From the NCBI RefSeq assembly GCF_006538165.1, contig NZ_BDLU01000063.1, positions 62,001 to 126,000 on the forward strand: a stretch of DNA of 64,000 nt, in the 5' to 3' direction. The DNA is from Komagataeibacter diospyri. GTDB lineage: Bacteria; Pseudomonadota; Alphaproteobacteria; Acetobacterales; Acetobacteraceae. A model generated the notes under the pieces. The model saw only the letters and a list, made by a program, of their open reading frames with translations. It did not search any database and was not told the origin of the DNA. How positions within the stretch are numbered: position 1 is the first letter of the stretch; each line of letters opens with the position of its first letter. Position numbers and translations under genes: made by a program. Positions 1 through 64,000 of the stretch are shown one piece after another.

Positions 1-22
1 CTGTCCGGCCGTGTCCGCCAAA

Positions 23-514
23 TCAGGCTTCGGCGTCAGCCGGGCGCATCTTGATGATGCGGTCGGGGTCCTGAACCATGCCGCTCTGGCCTGCACCACG
101 CTTGACCTTGTCAATATGGTCCATGCCTTCAATCACCTGACCCACGATGGTGTACTGGCCATCAAGGTGCGGGGAGGGTTCGAACATGATGAAGAACTGG
201 CTGTTCGCGCTGTCGGGGTTCATGGTGCGGGCCATGCCGACCGTGCCGCGTTCGAACTTGGCCTTGTTGGTGAACTCGGCTTTCAGATCCGGTAGCTTGC
301 TGCCCGATGTGCCGGTGCCCGTCGGGTCGCCGCCCTGCGCCATGAAGCCGTGGATCACGCGGTGGAAGGGGGTGTTGTCATAAAACCCTTCTGCTGCCAG
401 CGTGCGGATACGCTCGGCCGCCAGCGGGGCAATGTCGGGACGCAGGCGGATCACCACCCGTCCTGTCTTGAGATCCATGTTGATCAGGTCGGACTTGTTT
501 TCTGTAGCAGACAT
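23..514 (-). CDS. ppiB: Cyclophilin-type peptidyl-prolyl cis-trans isomerase
   Basis: Predicted 163-residue cyclophilin that isomerises Xaa-Pro peptide bonds during folding. Family motifs visible in order are FHRVI.GFMAQGGD, GTVGMAR and NSQFFI (the catalytic Arg and core Gln/Phe residues). No signal peptide is visible and the length fits the small cytoplasmic class. I start it at the ATG at 514 (MSATENKSD) rather than further upstream because the longer N-terminus is Arg/Pro-rich and unlike the family. It lies 62 nt downstream of coaD on the same strand and is probably the last gene of a gyrA-coaD-ppi transcript. Confidence 0.93.
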   Translation of the reverse strand: MSATENKSDLINMDLKTGRVVIRLRPDIAPLAAERIRTLAAEGFYDNTPFHRVIHGFMAQGGDPTGTGTSGSKLPDLKAEFTNKAKFERGTVGMARTMNPDSANSQFFIMFEPSPHLDGQYTIVGQVIEGMDHIDKVKRGAGQSGMVQDPDRIIKMRPADAEA

Positions 515-576
515 CGTGATCCGTTTCGTAAAGTGAAGGGTGGGAGGACCGGGACCATACGCGCGGCCCCGCTCCA

Positions 577-1089
577 TCAGCCACGCAGGCGGCTGAGAAT
601 GTGCCTGCGGGTAAAGGGTGGGACAAAACCGGAAATGTCCCCATCCAGCCGGGCGATTTCCTTGACCAGCCGGGAGGAGATGTACTGGTGCCCCTCCCGC
701 GCCATCAGGAACAGCGCGTCAATGTCCGGTGCCATATGCTGGTTCATACCAAACATCTGGTTCTCGTATTCGAAATCCGCAACCGCCCGCAGCCCGCGAA
801 TGATTGCATGCGCCCCATGCGTACGCGCCGCATGCACCACCAGCCCGGTAAAACCGACCACGGTAACGGGGATGGCGCGCCCGGCATTCAGCGGTTCGAT
901 ATCGGTGCGCAGGCACAAAAGCCGTTCCTCCAGCGGGAGGAGGGGGTGCTTGTCCCGATTTTCCGCAACCCCGATCACCAGCCGGTCAACCAGCCCGGCC
1001 GCACGTTCGATGATATCCATGTGCCCGCTGGTCACGGGATCGAACGTGCCGGGGTAGAATCCCGTCCGGATGGTGGTGGCCTCAGTCAT
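577..1089 (-). CDS. coaD: Phosphopantetheine adenylyltransferase
   Basis: CoaD transfers AMP from ATP to 4'-phosphopantetheine to make dephospho-CoA, the fourth step of coenzyme A synthesis. The 170-residue product carries the nucleotidyltransferase motif [10 protein letters not shown] near the N-terminus and the C-terminal ISSRLVKEI motif (family ISSTxxR type). The start is set at the ATG at 1089 ([14 protein letters not shown]), which fits the family N-terminus. This overlaps the end of gyrA by 8 nt, suggesting coupled translation. A second CoA gene, coaA, is in this window at 37 kb but is not linked to it. Confidence 0.95.
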
Positions 1090-3859
1090 CCTGCCCTGCA
1101 TCGCGGGTGGGGGCATCGGTCACCTCGCCTTCCTCACCGTCTTCCCCGTCATCCATGACCGGGAAGACGCTGGTGACTTCTTCCGTGTCGTTCAGGCGGA
1201 ACAGGGTTACGCCACTGGCCTGGCGCGACATGATACGCACCTGGTTGATGGGCAGGCGGATCAGGCGGCCCGCATCAGTCACCAGCATGATGTCCGTGCC
1301 CGCCAGAACCGGCAGCGTTGCAACCACTGCGTTGCCGCGCTTGTTGGCGGAGAAGGTCATGTTGTTGATGCCCTGCCCGCCACGTCCGCTGACGCGGTAA
1401 TCATAGGCCGAGGACCGGCGGCCATAGCCCGCGTTGCTGACGATCAGCAGCACTTCCTCCGCCGCTTCCAGTTCGGCAAAGCGTTCGGAGGACAGGGGCA
1501 GGTCGCCCGTGGCTTCGCCTTCATCCGAAACCACGGTGTCTTCCGCTTCATCGCCTTCCATGGCGGCCTCGGCCCGGCGGCGGGCATTGGCCATGCGCAG
1601 GTAGGCGGCGCGTTCCTCCACCGTGGCCTCGACGTGGTTGAGCACGCACAGGCTGTTTACGCTGTCGCCTTCGGCCAGCCTTATGCCGCGTACGCCCGAA
1701 CTGCCACGACCGGCGAACACGCGCAGCGTGTCATCGGTGATCTGGAATCGGATGCAGCGCGCGTTGCGGGTGCCAAGGAACACGTCCTGACCTTCGCGGC
1801 AGGTGGCGACCCCGATCAGGCGGTCATCTTCATCCAGCTTCATGGCGATCAGGCCCGACGAGCGGATGTTGCGGAAATCGCTCAGCCGGTTACGCCGCAC
1901 GCTGCCCGATGCGGTTGCAAAGACAAGGTGCAGGTTTTCCCACAACTCCTCATCCTGCGGCAGGGGCAGGACGGCGGTGATCGTGTCACTGCCCAGGTCG
2001 GGCAGCAGGTTGACCAGTGCGCGGCCCTTGGCGGTGGGGCTGGCTTCGGGCAGGCGCCAGACCTTTTCCCGATACGCCTTGCCGCCAGAGGAGAAGAACA
2101 GTACCCACTGGTGCGTATGCGCGTTGAACGAGCGCACGATGATGTCGTCACCACGCCGTCCCGCGGCCGTCCGGCCACGCCCGCCGCGGTTCTGCGCGCG
2201 GAACACATCCAGCGGCGTGCGCTTGATGAAGCCTTCGCGCGTGATGGTGACGACCATCTGTCCCGGCTCGATCAGGCTTTCATCGGTCTGGTCACCGGCG
2301 TAATCGGCAATGTCGGTCGCACGCGGCGTGGCCAGTTCGGCGCGGATGGTGGCCAGCTCGGTGCGCATGACTTCCATGCGGCGCGGGCGGCTGGCGATGA
2401 TGTCCAGCAGGTCGTTGATCCTGACAGCCACTTCGGACAGTTCGCTCTGGATCTTGTCACGTTCCAGCCCGGTCAGGCGCTGCAGGCGCAGTTCCAGAAT
2501 GCCGCGCGCCTGTGCTTCCGTCAGGTGGACCTTGCCATCGATGATGACATTGCCCTCGTCATGGATCAGTTCCAGCAGCGGCGCCACGTCGGCCGCGTCC
2601 CATGCACGCGCCATCAGGGCCGCCCGGGCGGATGCCGTGTCGGGGGCCGCGCGGATCAGCGCGATCACCGCGTCGATATTGGCCACCGCGATGACAAGGC
2701 CGACCAGCAGGTGACCACGGTCACGCGCCTTGTTCAGGTCAAAGCGCGCGCGGCGCAGGATCACGTCCTCACGGAAGCGGATGAACGCTTCCAGCACGTC
2801 CTTCAGGCCCATAAGGCGCGGCTGCCCGCCATCAAGGGCCAGCATGTTCACGCCAAACGAGGTCTGGAGCTGCGTGAAGCGGTAGAGCTGGTTCAGCACC
2901 ACTTCCGGCGTCGCCTCGCGCTTGATTTCGATGACGATGCGCATGCCCGAACGGTCGCTTTCGTCACGGATGTCGGAAATGCCCTCGACCTGCTTGGTGC
3001 GCACCAGGTCGGCAATGCGTTCCTGCAGCGTGGACTTGTTCACCTGATAGGGGATTTCGGTCACGATGATGGCGCGGCGATCCTTGCGGATTTCCTCGAT
3101 CTCGGCCTTGGCGCGGATGATGACCGACCCGCGACCCGTCTCGAACGCGCTGCGGATGCCGGCACGGCCAAGGATGGTGCCCCCGGTGGGGAAGTCCGGA
3201 CCCGGCACGTATTCCAGAAGGTCGTCCAGCGTCATGTCGGGACGCGCGATCAGCGCAAGGGTCGCGTCAATGATCTCGGTGGGGTTGTGAGGCGGGATGT
3301 TGGTCGCCATGCCCACCGCGATGCCCGATGCGCCATTGACCAGAAGGTTGGGGAAGGCGGCGGGCAGGATTGTGGGTTCCTGCTCGCTTTCATCATAGTT
3401 GGGCTGGAAATCGACGGTATCGCGGTCGATGTCATCCAGCAGGAAGGATGCGGCCTTGGCCAGGCGCGCTTCGGTATAACGCATGGCGGCGGGCGAATCC
3501 CCGTCCACCGACCCGAAATTGCCCTGCCCGTCGATCAGTTTCACCCGCATCGACCACGACTGCGCCATGCGCACCATGGCGTCATAGATGGAGGAGTCGC
3601 CATGCGGATGGTATTTACCCATCACGTCACCGACCGCGCGGGCCGATTTGCGATAGGGCTTGTCGTGGGTGAACCCGCTTTCGCGCATGGAATACAGGAT
3701 GCGGCGATGCACCGGCTTCAGCCCGTCGCGCACGTCCGGCAGGGCGCGGCTGACAATGACGGACATCGCGTAAGCGAGGTAGGAGGAGCGCATTTCCTCC
3801 TCGATCGTGACCGGCAGCATGTCGGACGGGGGCAGGGGATCGTCGGGTATCTCGGTCAA
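1082..3859 (-). CDS. gyrA: DNA gyrase subunit A
   Basis: GyrA is the breakage-reunion subunit of gyrase and introduces negative supercoils with GyrB. The 925-residue protein has the active-site tyrosine at Y128 ([10 protein letters not shown]), and the quinolone-determining region reads [15 protein letters not shown] with Ser89 and Asp93 at the E. coli 83 and 87 positions, the wild-type quinolone-sensitive pattern. The C-terminal pinwheel has a GyrA-box-like QNRGGRG. An acidic insert (about residues 755-790) and acidic tail are present. The reading frame most like other alphaproteobacterial GyrA begins at a TTG at 3859; the first in-frame ATG at 3820 would trim 13 residues. gyrB is not in the window. 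Confidence 0.98.
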
Positions 3860-3883
3860 GGCAGTTCCGTCATGTCAGGGTTA

Positions 3884-3917
3884 TCCACCCCCGTGGCCGT
3901 GCGGGCACGGGGGTGGA
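3884..3917 (-). other. Strong hairpin between ssb and gyrA
   Basis: The 161-bp interval between the end of ssb and the start of gyrA contains a perfect 12-bp inverted repeat (arms 3884-3895 and 3906-3917, 10-nt loop). A second GC-rich pair (CCCCCCG about 3986-3992 and CGGGGGG about 4004-4010) sits directly after the ssb stop. Neither is followed by a T-run on the minus strand, so they are not textbook intrinsic terminators. They could shape the ssb 3' end or the gyrA leader; function is not shown by the sequence. Confidence 0.4.
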
Positions 3918-4020
3918 ACGGAAGGCAAGGCTATGGCCGGGGCGCGGCCATCATGTCCCTGCGTGTGTATAGCATGTCTTGCCCCCCGCAGCGAAGCGCC
4001 ACACGGGGGGTAAGGCGGGC

Positions 4021-4551
4021 CTAGAACGGGATTTCGTCGTCCAGGTCGCTGCCGCCGGCGGGCGCATCCCAGCCGCCGCCACCGCCACCCGTGGCGGGAC
4101 GTTCGTTACGCTGGGGCTGCTGGCGCGCGGGCGCGCTGTAGCCGCCACCGCCGCCATAGCCACCGCCCATGTCATCGCCACCACCGGCGTCACCGCCACG
4201 GTTGCTGTCCAGCAGGACAAGGTCGCCACGGAAGCGGTCCACCACCACTTCGGTGGTGTAGCGGTCCTGGCCGCTCTGGTCGGTCCATTTGCGGGTCTGG
4301 AGCGAACCTTCCAGATAGACCTTGCGGCCCTTGCGCAGGAAACGCTCGGCCACGTCGCCAATGCGTTCGTTGAAGATGACGACACGGTGCCATTCCGTCC
4401 GTTCGCGCCGCTCACCCGATGCGCGGTCATTCCATGTGTCGCTTGTGGCCAATGTCAGCGAGACGATCTTCGCCCCGCTCTGGCTGTTCCGGACTTCGGG
4501 GTCCTTGCCCAGGTTACCGACCAGAATGACTTTGTTGACGCTGCCCGCCAT
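4021..4551 (-). CDS. ssb: Single-stranded DNA-binding protein
   Basis: SSB coats single-stranded DNA during replication, repair and recombination and recruits partner proteins through its acidic tail. The 176-residue protein starts MAGSVNKVILVGNLGKDPE, has an OB fold over about residues 1-110 (including WHRVVIFNE and RKGRKVYLEGSL), a long Gly/Gln-rich disordered linker, and the C-terminal tip DDEIPF, a one-residue variant of the usual DDDIPF. Start chosen at the ATG at 4551, where homology begins. It is divergent from uvrA, as in many proteobacteria, with about 295 bp between the two starts. I found no GTTC-N7-GTTC alphaproteobacterial LexA box there. Confidence 0.97.
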   Translation of the reverse strand: MAGSVNKVILVGNLGKDPEVRNSQSGAKIVSLTLATSDTWNDRASGERRERTEWHRVVIFNERIGDVAERFLRKGRKVYLEGSLQTRKWTDQSGQDRYTTEVVVDRFRGDLVLLDSNRGGDAGGGDDMGGGYGGGGGYSAPARQQPQRNERPATGGGGGGWDAPAGGSDLDDEIPF

Positions 4552-4846
4552 ATGCTGTCCTGCTGCAGTTCGAGTATGGGACCGGCACCGGGCCATGCCC
4601 GCCGCCAGATGCCGCCACGGGCCGCCGGATGGCGATCGTGGCGAAATAGGTGCGGCGATCTTACCGGATACGACTTGGAATTGCGAGTGCGGGAAGGAGA
4701 TCGCTATCGTGCCGCAGGATGGCATGCGCATGCAGGCCGGTGCATTGTCGCCCTTGTCGTAATGGACCATCAGGACCAGATATGGTGTGGCCCGAAATGG
4801 CGGCCGGTATCCGCTTTCCCGCACGGGAACGGAACAGGGAGAGTTC

Positions 4847-7885
<3,039 letters not shown>

Positions 7886-8044
7886 ACGTCTGTTTTTGCA
7901 GGCGCTGTGGGTGGGTGGGAAAAAAACTTTGGCGGGGGTGCGAAAAACACTTGCGCCACAAGGCCCGCAGGCCCTATCAGCGCCTCTCTTGGCCCAAGGG
8001 GGCAATCTTGCCCAACAGGCTGTCTACTGGTTTGGGGGTACGTG

Positions 8045-8509
8045 ATGAACGCACTTGCTCAACTGGGGATGGTCTCGGAACACCCGAGCGATAACCAGAT
8101 CTCTTCAGCGCCGTTTTCGTCCGAGGACGACCGGAAGGATTATTTCGTCGAAAAAGACGGAATGAAGTTTGCGGGAACGCACCTTCTTGTCGATCTTTGG
8201 GATGCCCGGAATCTTGATGATCCCGAGCAGATCGACCGTACCCTGTGTGAAGCCGCCGTGACGGCAGGGGCTACGATCTTGCACAGTCACTTCCATCACT
8301 TCACGCCCAATGGGGGCGTGTCAGGCGTGGTCGTGCTGGCGGAAAGCCATATCTCGATCCACACATGGCCCGAGCGGAACTTTGCCGCCGTGGATATTTT
8401 CATGTGTGGGGCATGCGATCCGCATCTTGCGATCCCGGTCATGCAGCGCCTGTTCCAGGCCGGCCGGATCGAGGTGGATGAGCAGCGCCGGGGGCGCGTG
8501 CAGCTTTAG
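8045..8509 (+). CDS. speD: S-adenosylmethionine decarboxylase proenzyme
   Basis: SpeD decarboxylates S-adenosylmethionine to give the aminopropyl donor for spermidine. It belongs to the small self-processing pyruvoyl class: cleavage should fall between E100 and S101 in LAESHISIHTWPE, turning S101 into the pyruvoyl group. H106 and C121 match the conserved processing and catalytic residues of this class. The start is ATG 8045 (or GTG 8042 one codon earlier) after a G-rich ribosome site. The protein is 154 residues, with a roughly 35-residue N-terminal extension relative to the shortest homologues. speE follows 131 nt downstream with a hairpin between them. Confidence 0.95.
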   Translation: MNALAQLGMVSEHPSDNQISSAPFSSEDDRKDYFVEKDGMKFAGTHLLVDLWDARNLDDPEQIDRTLCEAAVTAGATILHSHFHHFTPNGGVSGVVVLAESHISIHTWPERNFAAVDIFMCGACDPHLAIPVMQRLFQAGRIEVDEQRRGRVQL

Positions 8510-8573
8510 CCGGCTGTGGCCGGGGCAGGGTTCACCATGTCCCGGTGTGACTTTCACGACAAAACGCAAGTGT

Positions 8574-8606
8574 CGGGCCGGATTGATTTCCGGCCCGCGC
8601 TTTTTC
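8574..8606 (+). terminator. Rho-independent terminator between speD and speE
   Basis: The arms CGGGCCGG (8574-8581) and CCGGCCCG (8590-8597) form a perfect 8-bp stem with an 8-nt loop, followed by CGCTTTTTC. It lies after speD and 35 nt before the speE start, so it may attenuate rather than fully stop transcription into speE. Confidence 0.7.
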
Positions 8607-8640
8607 ATGTGCATTGATATAGGACGAAAGGGGGATCGCA

Positions 8641-9501
8641 ATGTCCCGTGAGTGGATCAGCGAAGGCCTGTACGAAGGCTGGCGGCAGGAACTGCGTGTG
8701 GACCGGATGCTGGCGCGCAAAAAAAGCGCGTTCCAGGATATCGCCGTGTTCGAGAACGTCGATCTCGGCCGCGTGCTGATGCTGGATGGCGTGGTCCAGA
8801 TCACGGAACGCGATGAATTCGTCTATCAGGAAATGCTGACCCATGTGCCGCTGCTGGAGCATGGCGATGCGAAGCGCGTGCTGATTATCGGCGCGGGTGA
8901 TGGCGGCGTGCTGCGGCGCGTGCTGGAACATGGCACCGTGGAAAAGGCCGTAATGGTCGAGATCGACGGTGACGTGATCGCACTGTCCAAGGAATTCCTG
9001 CCTTCCATCGCGGGGAACGCATGGAACGATCCGCGCGCCGAGGTGATCGTGGGCGACGGGATCGAATATGTGACCAATGCGGCAGACGGGTCGTTTGATG
9101 TCATCATCGTGGATAGCACCGACCCGATCGGGGTTGGGGAAGTGCTGTTTACCGATTCGTTCTACAAACACTGCGCCCGCATCCTGACGGCCAACGGCAT
9201 TATCGTGAACCAGTGTGGCGTGCCGTTCATGCAGGCGGATGAACTGCGCGATACCAGTGCGCGCCGCGCGCAGTTTTTCGACCATGTTTCGGCCTATGTC
9301 GCGGCGGTCCCCACCTATGTCGGCGGTTTCATGACGCTGGGTGTCGCGGCCAAGGGCGTTGTGCCGGGGCAGCAGCCGGTTGATGTGATCCGCGCGCGCG
9401 CGCAGAAGGCCGGCATTGCGCATACGCGGTACTGGACGCCGGAAATGCACGTCGCATCCTTCACCCTGCCGCCCTATATCGCGAAGAACCTGCCGCGCTG
9501 A
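8641..9501 (+). CDS. speE: Spermidine synthase (polyamine aminopropyltransferase)
   Basis: SpeE moves the aminopropyl group from decarboxylated SAM (made by SpeD) onto putrescine to form spermidine. The 286-residue protein shows the N-terminal beta domain (SAFQDIAVFENVDLGRVLML), then a Rossmann-type fold with GAGDGG near residue 84, VEIDGDVI, GDGIEYV and DSTDPIG, matching the dcSAM- and amine-binding positions of the family. The start ATG follows a GGGGAT ribosome site. No ornithine or arginine decarboxylase lies beside it, so putrescine must come from elsewhere. Confidence 0.97.
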   Translation: MSREWISEGLYEGWRQELRVDRMLARKKSAFQDIAVFENVDLGRVLMLDGVVQITERDEFVYQEMLTHVPLLEHGDAKRVLIIGAGDGGVLRRVLEHGTVEKAVMVEIDGDVIALSKEFLPSIAGNAWNDPRAEVIVGDGIEYVTNAADGSFDVIIVDSTDPIGVGEVLFTDSFYKHCARILTANGIIVNQCGVPFMQADELRDTSARRAQFFDHVSAYVAAVPTYVGGFMTLGVAAKGVVPGQQPVDVIRARAQKAGIAHTRYWTPEMHVASFTLPPYIAKNLPR

Positions 9502-9522
9502 ACGTATGACGCCGATGACATG

Positions 9523-9559
9523 AAAAAGGCCGGAGGGAAAAACCCCTCCGGCCTTTTTT
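9523..9559. terminator. Bidirectional intrinsic terminator between speE and the monooxygenase gene
   Basis: The arms GGCCGGAGGG (9528-9537) and CCCTCCGGCC (9544-9553) are perfectly complementary, with an A-run on the left and six T on the right. This is a classic two-way terminator between convergent genes. Confidence 0.92.
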
Positions 9560-9581
9560 CGTTGCGGCGTCAGGCTGACAG

Positions 9582-9893
9582 TCAGGACCTGGGCGCAATA
9601 CGCGCGGTCTTGCGCAGGCTGACCAGTTCCGCGCCCAGCTCCTTCACGGCCACTTCAAAGACCTTGAAGTGGGGGGTGGCGAGATGGGTCTCGAATGCGG
9701 CTTCATCATCATAGACTTCCACCAGGATGACGGTCTGCGGGTCATCCATCGGGCTGACTGCTTCAAATCGCTGGCAGCCGCTTTCATCCGCCACGGAATG
9801 CGCGCTGTCATAGGCGCACAGTTCAAGGAAGTGGTCACGGTTTTCAGCAGGAATTCGGAATTCGGCCACGATGGTCAGCGGGCTTGTGGTCAT
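9582..9893 (-). CDS. Antibiotic biosynthesis monooxygenase (ABM) domain protein
   Basis: A 103-residue single-domain protein of the ABM ferredoxin-like fold, the fold of YgiN-type quinol monooxygenases and heme-degrading enzymes. Features seen are the opening beta strand LTIVAEFRIPAENRDHFLEL, the RFE motif in CQRFEAV, VILVEVYDDEAAFETHLATPHF, and a C-terminal helix. Members act as dimers without a separate cofactor on small aromatic or quinone substrates, but substrate cannot be read from sequence. It is convergent with speE, and its 5' side faces the glycine riboswitch region, so it appears monocistronic. Confidence 0.85.
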   Translation of the reverse strand: MTTSPLTIVAEFRIPAENRDHFLELCAYDSAHSVADESGCQRFEAVSPMDDPQTVILVEVYDDEAAFETHLATPHFKVFEVAVKELGAELVSLRKTARIAPRS

Positions 9894-10026
9894 GGGGATG
9901 TATCCTTTTTACATTACGTGTCCAGAACGTCATACCTGAATGCAGGGGGGCGGCGGCGTCCTGGAGCCGGGATGGTTTTCATGGATTGACTTGGCGCATC
10001 CGGTCATGTCAAGTCAGCTCTGTCGA

Positions 10027-10183
10027 CACGGGAGAGACTGGCTTCGCGCCAGCGCCGAAGGAGCAACCGCCCCGGAAACTCTCAGGCCAAAGGACCGGTC
10101 GGCCAAGAATTCTGGAAAGAGGTATCCCTGACCCGGATATCCGCCGACGGGATAACGATCTCAGGCACATGCGACAGAAGGGG
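10027..10183 (+). ncRNA. Tandem glycine riboswitch with degenerate second aptamer
   Basis: A glycine-sensing mRNA leader upstream of the glycine cleavage genes. Aptamer 1 is canonical: GGAGAG (10031-10036), hairpin CTGGC-loop-GCCAG, core GCCGAAGGAGCAA (10053-10065), CTCTCAGG (10079-10086) and the closing AAAGGACC. Aptamer 2 spans about 10110-10179: its closing helix pairs TTCTG (10110-10114) with CAGAA (10175-10179), and a TATCCC/GGGATA stem (10124-10129 with 10149-10154) is present. Its core is only partly conserved (GCCGACGGG, ATCTCAGGC) and the hairpin after the core seems missing. Families of this RNA normally switch on gcv expression when glycine is abundant. Confidence 0.93.
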
Positions 10184-10217
10184 CTCTTTGAATCCATCCG
10201 GATTCGACAGGAGTCCC
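10180..10217 (+). promoter_or_regulatory. Predicted ribosome-site-sequestering hairpin (riboswitch expression platform)
   Basis: GGGGCTC (10180-10186) can pair with GAGTCCC (10211-10217) through seven pairs including one G-U, enclosing a second stem GAATCC/GGATTC (10190-10195 with 10200-10205). The right arm contains the GAG of the AGGAG ribosome site (10209-10213) that precedes the leader ORF at 10220. The left arm begins at the 3' edge of aptamer 2, so ligand-dependent folding could plausibly control this hairpin. Inferred by eye, not from a folding calculation. Confidence 0.5.
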
Positions 10218-10219
10218 GC

Positions 10220-10369
10220 ATGTTCACGCCGTTGCCTGCCCGTGTTTTTCCCCTGTCCCCGTTTTCCGTTCCCTGTTCCGCTGGCGCGTACCGTGCCACG
10301 TTGTCCGCATGCCGTGCATGTGGGGCTGCCTGCGCGCATGCGGACCTGCACAAGGCCCAGCCCGCATGA
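10220..10369 (+). CDS. Possible 49-residue leader peptide overlapping gcvT
   Basis: A 49-codon ORF lies between the glycine riboswitch and gcvT. It has a better ribosome site (AGGAG, 6 nt from the ATG) than gcvT itself. Its stop codon overlaps the gcvT start as ATGA (10366-10369), the usual geometry of translational coupling. The predicted peptide (starting MFTPLPARVFPLSPF, rich in Pro, Ala and Cys) resembles no family I know and may matter only through its translation. I infer that ribosomes finishing it reinitiate on gcvT. It could be a chance ORF; conservation in related genomes would decide. Confidence 0.45.
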   Translation: MFTPLPARVFPLSPFSVPCSAGAYRATLSACRACGAACAHADLHKAQPA

Positions 10370-11499
10370 ACCAGCCCCTGCTGCGTACGCCGCTTTACGA
10401 CCTTCACCTTGAACTCGGCGCGCGGATGGTGCCGTTCGCGGGTTATGACATGCCGGTACAGTATCCTGCCGGTGTCATGGCCGAACACCTGCACACCCGG
10501 GCGAAGGCGGGACTGTTCGATGTCTCGCACATGGGGCAGGTGCGCATCCGCCCGAAATCCGGCCAGATCGCGGACGCCGCCCATGCGCTGGAGGCGCTGG
10601 TGCCCGCCGATATCGTTGGCCTGAAACCCGGTCGCCAGCGTTATGCCGTATTCACGACGGCGGATGGCGGCATTAGCGACGACCTGATGGTCACCAACAT
10701 GGGTGACTGGCTGCTGCTGGTGGTCAATGCCGCGTGCAGGGATGCCGATTTCGCGCATGTGCATGACGCGCTGAATGCCAGCTGTGATGTGGAAATGCTG
10801 GCCGATCGTGCCCTGATCGCGCTGCAGGGGCCAGCGGCGGAAGCAGCCCTTGTTGCCCTTGATCCCAAAGCCGCCGGAATGCGTTTCATGGACGTGGCGC
10901 AGATGGAACTGGCGGGTGTTTCCTGCATCGTCTCGCGGTCCGGCTATACGGGTGAGGACGGTTTTGAAATCGGCATGGCGGAAGACGGGGCGCTCACCGT
11001 GGCCCGTGCCCTGCTGGCCCATCCCGATGTTGCGCCTGTCGGCCTTGGTGCGCGTGACAGCCTGCGGCTGGAAGCCGGGCTGTGCCTGTACGGGTCCGAT
11101 ATCGACCAGACCACCACCCCGGTTGAGGCCGCCCTTGAATGGTCCATCCAGAAAAGCCGTAAACCCGGTGGTGCGCGGGCCGGTGGTTATCCGGGGGCTG
11201 CGATCATGGCCGAGCAGTTGACGGATGGCACGACGCGCCGCCGTGTGGGGCTGCGTGCGCAGGGGCGTGCGCCAGTCCGTGGCGGGGCCGAACTGTTCGC
11301 CGATGAAGCGGGCACGCAGCCAGCCGGTTATGTGACGTCGGGTGCATTTGGCCCCAGCGTGGGGGGGCCCGTCGCCATGGGGTATGTGGCGGCCGACCAT
11401 GCAGCCATCGGCGCATCACTGTTCGCCAGCGTGCGTGGCCGGTTGCTGCCGGTGGTGGTAACGGCGCTGCCCTTCGTGGCGGCGACCTTCAAACGCTAG
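10366..11499 (+). CDS. gcvT: Aminomethyltransferase (glycine cleavage system T protein)
   Basis: GcvT takes the aminomethyl group from lipoylated H protein and passes the methylene carbon to tetrahydrofolate, releasing ammonia. The 377-residue protein opens with TPLYDLHLELGARMVPFAGYDMP, has the FDVSHMGQ motif near residue 50 and SGYTGEDGFEI near residue 195, and ends in the C-terminal barrel domain. The ATG at 10366 matches the family N-terminus; an upstream in-frame ATG at 10309 would add 19 Cys/Arg-rich residues unlike the family. It has no good ribosome site of its own and overlaps the leader ORF by 4 nt. First gene of gcvT-gcvH-gcvP. Confidence 0.97.
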   Translation: MNQPLLRTPLYDLHLELGARMVPFAGYDMPVQYPAGVMAEHLHTRAKAGLFDVSHMGQVRIRPKSGQIADAAHALEALVPADIVGLKPGRQRYAVFTTADGGISDDLMVTNMGDWLLLVVNAACRDADFAHVHDALNASCDVEMLADRALIALQGPAAEAALVALDPKAAGMRFMDVAQMELAGVSCIVSRSGYTGEDGFEIGMAEDGALTVARALLAHPDVAPVGLGARDSLRLEAGLCLYGSDIDQTTTPVEAALEWSIQKSRKPGGARAGGYPGAAIMAEQLTDGTTRRRVGLRAQGRAPVRGGAELFADEAGTQPAGYVTSGAFGPSVGGPVAMGYVAADHAAIGASLFASVRGRLLPVVVTALPFVAATFKR

Positions 11500-11548
11500 G
11501 GTTTTTCCCTGTTTTTTCAGACATATTTCAGATCAATGGAGCATGGAC

Positions 11549-11914
11549 ATGACTGTTTATTACACCAAGGAACATGAGTGGCTGCGCGTTGAGGGCGATG
11601 TCGCGGTTGTCGGCATTACCGCCCATGCGGCGAATGAACTGGGCGAACTGGTCTTTGCCGAAGCCCGCGATCCCGGCACGACGGTGGAACAGGGCGACAG
11701 CGTGGCCGTGGTGGAATCGGTCAAGGCTGCGTCCGATATCTACGCGCCGGTAACGGGTGACGTGCTGGCGTTCAACGATGCGCTGGGTGATGACGCGGCC
11801 CTGGTCAACCGTGACCCGGAAGGTGAAGGCTGGATCGTGCGCATGACCATTGCGGATGCATCCCAGCTTGCGGGTCTGATGGACAAGGCCACCTATACCG
11901 CACTGGTTGGCTGA
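11549..11914 (+). CDS. gcvH: Glycine cleavage system H protein
   Basis: GcvH is the lipoyl carrier that shuttles the aminomethyl group between P and T proteins. The 121-residue product contains the lipoylation site as ESVKAASD with K59 the modified lysine, and the family opening [21 protein letters not shown]. Two ATGs are close together; I choose 11549 because TGGAG at 11537-11541 is 7 nt away, whereas the ATG at 11543 is only 1 nt from it. It sits 49 nt after gcvT and 32 nt before gcvP, in one operon. Confidence 0.97.
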
Positions 11915-11946
11915 TCTTCCCACCTGTTTCCCCTGCTTTACGGAGT

Positions 11947-14841
11947 ATGCTGGCCGTGACGTCTTCCCCCTGTGGTTCTTCTTCCCTGTGGCATGATCTG
12001 GGTGATGATGCCGGTGCGTTCTGCACCCGTCATGTCGGACCGGATGCCAATGATGTGGCCGACATGCTACGTGTGGTGGGGGCGGACAGCCTCGATACGC
12101 TTATGGCGCAGACAGTGCCGGGCAATATCCGCCTGTCGGGGGCCATGGGCCTTGGCGCGGGCGTGCCCGAACATGTCGCACTGGCCCGTCTGCGCGCGAT
12201 TGCGGCGGAAAACCGGGTTCTGACATCGCTGATCGGGCAGGGGTATTACGATACGATCCTGCCCGGCGTAATCCAGCGCAACGTGCTGGAAAACCCGGCC
12301 TGGTATACGGCCTATACCCCGTACCAGCCCGAAATCAGCCAGGGACGGCTGGAAGCACTGCTGAACTTCCAGACGCTGGTGATCGAACTGACCGGGCTGG
12401 ACGTGGCCAATGCCTCGCTGCTGGATGAGGGGACGGCAGCTGCCGAAGCCATGGCCATGGCCCGCCGCGTGGCCAAGACCAGGGCGAACGCCTTTTTCAT
12501 CGATGCCGACTGTCACCCGCAGACCATCGCGGTCGTGCGCACCCGTGCCGAACCGATGGGCTGGCAGGTCGTGGTGGGTGATCCCGCTACCGATCTGGAC
12601 CCGCAGGCGGTGTTTGGCGCGCTGTTCCAGTATCCGGGATCATCGGGGGAAATCCGCGATCCACGCGCATGGATCGAAAGCCTGCACGCGACGGGCGCGA
12701 TTGCGGGTGTCGCGGCGGACCCCATGGCGCTGATGCTGCTGGAAAGCCCCGGCGCACTGGGGGCGGATATCGCCATCGGGTCCATGCAGCGTTACGGCAT
12801 GCCCATGGGGGCGGGTGGCCCGCATGCGGCCTATATGGCGACGCGTGATGCGTTCCGCCGCAATATTCCGGGGCGGATCGTGGGCGTGTCCATCGATTCG
12901 CGCGGCAATCCCGCCTACCGTCTGGCGCTGCAGACGCGTGAGCAGCATATCCGCCGTGAAAAGGCGACATCGAACATCTGCACCGCACAGGCGCTGCCCG
13001 CCATCGTGTCGTCCATGTATGCGCTGTACCATGGCCCGGTGGGCCTGAGGGCCATCGCCACGCGCATCAACAGGCTTGCCACGATCATGGCAGCAGGCCT
13101 GCGTGCGCTGGGTGCAACGGTTGTGACAACGGCGTTCTTTGATACGGTTACGGTTGAAACCGGCGCGGATACGGACGCCGTGATGGCGCGTGCGCTGGAT
13201 GCGGGCATGAACCTGCGCCGCGTGGACGCGACGCATGTGGGCATAAGCCTTGATGAAACCACCACGCCAGACACGGTGCGCGCGGTCTGGGCCCGCGTGA
13301 GCGGCGACGCGACGAAGGTCGGGCAGGTCGAGGCCAGCCTTGCCGATATCGCCAGCCCCATCCCCGCAGGCCTTGCCCGCACGGGCACAATGCTGACCCA
13401 GCCCATCTTTTCCGCCTGCCGGTCGGAAACCGACATGCTGCGTTACCTGCGCCGCCTTGCCGATCGTGACCTGGCGCTGGACCGTTCCATGATCCCGCTG
13501 GGGTCATGCACCATGAAGCTGAACGCCACGGCGGAAATGCTGCCGATCACATGGCCGGAATTCTGCAATATCCATCCCTTCGCGCCAGCGGACCAGATGC
13601 GCGGTTATGCCCGTCTGTTTACCGACCTTGAGCGGATGCTGTGCCAGATCAGCGGTTATGCCGCTGTCTCGCTCCAGCCCAATTCCGGCGCACAGGGGGA
13701 GTTCGCGGGGCTTATGGCCATTCGCGGCTATCACCATGCACGTGGCGACATAGGGCGTGACGTATGCCTGATCCCGGCATCGGCGCACGGCACGAATCCC
13801 GCATCGGCGCAGATGGCGGGCATGCGTATCGTGGTGGTGGCGTGCGATCCGCAGGGTAATGTCGATATTGACGACCTGAAGGCCAAGATCGCGAAACACG
13901 CCGACGATCTGGCCGCGATCATGATTACCTATCCTTCCACCCATGGTGTGTTTGAAGACAACGTGCGCGAAATCTGCGCACTGGTGCACGCGGCAGGTGG
14001 GCAGGTGTATGTCGATGGCGCGAACCTGAACGCGCAGGTCGGTCTTGCGCAGCCGGGCGTGTATGGCGGGGATGTCAGCCATTTCAACCTGCACAAGACC
14101 TTCTGCATTCCGCATGGTGGCGGTGGCCCCGGCATGGGGCCGATCGGGGTGGGCGCGCATCTGGCCCCCTACCTGCCGGGCGCGCCGCAGAAGGGTGAGG
14201 CCAATGCCATTTCGGCAGCCCCCTTCGGGTCCGCCGATGTTCTGCCCATTTCGTGGATGTACATGGTCATGATGGGTGATGCGGGACTGAAGCGCGCGAC
14301 CGAGGTCGCGATCCTGAATTCCAACTACATCGCAACCCGGCTGTCATCACATTATCCCGTGCTGTACCGCGGCGCGAACGGGCGGGTTGCGCATGAATGC
14401 ATCATCGACCTGCGCCCGCTGAAGGATAAGGTCGGCGTTACGGTGGATGACATCGCCAAACGCCTGATCGACCACGGGTTCCATGCGCCTACGGTCAGCT
14501 TTCCGGTAGCGGGCACATTCATGATCGAACCCACAGAATCCGAAAGCCGGACCGAACTGGACCGCTTCTGTGATGCGATGATCGCCATCCGCGCCGAAAT
14601 CACGGCGGTTGAAAATGGCGTGCTGACCATCGACGACAGTCCCCTGCGCCACGCCCCGCATACCGTGCGTGACGTGACCGACCCGGACTGGGCCCATGTC
14701 TATGACCGCGCGCAGGCCAGCCTGCCGGGGGCTGTGGTGGCGGCCAGCAAATACTGGTCCCCGGTCAACCGGCTGGATAATGCCTATGGGGATCGCAACC
14801 TTGTCTGTTCATGTCCCGATATCAGCACCTATGCTGGTTAG
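11947..14841 (+). CDS. gcvP: Glycine dehydrogenase (decarboxylating), P protein
   Basis: GcvP is the PLP-dependent decarboxylase of the glycine cleavage system. It is the full-length single-chain form (964 residues), not the split GcvPA/GcvPB type. The PLP lysine is K717 in [19 protein letters not shown], preceded by [15 protein letters not shown] and [11 protein letters not shown] typical of the C-terminal half; the N-terminal half has the related [14 protein letters not shown] and GGPHAAYMA motifs. The ribosome site CGGAG is very close to the ATG at 11947, so initiation at the GTG at 11956 is also possible. Last gene of the riboswitch-controlled operon; the L protein gene is not here. Confidence 0.98.
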
Positions 14842-14914
14842 GGGTATTTCAGAACAACGGGCTGGCCGGAAATAACAAGGGTTTCTGCCTGCCGTCCTGT
14901 GTAAAAAGGAGCGT

Positions 14915-14955
14915 TCTGATGAAGTTTTCTGCAAAAAGCCTCATCAGAAACTTCT
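14915..14955. repeat. Intergenic palindromic repeat, copy a (degenerate)
   Basis: Imperfect copy of the repeat described in the findings: inverted CTGATGA/TCATCAG arms around a GCAAAAAGCC centre, ending TCAGAAACTTC. It lies about 75 nt downstream of gcvP and could serve as its transcript end. The 240-bp gap from 14842 to the transporter start otherwise contains only an AT-richer stretch (15028-15060) that probably holds the transporter promoter. Confidence 0.55.
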
Positions 14956-15081
14956 TTTGTTTTCAGCCTTTTTTCAGGGTGATTTGTCAGAAAACCTTTC
15001 TTCGGGGCTGATTGCGTCCCGGTGGTTCATGTATATATCTGTTGCGATACAATACACGGACTGCGGGAAGGAAACATTACG

Positions 15082-16137
15082 GTGGAATGGGGCACACGCT
15101 GGCTGGGTATCGGGGTAATGGCCTGCACGATCGCGGCAGGCATCCCTGTCCCGTCACCCGCCATGGCGCGGGACGTGACGGACATGGCGGGCGTGACCCA
15201 GTCCGTGCCTGACCACCCCGCGCGGATTGCCGACCTGTGGTTCGCCCATAACGAACTGGTGCTGATGCTGGGTGGGGCAAGGCAGATTGTCATGACCGTG
15301 GACCGCCCGCAGGCGCGGCCATGGATGTACAGGGTCTTTCCCGCCCTCTATCAGGCCCGCGCCGTCAACGGTCCGCAGGTCAATGCCGAAACCCTGCTGC
15401 AGGACAGGGTGGATCTGGTATTCGTGCCTGATGCCTCGGCTGCCATCGCGGCGTTCCGTGGGGTGGGGGTGCCAACGCTTGTCGCCTCCTTCCATGATGT
15501 GGACGGACTGCTGCGGGTCATGGACATGACAGCAGCGGCCCTGGGTACCGAACAGGCGCATGCGACCGCCACCCGTTACCGCACCATGATGCGACAGACC
15601 GTCAATGATGCGCGGGACCGGCTGTCCGGTGTGGCGGATGCGCAGCGCCCGCGCGTGCTGCATGTCCAGTCGCTGCACCCGCTGAAGGTAGATGGGGCGG
15701 ACAGCATTGTTGATGAATGGATCACCCTTGCCGGTGGCCGTAACGCCGCACGGGGCATAAGCGGCAACATGAAGCCTGTTTCGGTCGAGCAGGTGGCGGC
15801 ATGGGATCCGGATGTCATCATCCTTGGTCCCGATTGCGGCACGCTGGACCCTGCGGCTGATGGCGGGATGTGGCAGCGCCTGCGCGCGGTGCGTGAGGGC
15901 AGGGTGCATAACAATCCGTCGGGTGTTTTCCCGTGGGACCGGTATGGCAGCGAACTGCCGCTACAGATCAGCTGGGCTGCGAAGATCCTGCATCCCGACC
16001 TGTTTGGTGATGTGGATCCGCTGCTGCTGACACGTGAATTCTACGATACCTATTTTCATTATGCACTGAGTGCGCAGGATGCGGCCCGTATCCTTGCGGG
16101 CCAGCCGCCCGAATCCATGGCGAGCGGCACACCGTGA
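15082..16137 (+). CDS. Periplasmic substrate-binding protein of a FecB/BtuF-type metal-chelate ABC transporter
   Basis: A 351-residue exported binding protein of the TroA-like superfamily, likely to capture an iron-siderophore, cobalamin, heme or similar metal chelate for the following permease and ATPase. The signal peptide is clear: Arg in the n-region, hydrophobic WLGIGVMACTIAAGIPV, cleavage after PAMA. There is no lipobox. A GTG start at 15082 is chosen because GGGAAGGA lies about 10 nt upstream and the signal peptide begins there; the in-frame ATG at 15022 would add 20 residues. The C-terminal GVFPWDRYGSELPLQISW region is distinctive. The next gene overlaps by 4 nt. Confidence 0.85.
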   Translation: MEWGTRWLGIGVMACTIAAGIPVPSPAMARDVTDMAGVTQSVPDHPARIADLWFAHNELVLMLGGARQIVMTVDRPQARPWMYRVFPALYQARAVNGPQVNAETLLQDRVDLVFVPDASAAIAAFRGVGVPTLVASFHDVDGLLRVMDMTAAALGTEQAHATATRYRTMMRQTVNDARDRLSGVADAQRPRVLHVQSLHPLKVDGADSIVDEWITLAGGRNAARGISGNMKPVSVEQVAAWDPDVIILGPDCGTLDPAADGGMWQRLRAVREGRVHNNPSGVFPWDRYGSELPLQISWAAKILHPDLFGDVDPLLLTREFYDTYFHYALSAQDAARILAGQPPESMASGTP

Positions 16138-17141
16138 TCCTGCGCGTGCGCGTGGTCGGGTGCCTGTGTGGCGCCGGTCTGGTGGTGCTGGCGGTTCTGT
16201 CGGCCTGTATCGGGCGTTTTCCACTGCAGCCGGGGCAGGTACTGCATGCCCTGCTGACGGCTGGGCATGCCTCGGCAAATGGTGACATGGTGCATACTGT
16301 CCTGTTCGGTGCGCGCCTGCCCCGGATAGGGGGGGCGATATGCGTGGGGGCGGCACTGTCGGTCGCGGGGGCCGCGTATCAGGCAGTGTTTCGCAATCCG
16401 CTGGTTTCCCCCGGGCTGCTTGGCGTGCTGGCAGGGGCTGGCATGGGGGCGGCGCTGGGCATTGTATGGAGCATGGGGCATGCGGGTGTGGCGGCTCTGT
16501 CCTTTTTCGGTGGTCTGGCGGCGGTGGCGTTCGGGGTGGGGGTGGCACAGATGTTCGACGCTGCATCCATGCTGATGCTGATATTCGGCGGGCTGATCAG
16601 TTCGGCGCTGTTTACCGCGCTGCTGTCACTGCTCAAATACGTGGCGGACCCGCAGAACCAGTTGCCCGATATCGTATTCTGGCTGCTGGGCAGCCTGACG
16701 CAGGTGACACCGCAGGCGCTGGGCGTGCTGGTGGGGCCGGTCGTGGTGGGGATCGTGCTGCTGTCGGCCTGTGGGCGGATGCTGGACGGGCTGGCCATGG
16801 GGGATGAGGAAGCGCGCACGCTGGGCATTCCGGTCATGGCGCTGCGATACGGGGTGATTGGCGGGGCCACGGTGCTGGCGGCCATGACGGTTGCGGTTGC
16901 GGGCATGATTGGCTGGGTGGGGCTTGTGGTACCCCATGTCGCGCGCCTGCTGGTCGGGCCATGCAACATGCGCGTACTGCCGGTCAGTGCGTGCATCGGC
17001 GCAATGTTCCTGCTGGTGTGTGACGATCTGGCGCGCACCCTGTCGGCGGAGGAAATACCCGTGGGCCTGATTGCCGATCTGCTGGGAGTGGCTGTGTTTG
17101 TCGCGGTGCTGCCGCTGTTGCGGCGCGGGTGGCGGGCATGA
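16134..17141 (+). CDS. FecCD-family ABC transporter permease
   Basis: Inner-membrane permease of the BtuC/FecCD class, 335 residues with about ten hydrophobic segments. It contains the family motifs RLPRIGGAICVGAALSVAGAAYQ, NPLVSPGLLGV, LGIPVMALRYG (cytoplasmic coupling helix) and GWVGLVVPHVARLLVG. It works as a homodimer with two copies of the ATPase encoded next. The GTG start overlaps the stop of the binding-protein gene as GTGA, and its own stop overlaps the next ATG, so the three proteins are probably made by coupled translation. Confidence 0.92.
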   Translation: MILRVRVVGCLCGAGLVVLAVLSACIGRFPLQPGQVLHALLTAGHASANGDMVHTVLFGARLPRIGGAICVGAALSVAGAAYQAVFRNPLVSPGLLGVLAGAGMGAALGIVWSMGHAGVAALSFFGGLAAVAFGVGVAQMFDAASMLMLIFGGLISSALFTALLSLLKYVADPQNQLPDIVFWLLGSLTQVTPQALGVLVGPVVVGIVLLSACGRMLDGLAMGDEEARTLGIPVMALRYGVIGGATVLAAMTVAVAGMIGWVGLVVPHVARLLVGPCNMRVLPVSACIGAMFLLVCDDLARTLSAEEIPVGLIADLLGVAVFVAVLPLLRRGWRA

Positions 17142-17884
17142 ACGGGGATGGCGCCATCCTGTGGATGGAGCATGCAGGTTTCCACCGGGGACGTCGCACG
17201 GTGCTGCATGATGTCTCGCTGGGTATCCGCACGGGGGAAATGACGGCCCTGCTGGGGCCGAATGGTGCGGGCAAGACCACGCTGCTACGCCTGCTGCTGG
17301 GCCTTGCCCGCCCGGATTCAGGACAGGTCTGGCTGGATGGAAAGCCCATGGTGGACTGGTCCCGGCGTGAGGTCGCCCGTCGCATCGCCTATGTGCCGCA
17401 GGGGCATGTGCCGCTGTTTCCCTATAGCGTGCGCGATATCGTGGGCATGGGGCGACTTGCGGAAACGCCGTTTGCCCCCACGCTGCATGAACGCGACCGG
17501 GAAGCGGTGACACATGCACTGGCGGAACTGTCGATAATCCATCTTGCCACGCGGCCCTATACCGAACTGTCGGGTGGGGAACGGCAGGCCGTGCTGCTGG
17601 CCCGCGCGCTGGCGCAGGGGGGCCGCATCCTGATCCTGGATGAACCGGAAACCGGCCTTGATTACGGGCAGAAGCTGCGGCTGTACGCCCTGCTGCGCAG
17701 GCTGGCGGCACAGGGCCACGCCATTGTCGCCACCACGCATGACCCGGTTCAGGCTGCTGGTATATTTGATCGGGCCATCCTGCTGCGTCATGGCCGGGTC
17801 ATGGCGGATGGACCGGCTGCATCCCTGCTGGTACCGTCCATGCTGGACCAGCTTTATGTGCCACAGCAGCAGGCAGAAAACTGA
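17138..17884 (+). CDS. FecE/BtuD-type ABC transporter ATP-binding protein
   Basis: ATPase that powers the metal-chelate importer. The 248-residue protein has Walker A GPNGAGKTT, Q-loop YVPQGH, signature LSGGERQAVLLARAL, Walker B ILILDEPETGLD and switch His in ATTHD. The ATG at 17138 overlaps the permease stop by 4 nt; an in-frame GTG at 17129 is a weaker alternative. No TonB-dependent receptor follows. The nearest outer-membrane gene is a DcaP-like porin on the other strand. Confidence 0.93.
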   Translation: MNGDGAILWMEHAGFHRGRRTVLHDVSLGIRTGEMTALLGPNGAGKTTLLRLLLGLARPDSGQVWLDGKPMVDWSRREVARRIAYVPQGHVPLFPYSVRDIVGMGRLAETPFAPTLHERDREAVTHALAELSIIHLATRPYTELSGGERQAVLLARALAQGGRILILDEPETGLDYGQKLRLYALLRRLAAQGHAIVATTHDPVQAAGIFDRAILLRHGRVMADGPAASLLVPSMLDQLYVPQQQAEN

Positions 17885-17942
17885 AGCAAGTTTCTGGTGA
17901 AGCTCTTTTCAAAAGGCGGCACCCAAAAACTTTCATTTTAAA
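17884..17942. repeat. Intergenic palindromic repeat, copy b (short mosaic form)
   Basis: Copy with left arm AGTTTCTGGTGAAGC and right arm GGCGGCACCCAAAAACTTT around a TTTTCAAAA centre. The left arm belongs to hairpin A and the right arm to hairpin B of the long form, as if the middle had been deleted. It fills the convergent gap between the ABC ATPase gene and the small secreted protein gene. Confidence 0.75.
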
Positions 17943-17950
17943 ACAGGATT

Positions 17951-18322
17951 TTAGCGACCGTACGGGTTGGTATCAACACGCACGGCCTTGCCAGTGCGGT
18001 CATAATACAGGACGGCGGTGCCTCGTCGTTCCGCATAGCCGTCCGGCTCCCCCGATGGGGTCCAGAACAGCAGACGGTTCAGGTCCGGCTGTTCCTTGAT
18101 CCTGTCACCCGGCGGGATGTAGCGGTACTGGCTGTAATCCATGTGCAGCCGGGGCAGGGGTGGCTTTTTGGAAAGCTGGTGCATGGAAAAATGACGCTGC
18201 GAGGCTTCGCCGGGATCTTCGTTGCCAGCGTCGGCATGCCCGGCATCAGCCATCGCTACACCCGGCACGACAGGGGCACATAATACACCCAGCAGAACCA
18301 AGTGCCGTAACCTGATTGACAT
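17951..18322 (-). CDS. Small secreted protein of unknown function
   Basis: I do not recognise this 123-residue protein. It has a clear signal peptide (SIRLRHLVLLGVLCAPVVPGVAMADA, cleavage after AMA or ADA), a His/Asp/Glu-rich mature start, then MDYSQYRYIPPGDRIKEQPDL and a C-terminal LYYDRTGKAVRVDTNPYGR. The start at 18322 is favoured by GGAAAGG about 9 nt upstream and by the signal peptide beginning there. It lies 88 nt downstream of the porin gene on the same strand, so the two may be cotranscribed and the protein may work in the envelope. Confidence 0.6.
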   Translation of the reverse strand: MSIRLRHLVLLGVLCAPVVPGVAMADAGHADAGNEDPGEASQRHFSMHQLSKKPPLPRLHMDYSQYRYIPPGDRIKEQPDLNRLLFWTPSGEPDGYAERRGTAVLYYDRTGKAVRVDTNPYGR

Positions 18323-18410
18323 GAGTGCTGGCCTTTCCATCATCCCCGATTGTGGGCCACCTTCCTCCTTTTCCATGCCGGACGCAATATCTCCCGCAGA
18401 AAGGGGGCGA

Positions 18411-20270
18411 TTACTGGAATGGCAGGTAACGGAAGTCAAAGAAGATTTCGCTCAGGCTGGTTGTCGGCGCGCCACCCATGCCCCCCCATGTATGCACACG
18501 CGAATAGGCCAGCTGCGTGCCCGCCTGCACCGTGCCATACTGGCCGTGGATGAAGCGGTACCATGCGCCGATGGTGAATTCCTCCACCGAACGGATGTTG
18601 GCGACGCAGGCCTCTGACCCTTCGGTTTCGCAGCCGGTATTGTTTGCCAGCGGGTTGCCATAGCCATAGGCCGTGCCATCTGAATCAAAATAGCTGCGGC
18701 CTGAACGCTGCATGCCGAAATAGCCATAGACGTCGAGCACCTTGTTCGGATGCGCGATCACGCCCGCGGTTGTCTGCGCGCTGGACAGCAGGGCGGGCGC
18801 GCCATTGGCCCGCAGCGTGGCATCAGGCAGCAGGACCGAGCCGTAACGGCCTATGCCCCGGCCCGCCAGTCCTGCCAGCCGCACTTCCAGCCGGTGGGGA
18901 ATGACCGGCAGGATCATCGACCCGCCAGCCCCCCATGCGATGGCGGTATGGTTTTCGCCTACACCATTGATGACGGAACGGTCGTGGGGAAAGTGCAGCA
19001 GTCCCTCGATTTCGTAATGGCCCCATGTCGGGTCCCATGCCACCTTGCCGATGATGTCGGGGGCGATTTCGTTGGAATAATTGGTGGTGTTGCTGCTCAG
19101 CCCCACACCGTTGGAACCGACCTTGGCATAGTTGCCGCTGCCGGGCAGGCTGTATTCCCCGTTATCCCCCGACGCGGAGAAGCCGGTCGTATCATAGATG
19201 GTGGCTGGGTTTTCAATCGAAAAACCTGTCCACACACGGTGGTTCATGAAATCCTTGACCACGCGCAGCTGCCACTGTCGTGACCATGTCTGTCCCGCAA
19301 GGATGGAGGATTCGATCGTTTCGGGCAGGCTTTCCTGTCGGGGCACGATACCCACGCGGTCAGGCGTCAGCATGGTCCAGGCCTGACCGATCAGGAAATG
19401 CATGTTGGCGTGCGAATCATCCAGCGTCAGGTAAGCCTGTCGCAGCCGGGGCACGTAGGAATTGCTTTCATACGGGTTGGTGGTTTCAGCACTGGCGCCA
19501 AAATCCGTTTCCACGAACCCCGCCACCGTCAGGTGCGGGTTAAGCTGTCCCCGCGCCATGAGCGAGAAGCGCGAATACCGCGCATCGCCATTGAAATTGG
19601 TGGTGTGGAAATTCGAGCTGTTGCGGAAGGGAATGGCGTTCCAGTAGTTGAAAATGCCCGATGAAACCTGCCGGTTTTCCACCAGTGCCGCCGCATCGAA
19701 GAAACCACCAAGGATGATGGACACGGGACCAAGGTGAAACACCTTGCTGCCCAGGGCGCCAGCCGACTGCGCCCCCACCGTTTCACGGTTATGCGGGCCG
19801 ACATTGTTGTTGGCCATGTGGGAAATCAGGTCTTCCTCACGGTGCGCCACGACCGATTCATAGGTCGGCTGGTCGCCCAGTTCGGATACCGGGTCGGAAT
19901 GGCCGCCAATGCGCGGGCGCGCCATGGGTTCGATCCCCGCCGTCTGGGACGATGCGGGGGCGTGTCCTTCCACCGGGGTCCAGCCGCCGCGTACATGCCC
20001 GCCCGATCCCGTGACCTCCAGCGGGTGACCGCCATGGGCTGCGGTACCGCCCAGCTGGGCGCGGTGCTGGATGATCTGCTGGCGCATGGCCTGCAGGCTT
20101 TTCTGCAATGCCATCTGCTGCTGCTGCAGCTGCTCCATCTGGCGTTCCATGATATCCAGTGATTCTGGATCTTCGTCAGCCCAGGCAGGAAACGGGGCCA
20201 GAACGGAACACACCATCAGCACGTGTGACAGACGCACACGCCGGGTTATGGAAAAAGACGGAATCCGCAT
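18411..20270 (-). CDS. DcaP-like outer-membrane porin
   Basis: A 619-residue outer-membrane protein. Signal peptide residues 1-31 end APFPAWA. A Gln/Met-rich coiled coil (about residues 38-75) follows, of the kind that forms periplasmic trimer stalks in DcaP-type porins, then a low-complexity linker and a long alternating-polarity beta-barrel region (for example RYSRFSLMARGQLNPHLTVAGFVETDFGA and VWTGFSIENPATIYDTTGF). The C-terminus FRYLPFQ lacks a terminal Phe but is otherwise aromatic. Substrates for such porins are small, often negatively charged solutes; none can be assigned here. It faces the ABC importer operon, and an AT-rich promoter region (20290-20430) lies upstream. Confidence 0.82.
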   Translation of the reverse strand: MRIPSFSITRRVRLSHVLMVCSVLAPFPAWADEDPESLDIMERQMEQLQQQQMALQKSLQAMRQQIIQHRAQLGGTAAHGGHPLEVTGSGGHVRGGWTPVEGHAPASSQTAGIEPMARPRIGGHSDPVSELGDQPTYESVVAHREEDLISHMANNNVGPHNRETVGAQSAGALGSKVFHLGPVSIILGGFFDAAALVENRQVSSGIFNYWNAIPFRNSSNFHTTNFNGDARYSRFSLMARGQLNPHLTVAGFVETDFGASAETTNPYESNSYVPRLRQAYLTLDDSHANMHFLIGQAWTMLTPDRVGIVPRQESLPETIESSILAGQTWSRQWQLRVVKDFMNHRVWTGFSIENPATIYDTTGFSASGDNGEYSLPGSGNYAKVGSNGVGLSSNTTNYSNEIAPDIIGKVAWDPTWGHYEIEGLLHFPHDRSVINGVGENHTAIAWGAGGSMILPVIPHRLEVRLAGLAGRGIGRYGSVLLPDATLRANGAPALLSSAQTTAGVIAHPNKVLDVYGYFGMQRSGRSYFDSDGTAYGYGNPLANNTGCETEGSEACVANIRSVEEFTIGAWYRFIHGQYGTVQAGTQLAYSRVHTWGGMGGAPTTSLSEIFFDFRYLPFQ

Positions 20271-20433
20271 GTACTGCCAGGGGGCCCCAAATCAGGTTAC
20301 ACAGAATATATGTCAAAACATTTCTGAATAAAGGGGTAAATGATAATTTCTTTTAATATCGGTCCAACCTATGGCCCGATGCTGTGTATCAGGACGATAA
20401 TGTAACGGGCAGGGCCGTATTATTGGTTTTATG

Positions 20434-21078
20434 TTACAAAATGTCAGGACGGCGCGCCGTCATGGCATGAACGGCGTCATGCCAGAACAGGTCCTCGGGG
20501 GCAGGGGAGACGTTGCCATTATCCACCGGGCCAAAGCCTGCGCGTTGCAGCAGGATCGACAGCATGCGGCGGCGGTCCCCCTCATCCAGCGCCTGCCACA
20601 GCGCCGTGGCCTTCTGCGGGATGAAACGGTCGCCGAATGTAATGATGATCAGGCCACCGGGTTGCAGCACGCGGGCAATTTCGCGAAAGACATGCACGGG
20701 CTGGCGCAGGTAGGGCGCAACATCGCACAGCAGGGCTGCATCCATGCTTTCATCTGCCAGTGGCAGGTCGGGCGTTTCGTTTATGTCTTCCACCACCCGG
20801 TCGGTCAGGCGCGGATTGCTGTCCAGCGCCTGCGTGTTGACGCCTATGCCGATCACGCTGTCAAATTCCATGTCGGATGGCAGGTGGCTGTCCGGACCGG
20901 CCATGAGGTCAAGGATATTGCCATCTTCGGGCAGCAGCGTGCGGTACAGCGCGGTAATGGCCGTAAGCGCGCCCTGGTCCAGCATGGGACCTGCGGGCCT
21001 GCGGGAATAGAATACCGTATCGGATTCATTCGATGCGGCAGTGAAGGAATGCGGGTGGAACCCGTGCAGGTCGTTCAT
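20434..21078 (-). CDS. Class I SAM-dependent methyltransferase
   Basis: A 214-residue protein with a methyltransferase (type 11-like) Rossmann fold: the SAM-binding strand and loop read ILDLMAGPDSHLPSD, and the post-I region DAALLCDVAPYLRQPVHVFREIARVLQPGGLIIITFGD is typical. The usual GxGxG is relaxed to MAGPDS, so the SAM site is atypical. The substrate is unknown. The start is set at the ATG at 21078 (MNDLHGFHPH); the upstream sequence overlaps the promoter of the divergent glyoxalase gene. The two starts are 89 nt apart, so they may share regulation. Confidence 0.78.
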   Translation of the reverse strand: MNDLHGFHPHSFTAASNESDTVFYSRRPAGPMLDQGALTAITALYRTLLPEDGNILDLMAGPDSHLPSDMEFDSVIGIGVNTQALDSNPRLTDRVVEDINETPDLPLADESMDAALLCDVAPYLRQPVHVFREIARVLQPGGLIIITFGDRFIPQKATALWQALDEGDRRRMLSILLQRAGFGPVDNGNVSPAPEDLFWHDAVHAMTARRPDIL

Positions 21079-21167
21079 GAATGTGCCAGACAGTACGGAA
21101 GTAACAACGCCATATGCGGTGGGCGTAGTATCACGCGCCCGGCCGTAGGGAACAGGAGAAAAGCAGA

Positions 21168-21569
21168 ATGGCCCGTATGATCCATTCGATGATCCGCGTG
21201 CGTGATGAAGCCGCGAGCCTTGCATTCTATGATACGGCTTTCGGTCTGAAGGTGGCCGACCGGCTTGTTTTCGATACTTTCACCCTTATCTACCTGTCCA
21301 ATGACGAACAGACGTTCGAACTGGAACTGACCGTCAACCACGACCGCACCACGCCCTATGACCTGGGCGATGGCTATGGTCACCTGGCGGTTTCGGTCGC
21401 GGATGTGGACGGGGAACATGCCCGTCTTGTGGCGGCCGGGCTGTCGCCGCTGGCGGTCAGGGACATGTCGTGCGGGGAGCGGTTCGTGGGGCGGTTCTTT
21501 TTCATTGCCGACCCGGATGGCTACAGGATTGAAGTATTGCAGCGCGGTCGGCCGGGGCGTTTTCTCTGA
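21168..21569 (+). CDS. gloA: Lactoylglutathione lyase (glyoxalase I)
   Basis: GloA isomerises the hemithioacetal of methylglyoxal and glutathione to S-lactoylglutathione, detoxifying methylglyoxal. The 133-residue protein has the two beta-alpha-beta-beta-beta modules of the VOC fold and all four metal ligands at expected positions: H6, E53, H72 and E122. The start ATG follows AGGAGAAAAGCAGA. The hydroxyacylglutathione hydrolase partner is not in the window. dapF begins 76 nt downstream. Confidence 0.93.
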
Positions 21570-21645
21570 TCGGGCTTGCAAGGCCGCGCGCGGGGTGTCA
21601 TCCCGCTCGCATACAGGGGTGGGTTGCCCCTATACAGGACGGATG

Positions 21646-22467
21646 ATGACCGGTTTTCTCAAGATGCACGGGCTGGGCAATGATTTTGTGGTGGTGGATG
21701 AACGCGTCCACCGCCATGACCTGACACCTGCCCGGATCGCCGCATTATCCGACCGCCATACCGGAATTGGCTGCGACCAGTTTGTGACCCTGCGTCCCGC
21801 CTGTGCGCAGGGAGCGGACGTGTTCGTGCGTTTCTTCAATGCCGACGGGTCGGAATCAGGGGCGTGCGGTAACGCCTCGCGCTGTGTCGCCGACCTGCTG
21901 GCGCGCGAGACCGGGCGGGATCGCGTCGGGCTACAGACCCGCGCGGGCGTGCTGCATGCCACCATTATCCGCTCCGGTCTGGTGACGGTGGATATGGGAA
22001 CGCCCGCGCAGGGCTGGACGGATGTGCCACTGGCGGAAGAAATGGACACGCTGCACCTGCCCATCGCGGGCGATCCGGCCGCCGTGTCCATGGGCAACCC
22101 GCATGCGACCTTTTTCCTGCCCACCGCTGATGCCATCGACCCATGCGTGGCGGGGCCGGAACTGGAACATCATCCCCTGTTTCCCCAGCGTGCCAATATC
22201 GGTTTCGCCCATGTCACGGGTCCTGGGGCCATGCGGCTGCGGGTATGGGAACGCGGCAGCGGCCTGACGCGGGCGTGTGGTTCGGGTGCGTGTGCCGCCG
22301 TGGTCAACGCCATACGTCGCGGGTTGGTGGAGCGGACCTGCACCGTGGTGATGGATGGTGGTGAACTGACCATCACATGGCGCGAAAATGATGGCCATGT
22401 GCTGATGACCGGTCCCGCGCAGACCAGTTTCAATGGCACGTTCAACCCGGAAGACTATCCCCGATGA
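21646..22467 (+). CDS. dapF: Diaminopimelate epimerase
   Basis: DapF converts LL- to meso-diaminopimelate for lysine and peptidoglycan synthesis. The 273-residue protein has both catalytic cysteines in their motifs: [10 protein letters not shown] near residue 72 and [10 protein letters not shown] near residue 215, plus the N-terminal [15 protein letters not shown]. Two adjacent ATGs (21643 and 21646) are possible; 21646 has better spacing from AGGA. The stop overlaps the mtaB start by 4 nt, a pairing seen in many alphaproteobacteria (dapF-mtaB-ftsY). Confidence 0.97.
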
Positions 22468-23711
22468 AGAAGCCGGAAATCCTGACATTCGGCTGTCGTC
22501 TCAACACATATGAAAGCGAGGTGATGCGCAATCACGCAGCCGCGCTGGACAATGTGGTGATCGTGAATACCTGCGCCGTGACGGGCGAGGCCGAGCGACA
22601 GGCCCGTCAGGCCGTGCGCCGCGCCCATCGCGACCGCCCTGATGCACGTATCGTGGTTACGGGCTGCGCGGCCCAGATTGACCCCGAACGCTGGGCGGCA
22701 TTGCCCGGCGTGACCCGCGTGCTGGGTAACCGTGAAAAGCTGGATGCCGCAAGCTGGAGCGAGATGGCGCTGGGTCAGGGCAACGCCGTGTCCGACATCA
22801 TGGCCGCGCGTGAAACCGCCCCGCATCTGGTGACCGAATTCGCAGGACGCACCCGCGCATTCGTGGAAGTACAGCAGGGCTGCGACCATCGCTGCACTTT
22901 CTGCATCATTCCCTTCGGACGCGGGCCGTCGCGTTCGGTACCCGTCGGGGTGGTGGTGGAACAGGTACGCGCACTGGTGCAGTCGGGTTACCGGGAAGTG
23001 GTGCTGACCGGCGTGGACATTACCTCATGGGGGGATGACCTGCCGGGCAGACCGCCGCTGGGGCAGTTGTGCCGCAGGCTGCTGGGCCTTGTGCCCGAAC
23101 TGGAGCGGCTGCGCCTGTCCTCGGTCGATCCGGTGGAGATTGATGAGGACATATGGAAACTGCTGGAAAACGAACCGCGCTTCATGCCCTATCTGCATCT
23201 GTCGCTGCAGGCGGGGAGCGACATCATTCTCAAGCGTATGAAGCGGCGGCACCTGACGGCGGATGCGCAGGCCGTGGTGGCGCGGGCACGCGGGCTGCGG
23301 CCCGATATCGGTATCGGGGCGGACATCATCGCCGGTTTCCCGACCGAGGACGAGGAACTGTTCGAACAGACGCTCGATTTCGTGCGTATGAACGCCCTGC
23401 CTTACCTGCACGTGTTTCCCTATAGTGAGCGCCCCGGCACGCCGGCGGCCCGCATGCCCGCCATTGCCGTGCCCGCGCGAAAAGAGCGCGCGGCCCGGCT
23501 GCGGGCGGCGGGTGCGCAGGCCGCGCTTGATTTCCATGCGCGCCTTATGGGCCGTACGCTGCGGGTGCTGATGGAAACGGACACGTCGGGACATAGCGAG
23601 GAATTCGCCCCGGTAAGGCTGGCGGATGGGGCGGTGTCCGTAGCCGGACGCATTGAAACGGTGCGCCCGGTGGCGGTTGACGATAACGGACTGGTTGCGG
23701 AAATTCTCTGA
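22464..23711 (+). CDS. mtaB: tRNA t6A37 methylthiotransferase
   Basis: MtaB is a radical-SAM enzyme that adds a methylthio group to N6-threonylcarbamoyladenosine at position 37 of ANN-decoding tRNAs. The 415-residue protein has the N-terminal UPF0004 domain with three cysteines (FGCRLN, NTCAVT, TGCAAQ) for the auxiliary iron-sulfur cluster, and the radical-SAM CxxxCxxC as GCDHRCTFC. The opening [10 protein letters not shown] and [12 protein letters not shown] favour MtaB over MiaB or RimO. It overlaps dapF by 4 nt, and ftsY starts just after its stop. Confidence 0.95.
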
Positions 23712-23712
23712 T

Positions 23713-24729
23713 ATGGCACTTGGTTTCTTCTCACGTCTCAAGGCGGGGCTGTCGCGCTCCACACAGAAACTCAGCGGTGGGCTGAGCGCCGTCTTCACCC
23801 GGCGCAAGTTGGATGACCAGGCGCTGGAGGAGCTTGAAGATCTGCTGATCTCCGCCGATCTTGGCCCGAGTGTCGCGGAAAAGGTGATCGACTCCTTCCG
23901 TCGTTCCAAGTTCGGCAAGGAAGTAACGGATGAGGAAGTGCGGCAGGCACTGGCGGAAGAAATCGCCAATATCCTGCAACCTGTCGCCATCCCGTTTGAA
24001 CCTGATCCGAAGCTCAGGCCGCATGTGGTGCTGGTGGTGGGGGTGAACGGCACCGGCAAGACCACCACCATTGGCAAGATGGCCCGTTTTTATGGCGAGC
24101 AGGGCAAGAAGGTAATGATGGTCGCGGGCGATACCTTCCGCGCCGCCGCCGTTGAACAGTTGCAGGTATGGGGCGAGCGCACGGGCGCGCCCGTCATTGC
24201 GGGCAAGCCCAATGCCGATGCGGCGGGTCTGGCGTTCGAAGCCCTCAAGCGCGCCACGGCGGAAGGTGCCGACCTGCTGCTGGTCGATACGGCAGGCCGC
24301 CTGCACAACAAGAGCGCGCTGATGGAGGAACTGGCCAAGATCATCCGCGTCATGCGCAAGTTTGATGAGACCGCTCCCCATTCCGTGCTGCTGGTGCTGG
24401 ACGCGACCACGGGCCAGAATGCGGTGGAACAGGTGCGGGTGTTCAAGGAACTGGTCAACGTGACCGGGCTGGTCGTGACCAAGCTGGATGGTTCGGCGCG
24501 CGGCGGGATCGTGGTGGCGCTGGCCGATGCGTTCGGCCTGCCGGTGCATCTGGTGGGGGTGGGCGAACAGGCCGATGACCTGCGTCCGTTCTCCGCCGAG
24601 GCGTTTGCAAAGGGGCTGGTTGGCGATTCGATCAAGGTCATCGAACGCGATGACATGCCCGCCGAAGGACAGGCGGAAGCTGCCGATGCACCTCCATCCG
24701 GGGCGGAACACCCACAACAGCCGGGCTGA
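23713..24729 (+). CDS. ftsY: Signal recognition particle receptor FtsY
   Basis: FtsY is the SRP receptor GTPase that docks translating ribosomes at the membrane for insertion of membrane proteins. The 338-residue protein is the short alphaproteobacterial type without the long acidic A domain. It has the N-terminal amphipathic GFFSRLKAGLSRS, the four-helix N domain, and the G domain with GVNGTGKTTTIGK, DTFRAAAVEQL, DTAGRLHNK, TKLDGSARGG and the GVGEQADDLRPF end. An Ala/Gly/Glu-rich tail follows. The ATG is 1 nt after the mtaB stop. Confidence 0.97.
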   Translation: MALGFFSRLKAGLSRSTQKLSGGLSAVFTRRKLDDQALEELEDLLISADLGPSVAEKVIDSFRRSKFGKEVTDEEVRQALAEEIANILQPVAIPFEPDPKLRPHVVLVVGVNGTGKTTTIGKMARFYGEQGKKVMMVAGDTFRAAAVEQLQVWGERTGAPVIAGKPNADAAGLAFEALKRATAEGADLLLVDTAGRLHNKSALMEELAKIIRVMRKFDETAPHSVLLVLDATTGQNAVEQVRVFKELVNVTGLVVTKLDGSARGGIVVALADAFGLPVHLVGVGEQADDLRPFSAEAFAKGLVGDSIKVIERDDMPAEGQAEAADAPPSGAEHPQQPG

Positions 24730-24752
24730 TCCGGCAGAACCATTCAGGCATG

Positions 24753-24782
24753 AAAAAAGGGACCATCCCATGGGATGGTCCC
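24753..24782 (-). terminator. Intrinsic terminator on the minus strand (gap-pgk transcript)
   Basis: The arms 24759-24770 (GGGACCATCCCA) and 24771-24782 are perfect inverted repeats, with six A at 24753-24758 that become a T-run in minus-strand transcripts. Orientation therefore fits termination of the pgk transcript after it crosses the adjacent repeat element. It could also form a hairpin after ftsY. Confidence 0.75.
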
Positions 24783-24791
24783 TGACCTGAA

Positions 24792-24878
24792 GATGTTTCT
24801 GGTGAAGCTTTTTTCAAAAAGCTTCAGGGGAACGCCGCCTTTTTTGGAAATAAGGAGACGGCGCCCAGGAACTTTTAT
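24792..24878. repeat. Intergenic palindromic repeat, copy c (full-length form)
   Basis: Longest copy in the window. It runs GTTTCTGG, hairpin A (TGAAGCTTTTTTCAAAAAGCTT), GGGGAACGCCGCCTTTTTTGG, a degraded right half of hairpin B (GACGGCGCCC) and the outer end CAGGAACTTTT. It fills the convergent gap between ftsY and pgk. Confidence 0.8.
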
Positions 24879-24888
24879 GGCTTTCGCC

Positions 24889-26112
24889 TCAGATCGGCAT
24901 CGCGCGTTCAAAAATGTTTTCCAGCGCCATGATGCCCGGCAGTGTCTTGCCTTCCATCCATTCGAGGAAGGCCCCGCCCGCGCTGGAAATGTAGGAGATA
25001 TGCTTCTCCACCCCCGCATGACGCAGGGCCGAAACCGTATCCCCGCCACCTGCAATGCTTTTCAGCGCACCGGCATCGGTCAGGCGCGCCACGTCGCGCG
25101 CTACCGCATTGGTCGCGGCGTCAAATGGCGTGATTTCGAATGCACCCAGCGGACCGTTCCAGACCAGCGTTTTCAGCGTCGCGATCTTCTGCTCGATCAG
25201 CTTGACTGTTTCCGGCCCGACATCCAGCATCATTGCGTCATCAGGAATGGCGGTGACGGGCACGGTGCGGGTCGGCACGTCGGCCCTGAAATCAGTGGCG
25301 GTCACGGCGTCAACCGGCAGCACGATCTCGCAGCCCTTTTCCTTTGCTTTCGCAAGGATGTCGCGCGCGGTGTCATGCATGTCCGCTTCCTGCAGGGACC
25401 GGCCCACATTCACACCCTGCGCCGCAAGGAACGTGTTGGCCATGGCGCCACCAATGATCAGCATGTCCACCTTGGCCAGCAGGTTGCCGATCAGGTCGAG
25501 CTTGGTGGAGATCTTGGCCCCGCCCACAATGGCGCCCACCGGACGCGCCGGGTTTTCCAGCGCGATGTTCAGTGCGTTGAGTTCCGTCTCCATCAGCCGC
25601 CCGGCAAAGGACGGCAGCAGGCGGGCCACGCCCTCGGTCGAAGCATGGGCGCGGTGGGCGGCGGAAAACGCGTCATTGACATAGTAATCGGCAAGCGAAG
25701 CGAATTCCTTCGCCAGGGCGGGGTCGTTCTGTTCCTCCCCAGGATAGAAACGGGTGTTTTCCAGCACGACGACATCCCCGTCCTGCATGGCGTCCACCGC
25801 CTCCTGCACCTTCGGTCCGATGCAGTCATCGACGAATGTGACCGGACGGCCCAGCGCATCCCCCAGCGCATCGGCGATCGGGCCAAGCGACATTTCCGGC
25901 ACGGGCTTGCCCTTGGGGCGGTCGAAGTGACTGACGACAATCACCTTCGCACCCTTGCGGGCCAGTTCCTGTATGGTAGGCAGCAGGCGCAGGATGCGGG
26001 TTGCGTCCGTGATCTGGGCGTTACGGACCGGAACGTTCAGATCAGCGCGCAGGAGGACCTTCTTGCCGGTGGCGTCAAGGTCGTCCAGCGTCTTGAATGA
26101 TGTCGCGCCCAT
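24889..26112 (-). CDS. pgk: Phosphoglycerate kinase
   Basis: Pgk interconverts 1,3-bisphosphoglycerate plus ADP with 3-phosphoglycerate plus ATP. The 407-residue protein has the N-domain substrate motif [29 protein letters not shown] and the nucleotide-binding [11 protein letters not shown] and [11 protein letters not shown]. The ATG at 26112 shares its A with the TAA stop of gap (TAATG), so the two are translationally coupled and the enzymes catalyse consecutive steps. The upstream in-frame ATG at 26166 would lie inside gap. Confidence 0.98.
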
Positions 26113-27134
26113 TACAGTGCCCCGAATACGGCAGCCGTGTCGGCCATGCGGTTGGAGAAACCCCATTCATTGTCATACCAGCTGCAGATGCGCACCAGCT
26201 TGCCGCCATCGATCACGGCTGTCTGGGTCGCGTCAAAGGTGGAGGACGCGGGGGAGTGGTTGAAATCCGTGCTGACCAGCGGCGCGGTGTTATAGGCGAG
26301 GATGCCTTTCAGCGGGCCGGACTCGGATGCCGCACGTAGCGCATCGTTTACTTCCTCGACCGAGGCCGGGGCTTTTTTGGGCACAAAATCCAGCGAGACG
26401 AGCGAGACGTTGGGGGTGGGCACACGAATGGCGGTGCCATCCAGCCGGCCCTTCAGGTGCGGCAGCACCAGCCCCACGGCGCGCGCGGCCCCGGTGGAGG
26501 TCGGGATCATGTTCAGCGCCGCCCCGCGTGCGCGGCGCAGGTCCTTGTGCAGCGTGTCCACCGTGCGCTGGTCCCCGGTGTAGGAATGGATGGTGACCAT
26601 GTAGCCGCATTCGATGCCGAACGTGTCATCCAGCACCTTGGCCACCGGGGCCAGGCAGTTGGTGGTGCATGACGCGTTTGAAATGACGGTCATGTCAGGG
26701 GTCAGCACGTCCTGGTTCACGCCGTACACGATCGTGGCGTCCACGCCCGATGCGGGGGCGGACACGATTACCTTGCGTGCGCCCGCCTTGATCAGCTGGG
26801 CTGCCTTTTCCTTGTCGGTGAAACGGCCGGTGCATTCCAGCGCCACGTCCACGCCCTGGAGCGGTACCTTTGTCGGGTCGGCCTCGGCCGAGACGGTGAT
26901 GGGGTCGTAGGTACGACCGTTGGCGGTGATGATGATCTGGTTGCCGTTCACCTTCACTTCGGCGGGGAAGCGGCCATGCACGCTGTCGTAGGACAGCAGG
27001 TGTGCGTTATCTGCCACGCTGCCAAGGTCATTGATGGCCACGGGCACGACATCGGTGCGTCCGCTTTCGATAATGCCACGTAGCACAAGGCGACCAATGC
27101 GACCGAAACCGTTTATTGCGACTTTAACAGCCAT
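26112..27134 (-). CDS. gap: Glyceraldehyde-3-phosphate dehydrogenase (type I)
   Basis: Converts glyceraldehyde-3-phosphate, phosphate and NAD(P)+ to 1,3-bisphosphoglycerate. The 340-residue protein has the nucleotide-binding INGFGRIGR at the N-terminus, the catalytic cysteine C156 in SNASCTTNC, and the catalytic His in the following [15 protein letters not shown] after strand 2 is the alphaproteobacterial variant. The ATG follows GGAGAAAATAAGAAA. It lies 30 nt after the transketolase-like gene and overlaps pgk by 1 nt, reproducing the tkt-gap-pgk order of many alphaproteobacteria. Confidence 0.98.
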
Positions 27135-27164
27135 TTTCTTATTTTCTCCGTAAGGTCAGACATT

Positions 27165-29096
27165 TCACACACTGGCATCGGTTGATGCCATCCCGGGCGG
27201 CGCGCCGTTTCCTCCCGCGGTTTCAACCAGGGCGTCGGACTGGGGGCGGACCAGACGCAATGCGTCGCGGCAGATCCGTTCCGGCGTGATGTCGGCGGTG
27301 CTGTCTGGCCGGTCGGGGGCGGAAGGCGCCCCGAATCCGTCAATACCAACAAACAGCCCGTCCGTTCCAAGCCATCGTTCCCATCCAAACCCTGAAGCGG
27401 CCTCTATTCCGATCCGGGGTGCCGTTCCCAGCACGGCGGCACGATACGTCATTTTTTGCACGGCGAACAGTTCCCAGCATGGAAGGGAGACGACAGCCGC
27501 CGCAACCCCCGCATCCCGCAGCAGTTTGCGCGCCGCCAGCGCCAGTATGGCCTCGTGCCCCGTGGCGACCAGCGTGACCTGTCGCGTGCCTTCGGCTTCG
27601 GCCAGTACATAACCGCCCCGTGCGCACAGGTTGGTCAGTCCGTGCTGTTCACGTTCAGGGGCCGCGGAAGTTGCCAGCGCGGGAGTGGATTCCAGCGTCA
27701 GCAGGCTTGGCCCGCTGGTCCGCCGCAGTGCCAGTTCCATGCATTCCATGGTCTCACGGTGGTCGGCGGGACGGAAAACCGCGACGTTTGGCATGGCGCG
27801 CAGGCTGGCAAGCTGTTCCACCGGCTGGCCGCCGCCCGCCCCGTCGCCGCGCAGCAGGTCGTCATCGGTCAGCAGGTAGATCACCTGCTGGTCCGTCATG
27901 GCGGCGTAGCGCAGGGCAGGGCGCATGCGGTCCACCGCGATGATGGTCGATGTGCCGAACGCCAGCAGTCCGTCATGCATGGCAATGCCATTGAGCAGGG
28001 CAGCCATGCCATGCACCTGTGTCCCGCATGACAGGTCGATTTCGCTGCCGCCCCGACGGTTGGCGGGCAGGTCGGCCAGCATGCCCCGGCGTGAACGCAG
28101 GCAGGTCAGTTCGGGCAGGAGTTCATGCAGGGTCTCGAGTCCCCGCTGTGCAGCAAAGGTGGGGGAAACACGGGCGATCGCACTGCCATGTTCCCGCCAT
28201 GACCGCTGCCAGTCGGGTTGCCAGAAGGCGGGACGCTGGTTGCGGGCCATGCGTTCGAATTCGGCTTTCTGCCTGTCTTTTAGCAATCTGCGCAGCCATG
28301 AACGCCGCGCGCTGGCCCCCCGGCGCGCGGCCCCTGCCCACAGGCCCGGATCATCGGCGAAGGGCGGTGGCGGGTCGGTTTCGGGGGCTGCGATACAGGC
28401 GATCAGGCAGGGTTTGTGCGTACGCTGCGATGATGTGATGGCGGCCGCGATCTGTTCGGGGCTGGCTGCGTTCACCTTCCTGACCGACCAGCCCGATGCG
28501 CTGTAGCGCGGCAGTATGGCGTCCACGGCCTCGCGCTCGTTCAGCCACAGGCCAACGACCAGTGTGACGCGGTCCAGCCCCATCTGGCCTGCAAGGGCAG
28601 CGCTTTCCAGTGCGACACCGGTGGACAGCTCCGTCCAGCAGCCCAGTCCCCAGATGCGGTGGTTGACCAGCGAACGGCCGAACCGTGCCGCAAGGTTCTG
28701 TTCCGCCAGTGCCATGCCGATCGCCGCCCCCAGCCCCTGCCCGCTGGGGCCACAGGCCTGCCGGTCGTGCCGGGCGCGCGCAGGGTCGCCCACGCGTGGC
28801 GGCAGTGGCGCCTGTCCCGACAGTTCGGCCATGATGCGCGGCAGTACACGATAACGTGGGGACGATACCACGACGCGGTCCCGGTCCGGCCATTCGGGGC
28901 TGGCGGGATCGAAGCGCAGGAAGCGACTCCACAACACCGCGCAGAAATCAGCCATGACCTGCGCATGCGGGGCGTAACGGCGGTCGGGCTCGTGGGTGCT
29001 GATGGCGTGGCGGATCGCCGTTGCCAGCCGCTGGGGCATGTTGGCGGCGGCGGGGGATGCCGCGGGTAGGGGCGTGCTGGCTAGGTCTTCAGGCAT
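27165..29096 (-). CDS. Transketolase-family protein lacking cofactor and catalytic motifs (probable pseudoenzyme)
   Basis: A full-length 643-residue transketolase-fold protein, uninterrupted, with the three domains recognisable: N-terminal (MADFCAVLW, GPSGQGLGAAIGMALAEQNLAARFGR), middle (LNGIAMHDGLLAFGTST, QPVEQLASLRAMPNVAVFRPAD) and C-terminal (RGGYVLAEA, YRAAVLG, GFGWERWLG). The key residues are gone. By eye-alignment to E. coli TktA, His26 becomes Y41, His66 becomes R81, the thiamine-diphosphate/Mg GDG becomes GLG (150-152), the essential Glu411 becomes V361, and His473 becomes G423. It should not bind thiamine diphosphate normally. It occupies the tkt slot of a tkt-gap-pgk operon, so it probably descends from a true transketolase. 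A functional one is expected elsewhere in the genome. Confidence 0.85.
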   Translation of the reverse strand: MPEDLASTPLPAASPAAANMPQRLATAIRHAISTHEPDRRYAPHAQVMADFCAVLWSRFLRFDPASPEWPDRDRVVVSSPRYRVLPRIMAELSGQAPLPPRVGDPARARHDRQACGPSGQGLGAAIGMALAEQNLAARFGRSLVNHRIWGLGCWTELSTGVALESAALAGQMGLDRVTLVVGLWLNEREAVDAILPRYSASGWSVRKVNAASPEQIAAAITSSQRTHKPCLIACIAAPETDPPPPFADDPGLWAGAARRGASARRSWLRRLLKDRQKAEFERMARNQRPAFWQPDWQRSWREHGSAIARVSPTFAAQRGLETLHELLPELTCLRSRRGMLADLPANRRGGSEIDLSCGTQVHGMAALLNGIAMHDGLLAFGTSTIIAVDRMRPALRYAAMTDQQVIYLLTDDDLLRGDGAGGGQPVEQLASLRAMPNVAVFRPADHRETMECMELALRRTSGPSLLTLESTPALATSAAPEREQHGLTNLCARGGYVLAEAEGTRQVTLVATGHEAILALAARKLLRDAGVAAAVVSLPCWELFAVQKMTYRAAVLGTAPRIGIEAASGFGWERWLGTDGLFVGIDGFGAPSAPDRPDSTADITPERICRDALRLVRPQSDALVETAGGNGAPPGMASTDASV

Positions 29097-29231
29097 CGGC
29101 GTCGTCCATTGGTCGGGGAAGGATCGGTCGGAGCCGCTTTCGCATGACTACTGCGCCGCGCGGGTGGCGGCAATATTAGCGGTGTTGTCCCACTATGCCA
29201 CGCGTGGGGGATACTGTATCGGTATGGGGTC

Positions 29232-29696
29232 ATGTCCCGTCCGTCCCCGCGCCCTGTCCGCCGCGTCCTTCTTGTCGCATTCGCCTGCCTGCCGGTAATG
29301 GGCGGGTGCAAGCTGATCGGCCAGAAAACATTCAACCGCCATGCGGGCGACCCGCCACAACTGCCGCAGCATCCGCCGCCGCCGGTGCCCGGCATTGACC
29401 GTCCCGCGCTGGTGACCATTGTGGCGGGAACGCCTGATACACAATGGAAACCCGCCGTTCGCGCCGCCGTGGCCGATGCCCTGTCGCGCAAGCCCAATGC
29501 GCTGTTCACCATTGTGGTCAGCGTGCCCGACCGGGGCGATGGCGGCGTGCCGGACATGCAGAAAGTGGTGGATGCCAATGGCCAGCCGGTACTGCAGGCG
29601 GTGATGGATGCCGGTGCCGGTGGCAGCCAGACGGAAATGGACGCCCGCAGTGTGCCCGCGAACAGTGCAACCCAGGTCTGCATTTATGCGCAGTAG
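29232..29696 (+). CDS. Small lipoprotein of unknown function
   Basis: A 154-residue predicted lipoprotein: basic RPVRR, hydrophobic VLLVAFACLPVMGG and lipobox cysteine C26 (MGGC). The mature part begins with a Pro-rich stretch (PPQLPQHPPPPVPG) and continues with ALVTIVAGTPDTQWKPAVRAAVADAL and repeated short beta-like segments. I recognise no family. It is divergent from the transketolase-like gene (135 bp apart) and upstream of hemA on the same strand. The signal sequence and codon pattern support it over overlapping minus-strand frames. Confidence 0.6.
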   Translation: MSRPSPRPVRRVLLVAFACLPVMGGCKLIGQKTFNRHAGDPPQLPQHPPPPVPGIDRPALVTIVAGTPDTQWKPAVRAAVADALSRKPNALFTIVVSVPDRGDGGVPDMQKVVDANGQPVLQAVMDAGAGGSQTEMDARSVPANSATQVCIYAQ

Positions 29697-29879
29697 TTCA
29701 ATGCGGTTTTGCAATTTCCGCCTCCATCATGCCATAAAGGGTGGCCCGCTGGCGGTTAATCCCCGGCGATAGCGCCGCGTGAGGGGACATCATCCCCCCG
29801 GCGCGGGTCATCCGTGATGGTGGCCATCATAAATGAAGACCCCGTGAACAGACCGGGGTGTGCATGGAGAAAAGCAGCA

Positions 29880-31160
29880 GTGTCCAGTAATCAAGTGGAT
29901 GGGCATCCGTTCTTCCGGTTCTGCCGGACGGCGCTGGAGAATATCCGCGCGCAGGGTCGATACCGGCAGTTCACCCCACTGGCACGCCAGGCCGAGCGTT
30001 ATCCCCTGTATGACCAGCCGGAAACACAGGCCACTCCGTCAACCCCCGCCTGCCCGCAGGATCGGGAGGTCGTGGTCTGGTCCTCCAACGACTATCTGGG
30101 CATGGGCGTCGATCCGGTGGTGGTCGAAGCCGCCATTCAGGCAATCCACGAACATGGCGCGGGTGCGGGTGGCACGCGCAACATCGCGGGCACCAGTCCG
30201 GTCCATACCGCGCTGGAAGCCGAAATGGCCGACCTGCACGGCAAGGAGGCGGGGCTGCTGTTCGTGTCCGGTTATGTCTCCAACCAGGCGACCCTGCAGA
30301 CGATCCTGAGCAGCATGCCCGGCTGGATCTGTTTTTCCGACCGGCTGAACCATGCCTCCATGATCGCGGGGATCAAGGGCGCGCGCGGTTCAACCACGGT
30401 CATCTACGAACATAACGACCTTGCCGACCTGGAAGCCAAGCTGGCCGCGGCCCCCAGGGATGCGCCCAAGCTGATCGCGTTTGAAAGCGTGTATTCCATG
30501 GATGGCGACATTTCCGATATCGCCGGGACATGCGCGCTGGCGCGCAAGTATGGCGCCATCACATATCTGGACGAAGTGCATGCCGTGGGCCTGTACGGGG
30601 ATCAGGGCGGTGGCGTGTCGGAACGTGACGGCGTGGCCGATCAGGTGGACATCATCGAAGGCACGCTGGCCAAGGGGTTTGGCGTGCATGGTGGCTACAT
30701 CACCGCGACCAGCGATATTGTCGAATACCTGCGCCTTGCGGCTTCGGGTTTCATCTTTACCACCGCCCTGCCGCCCGCGGTTGTCGCGGCGGCTCTGGCC
30801 AGCGTGCGGCTGGTGCGCAAGGATGGCTGGCGGCGCGAACGCATGTTCGAACGCGTCAACACCTTCCGCGAAAAGCTGCGCAAGGCAGGCATTCCCTTTA
30901 CCATGACGCCAAGCCATATCGTGCCGATCCCGGTGGGCGACGCCCAGCGCTGCCGTGAGCTGAGCGACCGTCTGCTCAACGATTACGGGATTTACGCAAC
31001 CCCCATCAATTATCCCACCGTGCCGCGTGGCACCGAACGCCTGCGTCTGACGCCGGGACCGTTCCATACGGATGAGATGATGGACGACATGGTGACGGCC
31101 CTGTCCCGTCTGCTGCGCATCAACGACCTTGCACCGCAGCCTGTCGCCGCCATGGCCTGA
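29880..31160 (+). CDS. hemA: 5-aminolevulinate synthase
   Basis: ALA synthase condenses glycine with succinyl-CoA to 5-aminolevulinate, the first committed step of heme synthesis by the C4 route typical of alphaproteobacteria. It is a PLP enzyme of the alpha-oxoamine synthase family. With the start used here K265 in GTLAKGFGVHGGY binds PLP, preceded by WSSNDYLGMG, GTRNIAGTSPVH and YLDEVHAVGLYG. The GTG at 29880 has GGAGA about 10 nt upstream and fits family length (426 residues); an ATG at 29817 would add 21 residues unlike other ALA synthases. Glycine is its substrate, linking it in metabolism to the gcv operon. Confidence 0.96.
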   Translation: MSSNQVDGHPFFRFCRTALENIRAQGRYRQFTPLARQAERYPLYDQPETQATPSTPACPQDREVVVWSSNDYLGMGVDPVVVEAAIQAIHEHGAGAGGTRNIAGTSPVHTALEAEMADLHGKEAGLLFVSGYVSNQATLQTILSSMPGWICFSDRLNHASMIAGIKGARGSTTVIYEHNDLADLEAKLAAAPRDAPKLIAFESVYSMDGDISDIAGTCALARKYGAITYLDEVHAVGLYGDQGGGVSERDGVADQVDIIEGTLAKGFGVHGGYITATSDIVEYLRLAASGFIFTTALPPAVVAAALASVRLVRKDGWRRERMFERVNTFREKLRKAGIPFTMTPSHIVPIPVGDAQRCRELSDRLLNDYGIYATPINYPTVPRGTERLRLTPGPFHTDEMMDDMVTALSRLLRINDLAPQPVAAMA

Positions 31161-31167
31161 CCCGTTG

Positions 31168-31197
31168 GCCCGCGCCCGGCATGGCCGGGGCGCGGGC
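31168..31197. terminator. GC-rich hairpin between hemA and the DsbA-like gene
   Basis: The arms at 31168-31180 (GCCCGCGCCCGGC) and 31184-31197 pair over about 13 positions with one bulge and a 3-nt loop, in the convergent gap of 56 bp. There is no T-run, so termination is inferred from position and stability only. Confidence 0.45.
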
Positions 31198-31216
31198 TGA
31201 CATGGAGGCGTGTGGG

Positions 31217-32011
31217 TCAGCGGCTCTGCGCAATCGCCTTTTTCAGGTCATCGTAGCTGACCGCGCCCGGAATGATCTGGCGGGCGTTGAAGACGAAGGT
31301 CGGCGTGCCGTCCAGCCCGATGGCGCGGGCCAGTTCCATGTTCGCCTGCAGGATGCCCGTGACCCTGGGACCGTTCATGTCACTGGCCAGTGTCGCGGCA
31401 TTCAGCCCGGACTGGGTGGCCAGCGTGCGCATCCGGTCGGCAGTGGGGGTGACGGAATCATTCATGATGGCTGCCTGCATGCGGAAATATGCGGGCTGGC
31501 CACCCTGAACGAAGGCGGCCACCAGTGCCTGTGATGCGATCAGGCTGTTCTGTCCCAGCACGGGAATGACCTTTTCCACGATCCGCAGGTCCCTGTCTTC
31601 CTTTGCAAGGCGATCAAGGTCGGGCAGCACCTTGCGGCAGTATGGGCAGCGCGGGTCATAGAATTCCACAACCGTTGTATGCCCTGCCGCATTTCCCAGT
31701 ATCGCATCGCTGGCCGCAGGCGTCAGCAGGTCGGCGCGGTGGCTTTCCAGTGCGCTGCGGGCGGCGTTCTGCTGTGCCGCATTGGCGTTGTTGCGCAGCG
31801 CCGTGATTGCATCGGACAGGATGGTGGGATCGGTTTTCAGCGCGTTGCGCATGATTTCCACGATTTCCTGCCGCTGTGCGGGGGTAAAGCTGGTGGTGTC
31901 GGCGGCATGTCCCGTGCCGGGTGCGGCGGTGGCCGTAACGGTCATCGCCCCCACGGCCAGCAGGGCATTCAGCAGGCGCGGGCGGTACCGGCGGGGGGAA
32001 ATGAATGTCAC
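31217..32011 (-). CDS. DsbA-family periplasmic thiol-disulfide oxidoreductase
   Basis: A 264-residue exported protein with signal peptide (residues 1 to about 37, ending GTGHAAD), a helical N-terminal region (FTPAQRQEIVEIMRNAL...) like the oligomerisation segment of ScsC/Com1-type proteins, then a thioredoxin fold. The active site is C122-P-Y-C125 in DPRCPYCRKVLP and the cis-proline is in DGTPTFVF. CPYC occurs in both oxidases and isomerases; the N-terminal region hints at an oligomeric isomerase or ScsC-like role, but this is inference. It is convergent with hemA and divergent from the GGT-like lipoprotein gene. Confidence 0.88.
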   Translation of the reverse strand: MTFISPRRYRPRLLNALLAVGAMTVTATAAPGTGHAADTTSFTPAQRQEIVEIMRNALKTDPTILSDAITALRNNANAAQQNAARSALESHRADLLTPAASDAILGNAAGHTTVVEFYDPRCPYCRKVLPDLDRLAKEDRDLRIVEKVIPVLGQNSLIASQALVAAFVQGGQPAYFRMQAAIMNDSVTPTADRMRTLATQSGLNAATLASDMNGPRVTGILQANMELARAIGLDGTPTFVFNARQIIPGAVSYDDLKKAIAQSR

Positions 32012-32218
32012 GGGTTTGCTCCGTTGTCATGTCAGGATAATGTGTCTGTAAAGGATCGGGCACACGAAAGGAATGGGCGATGGTGGGGAACGGGGCAGGC
32101 TGCCTGTTGCCCACGGCCCGTAAGGCCGGTAAGTCGTGATGGGGCTGCCATGATCGCGCGGTCGTGCAACGACCCGTCCGGTTCATCAAAGCCGACCTGC
32201 CCATTGGAGAAGTGTTGC

Positions 32219-33679
32219 GTGCCAGAGCATTCGATCACCCCTGTTGCCCGTCGGTATATGCGTACGGCGCTTTCGGCTGTTCTGGCCGTCTCGGTTGCCG
32301 GTTGCGCCGGGCACCGCTATTCGCCCATGCGGCTTGTGTCGCACATGTTTGGTCCGTCCCCCGGTCAGCTGATCGGCACGGTTTCGTCGGATGAACCGCA
32401 GGCGACGCTGGTCGGACGCGATATCCTGCAGCGTGGTGGCAACGCGGCGGATGCGGCCACGGCCATGGGGCTGGCGCTGTCGGTAACGCTGCCGTCACGT
32501 GCGTCGCTGGGTTCGGGCGGCGCGTGCCTTGCCTACCGTCCGGGCGACCAGAACGGGGGCCGCGCCTTCATGTTCCTGCCTGTCGCGGGTACGGTGACGG
32601 CCCCCGACATGCCGCATGCCGACCGACCGGCCGCAGTTCCGATGCTGGCGCGCGGGCTGTATCTCATGCACCTGCAGTACGGGTCCGCCGCGTTCGCGGA
32701 ACTGGTGCCTGATGCGATCGCACTGGCGGCCAACGGCATCAATGTCAGCCGGCAGCTGGCCGGTGACCTGGCCGCGGTGCAGGTACCGCTGCTGGCCGAC
32801 CCGGGCATCCGCGCGGTATTCAGCCGTTCGGACGGCAAGGCACTGGCGGAAGGGGATGCGCTGGTGCAGACCCATCTTTCCGGTGCGCTGGACCAGATCC
32901 GCAGCATGGGCGTGGGTGACCTGTATAATGGCGCGCTGGGGCAGTCCTTTGTCGCGGGCAGCCAGGGCGCGGGCGGCGGGTTGCAGATGTCCGACATGCG
33001 CAGCGCCATCCCGTCAGAGCGCCTGCCCCTGAGCCTGAGCAGCGGGGACATGCAGGTCGCCTTCCTGCCGCCACCGGCCGACGGTGGCCTGGGCAGTGCC
33101 GTGGCGTTCCGGGCCGCGTCATCGTCCGATGCGGCGACGCGTGCACAGGCCAGTGTCGCGGCATGGCGGGCGCAGAATGGCAACCATGCCAGTGGCACGG
33201 GCGATGACATGACGGCCCGCGCACAGGCTTTCGTCAACGGTGGTGGAGGAAGCGGCGGTGGGCTGCCCTCGCTTCCGGCTTCCACTTCATTTACCGTGGT
33301 TGACCATTCGGGCATGGCCGTGGCGTGCAGCCTGAGCATGGACAACCTGTTTGGCACCGGGCGCATGGCGGGCAATACCGGTATCGTGCTGGGCGCATCC
33401 CCCGCACGCCTGCCGCTGCCGCTGTTTACGGCGGCCATCGCCAGTCAGGGCCGTGCCTTCCGCGCCGTGGCGGCCGGGTCTGGCCAGAATGACGCCGCCG
33501 CTGCCGTGGGTATCGCCATGCACCAGATACTGGCGGGCCAGACGCCCGACGCCCATCCGGTTACGGCCCAGGGCCGCATCAATGCTGTATCGTGCCCGCA
33601 CGGTCTGCCGGGTGACGCCAGCACCTGCACCGCCGCAACCGATCCGCGTGGCGCGGGCCTGGCCATGGGGCCACGCTAG
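32219..33679 (+). CDS. Gamma-glutamyltransferase-like lipoprotein with degraded active site
   Basis: A 486-residue lipoprotein (lipobox SVAGC, C29) whose body follows gamma-glutamyltransferase order: GTVSSDEPQATLVGRDILQRGGNAADAATA, LGSGGACLAY, and FTVVDHSGMAVACSLSMDNLFGTGRMAGNTGIVLG. Compared by eye with E. coli Ggt, the nucleophile Thr391 of TTHYSVVD aligns with S355 (STSFTVVD), the FREMAP region holding the substrate-binding Arg is missing, and the PLSSMSP and GSPGG motifs are not conserved. It is also about 90 residues shorter. The GTG start has GGAG 9 nt upstream and places the signal peptide correctly. It may be an inactive or altered envelope relative of Ggt. Confidence 0.72.
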   Translation: MPEHSITPVARRYMRTALSAVLAVSVAGCAGHRYSPMRLVSHMFGPSPGQLIGTVSSDEPQATLVGRDILQRGGNAADAATAMGLALSVTLPSRASLGSGGACLAYRPGDQNGGRAFMFLPVAGTVTAPDMPHADRPAAVPMLARGLYLMHLQYGSAAFAELVPDAIALAANGINVSRQLAGDLAAVQVPLLADPGIRAVFSRSDGKALAEGDALVQTHLSGALDQIRSMGVGDLYNGALGQSFVAGSQGAGGGLQMSDMRSAIPSERLPLSLSSGDMQVAFLPPPADGGLGSAVAFRAASSSDAATRAQASVAAWRAQNGNHASGTGDDMTARAQAFVNGGGGSGGGLPSLPASTSFTVVDHSGMAVACSLSMDNLFGTGRMAGNTGIVLGASPARLPLPLFTAAIASQGRAFRAVAAGSGQNDAAAAVGIAMHQILAGQTPDAHPVTAQGRINAVSCPHGLPGDASTCTAATDPRGAGLAMGPR

Positions 33680-33856
33680 GCCACGGATTCAGGCCGGTCG
33701 GGCACCATTATTCCCGGCGGGGGTGAACGGGGGCATTGTAAATGATCCCGTTTTGTTCCATATTGGACTGCATGACCTGCCACCTGTTTCCGATAGGTGG
33801 CGCAGCGCAGGATGCCGGGTCAGACTTCATTTTTTCAAGCATCAGGGTAGGCAGCA

Positions 33857-34903
<1,047 letters not shown>

Positions 34904-34910
34904 TCCCCTT

Positions 34911-34943
34911 GGCCTGTCCCGTTATGGCAGGCTATCGTTTTTT
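34911..34943 (+). terminator. Weak intrinsic terminator after recA
   Basis: GCCTG (34912-34916) pairs with CAGGC (34928-34932), followed within 6 nt by six T. The stem is short, so strength is uncertain, but position just after recA fits. Confidence 0.4.
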
Positions 34944-35008
34944 GCCCGTGTGTTATCGCATCAGCGCACGGGGCGGGAACTGAAAAAACGGGGGTGGGGA
35001 CAGCCGGA

Positions 35009-35395
35009 ATGAAACCGCGTCTTGCGATGATCGGATTGCTGGCCTGCCTTGCCGCCTGTAGCGGGGGGCAGGACGACAATAATGATCCAGCCGATGTGGA
35101 TGAATCCCCGCCACCGCTGGGCTCCCATGGGCGCGCGCGGCATGTTGACCATGCCCGAGATGCGCTGCGCCCGTTGTCGCGGCACCTGCCCAGGCCGCCC
35201 GATCCAACTGATGAAACCGGCACCGAAGCCTATCACGCCCCGCCCGATGCGGCGGCAATGCAGATGATATCTTCAGGATATGACCCTAATCAGGCCGGGG
35301 ATGACGATAGCGGGTCCGACAGTAACGATGGCAAGCATTTTGTCGTGCCCGACACCCAGGTCAGTTACGGCAAGCAGGGGCAGGGCAGTCACTAA
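35009..35395 (+). CDS. Small lipoprotein of unknown function
   Basis: A 128-residue predicted lipoprotein with a textbook signal (KPRLAMIGLLACLAAC, lipobox LAAC, C16). The mature part is hydrophilic and probably disordered: Asp/Asn-rich start (GGQDDNNDPADVDE), Pro- and His-rich middle, Asp/Ser-rich stretch (GDDDSGSDSNDG), ending FVVPDTQVSYGKQGQGSH. I recognise no family. Start chosen at the ATG at 35009 since the signal peptide begins there. It is the last plus-strand gene before a repeat element and the convergent glycerate kinase gene. Confidence 0.6.
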   Translation: MKPRLAMIGLLACLAACSGGQDDNNDPADVDESPPPLGSHGRARHVDHARDALRPLSRHLPRPPDPTDETGTEAYHAPPDAAAMQMISSGYDPNQAGDDDSGSDSNDGKHFVVPDTQVSYGKQGQGSH

Positions 35396-35478
35396 AAAGT
35401 TTTGAGTGCCGCCTTTTTTCAAAAAGGCGGCGTTCCTTTGAAGTTTTTTCAACAAAGCTTCACCAGAAACTTTTTTCA
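35396..35478. repeat. Intergenic palindromic repeat, copy d (full-length form, inverted)
   Basis: Inverse-orientation long copy: outer end AAAGTTTTGAGTGCCGCC, hairpin B (GCCGCCTTTTTTCAAAAAGGCGG), GTTCC spacer, hairpin A (GAAGTTTTTTCAACAAAGCTTC) and outer end CCAGAAACTTTT. It begins at the lipoprotein stop codon and nearly reaches the end of the convergent glycerate kinase gene. Confidence 0.82.
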
Positions 35479-35495
35479 GGTTTCTGCAATGCTCT

Positions 35496-36821
35496 TCAAA
35501 TAACCAGCACGGCCCGGATATCGTTCACGTTGGTCAGGGTGGGGCCGGTCATGATCAGATCGCCTGTCTGCTGGAACAGCGTGTAGCTGTCATGCCCGCG
35601 CAGACAGGCACGTGGGTCACACCCCAGTGCGCGGGCACGGGACAGGGTGGTGGGGGTGATGATGGCGCCTGCCGCGTCCTCGGTCCCGTCAATGCCGTCA
35701 CTATCCGCCGCAATCGCCCAGATCCCCTCATGCCCCTGCAGGGTATTGGCCATGGACAGCAGGAATTCCGTATTGCGTCCTCCCCGTCCCGGCGGGGGAA
35801 GGGCGGGGTTGATGGTTACCGTCGTCTCGCCGCCTGACAGCAGCACCGCAGGCCCCGCCACCGGCATGCCATGCTGGCGTGCGGACAGGGCGATGCCCGC
35901 CATGAACGTGCCCGCGTCGCGGCTTTCCCCTTCCAGTGCATCGCCAAGGACCAGAGGGGTCAGCCCCAGTTCACGCGCCGTGCTGGCGGCGGCCTGCAAC
36001 GCCATGAACGGCGTGGAAACAAGGGTATAGCGATTGCGCGGGGAAAGCGTGCTGGTGATCGGAGGGCGCATGAGCACGCGCTGCACCGCATCGGGCACGG
36101 TAATGCCGTAATGCGTGATGATGGACCGGGCATCGGCTGACGTGGTGGGATCGGCCACGGTCGGGCCGCTGGCGATGGTCAGCGGGTCGTCCCCCGGCAC
36201 GTCGCTTATGGCCAGTGTCACCACACGTGCGGGACTGGCGGCGGCAGCCAGACCTCCACCCTTGATGGCCGACAGGTGGCGGCGCACCACGTTCATGTCG
36301 CGTATGCTGGCCCCGGAATGCAGCAGGGCATGGTTGACCGCGCGAATGTCATCCAGTGTCAGGCCATCCGCCGGTAGTTCCAGCAGCGCCGATCCTCCGC
36401 CCGAAATCAGGGCGATGACAAGATCATCCGGTCCCAGCCCCGCCACTTCGGCCATCATGGTCTGCGCGGCAGCCTCACTCCGGCTGTCGGGCACGGGATG
36501 GCTGGCTTCCAGCACGCGGATGCGGCGCGTGGGGGCCATATGTCCGTCGCGCGTCACCACGCATCCCGTCAGGTCCACATCAGGCCATGCCTGTTCCAGT
36601 GCAGCCGCCATGGATGCGGCGGCCTTGCCCGCGCCGACTACCATGCATTTTCCCTTTGGCCGCTGTGGCAGGTAGCGCGCCAGAACGACATCGGGCATGG
36701 CGCTGCGGATGGCGGCATCCAGTATGCGGCGCAGGGCCGTGCGCGCATGGTCGTCCGTCCAGTCCGTGGCCGTGGTGATACGTGGTGTGGCGGAAAACGG
36801 GTGGATGGTGGCGTCGTTCAT
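35496..36821 (-). CDS. Glycerate 2-kinase (MOFRL/GckA family)
   Basis: A 441-residue protein of the glycerate 2-kinase family (often mis-named hydroxypyruvate reductase, ttuD), which phosphorylates D-glycerate to 2-phosphoglycerate. It has the N-terminal kinase domain with KCMVVGAGKAA, EASHPVPD, LISGGGSALLELP and SGASIRDMNVVRRHLSAIKGG, and the C-terminal MOFRL domain ending TGPTLTNVNDIRAVLV. The start ATG at 36821 matches a normal N-terminus. No tartronate or glyoxylate pathway genes adjoin it. The 293 bp between its start and coaA shows no gene or clear signal. Confidence 0.92.
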   Translation of the reverse strand: MNDATIHPFSATPRITTATDWTDDHARTALRRILDAAIRSAMPDVVLARYLPQRPKGKCMVVGAGKAAASMAAALEQAWPDVDLTGCVVTRDGHMAPTRRIRVLEASHPVPDSRSEAAAQTMMAEVAGLGPDDLVIALISGGGSALLELPADGLTLDDIRAVNHALLHSGASIRDMNVVRRHLSAIKGGGLAAAASPARVVTLAISDVPGDDPLTIASGPTVADPTTSADARSIITHYGITVPDAVQRVLMRPPITSTLSPRNRYTLVSTPFMALQAAASTARELGLTPLVLGDALEGESRDAGTFMAGIALSARQHGMPVAGPAVLLSGGETTVTINPALPPPGRGGRNTEFLLSMANTLQGHEGIWAIAADSDGIDGTEDAAGAIITPTTLSRARALGCDPRACLRGHDSYTLFQQTGDLIMTGPTLTNVNDIRAVLVI

Positions 36822-37114
36822 TGCAGTGGTCCAGATCCTTCATGCATGCACCGGTGCGGACCGGGTGCATATCATAACGCATGGTGTGCGGGCGGGATGC
36901 GCACTGGCCCCTGCGCCGGTTCCATACCATCCATGCAGCAGGGGACAGTGTGTCACAATTATCACGTCTGTATCAGGATGCGGGGAAAGCCCGGCCTGCG
37001 GGGGGTTACACACGCTAAATTGGGGGGCTGACATATGGATTGGCGGGGGCGATGGTGATACGCGGCAGATGGCCTGCACCCACGCGCAGGCGCCACAGCA
37101 GAAAGGACAAGGGC

Positions 37115-38092
37115 ATGGAGAACTGTGTGCTGGACGCGCGTCCTGTCACCTCCACGCATCCGCCCCATGGGATGGTGCAGCCTTATCTGATCTTTCCACG
37201 TCCGGAATGGGCGGCACTGCGCGCGAATGTGCCCCAGTCGCTGGGGGAGGCGGACATCGCCGCCCTGCGGGGGCATAACGAGCCGGTCTCGCTGGAAGAC
37301 ATAACCGAGGTCTACCTGCCGCTTTCGCGCCTGCTCAACCTGCATGTCATGGCGACGCGCAGCATGAACAACATGGTCAAGAGCGCCTTTATCGGCGCAC
37401 CGGCGGTGACCATGCCGTTCGTGATCGGTATCGCGGGCAGTGTGGGCGTGGGCAAGAGTACGTTCGCCCGCCTGCTGCAGGCGGTGCTGTCGCGCTGGCC
37501 CGACCACCCGAATGTGGCGCTGGTCACCACCGATGGCTTCCTGCATTCCACCCGTGAGCTGGAGCGGCGCCACCTCATGCACCGCAAGGGCTTTCCCGAA
37601 AGCTATGACCTGCGGCAGATGATTGCCTTCCTCGCCGCGCTGAAGGCGGGGGAACGTAACCTGAAGGTGCCGGTCTATTCGCACGAAGCCTATGATATCG
37701 TGCCCGACCGCTATCAGGTGATCGACCAGCCCGACATCCTGATATTCGAGGGGCTGAACGTGCTGCAGACCGTATCCGAACAGCCGTTCATGGCGTCCGA
37801 TTTCTTCGATTTTTCCATTTATCTGGATGCCGATACACAGGTGATCGAGGACTGGTACGTAAGGCGTTTCCTGTCCCTGCAGCGCACGGCGTTCCGCAAG
37901 CCGACATCCTATTTTCACCACTGCGCCGACCTGGCACCCGATGAGGCCGCGCGTATGGCGCATGATATCTGGCGGCGCATCAACCTGCCCAACCTGCAGC
38001 AGAATATCCTGCCCACGCGCGAACGTGCCCGCGTGGTCATGCACAAAAGCCCCAGCCACGCGATCGATACGGTGTGGATGCGCCAGATTTAA
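37115..38092 (+). CDS. coaA: Pantothenate kinase, type I
   Basis: CoaA phosphorylates pantothenate, the first and rate-controlling step of CoA synthesis. The 325-residue protein belongs to the bacterial type I (P-loop) class: GIAGSVGVGKST at residues 105-116, TTDGFLHSTRELERRHLMHRKGFPESYD, VYSHEAYDIVPD and FEGLNVLQ. The ATG at 37115 has AAAGGA 7 nt upstream and matches the family start; the in-frame upstream ATG at 37040 is rejected. CoA feedback on this class is expected but cannot be read here. Confidence 0.97.
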   Translation: MENCVLDARPVTSTHPPHGMVQPYLIFPRPEWAALRANVPQSLGEADIAALRGHNEPVSLEDITEVYLPLSRLLNLHVMATRSMNNMVKSAFIGAPAVTMPFVIGIAGSVGVGKSTFARLLQAVLSRWPDHPNVALVTTDGFLHSTRELERRHLMHRKGFPESYDLRQMIAFLAALKAGERNLKVPVYSHEAYDIVPDRYQVIDQPDILIFEGLNVLQTVSEQPFMASDFFDFSIYLDADTQVIEDWYVRRFLSLQRTAFRKPTSYFHHCADLAPDEAARMAHDIWRRINLPNLQQNILPTRERARVVMHKSPSHAIDTVWMRQI

Positions 38093-38127
38093 GACGGCAT
38101 TTCAAAACCACCGATTGATAAAAAGAA

Positions 38128-38180
38128 TGAAAGTTTCTGGGTGCCGCCTTTTTGCAAAAAGCTTCACCAAAGACTTTTCA
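38128..38180. repeat. Intergenic palindromic repeat, copy e (short mosaic form, inverted)
   Basis: Reads GAAAGTTTCTGGGTGCCGCC, a TTTTTGCAAAAA centre, then GCTTCACC and an AAAGACTTTT end. This is nearly the reverse complement of copy b: hairpin B left arm joined to hairpin A right arm. It sits in the convergent gap between coaA and the aldehyde dehydrogenase gene. Confidence 0.78.
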
Positions 38181-38204
38181 TGGCTGGTGGATGCTAAGGG
38201 CAAT

Positions 38205-38236
38205 AAAAAGGCGGCCAGGATTGCTCCCGGCCGCCC
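38205..38236 (-). terminator. Intrinsic terminator for the aldehyde dehydrogenase gene
   Basis: GGCGGCC (38210-38216) pairs with GGCCGCC (38229-38235), and AAAAA on the left becomes a T-run for minus-strand transcripts, 27 nt downstream of the dehydrogenase stop. Confidence 0.78.
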
Positions 38237-38263
38237 ATGGCGTGTGGTGTCGTACCGTCTGCC

Positions 38264-39712
38264 TTATGCGTTCAGGTAAACGGTCTTGGTATCGACATAG
38301 GCTTCCAGCCCGTACTGGCCGTCTTCCCCGCCGATGCCGCTGTCGCCATAGCCGTGGTGGAAACCCTGCGCGGCCTCGCCACCTTCGCGGTTGACGTAAA
38401 TCTCACCAAAGTTGAGTTCATTGGTCATGCGCATGATGTTTTTCAGATTCTGCGTGAACATGTAGGCCGACAGGCCGTAACGCGAATTGTTGGCCTGGGC
38501 GATGGCGTCATCAAAGTCCCTGACACGGATCAGTGACAGCACGGGACCGAATACCTCGTTGCGCACAATGTCCATGTCGCCTTTCACGTTGGTCAGCAGC
38601 GTGGGGGCATAGAAATTGCCCTTGTCATAGTCTCCGCCCGTCAGGCGCCTGCCACCCAGTTCAACCTTTGCCCCCTGTTCCACGGCCCTGCGTACCATGG
38701 CGTCGACCTTTTCAAGTTCCTGCGCGCTGATCTTCGGCCCCATGTCGGTGTTTTCATCCAGTGGGTTGCCGGTTTTCAGGGCTTCGACCTTCGTGCGCAG
38801 GCGCTTCAGGAAATCATCATAGACCGCCGTATGGACATAGGTGCGTTCATTGGCGGTGCAGACCTGGCCACAATTCATGAATCGCGCGGCGACGGCGGCA
38901 TTCACGGCGGCGTCGATATCCGCATCCTCCATCACGATGAACGGGGCCTTGCCACCCAGTTCCAGCCGGACTTCCTTCAGCCCTTCGGATGCGGCGGCCA
39001 TGATCTTGCGGCCCGCGGGTGTGCTGCCGGTCATGGTGATCAGCTTCGTGATCGGGCTGGTCACCAGTGCGTTGCCCACGGTCACACCACCGCCGGTCAC
39101 GACATTGAAGATCCCTTTTGGGAAACCGGCTTCAACCGACAGTTCGGCCAGCGCCAGGGTCGAAAGCGGGGTCAGTTCATGCGGCTTGATGACAAAGGTA
39201 TTGCCCGCCGCCAGCGCCGGACCCAGCTTGCGCGCGGTCAGGGCAAGGGGAAAATTCCATGCCGAAATACCGGCCACCACACCGTGGGGGATTTTTTCGA
39301 TCAGGATTTTCTCACCGGGGCGGCTGCCGGGGATGATGTTGCCTTCCAGCCGACGGACGTTTTCAGCGGCGAAGCGGATCAACTGGATGGCAAAACTGAC
39401 CTCGATCCGGGCCTCCTTCAGCGGCTTGCCGTTTTCGGACGTGATGATGCGCGCCAGCTTTTCCGTATCGCGCCGGATCAGTTCAATCAGGCGATACAGG
39501 TAATCCGCCCGGTCGGTCGCAACCTGTCGGCTCCATGCGGGAAAGGCGTCCTGCGCGGTCTGCAGGGCGCGGTTGACGTCGTGTTTACCCGCGACCGCCA
39601 CATGGGCCAGTACTTCCCCAGTTGCGGGATTACGGATGGTATCGCGTTCGGTATTGTCGGCCTTGGACCATGCGCCACCAATGAACAGATCATGGTTTTT
39701 TGGCTTGGTCAT
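38264..39712 (-). CDS. aldA: NAD(P)+-dependent aldehyde dehydrogenase, AldA-like
   Basis: A 482-residue aldehyde dehydrogenase oxidising an aldehyde to its acid. Catalytic residues are in place: N153 (AWNFPLA), E251 (LELGGKAP) and C285 (NCGQVCTANER). Overall pattern, especially the end GEIYVNREGGEAAQGFHHGYGDSGIGGEDG, follows E. coli AldA, which acts on lactaldehyde and glycolaldehyde. Substrate here is therefore inferred as a small hydroxyaldehyde. The ATG at 39712 has CGGAGA 8 nt upstream. It is soluble, unlike the membrane aldehyde dehydrogenase used for acetic acid production. A ferritin-like gene lies upstream on the same strand. Confidence 0.92.
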   Translation of the reverse strand: MTKPKNHDLFIGGAWSKADNTERDTIRNPATGEVLAHVAVAGKHDVNRALQTAQDAFPAWSRQVATDRADYLYRLIELIRRDTEKLARIITSENGKPLKEARIEVSFAIQLIRFAAENVRRLEGNIIPGSRPGEKILIEKIPHGVVAGISAWNFPLALTARKLGPALAAGNTFVIKPHELTPLSTLALAELSVEAGFPKGIFNVVTGGGVTVGNALVTSPITKLITMTGSTPAGRKIMAAASEGLKEVRLELGGKAPFIVMEDADIDAAVNAAVAARFMNCGQVCTANERTYVHTAVYDDFLKRLRTKVEALKTGNPLDENTDMGPKISAQELEKVDAMVRRAVEQGAKVELGGRRLTGGDYDKGNFYAPTLLTNVKGDMDIVRNEVFGPVLSLIRVRDFDDAIAQANNSRYGLSAYMFTQNLKNIMRMTNELNFGEIYVNREGGEAAQGFHHGYGDSGIGGEDGQYGLEAYVDTKTVYLNA

Positions 39713-39862
39713 GGGGAAATCTCCGTTTTCAGTCAGTAGTAGAAAGTTGCCTGCCATACGGCGGGACGCCGCGCGCGGCAACGCCACCCGCACCGGTGTG
39801 GTCCGGTGCAGGGGAGGCATGCGCGGTGGCAGGGCAGGCGGAAGGAAACAGGCGGGAGAAGG

Positions 39863-40429
39863 TCAGGACTGCAGGAAGGGACGGCCTTCGTGGGCTACCA
39901 GCAGGTCATGCATGTCGGTTGCATGTTCTTCTTCTTCCGCAAGGATCTTTTCAAGCATGATCCGCGTTGTCGGGTCATGGTCGGCAAAATAGCGGATCAG
40001 TTCGCGGTAATGTTCGATGACCAGCCGTTCGGCCACAAGGTTCTGGCGCACCATTTCCACCAGATTGCCGCCATCGCCATATTCGGTGGCGGAGCGGGTC
40101 GCCAGTCCTTCGGGTGACAGGTTGGGAACACCGCCAAGCTGGTCGATACGGTCGGCCGCCCACATCATATGGGCACGCTCTTCCTTGGCGTGGGTCGCGA
40201 ATTCGCTTGCGACACTTTCGCTGGTAATGCCCGTGACGGAAATGGAATGCATGGTATAGCGCAGCACACACACAAGTTCGGTCGCAACGACAGTCTGCAG
40301 CAGGTCGATCGCGGTCTGGACATTGCCCTGATATGCGGGGGTGAGGGCACCTTTCTCGATTGCCTTCTTCGCGCGTTCACGCAGGGTCTGTACATCGGTC
40401 AGGAACGTATTTTCGCCTGTCTCGGACAT
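39863..40429 (-). CDS. Ferritin-like (bacterioferritin/Dps-type) diiron protein
   Basis: A 188-residue four-helix protein with a ferritin-like diiron site: Glu in ATELVCVLRYTMH, the AKEERAHMMWAADRI motif (ExxH type), Glu in AERLVIEHYREL and EEEEHATDMHDLL at the end. This arrangement matches bacterioferritin-like and DpsA-like proteins that oxidise and store iron or protect against peroxide. The start ATG at 40429 has AAGGAGA 6 nt upstream. It lies 150 nt upstream of aldA on the same strand and diverges from a GntR regulator gene 245 bp away. Confidence 0.85.
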   Translation of the reverse strand: MSETGENTFLTDVQTLRERAKKAIEKGALTPAYQGNVQTAIDLLQTVVATELVCVLRYTMHSISVTGITSESVASEFATHAKEERAHMMWAADRIDQLGGVPNLSPEGLATRSATEYGDGGNLVEMVRQNLVAERLVIEHYRELIRYFADHDPTTRIMLEKILAEEEEHATDMHDLLVAHEGRPFLQS

Positions 40430-40674
40430 GATGTTCTCCTTGTCGGTTCCGGGCATACAGGTGACGGCATGTCCGTTACGGATCATTGCTGGTGCTAACG
40501 GGCCGGGCGGAAAGGGGTTCCTTCACAGGGCGGTTTTGAGGTCGGGACAGTCCGCAAACGGTCTAAATGCGGGAAAAACGGGTTTTTCGTTACGTCAGGC
40601 GTTGCCATTCACGTCCAGATCATTATTGATCTGTACTAATAAGACCTATTTGCATTAAGGATGAAGTAAACGGC

Positions 40675-41349
40675 ATGGTATCATTCAGCGCAGGCCAGTC
40701 TGAAAAGCCTCCCCGCCGCGCGTTGAGCGACGACGCCTATGAGCATGTGCGTCGCGGGCTGATCCGCAGCCGTTACCGCTCGGGCGAACGGCTGGTGCTG
40801 CGACCGCTGGCGGCGGAACTGGGGCTAAGCCCCACCCCCGTGCGTGAGGCGCTGCTGCGCCTTGTGTCCGAACATGCACTGGAACTCAACGACCGCAATA
40901 CCGCCGTCGTGCCTGCCATGACCCAGCGCAGTTTTGCCGAAATCCATGATCTGCGTGTTGATCTGGAAATGCGCCTTGCCGCCGCTGCCGCCCAGCGTGC
41001 GTCCGATCATGGGATCGAGGCGCTGGTCATCCTGCAGCAGCAGTTCATGAATGCATCGCACGCATGCGATGACGGGGGCATGGCGGCGTTCAACGCCGAT
41101 TTCCATACTACGGTGGCGACACTGGCCGAACTCCCCCTGACAGCGACCATCCTGCGCAACCTGTGGATGCGGATCGGGCCGATCTATGCCCTGTCACGTC
41201 CCATGATCCAGATGCAGCATGAAGGGCGCACCCACCCGCATGACGACCTGATCGCAGCCCTGCGCCAGCGAGATGTGGAGGCGGCGCAGGCGGCGGTCAC
41301 GCGCGATTTCGAACACGCGCGCCGCTGGATCGAACCCCGCCTGTCCTGA
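40675..41349 (+). CDS. GntR-family transcriptional regulator (FCD subfamily)
   Basis: A 224-residue regulator with an N-terminal winged helix (DDAYEHVRRGLIRSRYRSGERLVLRPLAAELGLSPTPVREALLRL) and a C-terminal all-helical FCD effector domain with likely metal or ligand histidines (DFHTTV, HPHDDLI). FCD regulators usually sense organic acids or sugar acids. It is divergent from the ferritin-like and aldehyde dehydrogenase genes, which are its natural candidate targets by position only. The intergenic region has an AT-rich stretch (40620-40660) just before the gene, a likely promoter or operator. Confidence 0.92.
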   Translation: MVSFSAGQSEKPPRRALSDDAYEHVRRGLIRSRYRSGERLVLRPLAAELGLSPTPVREALLRLVSEHALELNDRNTAVVPAMTQRSFAEIHDLRVDLEMRLAAAAAQRASDHGIEALVILQQQFMNASHACDDGGMAAFNADFHTTVATLAELPLTATILRNLWMRIGPIYALSRPMIQMQHEGRTHPHDDLIAALRQRDVEAAQAAVTRDFEHARRWIEPRLS

Positions 41350-41392
41350 CGGGCCGTCCTGAACGGGGTGTAAACCCGGCCGGGCCGGGCCC

Positions 41393-41668
41393 TTACGGGC
41401 GGCCCGGCGTGCGGATCTGCGGTACCTCGATGTCGATTTCCAGCATCGAGACGGAATTGCCGCGGTCCAGCTTTACCTGCACCTTTTCCTGCTCGACAGG
41501 GATATGCCGCTTGATGACTTCCAGGATCTCCGCCTGCAGCTTGGACAGGAGGTCGGATTCATTGCCTTCTCCCGTACGTTCATGCGCCAGCAGGATCTGC
41601 AGCCTGTCGCGGGCAACAGGGGCGGATGTTTTCGTGCCGCGACCAAAAAGGGAACCAAACAAGCTCAT
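41393..41668 (-). CDS. minE: Cell division topological specificity factor MinE
   Basis: MinE stimulates MinD ATPase and drives the pole-to-pole oscillation that keeps division at midcell. The 91-residue protein has the membrane-targeting N-terminus SLFGSLFG, the MinD-binding segment [13 protein letters not shown], and the C-terminal topological domain ([27 protein letters not shown]). Its ATG shares one base with the minD stop (TGATG), so translation is coupled. Last gene of minC-minD-minE, convergent with the GntR gene. Confidence 0.96.
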
Positions 41669-42480
41669 CAGCTTTTCCCCTTGAACAGGCGTGCGAACAG
41701 TCCCCTGCGTTCGGTCGGGACCGTGATTTCCAGCTTCTCCCCTTCCAGCCGGCGCGCGGCTTCGGCATAGGCACGGGCAGGCGGGCTGTCGGGACTGCTT
41801 AACGTGACCGGCGCGCCAAGGTTCGACGCACGCAGCACTTCCTCGCTTTCGGGAATGATGCCCAGCAGCGGGATGGACAGGATTTCCAGCACGTCCTCGA
41901 TCCGCAGCATCTCGCCGCGTGCCGCGCGCGCAGGGTCGTAGCGGGTCAGCAGCAGGTGCTTTTCAATCTTGCCGCCGCCCTTCGCCTTTTCGGTCGTGCT
42001 GTCCAGCATGCCGATGATCCGGTCACTGTCGCGCACGGACGACACTTCGGGGTTGGTCACGACAATGGCGTGGTCGGCATGGTACATGGCCAGTTGCGCG
42101 CCGCGTTCGATCCCGGCGGGGCTGTCACAGACCACCCAGTCGAATTTCTCACGCAGTTCCTGCATGACGCGGGCAACGCCTTCGGCCGTCAGGGCGTCCT
42201 TGTCGCGCGTCTGGGACGCGGGCAGGATCGACAGCGTCTCGATGCGCTTGTCACGGATCAGCGCCTGCGACAGCTTGGCGTCGCCCTGGATCACGTTGAT
42301 CAGGTCGAACACGACCCGCCGTTCGGCCCCCATCACGAGGTCGAGGTTGCGCAGGCCGACATCAAAATCGACTACGACGACATTCTGCCCGGTCTGTGCC
42401 AGTGCGGCGCCCAATGCAGCGGTTGAGGTGGTCTTCCCGACGCCTCCCTTGCCGGATGTGACAACCAGCACTTTTGCCAT
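41668..42480 (-). CDS. minD: Septum site-determining protein MinD
   Basis: MinD is a membrane-associated ATPase that recruits MinC and is displaced by MinE. The 270-residue protein has the deviant Walker A KGGVGKTT near the N-terminus, [23 protein letters not shown], and the C-terminal amphipathic membrane helix [10 protein letters not shown]. The ATG at 42480 has AAGGAAG 8 nt upstream and fits the family; a start at 42525 would add 15 residues. minC ends 113 nt upstream. Confidence 0.97.
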
Positions 42481-42593
42481 TGAGGTACTTCCTTGTCCGC
42501 TTTTAGGGGGTGTTTTCTTGTTCATGACCTGATGGATACGGTTGGATGGTTGGCACGCGTAAGGAGCGTGACGGGAGACTGTCGGGTGCCTGC

Positions 42594-43328
42594 CTAGCGT
42601 TTGCGCACGGGAAAGGCAGACGGCACAAGCGGCTGCACCACAAGTGTGTCATTAGTGAGGACGATCTGCGCGGGTTTTTCAACATACTGCGGATCAATTT
42701 CCTCCGCAGTTATGTAATATCCGTCGATCGCCAGCAGTTCCGCCTGCATGGAATGGGCGAATATGCGGGCGTCGGGCTGACCGTTCATGCCCGCGATGGC
42801 GCGGCCGCGCAGCGGACCATAGACATGGATCGACCCGCCGGCCGTTACCTCGGCGCCCGACCCGACGGAGCCTACGATGATGATGTCGCCGTCGGGGTTC
42901 ATGATGACCTGCCCCGAACGGATGGGCTGTTCGATGATCATGGACGACCCGCGTGGCGGCTGGGGCTGTGCGGGAGCAGCGTCATCGGGTATTTCCACGG
43001 CGCCGGATGCACGGCCGCCCATGAACCCCGATGGCCAGTCCCAGCCGGCGCAGGCGGCCCATGAGGCATCGCCGCCTTCTATGCCGATGACGCGGATGCC
43101 GCGCGCGCACAGCGCAGGATAGAGGTCGGCCAGTCCTTCCGTCGTGGCGTCCAGCAGGGACAGGTCAAGGATGACCGGCTTGCCGGCAAAGAATGTGCTT
43201 GAACGCGCGATCTGCGCATCAAGCCCGGCCAGCCAGTCGGCCAGCACGGGTTCAGGCGACAGCACCAGGGCAAGGAACGACCGTCCGCGTGCGCGGATTT
43301 TCGGTGTGGGACGCAGTTCGTCGGGCAA
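42594..43328 (-). CDS. minC: Septum site-determining protein MinC
   Basis: MinC inhibits FtsZ assembly away from midcell. The 244-residue protein has an N-terminal alpha/beta domain and a C-terminal beta-helix domain (PIRSGQVIMNPDGDIIIVGSVGSGAEVTAGGSIHVYGPLRGRAIAG) that dimerises and binds MinD. The frame opens with TTG at 43328, with AGGA 5 nt upstream, and no ATG lies nearby; TTG initiation is thus likely. A Pro/Ala linker near residue 120 separates the domains. Confidence 0.95.
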   Translation of the reverse strand: MPDELRPTPKIRARGRSFLALVLSPEPVLADWLAGLDAQIARSSTFFAGKPVILDLSLLDATTEGLADLYPALCARGIRVIGIEGGDASWAACAGWDWPSGFMGGRASGAVEIPDDAAPAQPQPPRGSSMIIEQPIRSGQVIMNPDGDIIIVGSVGSGAEVTAGGSIHVYGPLRGRAIAGMNGQPDARIFAHSMQAELLAIDGYYITAEEIDPQYVEKPAQIVLTNDTLVVQPLVPSAFPVRKR

Positions 43329-43495
43329 CGTTATCCTGTCCTGTCTGGTGAATGGGACGTGTTGTTTCCAGCTACCGTGCCATGCGGTAACTGTCGAGGG
43401 GCGGATGCCTTATTAACCTGTCATGCATCCATACTTTTCCATGCCTGCGCACTCGGGGCTTGGCGAATGGCGGGACAATGCAATAAAGCGGGAAC

Positions 43496-44164
43496 ATGCG
43501 CATCCTTTACCACCTTCCCCTGTCCCCCTATTCCCGCAAGGTCCGCCTCGTGCTGGGGGAAAAGCGCTTGCCGTTCGAACTCAAGACCGAGCGTGTGTGG
43601 GAACGCCGCCCTGAATACCTTGACCGCAATCCTGCAGGCACGGTGCCCATGCTACAGGAAAGCAACGGGTTGTGCATTCCCGATTCGTGGGTCATCTGCG
43701 AATATCTGGAGGAAGCCTATCCCGACACCCCGCTGCTGGGCCGCACGCTGGCCGAACGGGTGGAGGTGCGCAGGCTGGTGGTCTGGTTCGACGAGAAGTT
43801 CGGGGCAGAAGTGTCGCGCAACCTGCTCAATGAAAAGGTGATGAAGCGTATTTCGGGCAAGGGCAACCCTGATGGCGCTGCCCTGCGCGCGGGGTATGCC
43901 AATATCCGCACCCATCTGTCCTATATCGACTGGCTGGCCGAAACGCGGCAGTGGCTGGCGGGCAACATGCTGTCGATGGCGGATTTCGCCGCAGCCGCCC
44001 ACCTGTCCTGCCTTGATTTCCTTGATGACGTGGACTGGTCGCGCGCACCCGCGGCCAAGGACTGGTACGCCCGCGTCAAGAGCCGCCCGTGTTTCCGTGC
44101 CCTGCTACAGGACCGCATCACCGGTTTCACCCCTCCCGCCCATTACGCGGATCTGGATTTCTAA
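43496..44164 (+). CDS. fzlA: FzlA-like glutathione S-transferase-fold division protein
   Basis: A 222-residue GST-fold protein (thioredoxin-like N domain YHLPLSPYSRKVRLVLGEK, helical C domain). Several features point to FzlA, the FtsZ-binding essential division factor of Caulobacter and other alphaproteobacteria, rather than a catalytic GST: W35 in the VWERRPEY segment, NPAGTVPML, and the conserved C-terminal tail ending HYADLDF. FzlA shapes FtsZ filaments and promotes constriction. It is divergent from minC (167 bp), so two FtsZ-modulating systems adjoin. A plain GST remains possible. Confidence 0.78.
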   Translation: MRILYHLPLSPYSRKVRLVLGEKRLPFELKTERVWERRPEYLDRNPAGTVPMLQESNGLCIPDSWVICEYLEEAYPDTPLLGRTLAERVEVRRLVVWFDEKFGAEVSRNLLNEKVMKRISGKGNPDGAALRAGYANIRTHLSYIDWLAETRQWLAGNMLSMADFAAAAHLSCLDFLDDVDWSRAPAAKDWYARVKSRPCFRALLQDRITGFTPPAHYADLDF

Positions 44165-44168
44165 AGAT

Positions 44169-45401
44169 ATGACAGCACAGACCGCCGGTTTCAGCGCCAT
44201 CGTGCTGGGGGCCGGGGCCGCGGGCCTTATGGCGGCCGCTACGGCAGGGCAGGCGGGCGCGCGGGTGCTGGTGCTGGACCATGCGCCGCATGCGGGCCGC
44301 AAGATCCTGATTTCCGGCGGTGGCCGGTGCAATTTCACCAATATGGATACCGGGGCGGGGCAGTTCCTGTCCGCCAACCCGCATTTCGCCAAATCGGCGC
44401 TGGCGCGGTACACGCCCGCCGATTTCCTGGACATGGTGCAGCGCCATCGCATCCCGTGGCATGAAAAGGCGGCGGGTCAGCTGTTCTGTGACCGTTCGGC
44501 ACGCGACATCGTGGACATGCTGCGGCGCGAATGCGCGGCGGGGCAGGTGGATGTGCGGGTATCGCACCGTATCATCGATGTGACGCGTGACGGGGCCGGG
44601 CATTACCGGGTCGAGACGGATCATGGCATCTTCCATGCGCCCAACCTGATTGTCGCGACCGGCGGCCTGTCAATTCCCAAGCTGGGGGCAACGGGGCTGG
44701 CTCACGACCTTGCGCGCCGGTTCGGGCTGCGCATCGTTCCTCCCGCGCCAGGTCTTGTGCCGCTGACATTCGGCGCGCAGGACCGTGAATGGATGGAACC
44801 GCTGGCCGGGCTGTCGGTCACGGTGGGCATTACCTGCCAGGCCGGGGAAGGGCGGCAGGCGCGTCAGGTCACCTTCCGTGACGGTATGGTCTTTACCCAT
44901 CGTGGCCTGTCGGGGCCTGCCATCCTGCAGGCCTCGTCATACTGGCAGCCGGGACAGGTGCTGGACATCGACCTGCTGCCCGGCATCGATGCCGGCCGCA
45001 GGCTGCTGGAGATCAAGCGCGATCGCCCGCGTGCGGGCGGGGTGGCCATGCTGTCCATGCTGCTGCCGCAGCGCCTGGCCCAGCTTATGGCGCAGGCGCA
45101 CCTGCCTGACGGGCAGCTTGCGGGCATGCCCGATGCGGTGCTGGCCAATGTCGCCAGCGTCCTGTCCAGCTGGCGGCTCAACCCGCATGGCACCGAAGGC
45201 TATGTGAAGGCCGAGGTCACGCGCGGCGGAGTGGATACGGACTGCCTGTCCTCACGCGATATGCAGGCGCGTGACGTGCCAGGCCTGTTCATGGTGGGGG
45301 AAGCGGTGGACGTGACCGGCTGGCTGGGCGGCTACAATTTCCAGTGGGCATGGGCCAGCGGCCATGCGGCGGGGCAGGCGGTGGCGGAACGCGGCGGCTG
45401 A
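44169..45401 (+). CDS. HI0933-type NAD(P)/FAD-dependent oxidoreductase
   Basis: A 410-residue flavoprotein of the HI0933/BaiN-like family (TIGR03862 type). The N-terminal FAD motif is VLGAGAAGLMAAATAGQAGARVLVLD, followed by the family signature GRKILISGGGRCNFTN and, at the C-terminus, EAVDVTGWLGGYNFQWAWASGH that closes the FAD site. Physiological substrates of this family are mostly unknown. It starts 4 nt after the fzlA stop and its stop overlaps the next gene by 1 nt, indicating an operon. Confidence 0.9.
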   Translation: MTAQTAGFSAIVLGAGAAGLMAAATAGQAGARVLVLDHAPHAGRKILISGGGRCNFTNMDTGAGQFLSANPHFAKSALARYTPADFLDMVQRHRIPWHEKAAGQLFCDRSARDIVDMLRRECAAGQVDVRVSHRIIDVTRDGAGHYRVETDHGIFHAPNLIVATGGLSIPKLGATGLAHDLARRFGLRIVPPAPGLVPLTFGAQDREWMEPLAGLSVTVGITCQAGEGRQARQVTFRDGMVFTHRGLSGPAILQASSYWQPGQVLDIDLLPGIDAGRRLLEIKRDRPRAGGVAMLSMLLPQRLAQLMAQAHLPDGQLAGMPDAVLANVASVLSSWRLNPHGTEGYVKAEVTRGGVDTDCLSSRDMQARDVPGLFMVGEAVDVTGWLGGYNFQWAWASGHAAGQAVAERGG

Positions 45402-46777
45402 TGCTGTTCGCGTCACAATCGTTTCTGGTTGTCTTCCTGCCGCTGGTTCTCGGTCTGTATTACGCCGTGGGCGACAGTCGTGCCGCGCGGCAGGGTGTCA
45501 TCATCGCAGCCTCGATGCTGTTCTATGGATTGTGGGACTGGCGTTTCGTGCCGTTCTGGCTTGCGATGATCGGGTTCAGCCAGATGATCGCCATCCTGTG
45601 GGGGCGGACCGGCCGGCGCATCTGGTTGCGGGTGGGGATCGTGGGCAACCTTGCCGTGCTGTTCGGCTTCAAATATGCCGACTGGCTGGTGGGCAGCGTC
45701 CTGCACCGGGCGGGGCTGGATCATGCGGCATGGCCCATCGTGCTGCCGCTGGGGCTGTCTTTTTTCATATTCCAGAAGATATCCTACCTTGTCGATCTGG
45801 GACGTGGGCAGGCGCGGGTGTACCGGCTGGCGGATTTCATGGAATTCGTCACGTTCTTCCCGCAACTCGTGGCTGGTCCCATCGTGCGGCATAACGAACT
45901 TATCCCGCAGTTCGACATCAACCCCCGCAATGCCGCGATGTGGGAAAACCTTGGCCGGGGAGGCCTGCTGCTGCTGATCGGGCTTGGCAAGAAGGTGGGG
46001 CTGGCCGACACGCTGGGCACCATCTGCGCGCCGGTGTTTGATGCAGCCCATGCGGGCCATGTGCCGGGTATGGGGGCGGCGTGGCTGGCGGCGGTGGCCT
46101 ACATGCTGCAGATCTATTTTGATTTTTCGGGTTATTCCGACATGGCCATCGGCATGGCGCTGATGATGGGCATCCGCCTGCCATTCAATTTCAACGCGCC
46201 TTATGCGGCGGTATCGGTGCGGGATTTCTGGCGTCGGTGGCACATGACGCTGTCGCGCTTCCTGCGTGATTACATCTACATCCCGCTGGGTGGAAACCGC
46301 TGCGTGCCGCTGCGGCAGGCCGCCAACGTGATGGTCACCATGTGGCTGGCGGGCGTGTGGCATGGGGCAGGGTGGACCTTTGTCGTGTGGGGCCTGCTGC
46401 ATGGCGCGGCACTGGCGGTGGCCCATGCGTGGGACCGGGCGGGGCAGGCCATGCCGCGCGTGGGCGGGTACGTGCTGACCGTCGGGTTCGTGCTGCTGAC
46501 ATGGGTGGTGTTCCGCGCCGCCGACCTTGCAACGGCAGGACGGATGCTGGGGGCGATGGCGGGACTGCATGGCATAAGCGGGGCCGCCATCCGGCATCCG
46601 GTCGTGCTGGGGCTGGCGGCGTGTATGGCGGTGATTGGTCCCGTGTCACAGCAGGTGGTGCTCGAACGCCTGCGGCCCGCACCGTGGATGGCGGTGGCGG
46701 CAGGTATTGCTTTCGTGCTGCTGGTGTTCCTGATTGGCGGGCGGCCGCCCGAGCCCTTCATCTATTTCCAGTTCTGA
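45401..46777 (+). CDS. MBOAT-family membrane O-acyltransferase (AlgI-like)
   Basis: A 458-residue polytopic membrane protein with about ten or more hydrophobic segments, matching AlgI/DltB-type O-acyltransferases that move acyl groups across the inner membrane onto polysaccharides. Both conserved histidines are present: H281 (WRRWHMTLS) and H321 (GVWHGAGWTF). An AlgJ/AlgX- or DltD-like periplasmic partner is expected but not found nearby. In cellulose-producing acetic acid bacteria polysaccharide acetylation is a plausible role, but this is inference. It overlaps the flavoprotein stop by 1 nt (TGATG). Confidence 0.92.
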   Translation: MLFASQSFLVVFLPLVLGLYYAVGDSRAARQGVIIAASMLFYGLWDWRFVPFWLAMIGFSQMIAILWGRTGRRIWLRVGIVGNLAVLFGFKYADWLVGSVLHRAGLDHAAWPIVLPLGLSFFIFQKISYLVDLGRGQARVYRLADFMEFVTFFPQLVAGPIVRHNELIPQFDINPRNAAMWENLGRGGLLLLIGLGKKVGLADTLGTICAPVFDAAHAGHVPGMGAAWLAAVAYMLQIYFDFSGYSDMAIGMALMMGIRLPFNFNAPYAAVSVRDFWRRWHMTLSRFLRDYIYIPLGGNRCVPLRQAANVMVTMWLAGVWHGAGWTFVVWGLLHGAALAVAHAWDRAGQAMPRVGGYVLTVGFVLLTWVVFRAADLATAGRMLGAMAGLHGISGAAIRHPVVLGLAACMAVIGPVSQQVVLERLRPAPWMAVAAGIAFVLLVFLIGGRPPEPFIYFQF

Positions 46778-46900
46778 CATCGCGTGTCATTGCCGTATGG
46801 GGCATGTATTGTGTCGGGGGTACTGGTATTGAAGGGCAACAGTTCCCAGATTCAGTAATGGTCCGCCACGTGGGGCCGCTATGATTACAGGCAGGAGCAT

Positions 46901-48289
46901 ATGGCAGGCAGGCGTGACAGCATGGATAACGAGCCGGCGGACCTGTTTGGCGCGCCCCCGCCACAGCAGGACAGGCGTGGCCCGGTCCCGTTTCCGGCCC
47001 ATGAATCCAGATCCCCCGCGCGCACCCAGCCACTGGCTGACCGCCTGCGTCCCACCACGCTGGATGAGGTGGTGGGACAGGATCACCTGCTCGGGCCGCA
47101 GGGCAGCCTGCGGCAGATGCTTGCGCGCGGGTCGCTGGCCAGCCTGATCCTGTGGGGCGGGCCGGGTGTGGGCAAGACCACCATCGCGCGTCTGCTGGCC
47201 GATGCGGCGGGCCTGCGCTTCGTGCAGCTTTCGGCGGTGTTTTCCGGTGTGGCTGACCTCAAGCGCGCGTTCGAGGATGCGCGGCGCACAAGTGCGAATG
47301 GCGGCGGCACCTTGCTGTTCGTTGATGAAATCCACCGCTTCAACCGCGCGCAGCAGGACGGTTTCCTGCCGGTGGTGGAAGATGGCACGGTGGTGCTGGT
47401 GGGGGCCACGACGGAAAACCCGTCCTTTGCGCTCAACAGCGCATTGCTGTCACGCTGTCAGGTGCTGGTGCTGCACCGGCTGGATGACGCGGCGATGGAA
47501 AAACTGCTGGAACGCGCCGAAGCAGCGACCGGCATGACCCTGCCGCTGACGCCCGAAGCCCGTGCCACCCTGCGCGCCATGGCGGACGGCGACGGGCGCT
47601 ACCTGCTGAACATGGTCGAGCAGCTTCTGGCCCTGCCACCGCAGAAGGCGCCGCTGGACCCCGGTGGCCTGTCCAGCCTGCTTGCACGTCGCGCGGCACT
47701 GTATGACAAGGACCGGGATGAGCATTACAACCTGATCTCCGCGTTGCATAAATCCATGCGCGGATCGGACCCGGATGCGGCGCTGTACTGGTTCGCCCGC
47801 ATGCTGGAAGGCGGCGAGGACCCGCGCTACATCGCCCGCAGGCTGACCCGTTTCGCCGCCGAGGACGTGGGCATGGCCGACCCGCAGGCCCTGCCGCTGG
47901 CGGTCGCCGCATGGGAGACTTTCGAACGGCTGGGGTCGCCGGAGGGAGAACTGGCGCTTGCGCAGCTTGTGGTGCATCTGGCCACGGCACCCAAGTCCAA
48001 TGCGGTGTACAAAGGCTACAACATGGCCCGCCGTGCGGCACGCGCTACCGGCAGCCTGATGCCCCCGGCCCATATCCTCAACGCGCCGACCACGCTCATG
48101 AAGGATATCGGCTATGGCAAGGGCTATGAATATGACCACGATACGGAAGGTGGCATATCGGGCCAGAATTACTTCCCCGATGGCATGCGCCGCCCGAAAC
48201 TGTACCAGCCCACCGGGCGCGGATATGAACGTGAAGTGGCACGACGACTGGACAGTTGGAACAGAGTGCGCGAAAGCCGTGGGTCATGA
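46901..48289 (+). CDS. rarA: Replication-associated recombination protein A (MgsA/WRNIP1 family)
   Basis: RarA is an AAA+ ATPase acting at stalled replication forks. The 462-residue protein has a disordered N-terminus, then LRPTTLDEVVGQDHLLG, Walker A GGPGVGKTT, Walker B LLFVDEIHRFN, sensor VGATTENPSF and the C-terminal tetramerisation region with APKSNAVYKGYNMA and SGQNYFPDGM. The ATG at 46901 follows AGGAG with short spacing; ATG 46922 is an alternative. Its stop overlaps the next gene by 4 nt (ATGA). Confidence 0.95.
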   Translation: MAGRRDSMDNEPADLFGAPPPQQDRRGPVPFPAHESRSPARTQPLADRLRPTTLDEVVGQDHLLGPQGSLRQMLARGSLASLILWGGPGVGKTTIARLLADAAGLRFVQLSAVFSGVADLKRAFEDARRTSANGGGTLLFVDEIHRFNRAQQDGFLPVVEDGTVVLVGATTENPSFALNSALLSRCQVLVLHRLDDAAMEKLLERAEAATGMTLPLTPEARATLRAMADGDGRYLLNMVEQLLALPPQKAPLDPGGLSSLLARRAALYDKDRDEHYNLISALHKSMRGSDPDAALYWFARMLEGGEDPRYIARRLTRFAAEDVGMADPQALPLAVAAWETFERLGSPEGELALAQLVVHLATAPKSNAVYKGYNMARRAARATGSLMPPAHILNAPTTLMKDIGYGKGYEYDHDTEGGISGQNYFPDGMRRPKLYQPTGRGYEREVARRLDSWNRVRESRGS

Positions 48290-49263
48290 GTGTCGTTACC
48301 CTTACCGTCAGTGATGACGAAGCCGATATCCGCCTCGACCGCTGGTTCCGCAGGCATTACCCCCATCTGACGCAGGGTGCGCTGCAGAAGCTGTGCCGCA
48401 CGGGGCAGGTGCGCGTGGATGGCAAACGCGCCACCGCCGCCACCCGTCTTGAACCGGGGCAGGCCGTGCGCGTGCCGCCCATCCCCAATGCGAACCGTCC
48501 CCCGCCACTGGCGGTCAAGCCGCTGGACGAACGGCAGGTGCGCGAGATCAACAAAATGGTCGTCTATCGTGATGACCATGTGATCGTGCTGAACAAGCCC
48601 GCGGGCATCGCGGTGCAGGGCGGTCCCGGCATCACGCACCATATCGACGCGCTGCTTGATGGCCTGCGCGAAAACCCCGATGACCCGCGGCCGCGTCTGG
48701 TCCACCGTATTGACCGTGATACGTCCGGCCTGCTGCTGGTCGCGCGCACGCCCGGGGTTGCGGCCAAGCTGGCGGCAGCCTTCCGGGGGCGTGACGTGCA
48801 CAAGGTCTACTGGGCGGTGGTCGTGGGCCGCCCCAGCCCTGCCACGGGCATCATTGACCAGCCGCTGACCAAGCTGGGCGCGGGTGCGGGTGCTATCAGC
48901 GTCGTGGCCGAACGCGGTGACGCGGACGCGGTGCATGCCCTGTCGGAATACGAGGTGCTGGATGCGGCAGGGCGCAAGCTGTCGTGGCTGGCGCTGTCAC
49001 CACTGACAGGCCGCACCCATCAGTTGCGCGTGCATTGCGAGGCACTGGGCAACCCCATATTGGGTGATCCGAAATATGGCGGTGACATAGCTCATGTCAC
49101 GGGCTTTACGGATAAGCTACATCTGCATGCCCGCAGGCTGGAACTGCCGCACCCGGCAGGTGGCACGCTGGTGGTCGAGGCGGACCTGCCCCCCCACATG
49201 CGTGAGACATTCCGGCAGATCGGTTTTGTCGCACCCGCCACGGCGCAGCCCCGCCGCAGCTAG
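48286..49263 (+). CDS. rluC: RluA-family 23S rRNA pseudouridine synthase (RluC-like)
   Basis: Converts specific uridines of 23S rRNA to pseudouridine. The 325-residue protein has an N-terminal S4 RNA-binding domain (IRLDRWFRRHYPHLTQGALQKLCRTGQVRVDGKR) and the catalytic domain with VIVLNKPAGIAVQGG and the active-site aspartate in HRIDRDTSGLLL, then GRTHQLRVH. The S4 domain and length fit RluC or RluD; RluC is the better guess. The ATG at 48286 overlaps the rarA stop. Confidence 0.9.
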   Translation: MSVVTLTVSDDEADIRLDRWFRRHYPHLTQGALQKLCRTGQVRVDGKRATAATRLEPGQAVRVPPIPNANRPPPLAVKPLDERQVREINKMVVYRDDHVIVLNKPAGIAVQGGPGITHHIDALLDGLRENPDDPRPRLVHRIDRDTSGLLLVARTPGVAAKLAAAFRGRDVHKVYWAVVVGRPSPATGIIDQPLTKLGAGAGAISVVAERGDADAVHALSEYEVLDAAGRKLSWLALSPLTGRTHQLRVHCEALGNPILGDPKYGGDIAHVTGFTDKLHLHARRLELPHPAGGTLVVEADLPPHMRETFRQIGFVAPATAQPRRS

Positions 49264-49295
49264 CGCGGCCAGAATGGTACAGGACAGGAATTGAA

Positions 49296-51773
49296 ATGGC
49301 ACAGAACGGAAATGCACGGCGCATACTCCTTGGCTCGGTCGCAGCGCTGGTCGTGATCGCGGGCGGGGCGGGGCTTGCGGTCAAGTCCATGCTGGACCCT
49401 GATGCGCTGCGCACCAAGGCCATTGCCGCGATTGAAAAGCAGACCGGTCGCAAGGTGCGCATGGGGGGGCTGGAACTGCATGTCTTCCCGACGCTGTCGC
49501 TGTCCGTAAGTGATGTCGGGCTGTCGGACATGGCCGGTGGGGCCTATACCGACATGGTGACGGCGGAAAAGCTGCAGGCCAGCGTGGGATTGATGGCGCT
49601 GCTGCACCATGAAATCCGGCTGGAAGACCTGAAGCTGGTCCACCCTGTCGTCCATCTGGAACGCACCGACAAGGGTATGGCCAACTGGCGTCTGTCGCCC
49701 ACCGGCGCGCAGGCCACGGCCACGGCTGACACCAAAACCACGCAGGCCGCGTCCGACTGGAAAGTGCAGATCGGCAGCATCCGCATAAGCAATGCCGACC
49801 TTGACTGGGACGACCAGATGTCGGGCAGCAGGGGCAAGGTGGTGCTGGATCATATCAACCTGTCGGATGTTGATGGCGCAAAGCCCGAAATTGACGTGGC
49901 GGGCCATAATGACAGCGGCAGCTTCACGCTGGCGGGGCATACGGGTGCAATCAATCTGACATCCACCGCGCGGGCGGGCTGGCCGGTTGCGTTGCAGGCG
50001 GCGTTCAGGGCTGGCGGGCAGCAGGTCGGCCAGCTGGCGGTGGATGGCACGGTGGCTGACCCCGACCACATGAAGGGCTACAACATCAGGCTGGATGGCA
50101 ATATCGCCAGCCTGAAGGCGATCGAGGCGTTCGTCCCCGGCCTGAGCCTGCCTGACGCGCAGCGTCTGTCGATCAAGGCCAACGTGGTTGATGGCAGTGC
50201 GGCGGACAAGGAAGGCAGCACGCCGCTGCTCAATTCCCTGCATCTGGACACGGGCGCGGTTGATGCCGGGCAGTACCTGTCCGGCCTGACATTGCAGGGG
50301 CTGTCGGTTGACGCGCCGGGTCCGAAGGATGCCGTGACCATCCGCAGCCAGGGTACATGGCAGGGACAGGGGCTGAAACTGTCCGGCACGCTGGGGTCGC
50401 TGCAGCAGGTGGAGCAGGCGGCGCTGTCGCATCTGGCCGATCCGCTGCCGCTGTCGCTGGACCTGTCGGGTGATCCGGGCAGCCTGCGTGTCGCGGGCAC
50501 GCTGGGCGGGTCGCGCGCGGTGGTTAATGTCAACGCAACCGCAGGCAAGCTGCCGCTGCCCAATGGTGCCGTGATCGATCATCTGGAAGCCTCGACCCAT
50601 CTGGTCAGCGAGGATAACGGCGCGCATTTCCAGCTTTCGGATATTGCGCTCAAGAGCACGCAGGTCTCTCTCAAGGGGGCACTGGACCTGTCGGTTCACG
50701 GTGGGCATGCGGGCGTGCCGCTGGTCAGTGGCGCGCTTGATGCAAGCTGGGTGAACGCGGATGCCCTGATGGGTAACACGACCACCACCAGGGCCGACGC
50801 AAACACTGTCGCGCCTGCGAATGGCAAAAGCAGTGACGAAACGCTGCCGTTCGACCGGCTGCGCAAGCTGGATGCGGACCTGCGCCTGACTGTGGCACAG
50901 CTGGAATTCGAAGGTGATGAATACCACAATGCCCTGACCCATATCAGCCTGCGTAACGGGCTGCTGAAGGTCGATCCGCTACAGGCCGAAGGCACCGGCC
51001 GTCGCCTGTCGGGCCAGTTTGAAGTCAATGCATCGGGCAGCGTGCCCACCGTATCGGGCACGATCGGCACGCTGGTGCTGCCGGCGACATGGCTGGAAAG
51101 CAAGGCGGGCCTGTCCAACATGGTGCAGGGTGCGCTGCAGGTTGTGGGTGAAGTGCATACGCAGGGTAATACCGCGACCGAACTGCGCACCGCCATGACC
51201 GGGCATCTTGGCGTGTCCATGGTCAATGGCACGGTCAGCGGCAGCGCGCTGGGTGAACTGCTGGGGGATGCGGCGCGTGGCGCGCTGGGTTCCGGCCCGA
51301 TCGCGCTGCGCTGCTTTGGCCTGCATATGAGCATGGCGGACAAAAAGGCGAATGTTGACACCATCGGCGTGCAGACCAATGCGCTGACCGTGACCGGCAA
51401 GGGCACGGTGGGCATGGTGTCGCATGACCTGGACCTGCATCTTGTGCCGCAGGTCATGATCAGCGGCACCGGGGCCAGCGTGCCGCTGCGCGTGGGGGGC
51501 ACGCTTTCCGCGCCCCGTCCCAAGATGGATGGCGGCGCAGATGGCCGTTACGCCATCGGCCTGCTTCTGGGCGGTTCGGACAGCAAGGCGGCGGTCGATC
51601 CCTGTCCCGCGACGCTGAAGGCCGCGCGTGAGGGACAGGCTGGCCCCGAACCCACGACGGCGGCACCCAAGGCAAAGTCCTCTGGTGCGGCGGGCCTGCT
51701 GGGCAACTCCAAGTCCTCACCGGATGTGAAGAAGGCGGCTGGCCTGCTGAAGGGGCTGGGTATCCTGAAATGA
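49296..51773 (+). CDS. AsmA-family inner-membrane-anchored protein
   Basis: An 825-residue protein with one N-terminal membrane anchor (ILLGSVAALVVIAGGAGLAV) and a very long periplasmic part. The start KSMLDPDALRTKAIAAIEKQTGRKVRMGGLELHVFPTLSLSVSDVGLSD is the AsmA signature, and the C-terminal half has the DUF-like AsmA-2 repeat. Family members form bridge-like structures thought to carry phospholipids towards the outer membrane. A Lys/Ala tail ends the protein. The gene overlaps ATP12 by 4 nt and follows rluC by 32 nt. Confidence 0.88.
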   Translation: MAQNGNARRILLGSVAALVVIAGGAGLAVKSMLDPDALRTKAIAAIEKQTGRKVRMGGLELHVFPTLSLSVSDVGLSDMAGGAYTDMVTAEKLQASVGLMALLHHEIRLEDLKLVHPVVHLERTDKGMANWRLSPTGAQATATADTKTTQAASDWKVQIGSIRISNADLDWDDQMSGSRGKVVLDHINLSDVDGAKPEIDVAGHNDSGSFTLAGHTGAINLTSTARAGWPVALQAAFRAGGQQVGQLAVDGTVADPDHMKGYNIRLDGNIASLKAIEAFVPGLSLPDAQRLSIKANVVDGSAADKEGSTPLLNSLHLDTGAVDAGQYLSGLTLQGLSVDAPGPKDAVTIRSQGTWQGQGLKLSGTLGSLQQVEQAALSHLADPLPLSLDLSGDPGSLRVAGTLGGSRAVVNVNATAGKLPLPNGAVIDHLEASTHLVSEDNGAHFQLSDIALKSTQVSLKGALDLSVHGGHAGVPLVSGALDASWVNADALMGNTTTTRADANTVAPANGKSSDETLPFDRLRKLDADLRLTVAQLEFEGDEYHNALTHISLRNGLLKVDPLQAEGTGRRLSGQFEVNASGSVPTVSGTIGTLVLPATWLESKAGLSNMVQGALQVVGEVHTQGNTATELRTAMTGHLGVSMVNGTVSGSALGELLGDAARGALGSGPIALRCFGLHMSMADKKANVDTIGVQTNALTVTGKGTVGMVSHDLDLHLVPQVMISGTGASVPLRVGGTLSAPRPKMDGGADGRYAIGLLLGGSDSKAAVDPCPATLKAAREGQAGPEPTTAAPKAKSSGAAGLLGNSKSSPDVKKAAGLLKGLGILK

Positions 51774-52543
51774 CGCAGGGCAACGGGATGAAGGAGGGGG
51801 TAAGCCCCCCCACACCCCAGACACAGGGCAGGCGCAAGCGGTTCTGGGCACTGGCTGCCGCCCGCCCGGCGGAGGGCGGATTCAGTGTCGAACTTGACGG
51901 GCGTGGCATCCGCCTGCCCGGCGGGACGCCGCTGTGTGTCACGTCCCGGGCGCTGGCCGGTGCGATTGCCGATGAATGGGCGCATGCCGGTGGAGAAAAA
52001 GGGGGAGATTTCACCCCCGATGACCTGCCATTGACCCGTATTGCCGGCACCATGATTGAACGCGTCGCCCCCGACCCGGCAGCGCAGGTAAGCGCCCTGC
52101 TGCATTACGTGGATGGGGAACTGCTGTGCTACCGCGCGGATTATCCCGCCCTGCTGTGCGCGCGCCAGAAGGCGGAATGGGACCCGCAGCTTGCGTGGCT
52201 GCATGCCCGTTATGGCATCGATATGGCGGTGACGCAGGGCATCATGCCCCTGTCACAATCGCAGGCGGTGCATGTGGCGTGGCGTGGCATACTGGAAAAG
52301 ACGGATAATTCCACGCTTGCGGCGCTGGGTGTGATGGTGCCTGCCATGAAAAGCATCGTGCTGGGGCTGGCGGTCGTGACCGGCGCGCTGTCTGCCGCGA
52401 AGGCAGCCGAGATCGCATCCGTGGATGAACGCACCCAGATGGAGATATGGGGCAGGGATGACAGGCAGGAAGAAAGCCTGCGTCTGGCGGCGGTCGAGGT
52501 GACTGACGCATCGCGTTTCCTGCGCCTGTGCCATATGGCCTGA
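51770..52543 (+). CDS. ATP12-family F1-ATPase assembly chaperone
   Basis: A 257-residue ATP12 (AtpAF2) homologue, which in mitochondria shields the alpha subunit during F1 assembly; alphaproteobacteria keep the bacterial form. Motifs are RRKRFWALAAARPAEGGFSVELDGRGIRLPGG, ADEWAH, PLTRIAGTMIERV and DPQLAWLHARYGIDM. The ATG at 51770 overlaps the AsmA gene stop. The atp operon is not in the window. Confidence 0.92.
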   Translation: MTQGNGMKEGVSPPTPQTQGRRKRFWALAAARPAEGGFSVELDGRGIRLPGGTPLCVTSRALAGAIADEWAHAGGEKGGDFTPDDLPLTRIAGTMIERVAPDPAAQVSALLHYVDGELLCYRADYPALLCARQKAEWDPQLAWLHARYGIDMAVTQGIMPLSQSQAVHVAWRGILEKTDNSTLAALGVMVPAMKSIVLGLAVVTGALSAAKAAEIASVDERTQMEIWGRDDRQEESLRLAAVEVTDASRFLRLCHMA

Positions 52544-52555
52544 GGCAAAGGGCAG

Positions 52556-52590
52556 CCTGAAAAGGCAGCACCTAAAAACTTTATTTTCAG
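52556..52590. repeat. Intergenic palindromic repeat, copy f (remnant)
   Basis: Only one end is left: GAAAAGGCAGCACCTAAAAACTTT, matching the right arm of copy b with two changes. It lies between the ATP12 stop and the terminator. Confidence 0.6.
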
Positions 52591-52605
52591 TCGTCTACAA
52601 ACAGA

Positions 52606-52638
52606 AACGGCCCGGCATTGCACCGGGCCGTTTTTTTT
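52606..52638. terminator. Strong intrinsic terminator between ATP12 and ispDF
   Basis: The arms ACGGCCCGG (52607-52615) and CCGGGCCGT (52623-52631) form a perfect stem with a 7-nt loop followed by eight T. It ends the plus-strand operon before convergent ispDF. Confidence 0.92.
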
Positions 52639-52651
52639 GCGTCTCAGGCGA

Positions 52652-53821
52652 TCAGGGCACCAGCACCGTGGCGCTGGCCAGGCAGGCTATGCCTTCCTCG
52701 CGCCCGGTAAAGCCAAGACGTTCGGAGGTCGTGGCCTTGACCGAGATCCGGTCGATATCAACCTTCAGCAGTTCGGCCAGACGGGCGCGCATCGCTTCCG
52801 AATGGGGGCCAATCTTGGGGCGTTCACAGATCAGGGTCACATCGGCATTGACCAGCATGCCGCCGCGCTGGCGGATGCGTTCGCCCGCATGGACCAGGAA
52901 GCGCGCGCTGTCCGCGTCCTTCCATTCATTCTGGCTGGGGGGGAAGTGGCGGCCGATGTCGCCTTCGGCCAGTGCGCCGTAAATGGCGTCGCACAGGGCG
53001 TGGATGCCCACATCCGCATCCGAGTGGCCTGCAAGGCCGCGCGTGTGCGGCACGTTGATGCCGCACATGATCAGGGGCCGGTTTTCGGCAAAGGCGTGTA
53101 CGTCGTAGCCCGTCCCGGTGCGCGGCAGCAGGGTCGGGCCGATCAGGCGTTCCAGGCGCACCAGATCCTCCTTGTAGGTCAGTTTGATGTTGTCTTCCGA
53201 ACCGGGAACGATGGCCACGTGGTGTCCCGCCTGTTCCAGCAGGGCAGCGTCATCGGTGGCGTCGGCGGCACTGGCCGCGCGGTGCAGGTCACGCAGCAGC
53301 GCGAAACGGAAACCCTGCGGCGTCTGGGCGCGGAACAGGTCGGTGCGGGGCACGGTATCGGTAATGATTCCGTCCTTCGCACGCTTGATGGTGTCGGCCA
53401 CCGGCACGGCGGGGATTACGCCCGGGTGCTTTTCCAGTGCCGCGATCACGCCCTGCGTCACCTCGGCCGGGACGTAGGGGCGCGCGCCGTCATGGATCAG
53501 CACCAGTTCGGGACGCGCGTTTTCAGGCAGGCGGTCAAGGGCGTCCAGACCGGCGCTGACGCTGGCCTGTCGCGTGGCCCCGCCCGGAACAATCGGCAGG
53601 ACCGTGCAGTCGGTGGGGGCGAACCCCTCCAGCGCACTGGCCAGCAGGGCGGGATCGCCCACGGGCTGGATCATGCCGACATGAGGAGCAAGGGCATCCG
53701 CCGCATGGCGGATGACGGGTCGCCCGCCGAGCGTGACATACTGCTTGGCGAGGGGTGTCGCGGTCTGGGCGCTGTACCGGCTGCCCTGACCCGCGGCGAG
53801 AAGGATGGCTGCAACACGCAT
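52652..53821 (-). CDS. ispDF: Bifunctional 2-C-methyl-D-erythritol 4-phosphate cytidylyltransferase / 2,4-cyclodiphosphate synthase
   Basis: A fusion carrying two MEP-pathway enzymes for isoprenoid synthesis in one 389-residue chain. The IspD part (to about residue 228) has [13 protein letters not shown], the nucleotide loop, and IHDGARPYV. The IspF part begins [10 protein letters not shown] with metal ligands, then [23 protein letters not shown] and [21 protein letters not shown]. Such fusions are common in alphaproteobacteria; IspE, which acts between the two steps, is not here. Start chosen at the ATG at 53821 ([11 protein letters not shown]). Confidence 0.97.
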
Positions 53822-54059
53822 GATGCGGAGCAATGCGGCCATGTGGCCCGCGCGTCAAGCACTGAGCGTGGACTGACTGCCCGCGCGGGTGCATTGGCCT
53901 GCACGAAAATGTTTCCCCAATGCACCGAACCTGATTGCACGGGGCGGCGGGAGAGGGTATTCTGCCTAAATCATAAGCATTATTGGTGGATATTGCAGCC
54001 GGCATGCCTTTCTGCCGCCATCGGGCGCGGCTGGGGTTTTCGGCGGGGAAGCGTGGTTC

Positions 54060-55121
54060 ATGTCGTCTCAGCTACTGTCGCCCATTGATCTGGGGGGTGG
54101 GGTCGTCCTTCAGGCGCCCGTCATTCTGGCGCCCATGGCCGGGGTGACCGACCTGCCGTTCCGCAGGCTGGCGCGCAGGCTGGGGGCGGGGCTGGTCGTG
54201 TCCGAAATGATCGCGTCATGGGCCATGGTGCGGGAGAACGAGAACACACTGCGCATGGCTGAAGTTGCGGATGACGGCCCCAATTCCGTGCAGCTGGCGG
54301 GCTGCGACCCCGACGCCATGGGGCAGGCCGCGCGGATTGCGGTCGATCGCGGGGCGGACATCATCGACATCAATTTCGGCTGCCCGGTGAAAAAAGTGGC
54401 GGTGGGGCAACTGGCCGGCTCCGCGCTGATGCGCGACGAGGTACAGGCCGCCCGCCTGCTGGAAGGGGTGGTCCGCGCGGTGGATGTGCCCGTGACACTG
54501 AAGATGCGCATGGGCTGGGACCACAACAGCCTGAACGCCCCCAGACTTGCGCGGATTGCACAGGAATCGGGCATACGCATGGTGACGGTCCATGGCCGCA
54601 CCCGGCAGCAGTTCTATAACGGCACGGCGGACTGGCATTTCGTCCGTAACGTGGTGGATGCGGTGGACCTGCCGGTTATCGTCAATGGCGACATCCTGAC
54701 GGTGGAAGATGCCCGCGTGGCGCTGGAACGTTCTGGCGCGCGCGGCGTCATGATCGGGCGTGGCTGCTATGGCCGTCCATGGTTCCTGGCGCAGGTTGCG
54801 CGCGCGCTCATGCATGGCGAACACGTGCCCGAACCCGACCTTGCGGCGGAAAAAGCCATCGTGCTGGAACATTACGGCATGATGATCGACCATTTTGGCG
54901 CCCATCCTGGCCTGCGCCTCGCGCGCAAGCATGTGTCGTGGTACTCGGCGGGCCTGCCGGATTCCGCGGGTTTCCGCGCAGCAGTCAACCGGGTCGATAC
55001 GGTGGATGCGGCCATTGGCATGATCCATGAATTCTATGATCGCCAGATCGAAGCGGGCAATGTGCGCGGGCCGCGCCCGTCCACCGTAGGGGCGGAAAGG
55101 GCCGCGGCACAGGCGGCATGA
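54060..55121 (+). CDS. dusB: tRNA-dihydrouridine synthase B (NifR3)
   Basis: DusB reduces uridine to dihydrouridine at position 17 of tRNAs using FMN and NADPH. The 353-residue protein has APMAGVTDLPFRRLARR, the catalytic cysteine in NFGCPVKKV, VTVHGRTRQQFYNGTADW and NGDI, GVMIGRGCYGRPW. In alphaproteobacteria it is the first gene of the nifR3-ntrBC operon, seen here: its stop overlaps ntrB by 4 nt. The 238-bp gap from the divergent ispDF start holds an AT-rich stretch (53960-53995) likely to contain the operon promoter. Confidence 0.97.
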   Translation: MSSQLLSPIDLGGGVVLQAPVILAPMAGVTDLPFRRLARRLGAGLVVSEMIASWAMVRENENTLRMAEVADDGPNSVQLAGCDPDAMGQAARIAVDRGADIIDINFGCPVKKVAVGQLAGSALMRDEVQAARLLEGVVRAVDVPVTLKMRMGWDHNSLNAPRLARIAQESGIRMVTVHGRTRQQFYNGTADWHFVRNVVDAVDLPVIVNGDILTVEDARVALERSGARGVMIGRGCYGRPWFLAQVARALMHGEHVPEPDLAAEKAIVLEHYGMMIDHFGAHPGLRLARKHVSWYSAGLPDSAGFRAAVNRVDTVDAAIGMIHEFYDRQIEAGNVRGPRPSTVGAERAAAQAA

Positions 55122-56263
55122 GGATGGGTCCGCTTTCCCCTGTTTCCCATGTGCCGTGCGCGCCCGATAACGTGATGGGCAACGGGCGCGTGATCCTCGA
55201 CTCGCTGGCGCTGCCGGTCATGGTTGTGCGGGCGGATAACGCCATCGGGTATGTAAACAGCGCGGCGGAACCGTTTTTCGGCATGTCGCGCGCGCATCTG
55301 GTTCAGATGCGGCTGACCGATATCCTGCCCGGTGACAGTCCGCTGTTTCTGCTGATGGAACAGGTCCGCGCGCAGGACCATACGGTGGTTGAACACGAAG
55401 TCACGCTGGAAAGCCCCCGCCTGCGCCATGACGGGGTGACGGTGCAGGGCGCGCCGGTCATGGAAGAACCCGGTTCGGTCGTGCTGACCTTCCATGATTT
55501 TTCAGCCGTGCGCGTGCTGGACCGGCAGCTGACCTTCCGCTCCGCCGCCCGCAGTGTCGCGGGTATGGCGGCCATCCTGGCCCATGAGGTCAAAAACCCG
55601 CTATCGGGTATCCGGGGGGCGGCCCAGCTGCTGGAAACATCGGTGGGCGAATCCGATCGTGAGCTTGCGGTCCTGATCCAGGACGAGGTCAACCGCATCC
55701 GTGACCTTGTGGACCGGATGGACATGTTCAGCGACCGGCCGATCGACCGTCGACCCGTGAACATCCACCGCGTGCTGGAACATGTGCGCAGGCTGGCGCA
55801 GCAGGGCTTTGCCGCCGATATCCGCTTTCACGAGGTGTATGACCCTTCGCTGCCGCCGGTATGGGGCAACCGTGACCAGCTGGTGCAGGTGCTGCTTAAC
55901 CTGGTCAAGAACGCGGCCGAAGCCCTGCATGCAAATCCCGATGACGCGGCCCCGCCCGAAATCACCCTGACCACCAGCTACCGTCCCGGCATATGGGTTT
56001 CCACCGGGGCGGGCAGCCAGCGCGTGCAGCTGCCGCTGCTGGTGTCGGTGCGCGATAACGGTCCAGGCATTCCCGAAAACATCCGCCCGCACCTGTTCGA
56101 ACCCTTCCTGACAACCAAGACCACGGGCAGCGGGCTGGGGCTGGCGCTGGCTGGCAAGATCGTGGGCGACCATGGTGGCGTGATCGAGGTGGAAAGCCAG
56201 CCCGGCCGCACCGAGGTCCTGCTGCACCTGCCTGTCGTGACCGAGGGCCGGGACACACCATGA
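55118..56263 (+). CDS. ntrB: Nitrogen regulation sensor histidine kinase NtrB (GlnL)
   Basis: NtrB phosphorylates or dephosphorylates NtrC under control of PII protein, signalling nitrogen status. The 381-residue cytosolic protein has an N-terminal PAS domain (LPVMVVRADNAIGYVNSAAEPFFGM), H156 in LAHEVKNPLSG, and the ATPase boxes LVKNAAEAL, DNGPGIP and TTGSGLGLAL. It has no membrane segment. It overlaps dusB by 4 nt and precedes its partner ntrC by 35 nt. Confidence 0.96.
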   Translation: MRMGPLSPVSHVPCAPDNVMGNGRVILDSLALPVMVVRADNAIGYVNSAAEPFFGMSRAHLVQMRLTDILPGDSPLFLLMEQVRAQDHTVVEHEVTLESPRLRHDGVTVQGAPVMEEPGSVVLTFHDFSAVRVLDRQLTFRSAARSVAGMAAILAHEVKNPLSGIRGAAQLLETSVGESDRELAVLIQDEVNRIRDLVDRMDMFSDRPIDRRPVNIHRVLEHVRRLAQQGFAADIRFHEVYDPSLPPVWGNRDQLVQVLLNLVKNAAEALHANPDDAAPPEITLTTSYRPGIWVSTGAGSQRVQLPLLVSVRDNGPGIPENIRPHLFEPFLTTKTTGSGLGLALAGKIVGDHGGVIEVESQPGRTEVLLHLPVVTEGRDTP

Positions 56264-56298
56264 TGTTCCCCCCACTGGACCTGAGAGATTTATAGCGT

Positions 56299-57750
56299 AT
56301 GTCGCTGCCGACCATTCTTGTTGCTGATGATGACCGCTCCATTCGTACGGTGCTGAGCCAGGCGCTGGGGCGTGGGGGCTATCAGGTCCGCACCACCGCC
56401 CAGGCGTCCACCCTGTGGCAGTGGGTGGAGGAAGGCGAGGGCGACCTCGTCATCACCGATGTTGTCATGCCCGATGAAAACGGGCTGGACCTGATCCCGC
56501 GCATCCGCCGCATCCGCCCCGACCTGCGCGTTGTGGTCATGAGTGCGCAGTCCACGTTGATGACGGCGGTCAAGGCGACCCAGCGCGGCGCGTTCGAATA
56601 TCTGCCCAAGCCCTTTGACCTCAAGGAAGTGCTGGCGGTGGTCGCCCGCGCGCTGGCCACTCCCGCCACCCCCGTGCAGCCGCTGGCCCCGCCGCAGCCG
56701 GATGAACAGATGTCGCTGATCGGGCGGTCGGTGGTGATGCAGGACATCTACCGCATCATTGCCCGCCTTACGACATCGGACCTGACGGTGATGATCAACG
56801 GTGAAAGCGGCACAGGCAAGGAACTGGTGGCCCGCGCCCTGCATGATTACGGGCGCAGGCGTACCGGACCGTTTGTCGCCATCAACATGGCCGCCATCCC
56901 GCGCAACCTGATCGAAAGCGAACTGTTCGGGCACGAACGCGGCGCCTTTACCGGGGCGACCAGCCGGGTTGCCGGGCGGTTTGAACAGGCGGCGGGAGGC
57001 ACGCTGTTCCTTGATGAAATCGGGGATATGCCGCCTGAAGCCCAGACCCGCCTCCTGCGCGTATTGCAGGATGGGGAGTTCACGACCGTGGGCGGCACCA
57101 CGCCCATCCGCGCCAATGTGCGCATCATAGCGGCCACCCACCGTGACCTGCGGCAGGCGATCCGGGCCGGTACCTTCCGCGAGGACCTGTACTATCGCCT
57201 GAACGTGGTGCCCATGCGTCTGCCGCCCCTGCGTGAACGGGTGGAGGACATTCCCCTGCTGGCGCGGCATTTCCTGAATGAAAACGTCGAAGGTGCCGGC
57301 AGTGTGCGCGTACTGGATGACGAGGCGATGGCACAGCTGCAGGCCTATCGCTGGCCAGGCAATGTGCGTGAGCTTGAAAACCTCATGCGGCGCATCACGG
57401 CACTCCATCCACAGGAAAGCATAGGCGCTGACATCATCGCAGCCGAACTGGCCGAGGCCAGCAATACGGCAGCACCAGGGGAAAGCGCGGGCGGCGGCAC
57501 TGCCGAGACACTGGCCGAGGCGGTGGAACGGCACCTGCGCCGCTTTCTGGCATCCGGGCAGGACGGGATGCCGCTGAGCGATATTTACGACAAGGTCATT
57601 GCCGAGGTCGAACGCCCGCTGATTACCATGACGCTGGCAGCCACGCGGGGGAACCAGATCCGGGCCGCGGCCATGCTGGGGCTGAACCGCAATACGCTGC
57701 GCAAGAAAATCAGGGACCTGGATATTCCGGTCGTGCGCGGCGGCGCGTGA
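56299..57750 (+). CDS. ntrC: Nitrogen regulation response regulator NtrC (GlnG)
   Basis: NtrC is a sigma-54-dependent activator of nitrogen assimilation genes. The 483-residue protein has a receiver domain with phosphorylation site D54 and K104, an AAA+ domain with Walker A GESGTGKE (168-175), the sigma-54-contacting GAFTGA loop (215-220) and Walker B TLFLDE, and a Fis-type helix-turn-helix at the C-terminus ([20 protein letters not shown]). It is fully equipped as an activator, unlike NtrX two genes later. The GTG of ntrY overlaps its stop. Confidence 0.97.
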
Positions 57751-60014
57751 GCATGAACGCGACACAACGCCCCGGCATGGCCTACCGGCTGGCCCGACGG
57801 GGGCTGGACATGCTGGTGCGGCGCAACGTGGCGCTGGTGCTGGTGCTGCTGGCGCTGGTGCTGGGGGTCGCGACCTTCGTGGTGCTGTCGGGTGGCAAGT
57901 CGCTGGCCCATCACCCGCAGATCCAGGCGCTGGTCTTTATCCTGAACTTTCTCGTGCTGCTGCTGCTGGCGACCTCGCTTACGGAAAAGGTCGGGCGTGT
58001 GCTGGCCGAACGCCGCAGCGGGCTGGCAGGCGCACGGCTGCATGTGCGGCTGGTCACGCTGTTTGGCATTGTCGCGGTGGCGCCGACCATCGTGGTGGGC
58101 ACGTTCGCCGCCGTGTTCTTTCACTACGGCATCCAGATCTGGTTCAGTGACCGGGTGAATACCGCCCTGAACGAGGCGCTGGAGACATCACGCGGCTACC
58201 TGCAGGAACATAACGCCAATATCCGCACCGAGGCGTTCTCGCTGGCCAACTACCTTGTCAGCGCGCAGAACGGGCTGTCCGGGTCGGGGGGCGACCTTTT
58301 GCATGATCCCGACGCGCTGGCGCAGGTGCTGGATTCGCAGGCCACGTTGCGCGGTCTGGACGTGGCGGTGGTGTATGACCCGTTCACCAATACCGTCGTG
58401 GCGTCAGGCGGCCTGATGGGGCGGGCGGCCAACCTGAAGGACCTGCCGCCACCCGCCGCAACGCTCATGGCGCGGACGAACGAAATCGCGATCCTTGATT
58501 CGCCCGATGAAAAGACCGTCCGTGCGGTCGTGACCCTGGGGGATACGCCGCCGCTCATGCTCATGATCGCACGGCCGGTGGACCCCGATATCCTTGAACA
58601 CATGCACCGCACCGAACAGGTGGTGGCCGATTACAAGCGCCTGAACGGCAACCGGGCCAAGATCCAGTTCACCTTCGTGCTGATCTTCGCCCTTGTGGCC
58701 GTGCTGGTGCTGGGGGCGGCGATCCTGATCGGTCTCATGCTGGCCAACCAGATCGTGCGTCCGCTGGGGCTGCTGATCCTGGCGTCCGAACGCGTCAGCA
58801 AGGGCAATCTGGACAGCAACGTGCCCGAGGGCGAGCGCGATGACGAGGTCTCCAGCCTGTCACGCGCCTTCAACCGCATGACAACGCAGCTTGCGACCCA
58901 GCGCGCGGAACTGGTCAACGCCACCAACCAGATCAATGAACGCCGCAGGTTTACCGAAGCCGTGCTGTCGGGGGTTTCGGCGGGCGTCATCGGGCTGGAT
59001 TCGCACGGCATGATCGAACTGCCCAACCGTGCCGCCAGCGTCCTGCTGCAGCGTGACATGGCGGCCAGTGTCGGGCGTCCGCTGACCGAAGTGGTGCCGG
59101 AACTCGGTACCATGCTGGAACGCATCGCCCAGCAGGGTGGACGTGAACTGACGGGCGAGGTGCAGGTGCTGGCCGGTGGGCGCGCCTGTACCCTGCTGGT
59201 GCGAATCGGCGCGGAAATGCAGAGCACGGTGACCGGTGATTTCGCGGATGGCTATGTCGTCACCTTTGACGACATAACTGCCCTGCAGGTTGCGCAGCGC
59301 AAGGCGGCGTGGGCCGATGTCGCCCGCCGCATCGCGCATGAAATCAAGAACCCGCTTACCCCCATCCAGCTTGCCGCCGAACGGCTCAAGCGCCGCTTCC
59401 TGCGCGAGATATCATCCGACCCCGACACATTTGCCCAGTGTGTGGATACCATCATCCGCCATGTGGGGGATATCGGGCGCATGGTGGATGAATTTTCCGC
59501 CTTTGCCCGTATGCCGCAGCCGGTCATGCGCATGGAGGACCTGTCGCGTATCGTGCGCGAGGCGCTGATCCTGCAGCGCAACGCGCACCCGGAAATCCTG
59601 TATGAGGTCCACCTGCCCGACCGTGGCCCGCTGGTCCGGTGCGACCGCAGGCTGGTGGGGCAGGCGCTGACCAACCTTTTACAGAACGCGGCGGACGCCA
59701 TTGCCATGCGTCCGGAAGTCGGGGCGGCTGGCGGGGATGGCGTGATCGGCACGATCCGTATTACATTGAAGCAGGATGATCCGAACGTCATCCTGAGCGT
59801 TGAGGATGATGGAATCGGGTTGCCGGTCGAGGACCGCGCCCGGTTGACCGAGCCATATGTGACCCACAAGCCCAAGGGAACCGGACTTGGCCTTGCGATC
59901 GTCAAGAAGATTCTTGAGGATCATGGCGGTAGCATCGGGCTTGCGGATCGCGCCGGGAGCAGGGGAGCTGTGTCGACATTGATTTTGCCGATAAAGGACG
60001 ACCATGGGGCATGA
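57747..60014 (+). CDS. ntrY: Membrane sensor histidine kinase NtrY
   Basis: NtrY is the membrane kinase of the NtrY-NtrX pair, linked to nitrogen, redox or envelope signals depending on the species. The 755-residue protein has several N-terminal membrane segments ([21 protein letters not shown], then [16 protein letters not shown]), a periplasmic sensor region, another membrane segment before a HAMP domain (about residues 305-400), a PAS domain, H531 in [13 protein letters not shown], and ATPase boxes [17 protein letters not shown] and [10 protein letters not shown]. Start is GTG 57747 (overlapping ntrC by 4 nt) or ATG 57753. Confidence 0.96.
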
Positions 60015-61395
60015 AATCCTGATCGTCGATGACGAGCCGGATATACGGCTCCTTATCGAGGGTATTCTGGCTGATGAGGGATACGAGACGCGGCTGGCGG
60101 CGGATTCCGATTCCGCCATTGCGGCCTTCCGGGAACGTCGGCCCTCGCTGGTGGTGCTGGATGTATGGCTGCAGGGTTCACGGCTGGATGGTCTGGGAAT
60201 CCTGAATGTCCTCCATAAGGAGGAGCCGTCCATCCCGGTCATCATGATCTCGGGACATGGCACGATCGAAACCGCTGTCGCCGCCCTGCAGCACGGTGCG
60301 TATGACTTTATCGAAAAACCCTTCCAGGCCGACCGTCTGCTGGTCGTGGTGCGCCGCGCGCTGGAGGCATCCCGCCTTGCACGCGAAAATGCCGAACTGC
60401 GCCTGCGCGCAGGTTCAGGCACGGTGCTGGAGGGACGAAGTGCGGCCATTACCGCCGTGCGCAACCAGATCGACCGTGTGGCCCCCACCGGGTCGCGCGT
60501 GCTGATTTCAGGTGCTGCGGGTACGGGCAAGGAAGTGGCGGCGCGGATGATCCATGCCAGTTCCCGCCGGGCGGAAGGGCCGTTCATCGCGCTCAACTGC
60601 GCCACCCTTGCCCCCGGTCGGTTCGAGGAGGAACTGTTCGGCATCGAAGGCGGGGATGACGGCACGGGCCGCCGTACCGGGGTGCTGGAACGTGCGCATG
60701 GCGGCACGCTGGTTCTGGACGAAGTCTCCGACATGCCGCTGGAAACGCAGGGCAAGATCGTGCGTGCGCTGCAGGACCAGACCTTCGAACGCCTTGGTGG
60801 CGCGCGGCGGGTCAAGGTGGATGTGCGCGTGCTGGCCACCACCAACCGCGACCTGCAGTCCGAAATCGCGATGGGGCGCTTCCGGGAGGATCTGTACTAC
60901 CGCCTTGCGGTCGTGCCGCTGCGCATTCCCAGCCTGCGTGAACGGCGCGAGGACATACCCGAACTGGCCCGCATGTTCCTTGACCGTGCGGCCGAAAATG
61001 CCGGCCTGCCGCTGCGTGAACTGTCAGGTGATGCGATTGCGGCGTTACAGAGCTATGAATGGCCGGGCAATGTGCGTGAACTGCGCAACCTCATGGAACG
61101 CCTGCTGATCATGATGCCGGGTAACAGTTCGGATCCGATCCGCGCCGACATGCTGCCTTCCACCGTGGGGGATGGGGCGCCCGCGCTGCTCAAGTTCGAT
61201 TCTGACGAGGATGTGATGAGCCTGCCGCTGCGTGAGGCCCGTGATCTGTTCGAGACCCAGTACCTGCAGGCGCAGCTGCTGCGTTTCGGGGGGAACATCA
61301 GTCGTACTGCGGGCTTTGTGGGGATGGAGCGCAGTGCCCTGCATCGAAAGCTGAAGCAGCTTGGTGTCACGTCCGAGGATCGTAACACCGGATGA
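60004..61395 (+). CDS. ntrX: Response regulator NtrX
   Basis: NtrX is the response partner of NtrY. The 463-residue protein has a receiver domain (D53, K105), an AAA+ domain with Walker A GAAGTGKE (170-177) and Walker B TLVLDE, and a C-terminal Fis-type DNA-binding helix pair (NISRTAGFVGMERSALHRKL). The sigma-54-contact loop is replaced: where NtrC has GAFTGA, this protein reads ELFGIEGGDDGTGRRTG. It therefore should not activate sigma-54 promoters and probably works with the housekeeping sigma factor or as a repressor, as reported for other NtrX proteins. It overlaps ntrY by 11 nt. Confidence 0.96.
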   Translation: MGHEILIVDDEPDIRLLIEGILADEGYETRLAADSDSAIAAFRERRPSLVVLDVWLQGSRLDGLGILNVLHKEEPSIPVIMISGHGTIETAVAALQHGAYDFIEKPFQADRLLVVVRRALEASRLARENAELRLRAGSGTVLEGRSAAITAVRNQIDRVAPTGSRVLISGAAGTGKEVAARMIHASSRRAEGPFIALNCATLAPGRFEEELFGIEGGDDGTGRRTGVLERAHGGTLVLDEVSDMPLETQGKIVRALQDQTFERLGGARRVKVDVRVLATTNRDLQSEIAMGRFREDLYYRLAVVPLRIPSLRERREDIPELARMFLDRAAENAGLPLRELSGDAIAALQSYEWPGNVRELRNLMERLLIMMPGNSSDPIRADMLPSTVGDGAPALLKFDSDEDVMSLPLREARDLFETQYLQAQLLRFGGNISRTAGFVGMERSALHRKLKQLGVTSEDRNTG

Positions 61396-61520
61396 GCTTT
61401 TGCCCACGCAGCCCATGACTGCTAGACAACGAACTGTGATACGGACGGTGGCAACGCCGTAGCATGACACGCGACTGTGCCGTGTGATTCCGCCCAACAA
61501 GCAACAAGTAAGGCCCTGCC

Positions 61521-61802
61521 GTGGCAAAAGAACCTTCACAGAATGTCCAGGACGTGTTCCTCAACCACGTTCGCCGGTCGAAAACGCCGGTTACCATTTT
61601 CCTGGTCAATGGCGTCAAGCTTCAGGGAATCATCACCTGGTTTGACAACTTCTCCGTCCTGCTGCGCCGTGACGGGCACACGCAGCTTGTCTACAAGCAC
61701 GCGATCAGCACGGTCATGCCGGCCACCCCGGTCAGCCTGTTCGAACCGCCAGCCGAGGATGGCACAGAGGAGCGTGCAGCCACGGATGGCAGCCCGTCGT
61801 GA
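61521..61802 (+). CDS. hfq: RNA chaperone Hfq
   Basis: Hfq is a hexameric Sm-like RNA chaperone that pairs small RNAs with mRNAs. The 93-residue protein has Sm1 ([39 protein letters not shown]) and Sm2 with the YKHAIST motif, then a short acidic tail. It starts with GTG; AAGTAAGG lies about 8 nt upstream. It follows ntrX by 125 nt and overlaps hflX by 4 nt (GTGA). Confidence 0.97.
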
Positions 61803-63109
61803 CGGTGGCGCAGCCACCGTCCGCCACGCGCGCTGCCGTCATCCTGCCATGGGAGCGCCCCGACCGGCACGATGATGCCCGCGCGGCCGAAGCCCGTCTG
61901 GAAGAAGCGGTAGGCCTTGCCGCGTCCATCGGTCTGGTGGTCGTGTGCCAGGCGGTGCTGCTGCTGCGTGCGCGCAGGCCGGCGACCCTGCTGGGTGGCG
62001 GACAGGTGGATTCGCTCAAGGAAACGGTCAAGGCGGACAACATCACTGTTGTCATCATCGATTCCCGCCTGACCCCGGTGCAGCAGCGTAACCTCGAACG
62101 CGCGCTGGGCTGCAAGGTGATCGACCGGACCGCGCTGATCCTTGATATTTTTGGCGAACGCGCGGCCACGCGTGAGGGCACGCTGCAGGTTGAACTGGCC
62201 CATCTGGAATACCAGCGCAGCCGTCTTGTGCGCACATGGACCCACCTTGAACGCCAGAGAGGTGGCTTCGGCTTCCTTGGCGGTCCCGGCGAAACCCAGA
62301 TCGAGGCCGACCGCCGGATGATCGGTGACCGGATCGTGCGGCTGAAGCGCGAACTGGAACAGGTCCGGCGCACCCGTGGCCTGCACCGTCAGGCGCGCCG
62401 TCGTGTGCCGTTTCCCATCGTGGCGCTGGTTGGCTACACCAATGCAGGCAAATCCACCCTGTTCAATGCACTGACCGGGGCCAGTGTGTATGCGCAGGAC
62501 CAGTTGTTCGCCACACTTGACCCCACCATGCGCGGCATCCAGCTGCCATCGGGGCGGCGGGTGATCCTGTCCGATACGGTGGGGTTCATCAGCGACTTGC
62601 CGACCGAACTGATCGCGGCCTTCCGCGCGACGCTGGAAGAAGTGGCGGAAGCCGACATCATCCTGCACGTGCGCGATGTCTCGCATCCCGACAGCGCATC
62701 GCAGCGCAGTGACGTGATCGAGGTGCTGGAAGGCATGGCCCGCAATGGCACCATCGAACAGGACTGGCAGTCCCGTGTGATCGAGGTGCTGAACAAGGCC
62801 GATCTGGTGGGGGGGCGTGACGCGGTGGGCGCACGGCCGGGCAATGTGGTCATTTCCGCCATTACAGGAGACGGCCTGCCTGACCTGCTGGCTGCGATCG
62901 ACGAACGCATGACGCGGGCGATGGAAGTCGTCGCCTACCGAGTGCCGCTGGTCGAAGGGGCGGCGATGGCCTGGCTGTATGAACATGGCGAGGTCACGCA
63001 GCGTGAGGACGGGGAGGACGGCGTGGAAATGACCGTGCGCCTGTCGCCTGCCAACCGCGCGCGGTTCGAGATGCAGTTTGGTCGTATTGTGACCTGCCTG
63101 CTTGATTAG
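61799..63109 (+). CDS. hflX: Ribosome-associated GTPase HflX
   Basis: HflX splits stalled or idle ribosomes, notably under heat stress. The 436-residue protein has the N-terminal HflX domain ([48 protein letters not shown]) and a GTPase domain with G1 GYTNAGKST near residue 211, G3 DTVGF and G4 NKAD. It starts with GTG overlapping hfq. The hfq-hflX pair after the ntr genes is typical of Rhodospirillales and other alphaproteobacteria. Confidence 0.97.
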
Positions 63110-63216
63110 GCCTGTATGCTGACTGTCCTGTGACCGCAGGCGGGGTGGAAAATATGTCTTCACCGGCGCATGGATGGGCAGCAGTGAAGGACGGACACGC
63201 GTAGCGGAGGGCGGCA

Positions 63217-64000
63217 ATGACGGCACGGATCACACTGGTGGACATGCACAATGTGGTGGACATGATGCGGGGTGCGGCATCGCGCCACGTCATGCCGTCC
63301 TTCCGCTGCCTTGACCGTGCTGACATCCGTGCCAAGAGCGGGCCGCTGGATATCGTGACCGTGGCCGATGAGGCGACCGAACGTGACCTGACCGCCGCCC
63401 TGCGGGCCGCATGGCCCGATGCCCATGTATTGGGGGAGGAAGCGGTCGCGGCCGATCCCACCCTGCTGGACGGTCTGGCGGCAGCGGACCTTGCCTTCGT
63501 GATCGACCCGATTGATGGCACCGCCAATTACGCGGCAGGCGTGCCGCTGTTTGGCGTCATGGTATCCGCCGTGTCGCGGGGGGATGTGATTGGCGGGGCC
63601 ATTGTCGATCCCGTATGTGACATCGCTGTTCTGGCCGCGCGTGGTCAGGGGGCATGGCTGCATGACGGCAAGGGCACCAAACGCAGGCTGCATGTGGCAG
63701 CCCCCGTGCCCGCGCGGGATATGTCGGGCAATGCGTCATGGCGTTATCTGCCCGCACCCGTGCGTGACGTGGTGACGCATAATCTGCCGAAAGTTGCCGG
63801 ATCATGGGATTTCCGGTGTGCCGCCCATGAATACCTGATGCTGGTTGATGGGCGGTGTCACTTCCTGCTGTTCAACCGCACGCTGCCATGGGACCATCTG
63901 GCGGGGTGGCTGATCCATGCGGAAGCAGGCGGCTACAGCGCGCATTTTGACGGCTCGCCTTACCGTGTCACGGACCGCAGTGGTGGTCTGCTGTATGCGC
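63217..64000 (+). CDS. Inositol monophosphatase-family phosphatase (3' end beyond the window)
   Basis: A frame open from ATG 63217 to the window edge encodes at least 261 residues of an IMPase-family Mg-dependent sugar-phosphate phosphatase. Metal-site motifs are all there: D51 (TVADEAT), GEEA at 73-76, DPIDGTANY at 97-105 and WDHLAG near residue 226. GCGGAGG lies 6 nt before the ATG. The closest functions in this family are SuhB, CysQ or histidinol-phosphatase-like enzymes; the sequence does not decide which. Its length is already near the family norm, so only a few residues are missing. Confidence 0.88.
   Translation, partial: MTARITLVDMHNVVDMMRGAASRHVMPSFRCLDRADIRAKSGPLDIVTVADEATERDLTAALRAAWPDAHVLGEEAVAADPTLLDGLAAADLAFVIDPIDGTANYAAGVPLFGVMVSAVSRGDVIGGAIVDPVCDIAVLAARGQGAWLHDGKGTKRRLHVAAPVPARDMSGNASWRYLPAPVRDVVTHNLPKVAGSWDFRCAAHEYLMLVDGRCHFLLFNRTLPWDHLAGWLIHAEAGGYSAHFDGSPYRVTDRSGGLLYA

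Follow-up and report, generated by a model that had tools for sequence, protein, structure and literature searches.

A recurrent pseudo-transketolase in the gap-pgk operon of Acetobacteraceae, probably retained for a non-catalytic role

Transketolase occupies a central place in sugar metabolism, and its active sites sit at the dimer interface. Pseudoenzymes are already known as a kind, and human TKTL1 is known as a transketolase-like case. According to PMC6555833, recombinant TKTL1, which shares 61% identity with TKT and carries one 38-residue deletion, is virtually without activity, and TKTL1–TKT heterodimers show altered activity. This inactivity is disputed, as a study that detected activity is cited in the same paper, and the title of PMC6334435 names TKTL1 and TKTL2 bona fide transketolases. 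TKTL1 may be regarded as the nearest precedent for the bacterial protein described here, through a likeness of features: each is a paralogue with an altered ThDP domain that exists beside a true transketolase. However, TKTL1 has one deletion, whereas the bacterial protein has lost nearly every active-site residue; its gene, unlike that of TKTL1, is the copy that occupied the operon from the start, and degeneration has recurred in several bacterial lineages. With the bacterial transketolases (TIGR00232; E. coli TktA), the protein shares the three-domain order and about half of the conserved framework, but 20 of 21 cofactor and catalytic residues are missing, as are large parts of the active-site loops; with the active alphaproteobacterial transketolases, it shares the position before gap. 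No bacterial pseudo-transketolase appeared among the literature matches listed, as judged by title and start of abstract and with subscription journals thinly covered, and neither such a family nor its repeated emergence in a single operon slot was found in the literature searched.

The window, a 64,000-nucleotide stretch of Komagataeibacter diospyri DNA, contains the gene at the head of a gap-pgk arrangement (Table 1). As the earlier note had described, the 643-codon frame is complete, gap follows closely with pgk behind it, and all three transketolase domains are recognizable, with Pfam matches to Transketolase_N (E 1e-23, partial), Transket_pyr (E 1.7e-15, partial), and Transketolase_C_1 (E 3.5e-29). 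The best relatives among Protein Data Bank sequences are transketolases (E 1.2e-65). The protein scores 269.4 bits against TIGR00232 (NCBIfam), below the cut-off of 682.25, compared with 833.2 for a true copy from the same genome. It is 95% identical to its K. swingsii counterpart, and sequencing error was rejected on the evidence of 13 further Komagataeibacter loci. The constrained core spans about residues 41–610, with weak constraint on the ~40 residues before it and the ~33 after it, and translation may in fact begin at an internal codon such as Met20. The terminator-like stem after pgk is a possible operon end, although the five such sites in the region are not above chance as a total (3.4, sd 2.2, in shuffles). 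Relatives of the divergent small open reading frame beside the gene adjoin the pseudo-transketolase in many related genomes, including one (G117) in which gap lies elsewhere.

Table 1. Features at the pseudo-transketolase locus (window positions)
Feature	Position	Strand	Remarks
Pseudo-transketolase CDS	27165..29096	minus	643 aa
gap, glyceraldehyde-3-phosphate dehydrogenase	26112..27134	minus	start 30 nt past pseudo-transketolase stop codon
pgk, phosphoglycerate kinase	24889..26112	minus	likely start ATG overlaps gap stop (TAATG)
Terminator-like 11-bp stem and T run after pgk	24758..24783	minus	consensus match only
Divergent open reading frame	29232..29696	plus	154 aa; no Pfam match

The loss of the active site was scored at 21 positions of E. 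coli TktA (from MG1655), which we take to be its ThDP, substrate, and catalytic residues, in MAFFT and HMMER alignments that agree where both cover. The window protein retains only one of the 21, Gly114. The earlier note had proposed by eye that the catalytic features were removed, and profile alignment upholds each of the named replacements (His26 by Tyr41, His66 by Arg81, Glu411 by Val361, and His473 by Gly423) except in one detail: the Mg-binding Asp of the GDG motif is indeed gone, but the GLG at 150–152 is not its partner, as GDG (154–156) aligns with Cys153-Trp154-Thr155. His100, Glu160, Asn185, Ile187, His261, Arg358, and Ser385 are also lost, as are Phe434, Phe437, Tyr440, His461, Asp469, and Arg520. 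Around His100, Asn185, His261, and Ser385, only 32, 67, 22, and 71% of the alignment columns are filled, so that these stretches are shortened. Thus, neither the ThDP/Mg site (the GDG...N motif and Glu411) nor the catalytic His residues of a competent transketolase are present. A set of 43 active transketolases (TktA, both canonical copies of this genome, and 40 slot copies) served to define positions with at least 95% conservation; of these, the window protein retains 1 of 19 that are catalytic versus 107 of 204 others (Fisher p=4.5e-5), and the catalytic loss is targeted, beyond chance. The same preference (p<0.01) is found in 23 of 24 hand-picked degenerate representatives, with the remaining one, L018, at p=0.052. 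The three least eroded copies have lost 4–6 of the 19 catalytic positions versus 8–28 of the 204 others; the active site erodes first.

What the degenerate proteins conserve is their framework. The active enzymes share 223 conserved positions, and 37 of these are unchanged in every one of the 24 degenerate representatives, including D56-R57-D58-R59, H147, R446, R492-P493, E498, Y541, R608, and W619; Phe434, Phe437, Ser385, and His473 are retained in none of the 24. Within the acetic-acid-bacteria clade (20 proteins), 145 positions are at least 90% conserved, of which 135 are as in the active enzymes and 10 are derived. One derived residue, Arg390, which corresponds to TktA Tyr440, is present in 20 of 20 proteins of this clade and in 0 of 16 other degenerate proteins, both comparison sets being hand-picked. 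Pocket positions vary between the degenerate lineages and the framework is common to them, a pattern more readily reconciled with a fold that acts by binding than with a shared new chemistry.

The origin of the slot upstream of gap was traced by sampling the class Alphaproteobacteria, since an order-level sample contained the same family only. The gap gene was sought in 96 genomes, yielding 74 matches at E ≤1e-110, 72 of them outside Acetobacteraceae, and the upstream stretch was fetched from 40 of the 72, which represent 40 different families. A complete slot transketolase occurs in 33 of the 40, and all 33 are canonical, with 20–21 of the 21 residues, in agreement with the earlier proposal that this slot normally houses an active enzyme; two further families have a fragment at a contig end, and five are without the gene (one on a short stretch). 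An active transketolase before gap is therefore widespread and was probably present in the common ancestor. Dead slot versions were found only in Acetobacteraceae when compared with the 40 other families sampled.

Within Acetobacteraceae, 200 genomes were searched and gap was sought in 139, giving 137 matches at E ≤1e-60, two of which (G002 and G167) are a diverged paralogue only. Upstream DNA was examined for 108 of the genomes. Residue scores have a bimodal distribution: 43 slots are canonical, 35 are degenerate, and 2 are intermediate at 13 of 21 residues, in addition to 22 empty and 6 unclassified slots. The unclassified slots comprise L063 and L093 (less than 0.7 kb upstream), L094 and L095 (a fragment or broken frame), and L097 and L116, omitted by hand (no transketolase frame in 3.4 kb upstream). 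Five partial slots were set by hand, L033, L071, and L121 as degenerate and L117 and L119 as canonical; L098 (16/21) was counted as canonical, and L029 and L076, which come from one genome, entered the count a single time. One canonical copy (L124) lies 1.5 kb from gap. The empty slots, which include G117 with its gene elsewhere and 21 genomes without such a displaced copy, indicate that the gene can be lost. Three proteins are candidate intermediates by their active-site residues: L098 (G151) with 16/21, and L020 (G078) and L022 (G092) with 13/21 each.

On a Gap protein tree, canonical and degenerate states interchange at least 10 times, a number that is uncertain since the tree is built from a single gene, 30 of its 105 branches are open, and the bootstrap is unsettled. 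The firm part of the recurrence claim consists of three within-genus contrasts between sisters on starred branches: G194 with 4/21 versus G151 with 16/21, G154 with 3/21 versus G097 with 20/21, and G199 with 9/21 versus G099 with 20/21.

The presence of a second transketolase in the genome, for which the earlier note had suggested a search, was confirmed twice over, as the source genome encodes two others, each with all 21 residues. One of these (L002/L223), homologous to the pseudo-transketolase but with its active site intact, is followed in an operon-like arrangement by frames that match transaldolase/phosphoglucose isomerase (tal/pgi), 6-phosphogluconate dehydrogenase (gnd), and glucose-6-phosphate dehydrogenase (zwf), whereas the pseudo-transketolase stands with gap-pgk. 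The other belongs to a second operon-like run (L224, positions 5205–13039 of the 13,266-base contig C95 of G000); it is 82% identical to the copy on contig C54, and the frames downstream are similar in size to tal/pgi, gnd, and zwf, so that the pentose phosphate operon is apparently duplicated in the source genome. G060 also carries a second tkt of this kind. A canonical copy elsewhere, residue-checked at 19–21 of 21, occurs in all 37 genomes with a degenerate or intermediate slot, compared with a further copy in 15 of the 43 canonical-slot genomes, where 14 of the second copies were assigned on the strength of similarity alone (E up to 1e-70). The raw association has a Fisher p of 5.7e-11 with relatedness ignored; corrected for kinship, it comes down to 5 independent pairs when starred branches are used and 10 when all are; 2–3 of these pairs run in the expected direction and 0 against, and the sign test is not significant. 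A second transketolase looks permissive, but not sufficient, for degeneration of the slot.

Selection on the protein was estimated as dN/dS by NG86 on hand-chosen pairs, except for the set from genera g31 and g43. Values in Komagataeibacter range from 0.05 to 0.22 (14 chosen pairs), with domain values of 0.15 (PP), 0.14 (linker), 0.23 (Pyr), and 0.145 (C), compared with 0.38 and 0.66 in the tails. The true transketolase gives 0.06–0.08 in Komagataeibacter (including the pentose phosphate operon copy) and 0.04–0.17 in other genera, and the Komagataeibacter pseudo-transketolase evolves two to three times faster than the true enzyme. In g31 and g43, the median is 0.15 (range 0.02–0.32) over 28 of 220 pairs, the rest having been dropped because dS fell outside 0.05–1, and the lowest pair, G205/G169, has dN 0.013 at dS 0.56. 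Lineages g11 and g54 give 0.12 and 0.20, and the median over 14 chosen degenerate pairs is 0.16 versus 0.21 over 15 chosen active slot pairs. Constraint looks relaxed in some degenerate pairs, namely G056/G181 of one genus (0.43), G181/G086 (0.47), and G043/G080 (0.66, the highest value, from frames of only 534 and 512 codons); G042/G123 (0.31) and G053/G130 (0.36, untrimmed) are also higher. Mixed canonical/degenerate pairs give 0.17, 0.45, and 0.45. The change of state is thus accompanied by a relaxation of constraint that still seems to persist in some lineages. The protein is under purifying selection in Komagataeibacter and several other genera, with other pairs at 0.31–0.66, and the stops, frameshifts, and dN/dS near 1 of a decayed pseudogene are seen in none of Komagataeibacter, g31, and g43. 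The earlier note's claim that the gene is not decaying is thereby supported for Komagataeibacter, although a few other lineages look relaxed.

A disfavoured and quite improbable alternative to selection on the protein is that the gene is a decaying relic whose frame stays open only because stops would cut the expression of gap-pgk by polarity. The slot adjoins gap in nearly all loci examined, with open frames, and the relaxed lineages, including the within-genus pair at 0.43, are in keeping with this explanation; however, most within-genus dN/dS values (0.02–0.32) demand more than an open frame. A natural separation of the operon in genus g31 also speaks against it (loci L026 and L085 of G117). 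In this genus, the gene persists free of internal stops in 21 of 22 genomes, the one that lacks it being 1.7 Mb in size, and 20 of the 21 copies adjoin gap by coordinates. The gap gene of G117 is located on a different contig, where the 3.4 kb upstream contain no transketolase frame, but the pseudo-transketolase persists as an open frame of 626 aa inside a contig of 16 kb, next to relatives of the window's divergent small frame and aminotransferase-type gene as before; the frame downstream resembles aconitase B by eye. A strict cis link to gap is thus not required, and the 21 other genomes that have gap without a slot transketolase frame count against polarity as well. Together with most dN/dS values, G117 indicates that polarity alone is insufficient for retention. 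The converse proposal, that the protein is a still-active transketolase with its catalytic residues placed elsewhere, was rejected, and its probability is close to nil: no support for a relocated site was found, the two alignment methods agree where both cover, the key loops are shortened, and the score falls far under the TIGR00232 cut-off that a true copy exceeds.

Two further explanations accept the loss of transketolase activity and differ in what replaced it. A new catalytic chemistry in a remodelled pocket, which the earlier note had named as an alternative, would be compatible with the strong constraint and with the 10 derived positions of the acetic-acid-bacteria clade, including Arg390 in all 20 proteins compared; we consider it improbable, as 135 of the 145 conserved positions are ancestral framework, Arg390 is absent from the 16 other degenerate proteins compared, pocket positions vary by lineage, and the active-site loops have been shortened, not rebuilt. 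Somewhat less improbable, but still unlikely, is a TKTL1-like regulator that would form a heterodimer with the active transketolase and tune its activity or substrate preference. The formation of active sites at the dimer interface is favourable to this analogy, as are the canonical transketolase in 37 of 37 degenerate or intermediate genomes and the TKTL1–TKT heterodimers reported in PMC6555833. However, such co-occurrence is expected anyway in cells that need one active enzyme, and the precedent is itself disputed (PMC6555833; title of PMC6334435). In addition, the active partners differ in kind: most are 58–100% identical to the L002 copy, but those of G199, G086, G154, G053, and G179 are only 46–48% identical, making a single conserved interface with all of them doubtful.

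Given three-domain homology without the catalytic residues, in a frame open in many species, the window protein is very probably a pseudoenzyme of the transketolase family. As judged from sequence comparison, the loss of the site, its repetition on the Gap tree, the replacement copy, and purifying selection in several genera are all demonstrated. The best reading, which we regard as probable, is that pseudo-transketolases have arisen repeatedly and are retained because they act by binding without catalysis. The protein would descend from the active transketolase of the ancestral alphaproteobacterial tkt-gap operon slot. In Acetobacteraceae with another canonical transketolase (in Komagataeibacter, that of the tkt-tal/pgi-gnd-zwf operon), it has shed the ThDP/Mg site, residues of the substrate channel, and a large part of the active-site loops, but the three-domain framework was kept. 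It would still be made, fold as a transketolase-type dimer, and act by binding instead of catalysis, perhaps, as the earlier note had suggested, as a regulatory or scaffolding partner of the co-made Gap and Pgk or of the active transketolase. A binding or regulatory role in general is somewhat favoured, but any one specific partner would be a doubtful choice. The predicted monomer structure has a mean pLDDT of 40.7 (14-row alignment), and with such low confidence the fold, the dimer, and the shape of the pocket rest on homology.

The slot enzyme probably already had this second function, which would explain why separate lineages converged on the same outcome. A bolder and more tentative extension is that the gap-pgk operon transketolase has an old non-catalytic function, as a scaffold or metabolite-sensing regulator of lower glycolysis and gluconeogenesis, which separate catalytic losses have exposed; if so, the active slot transketolases of other Alphaproteobacteria would still be bifunctional. 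The repeated shedding of an active site under continued selection constitutes a natural experiment that points to a non-catalytic role of the fold. This is directly testable in one genus with active, partly eroded, and dead versions (g92) and in two with active and dead versions (g97 and g99). Annotation by domain matches may label pseudo-transketolases as transketolase, so that metabolic models of cellulose-producing Komagataeibacter may include a non-working enzyme. PMC3035290 lists a transketolase N-terminal section and a C-terminal section among the roles found in just one of the two sequences of Gluconacetobacter diazotrophicus PAl 5, which may reflect an odd transketolase annotated in pieces.
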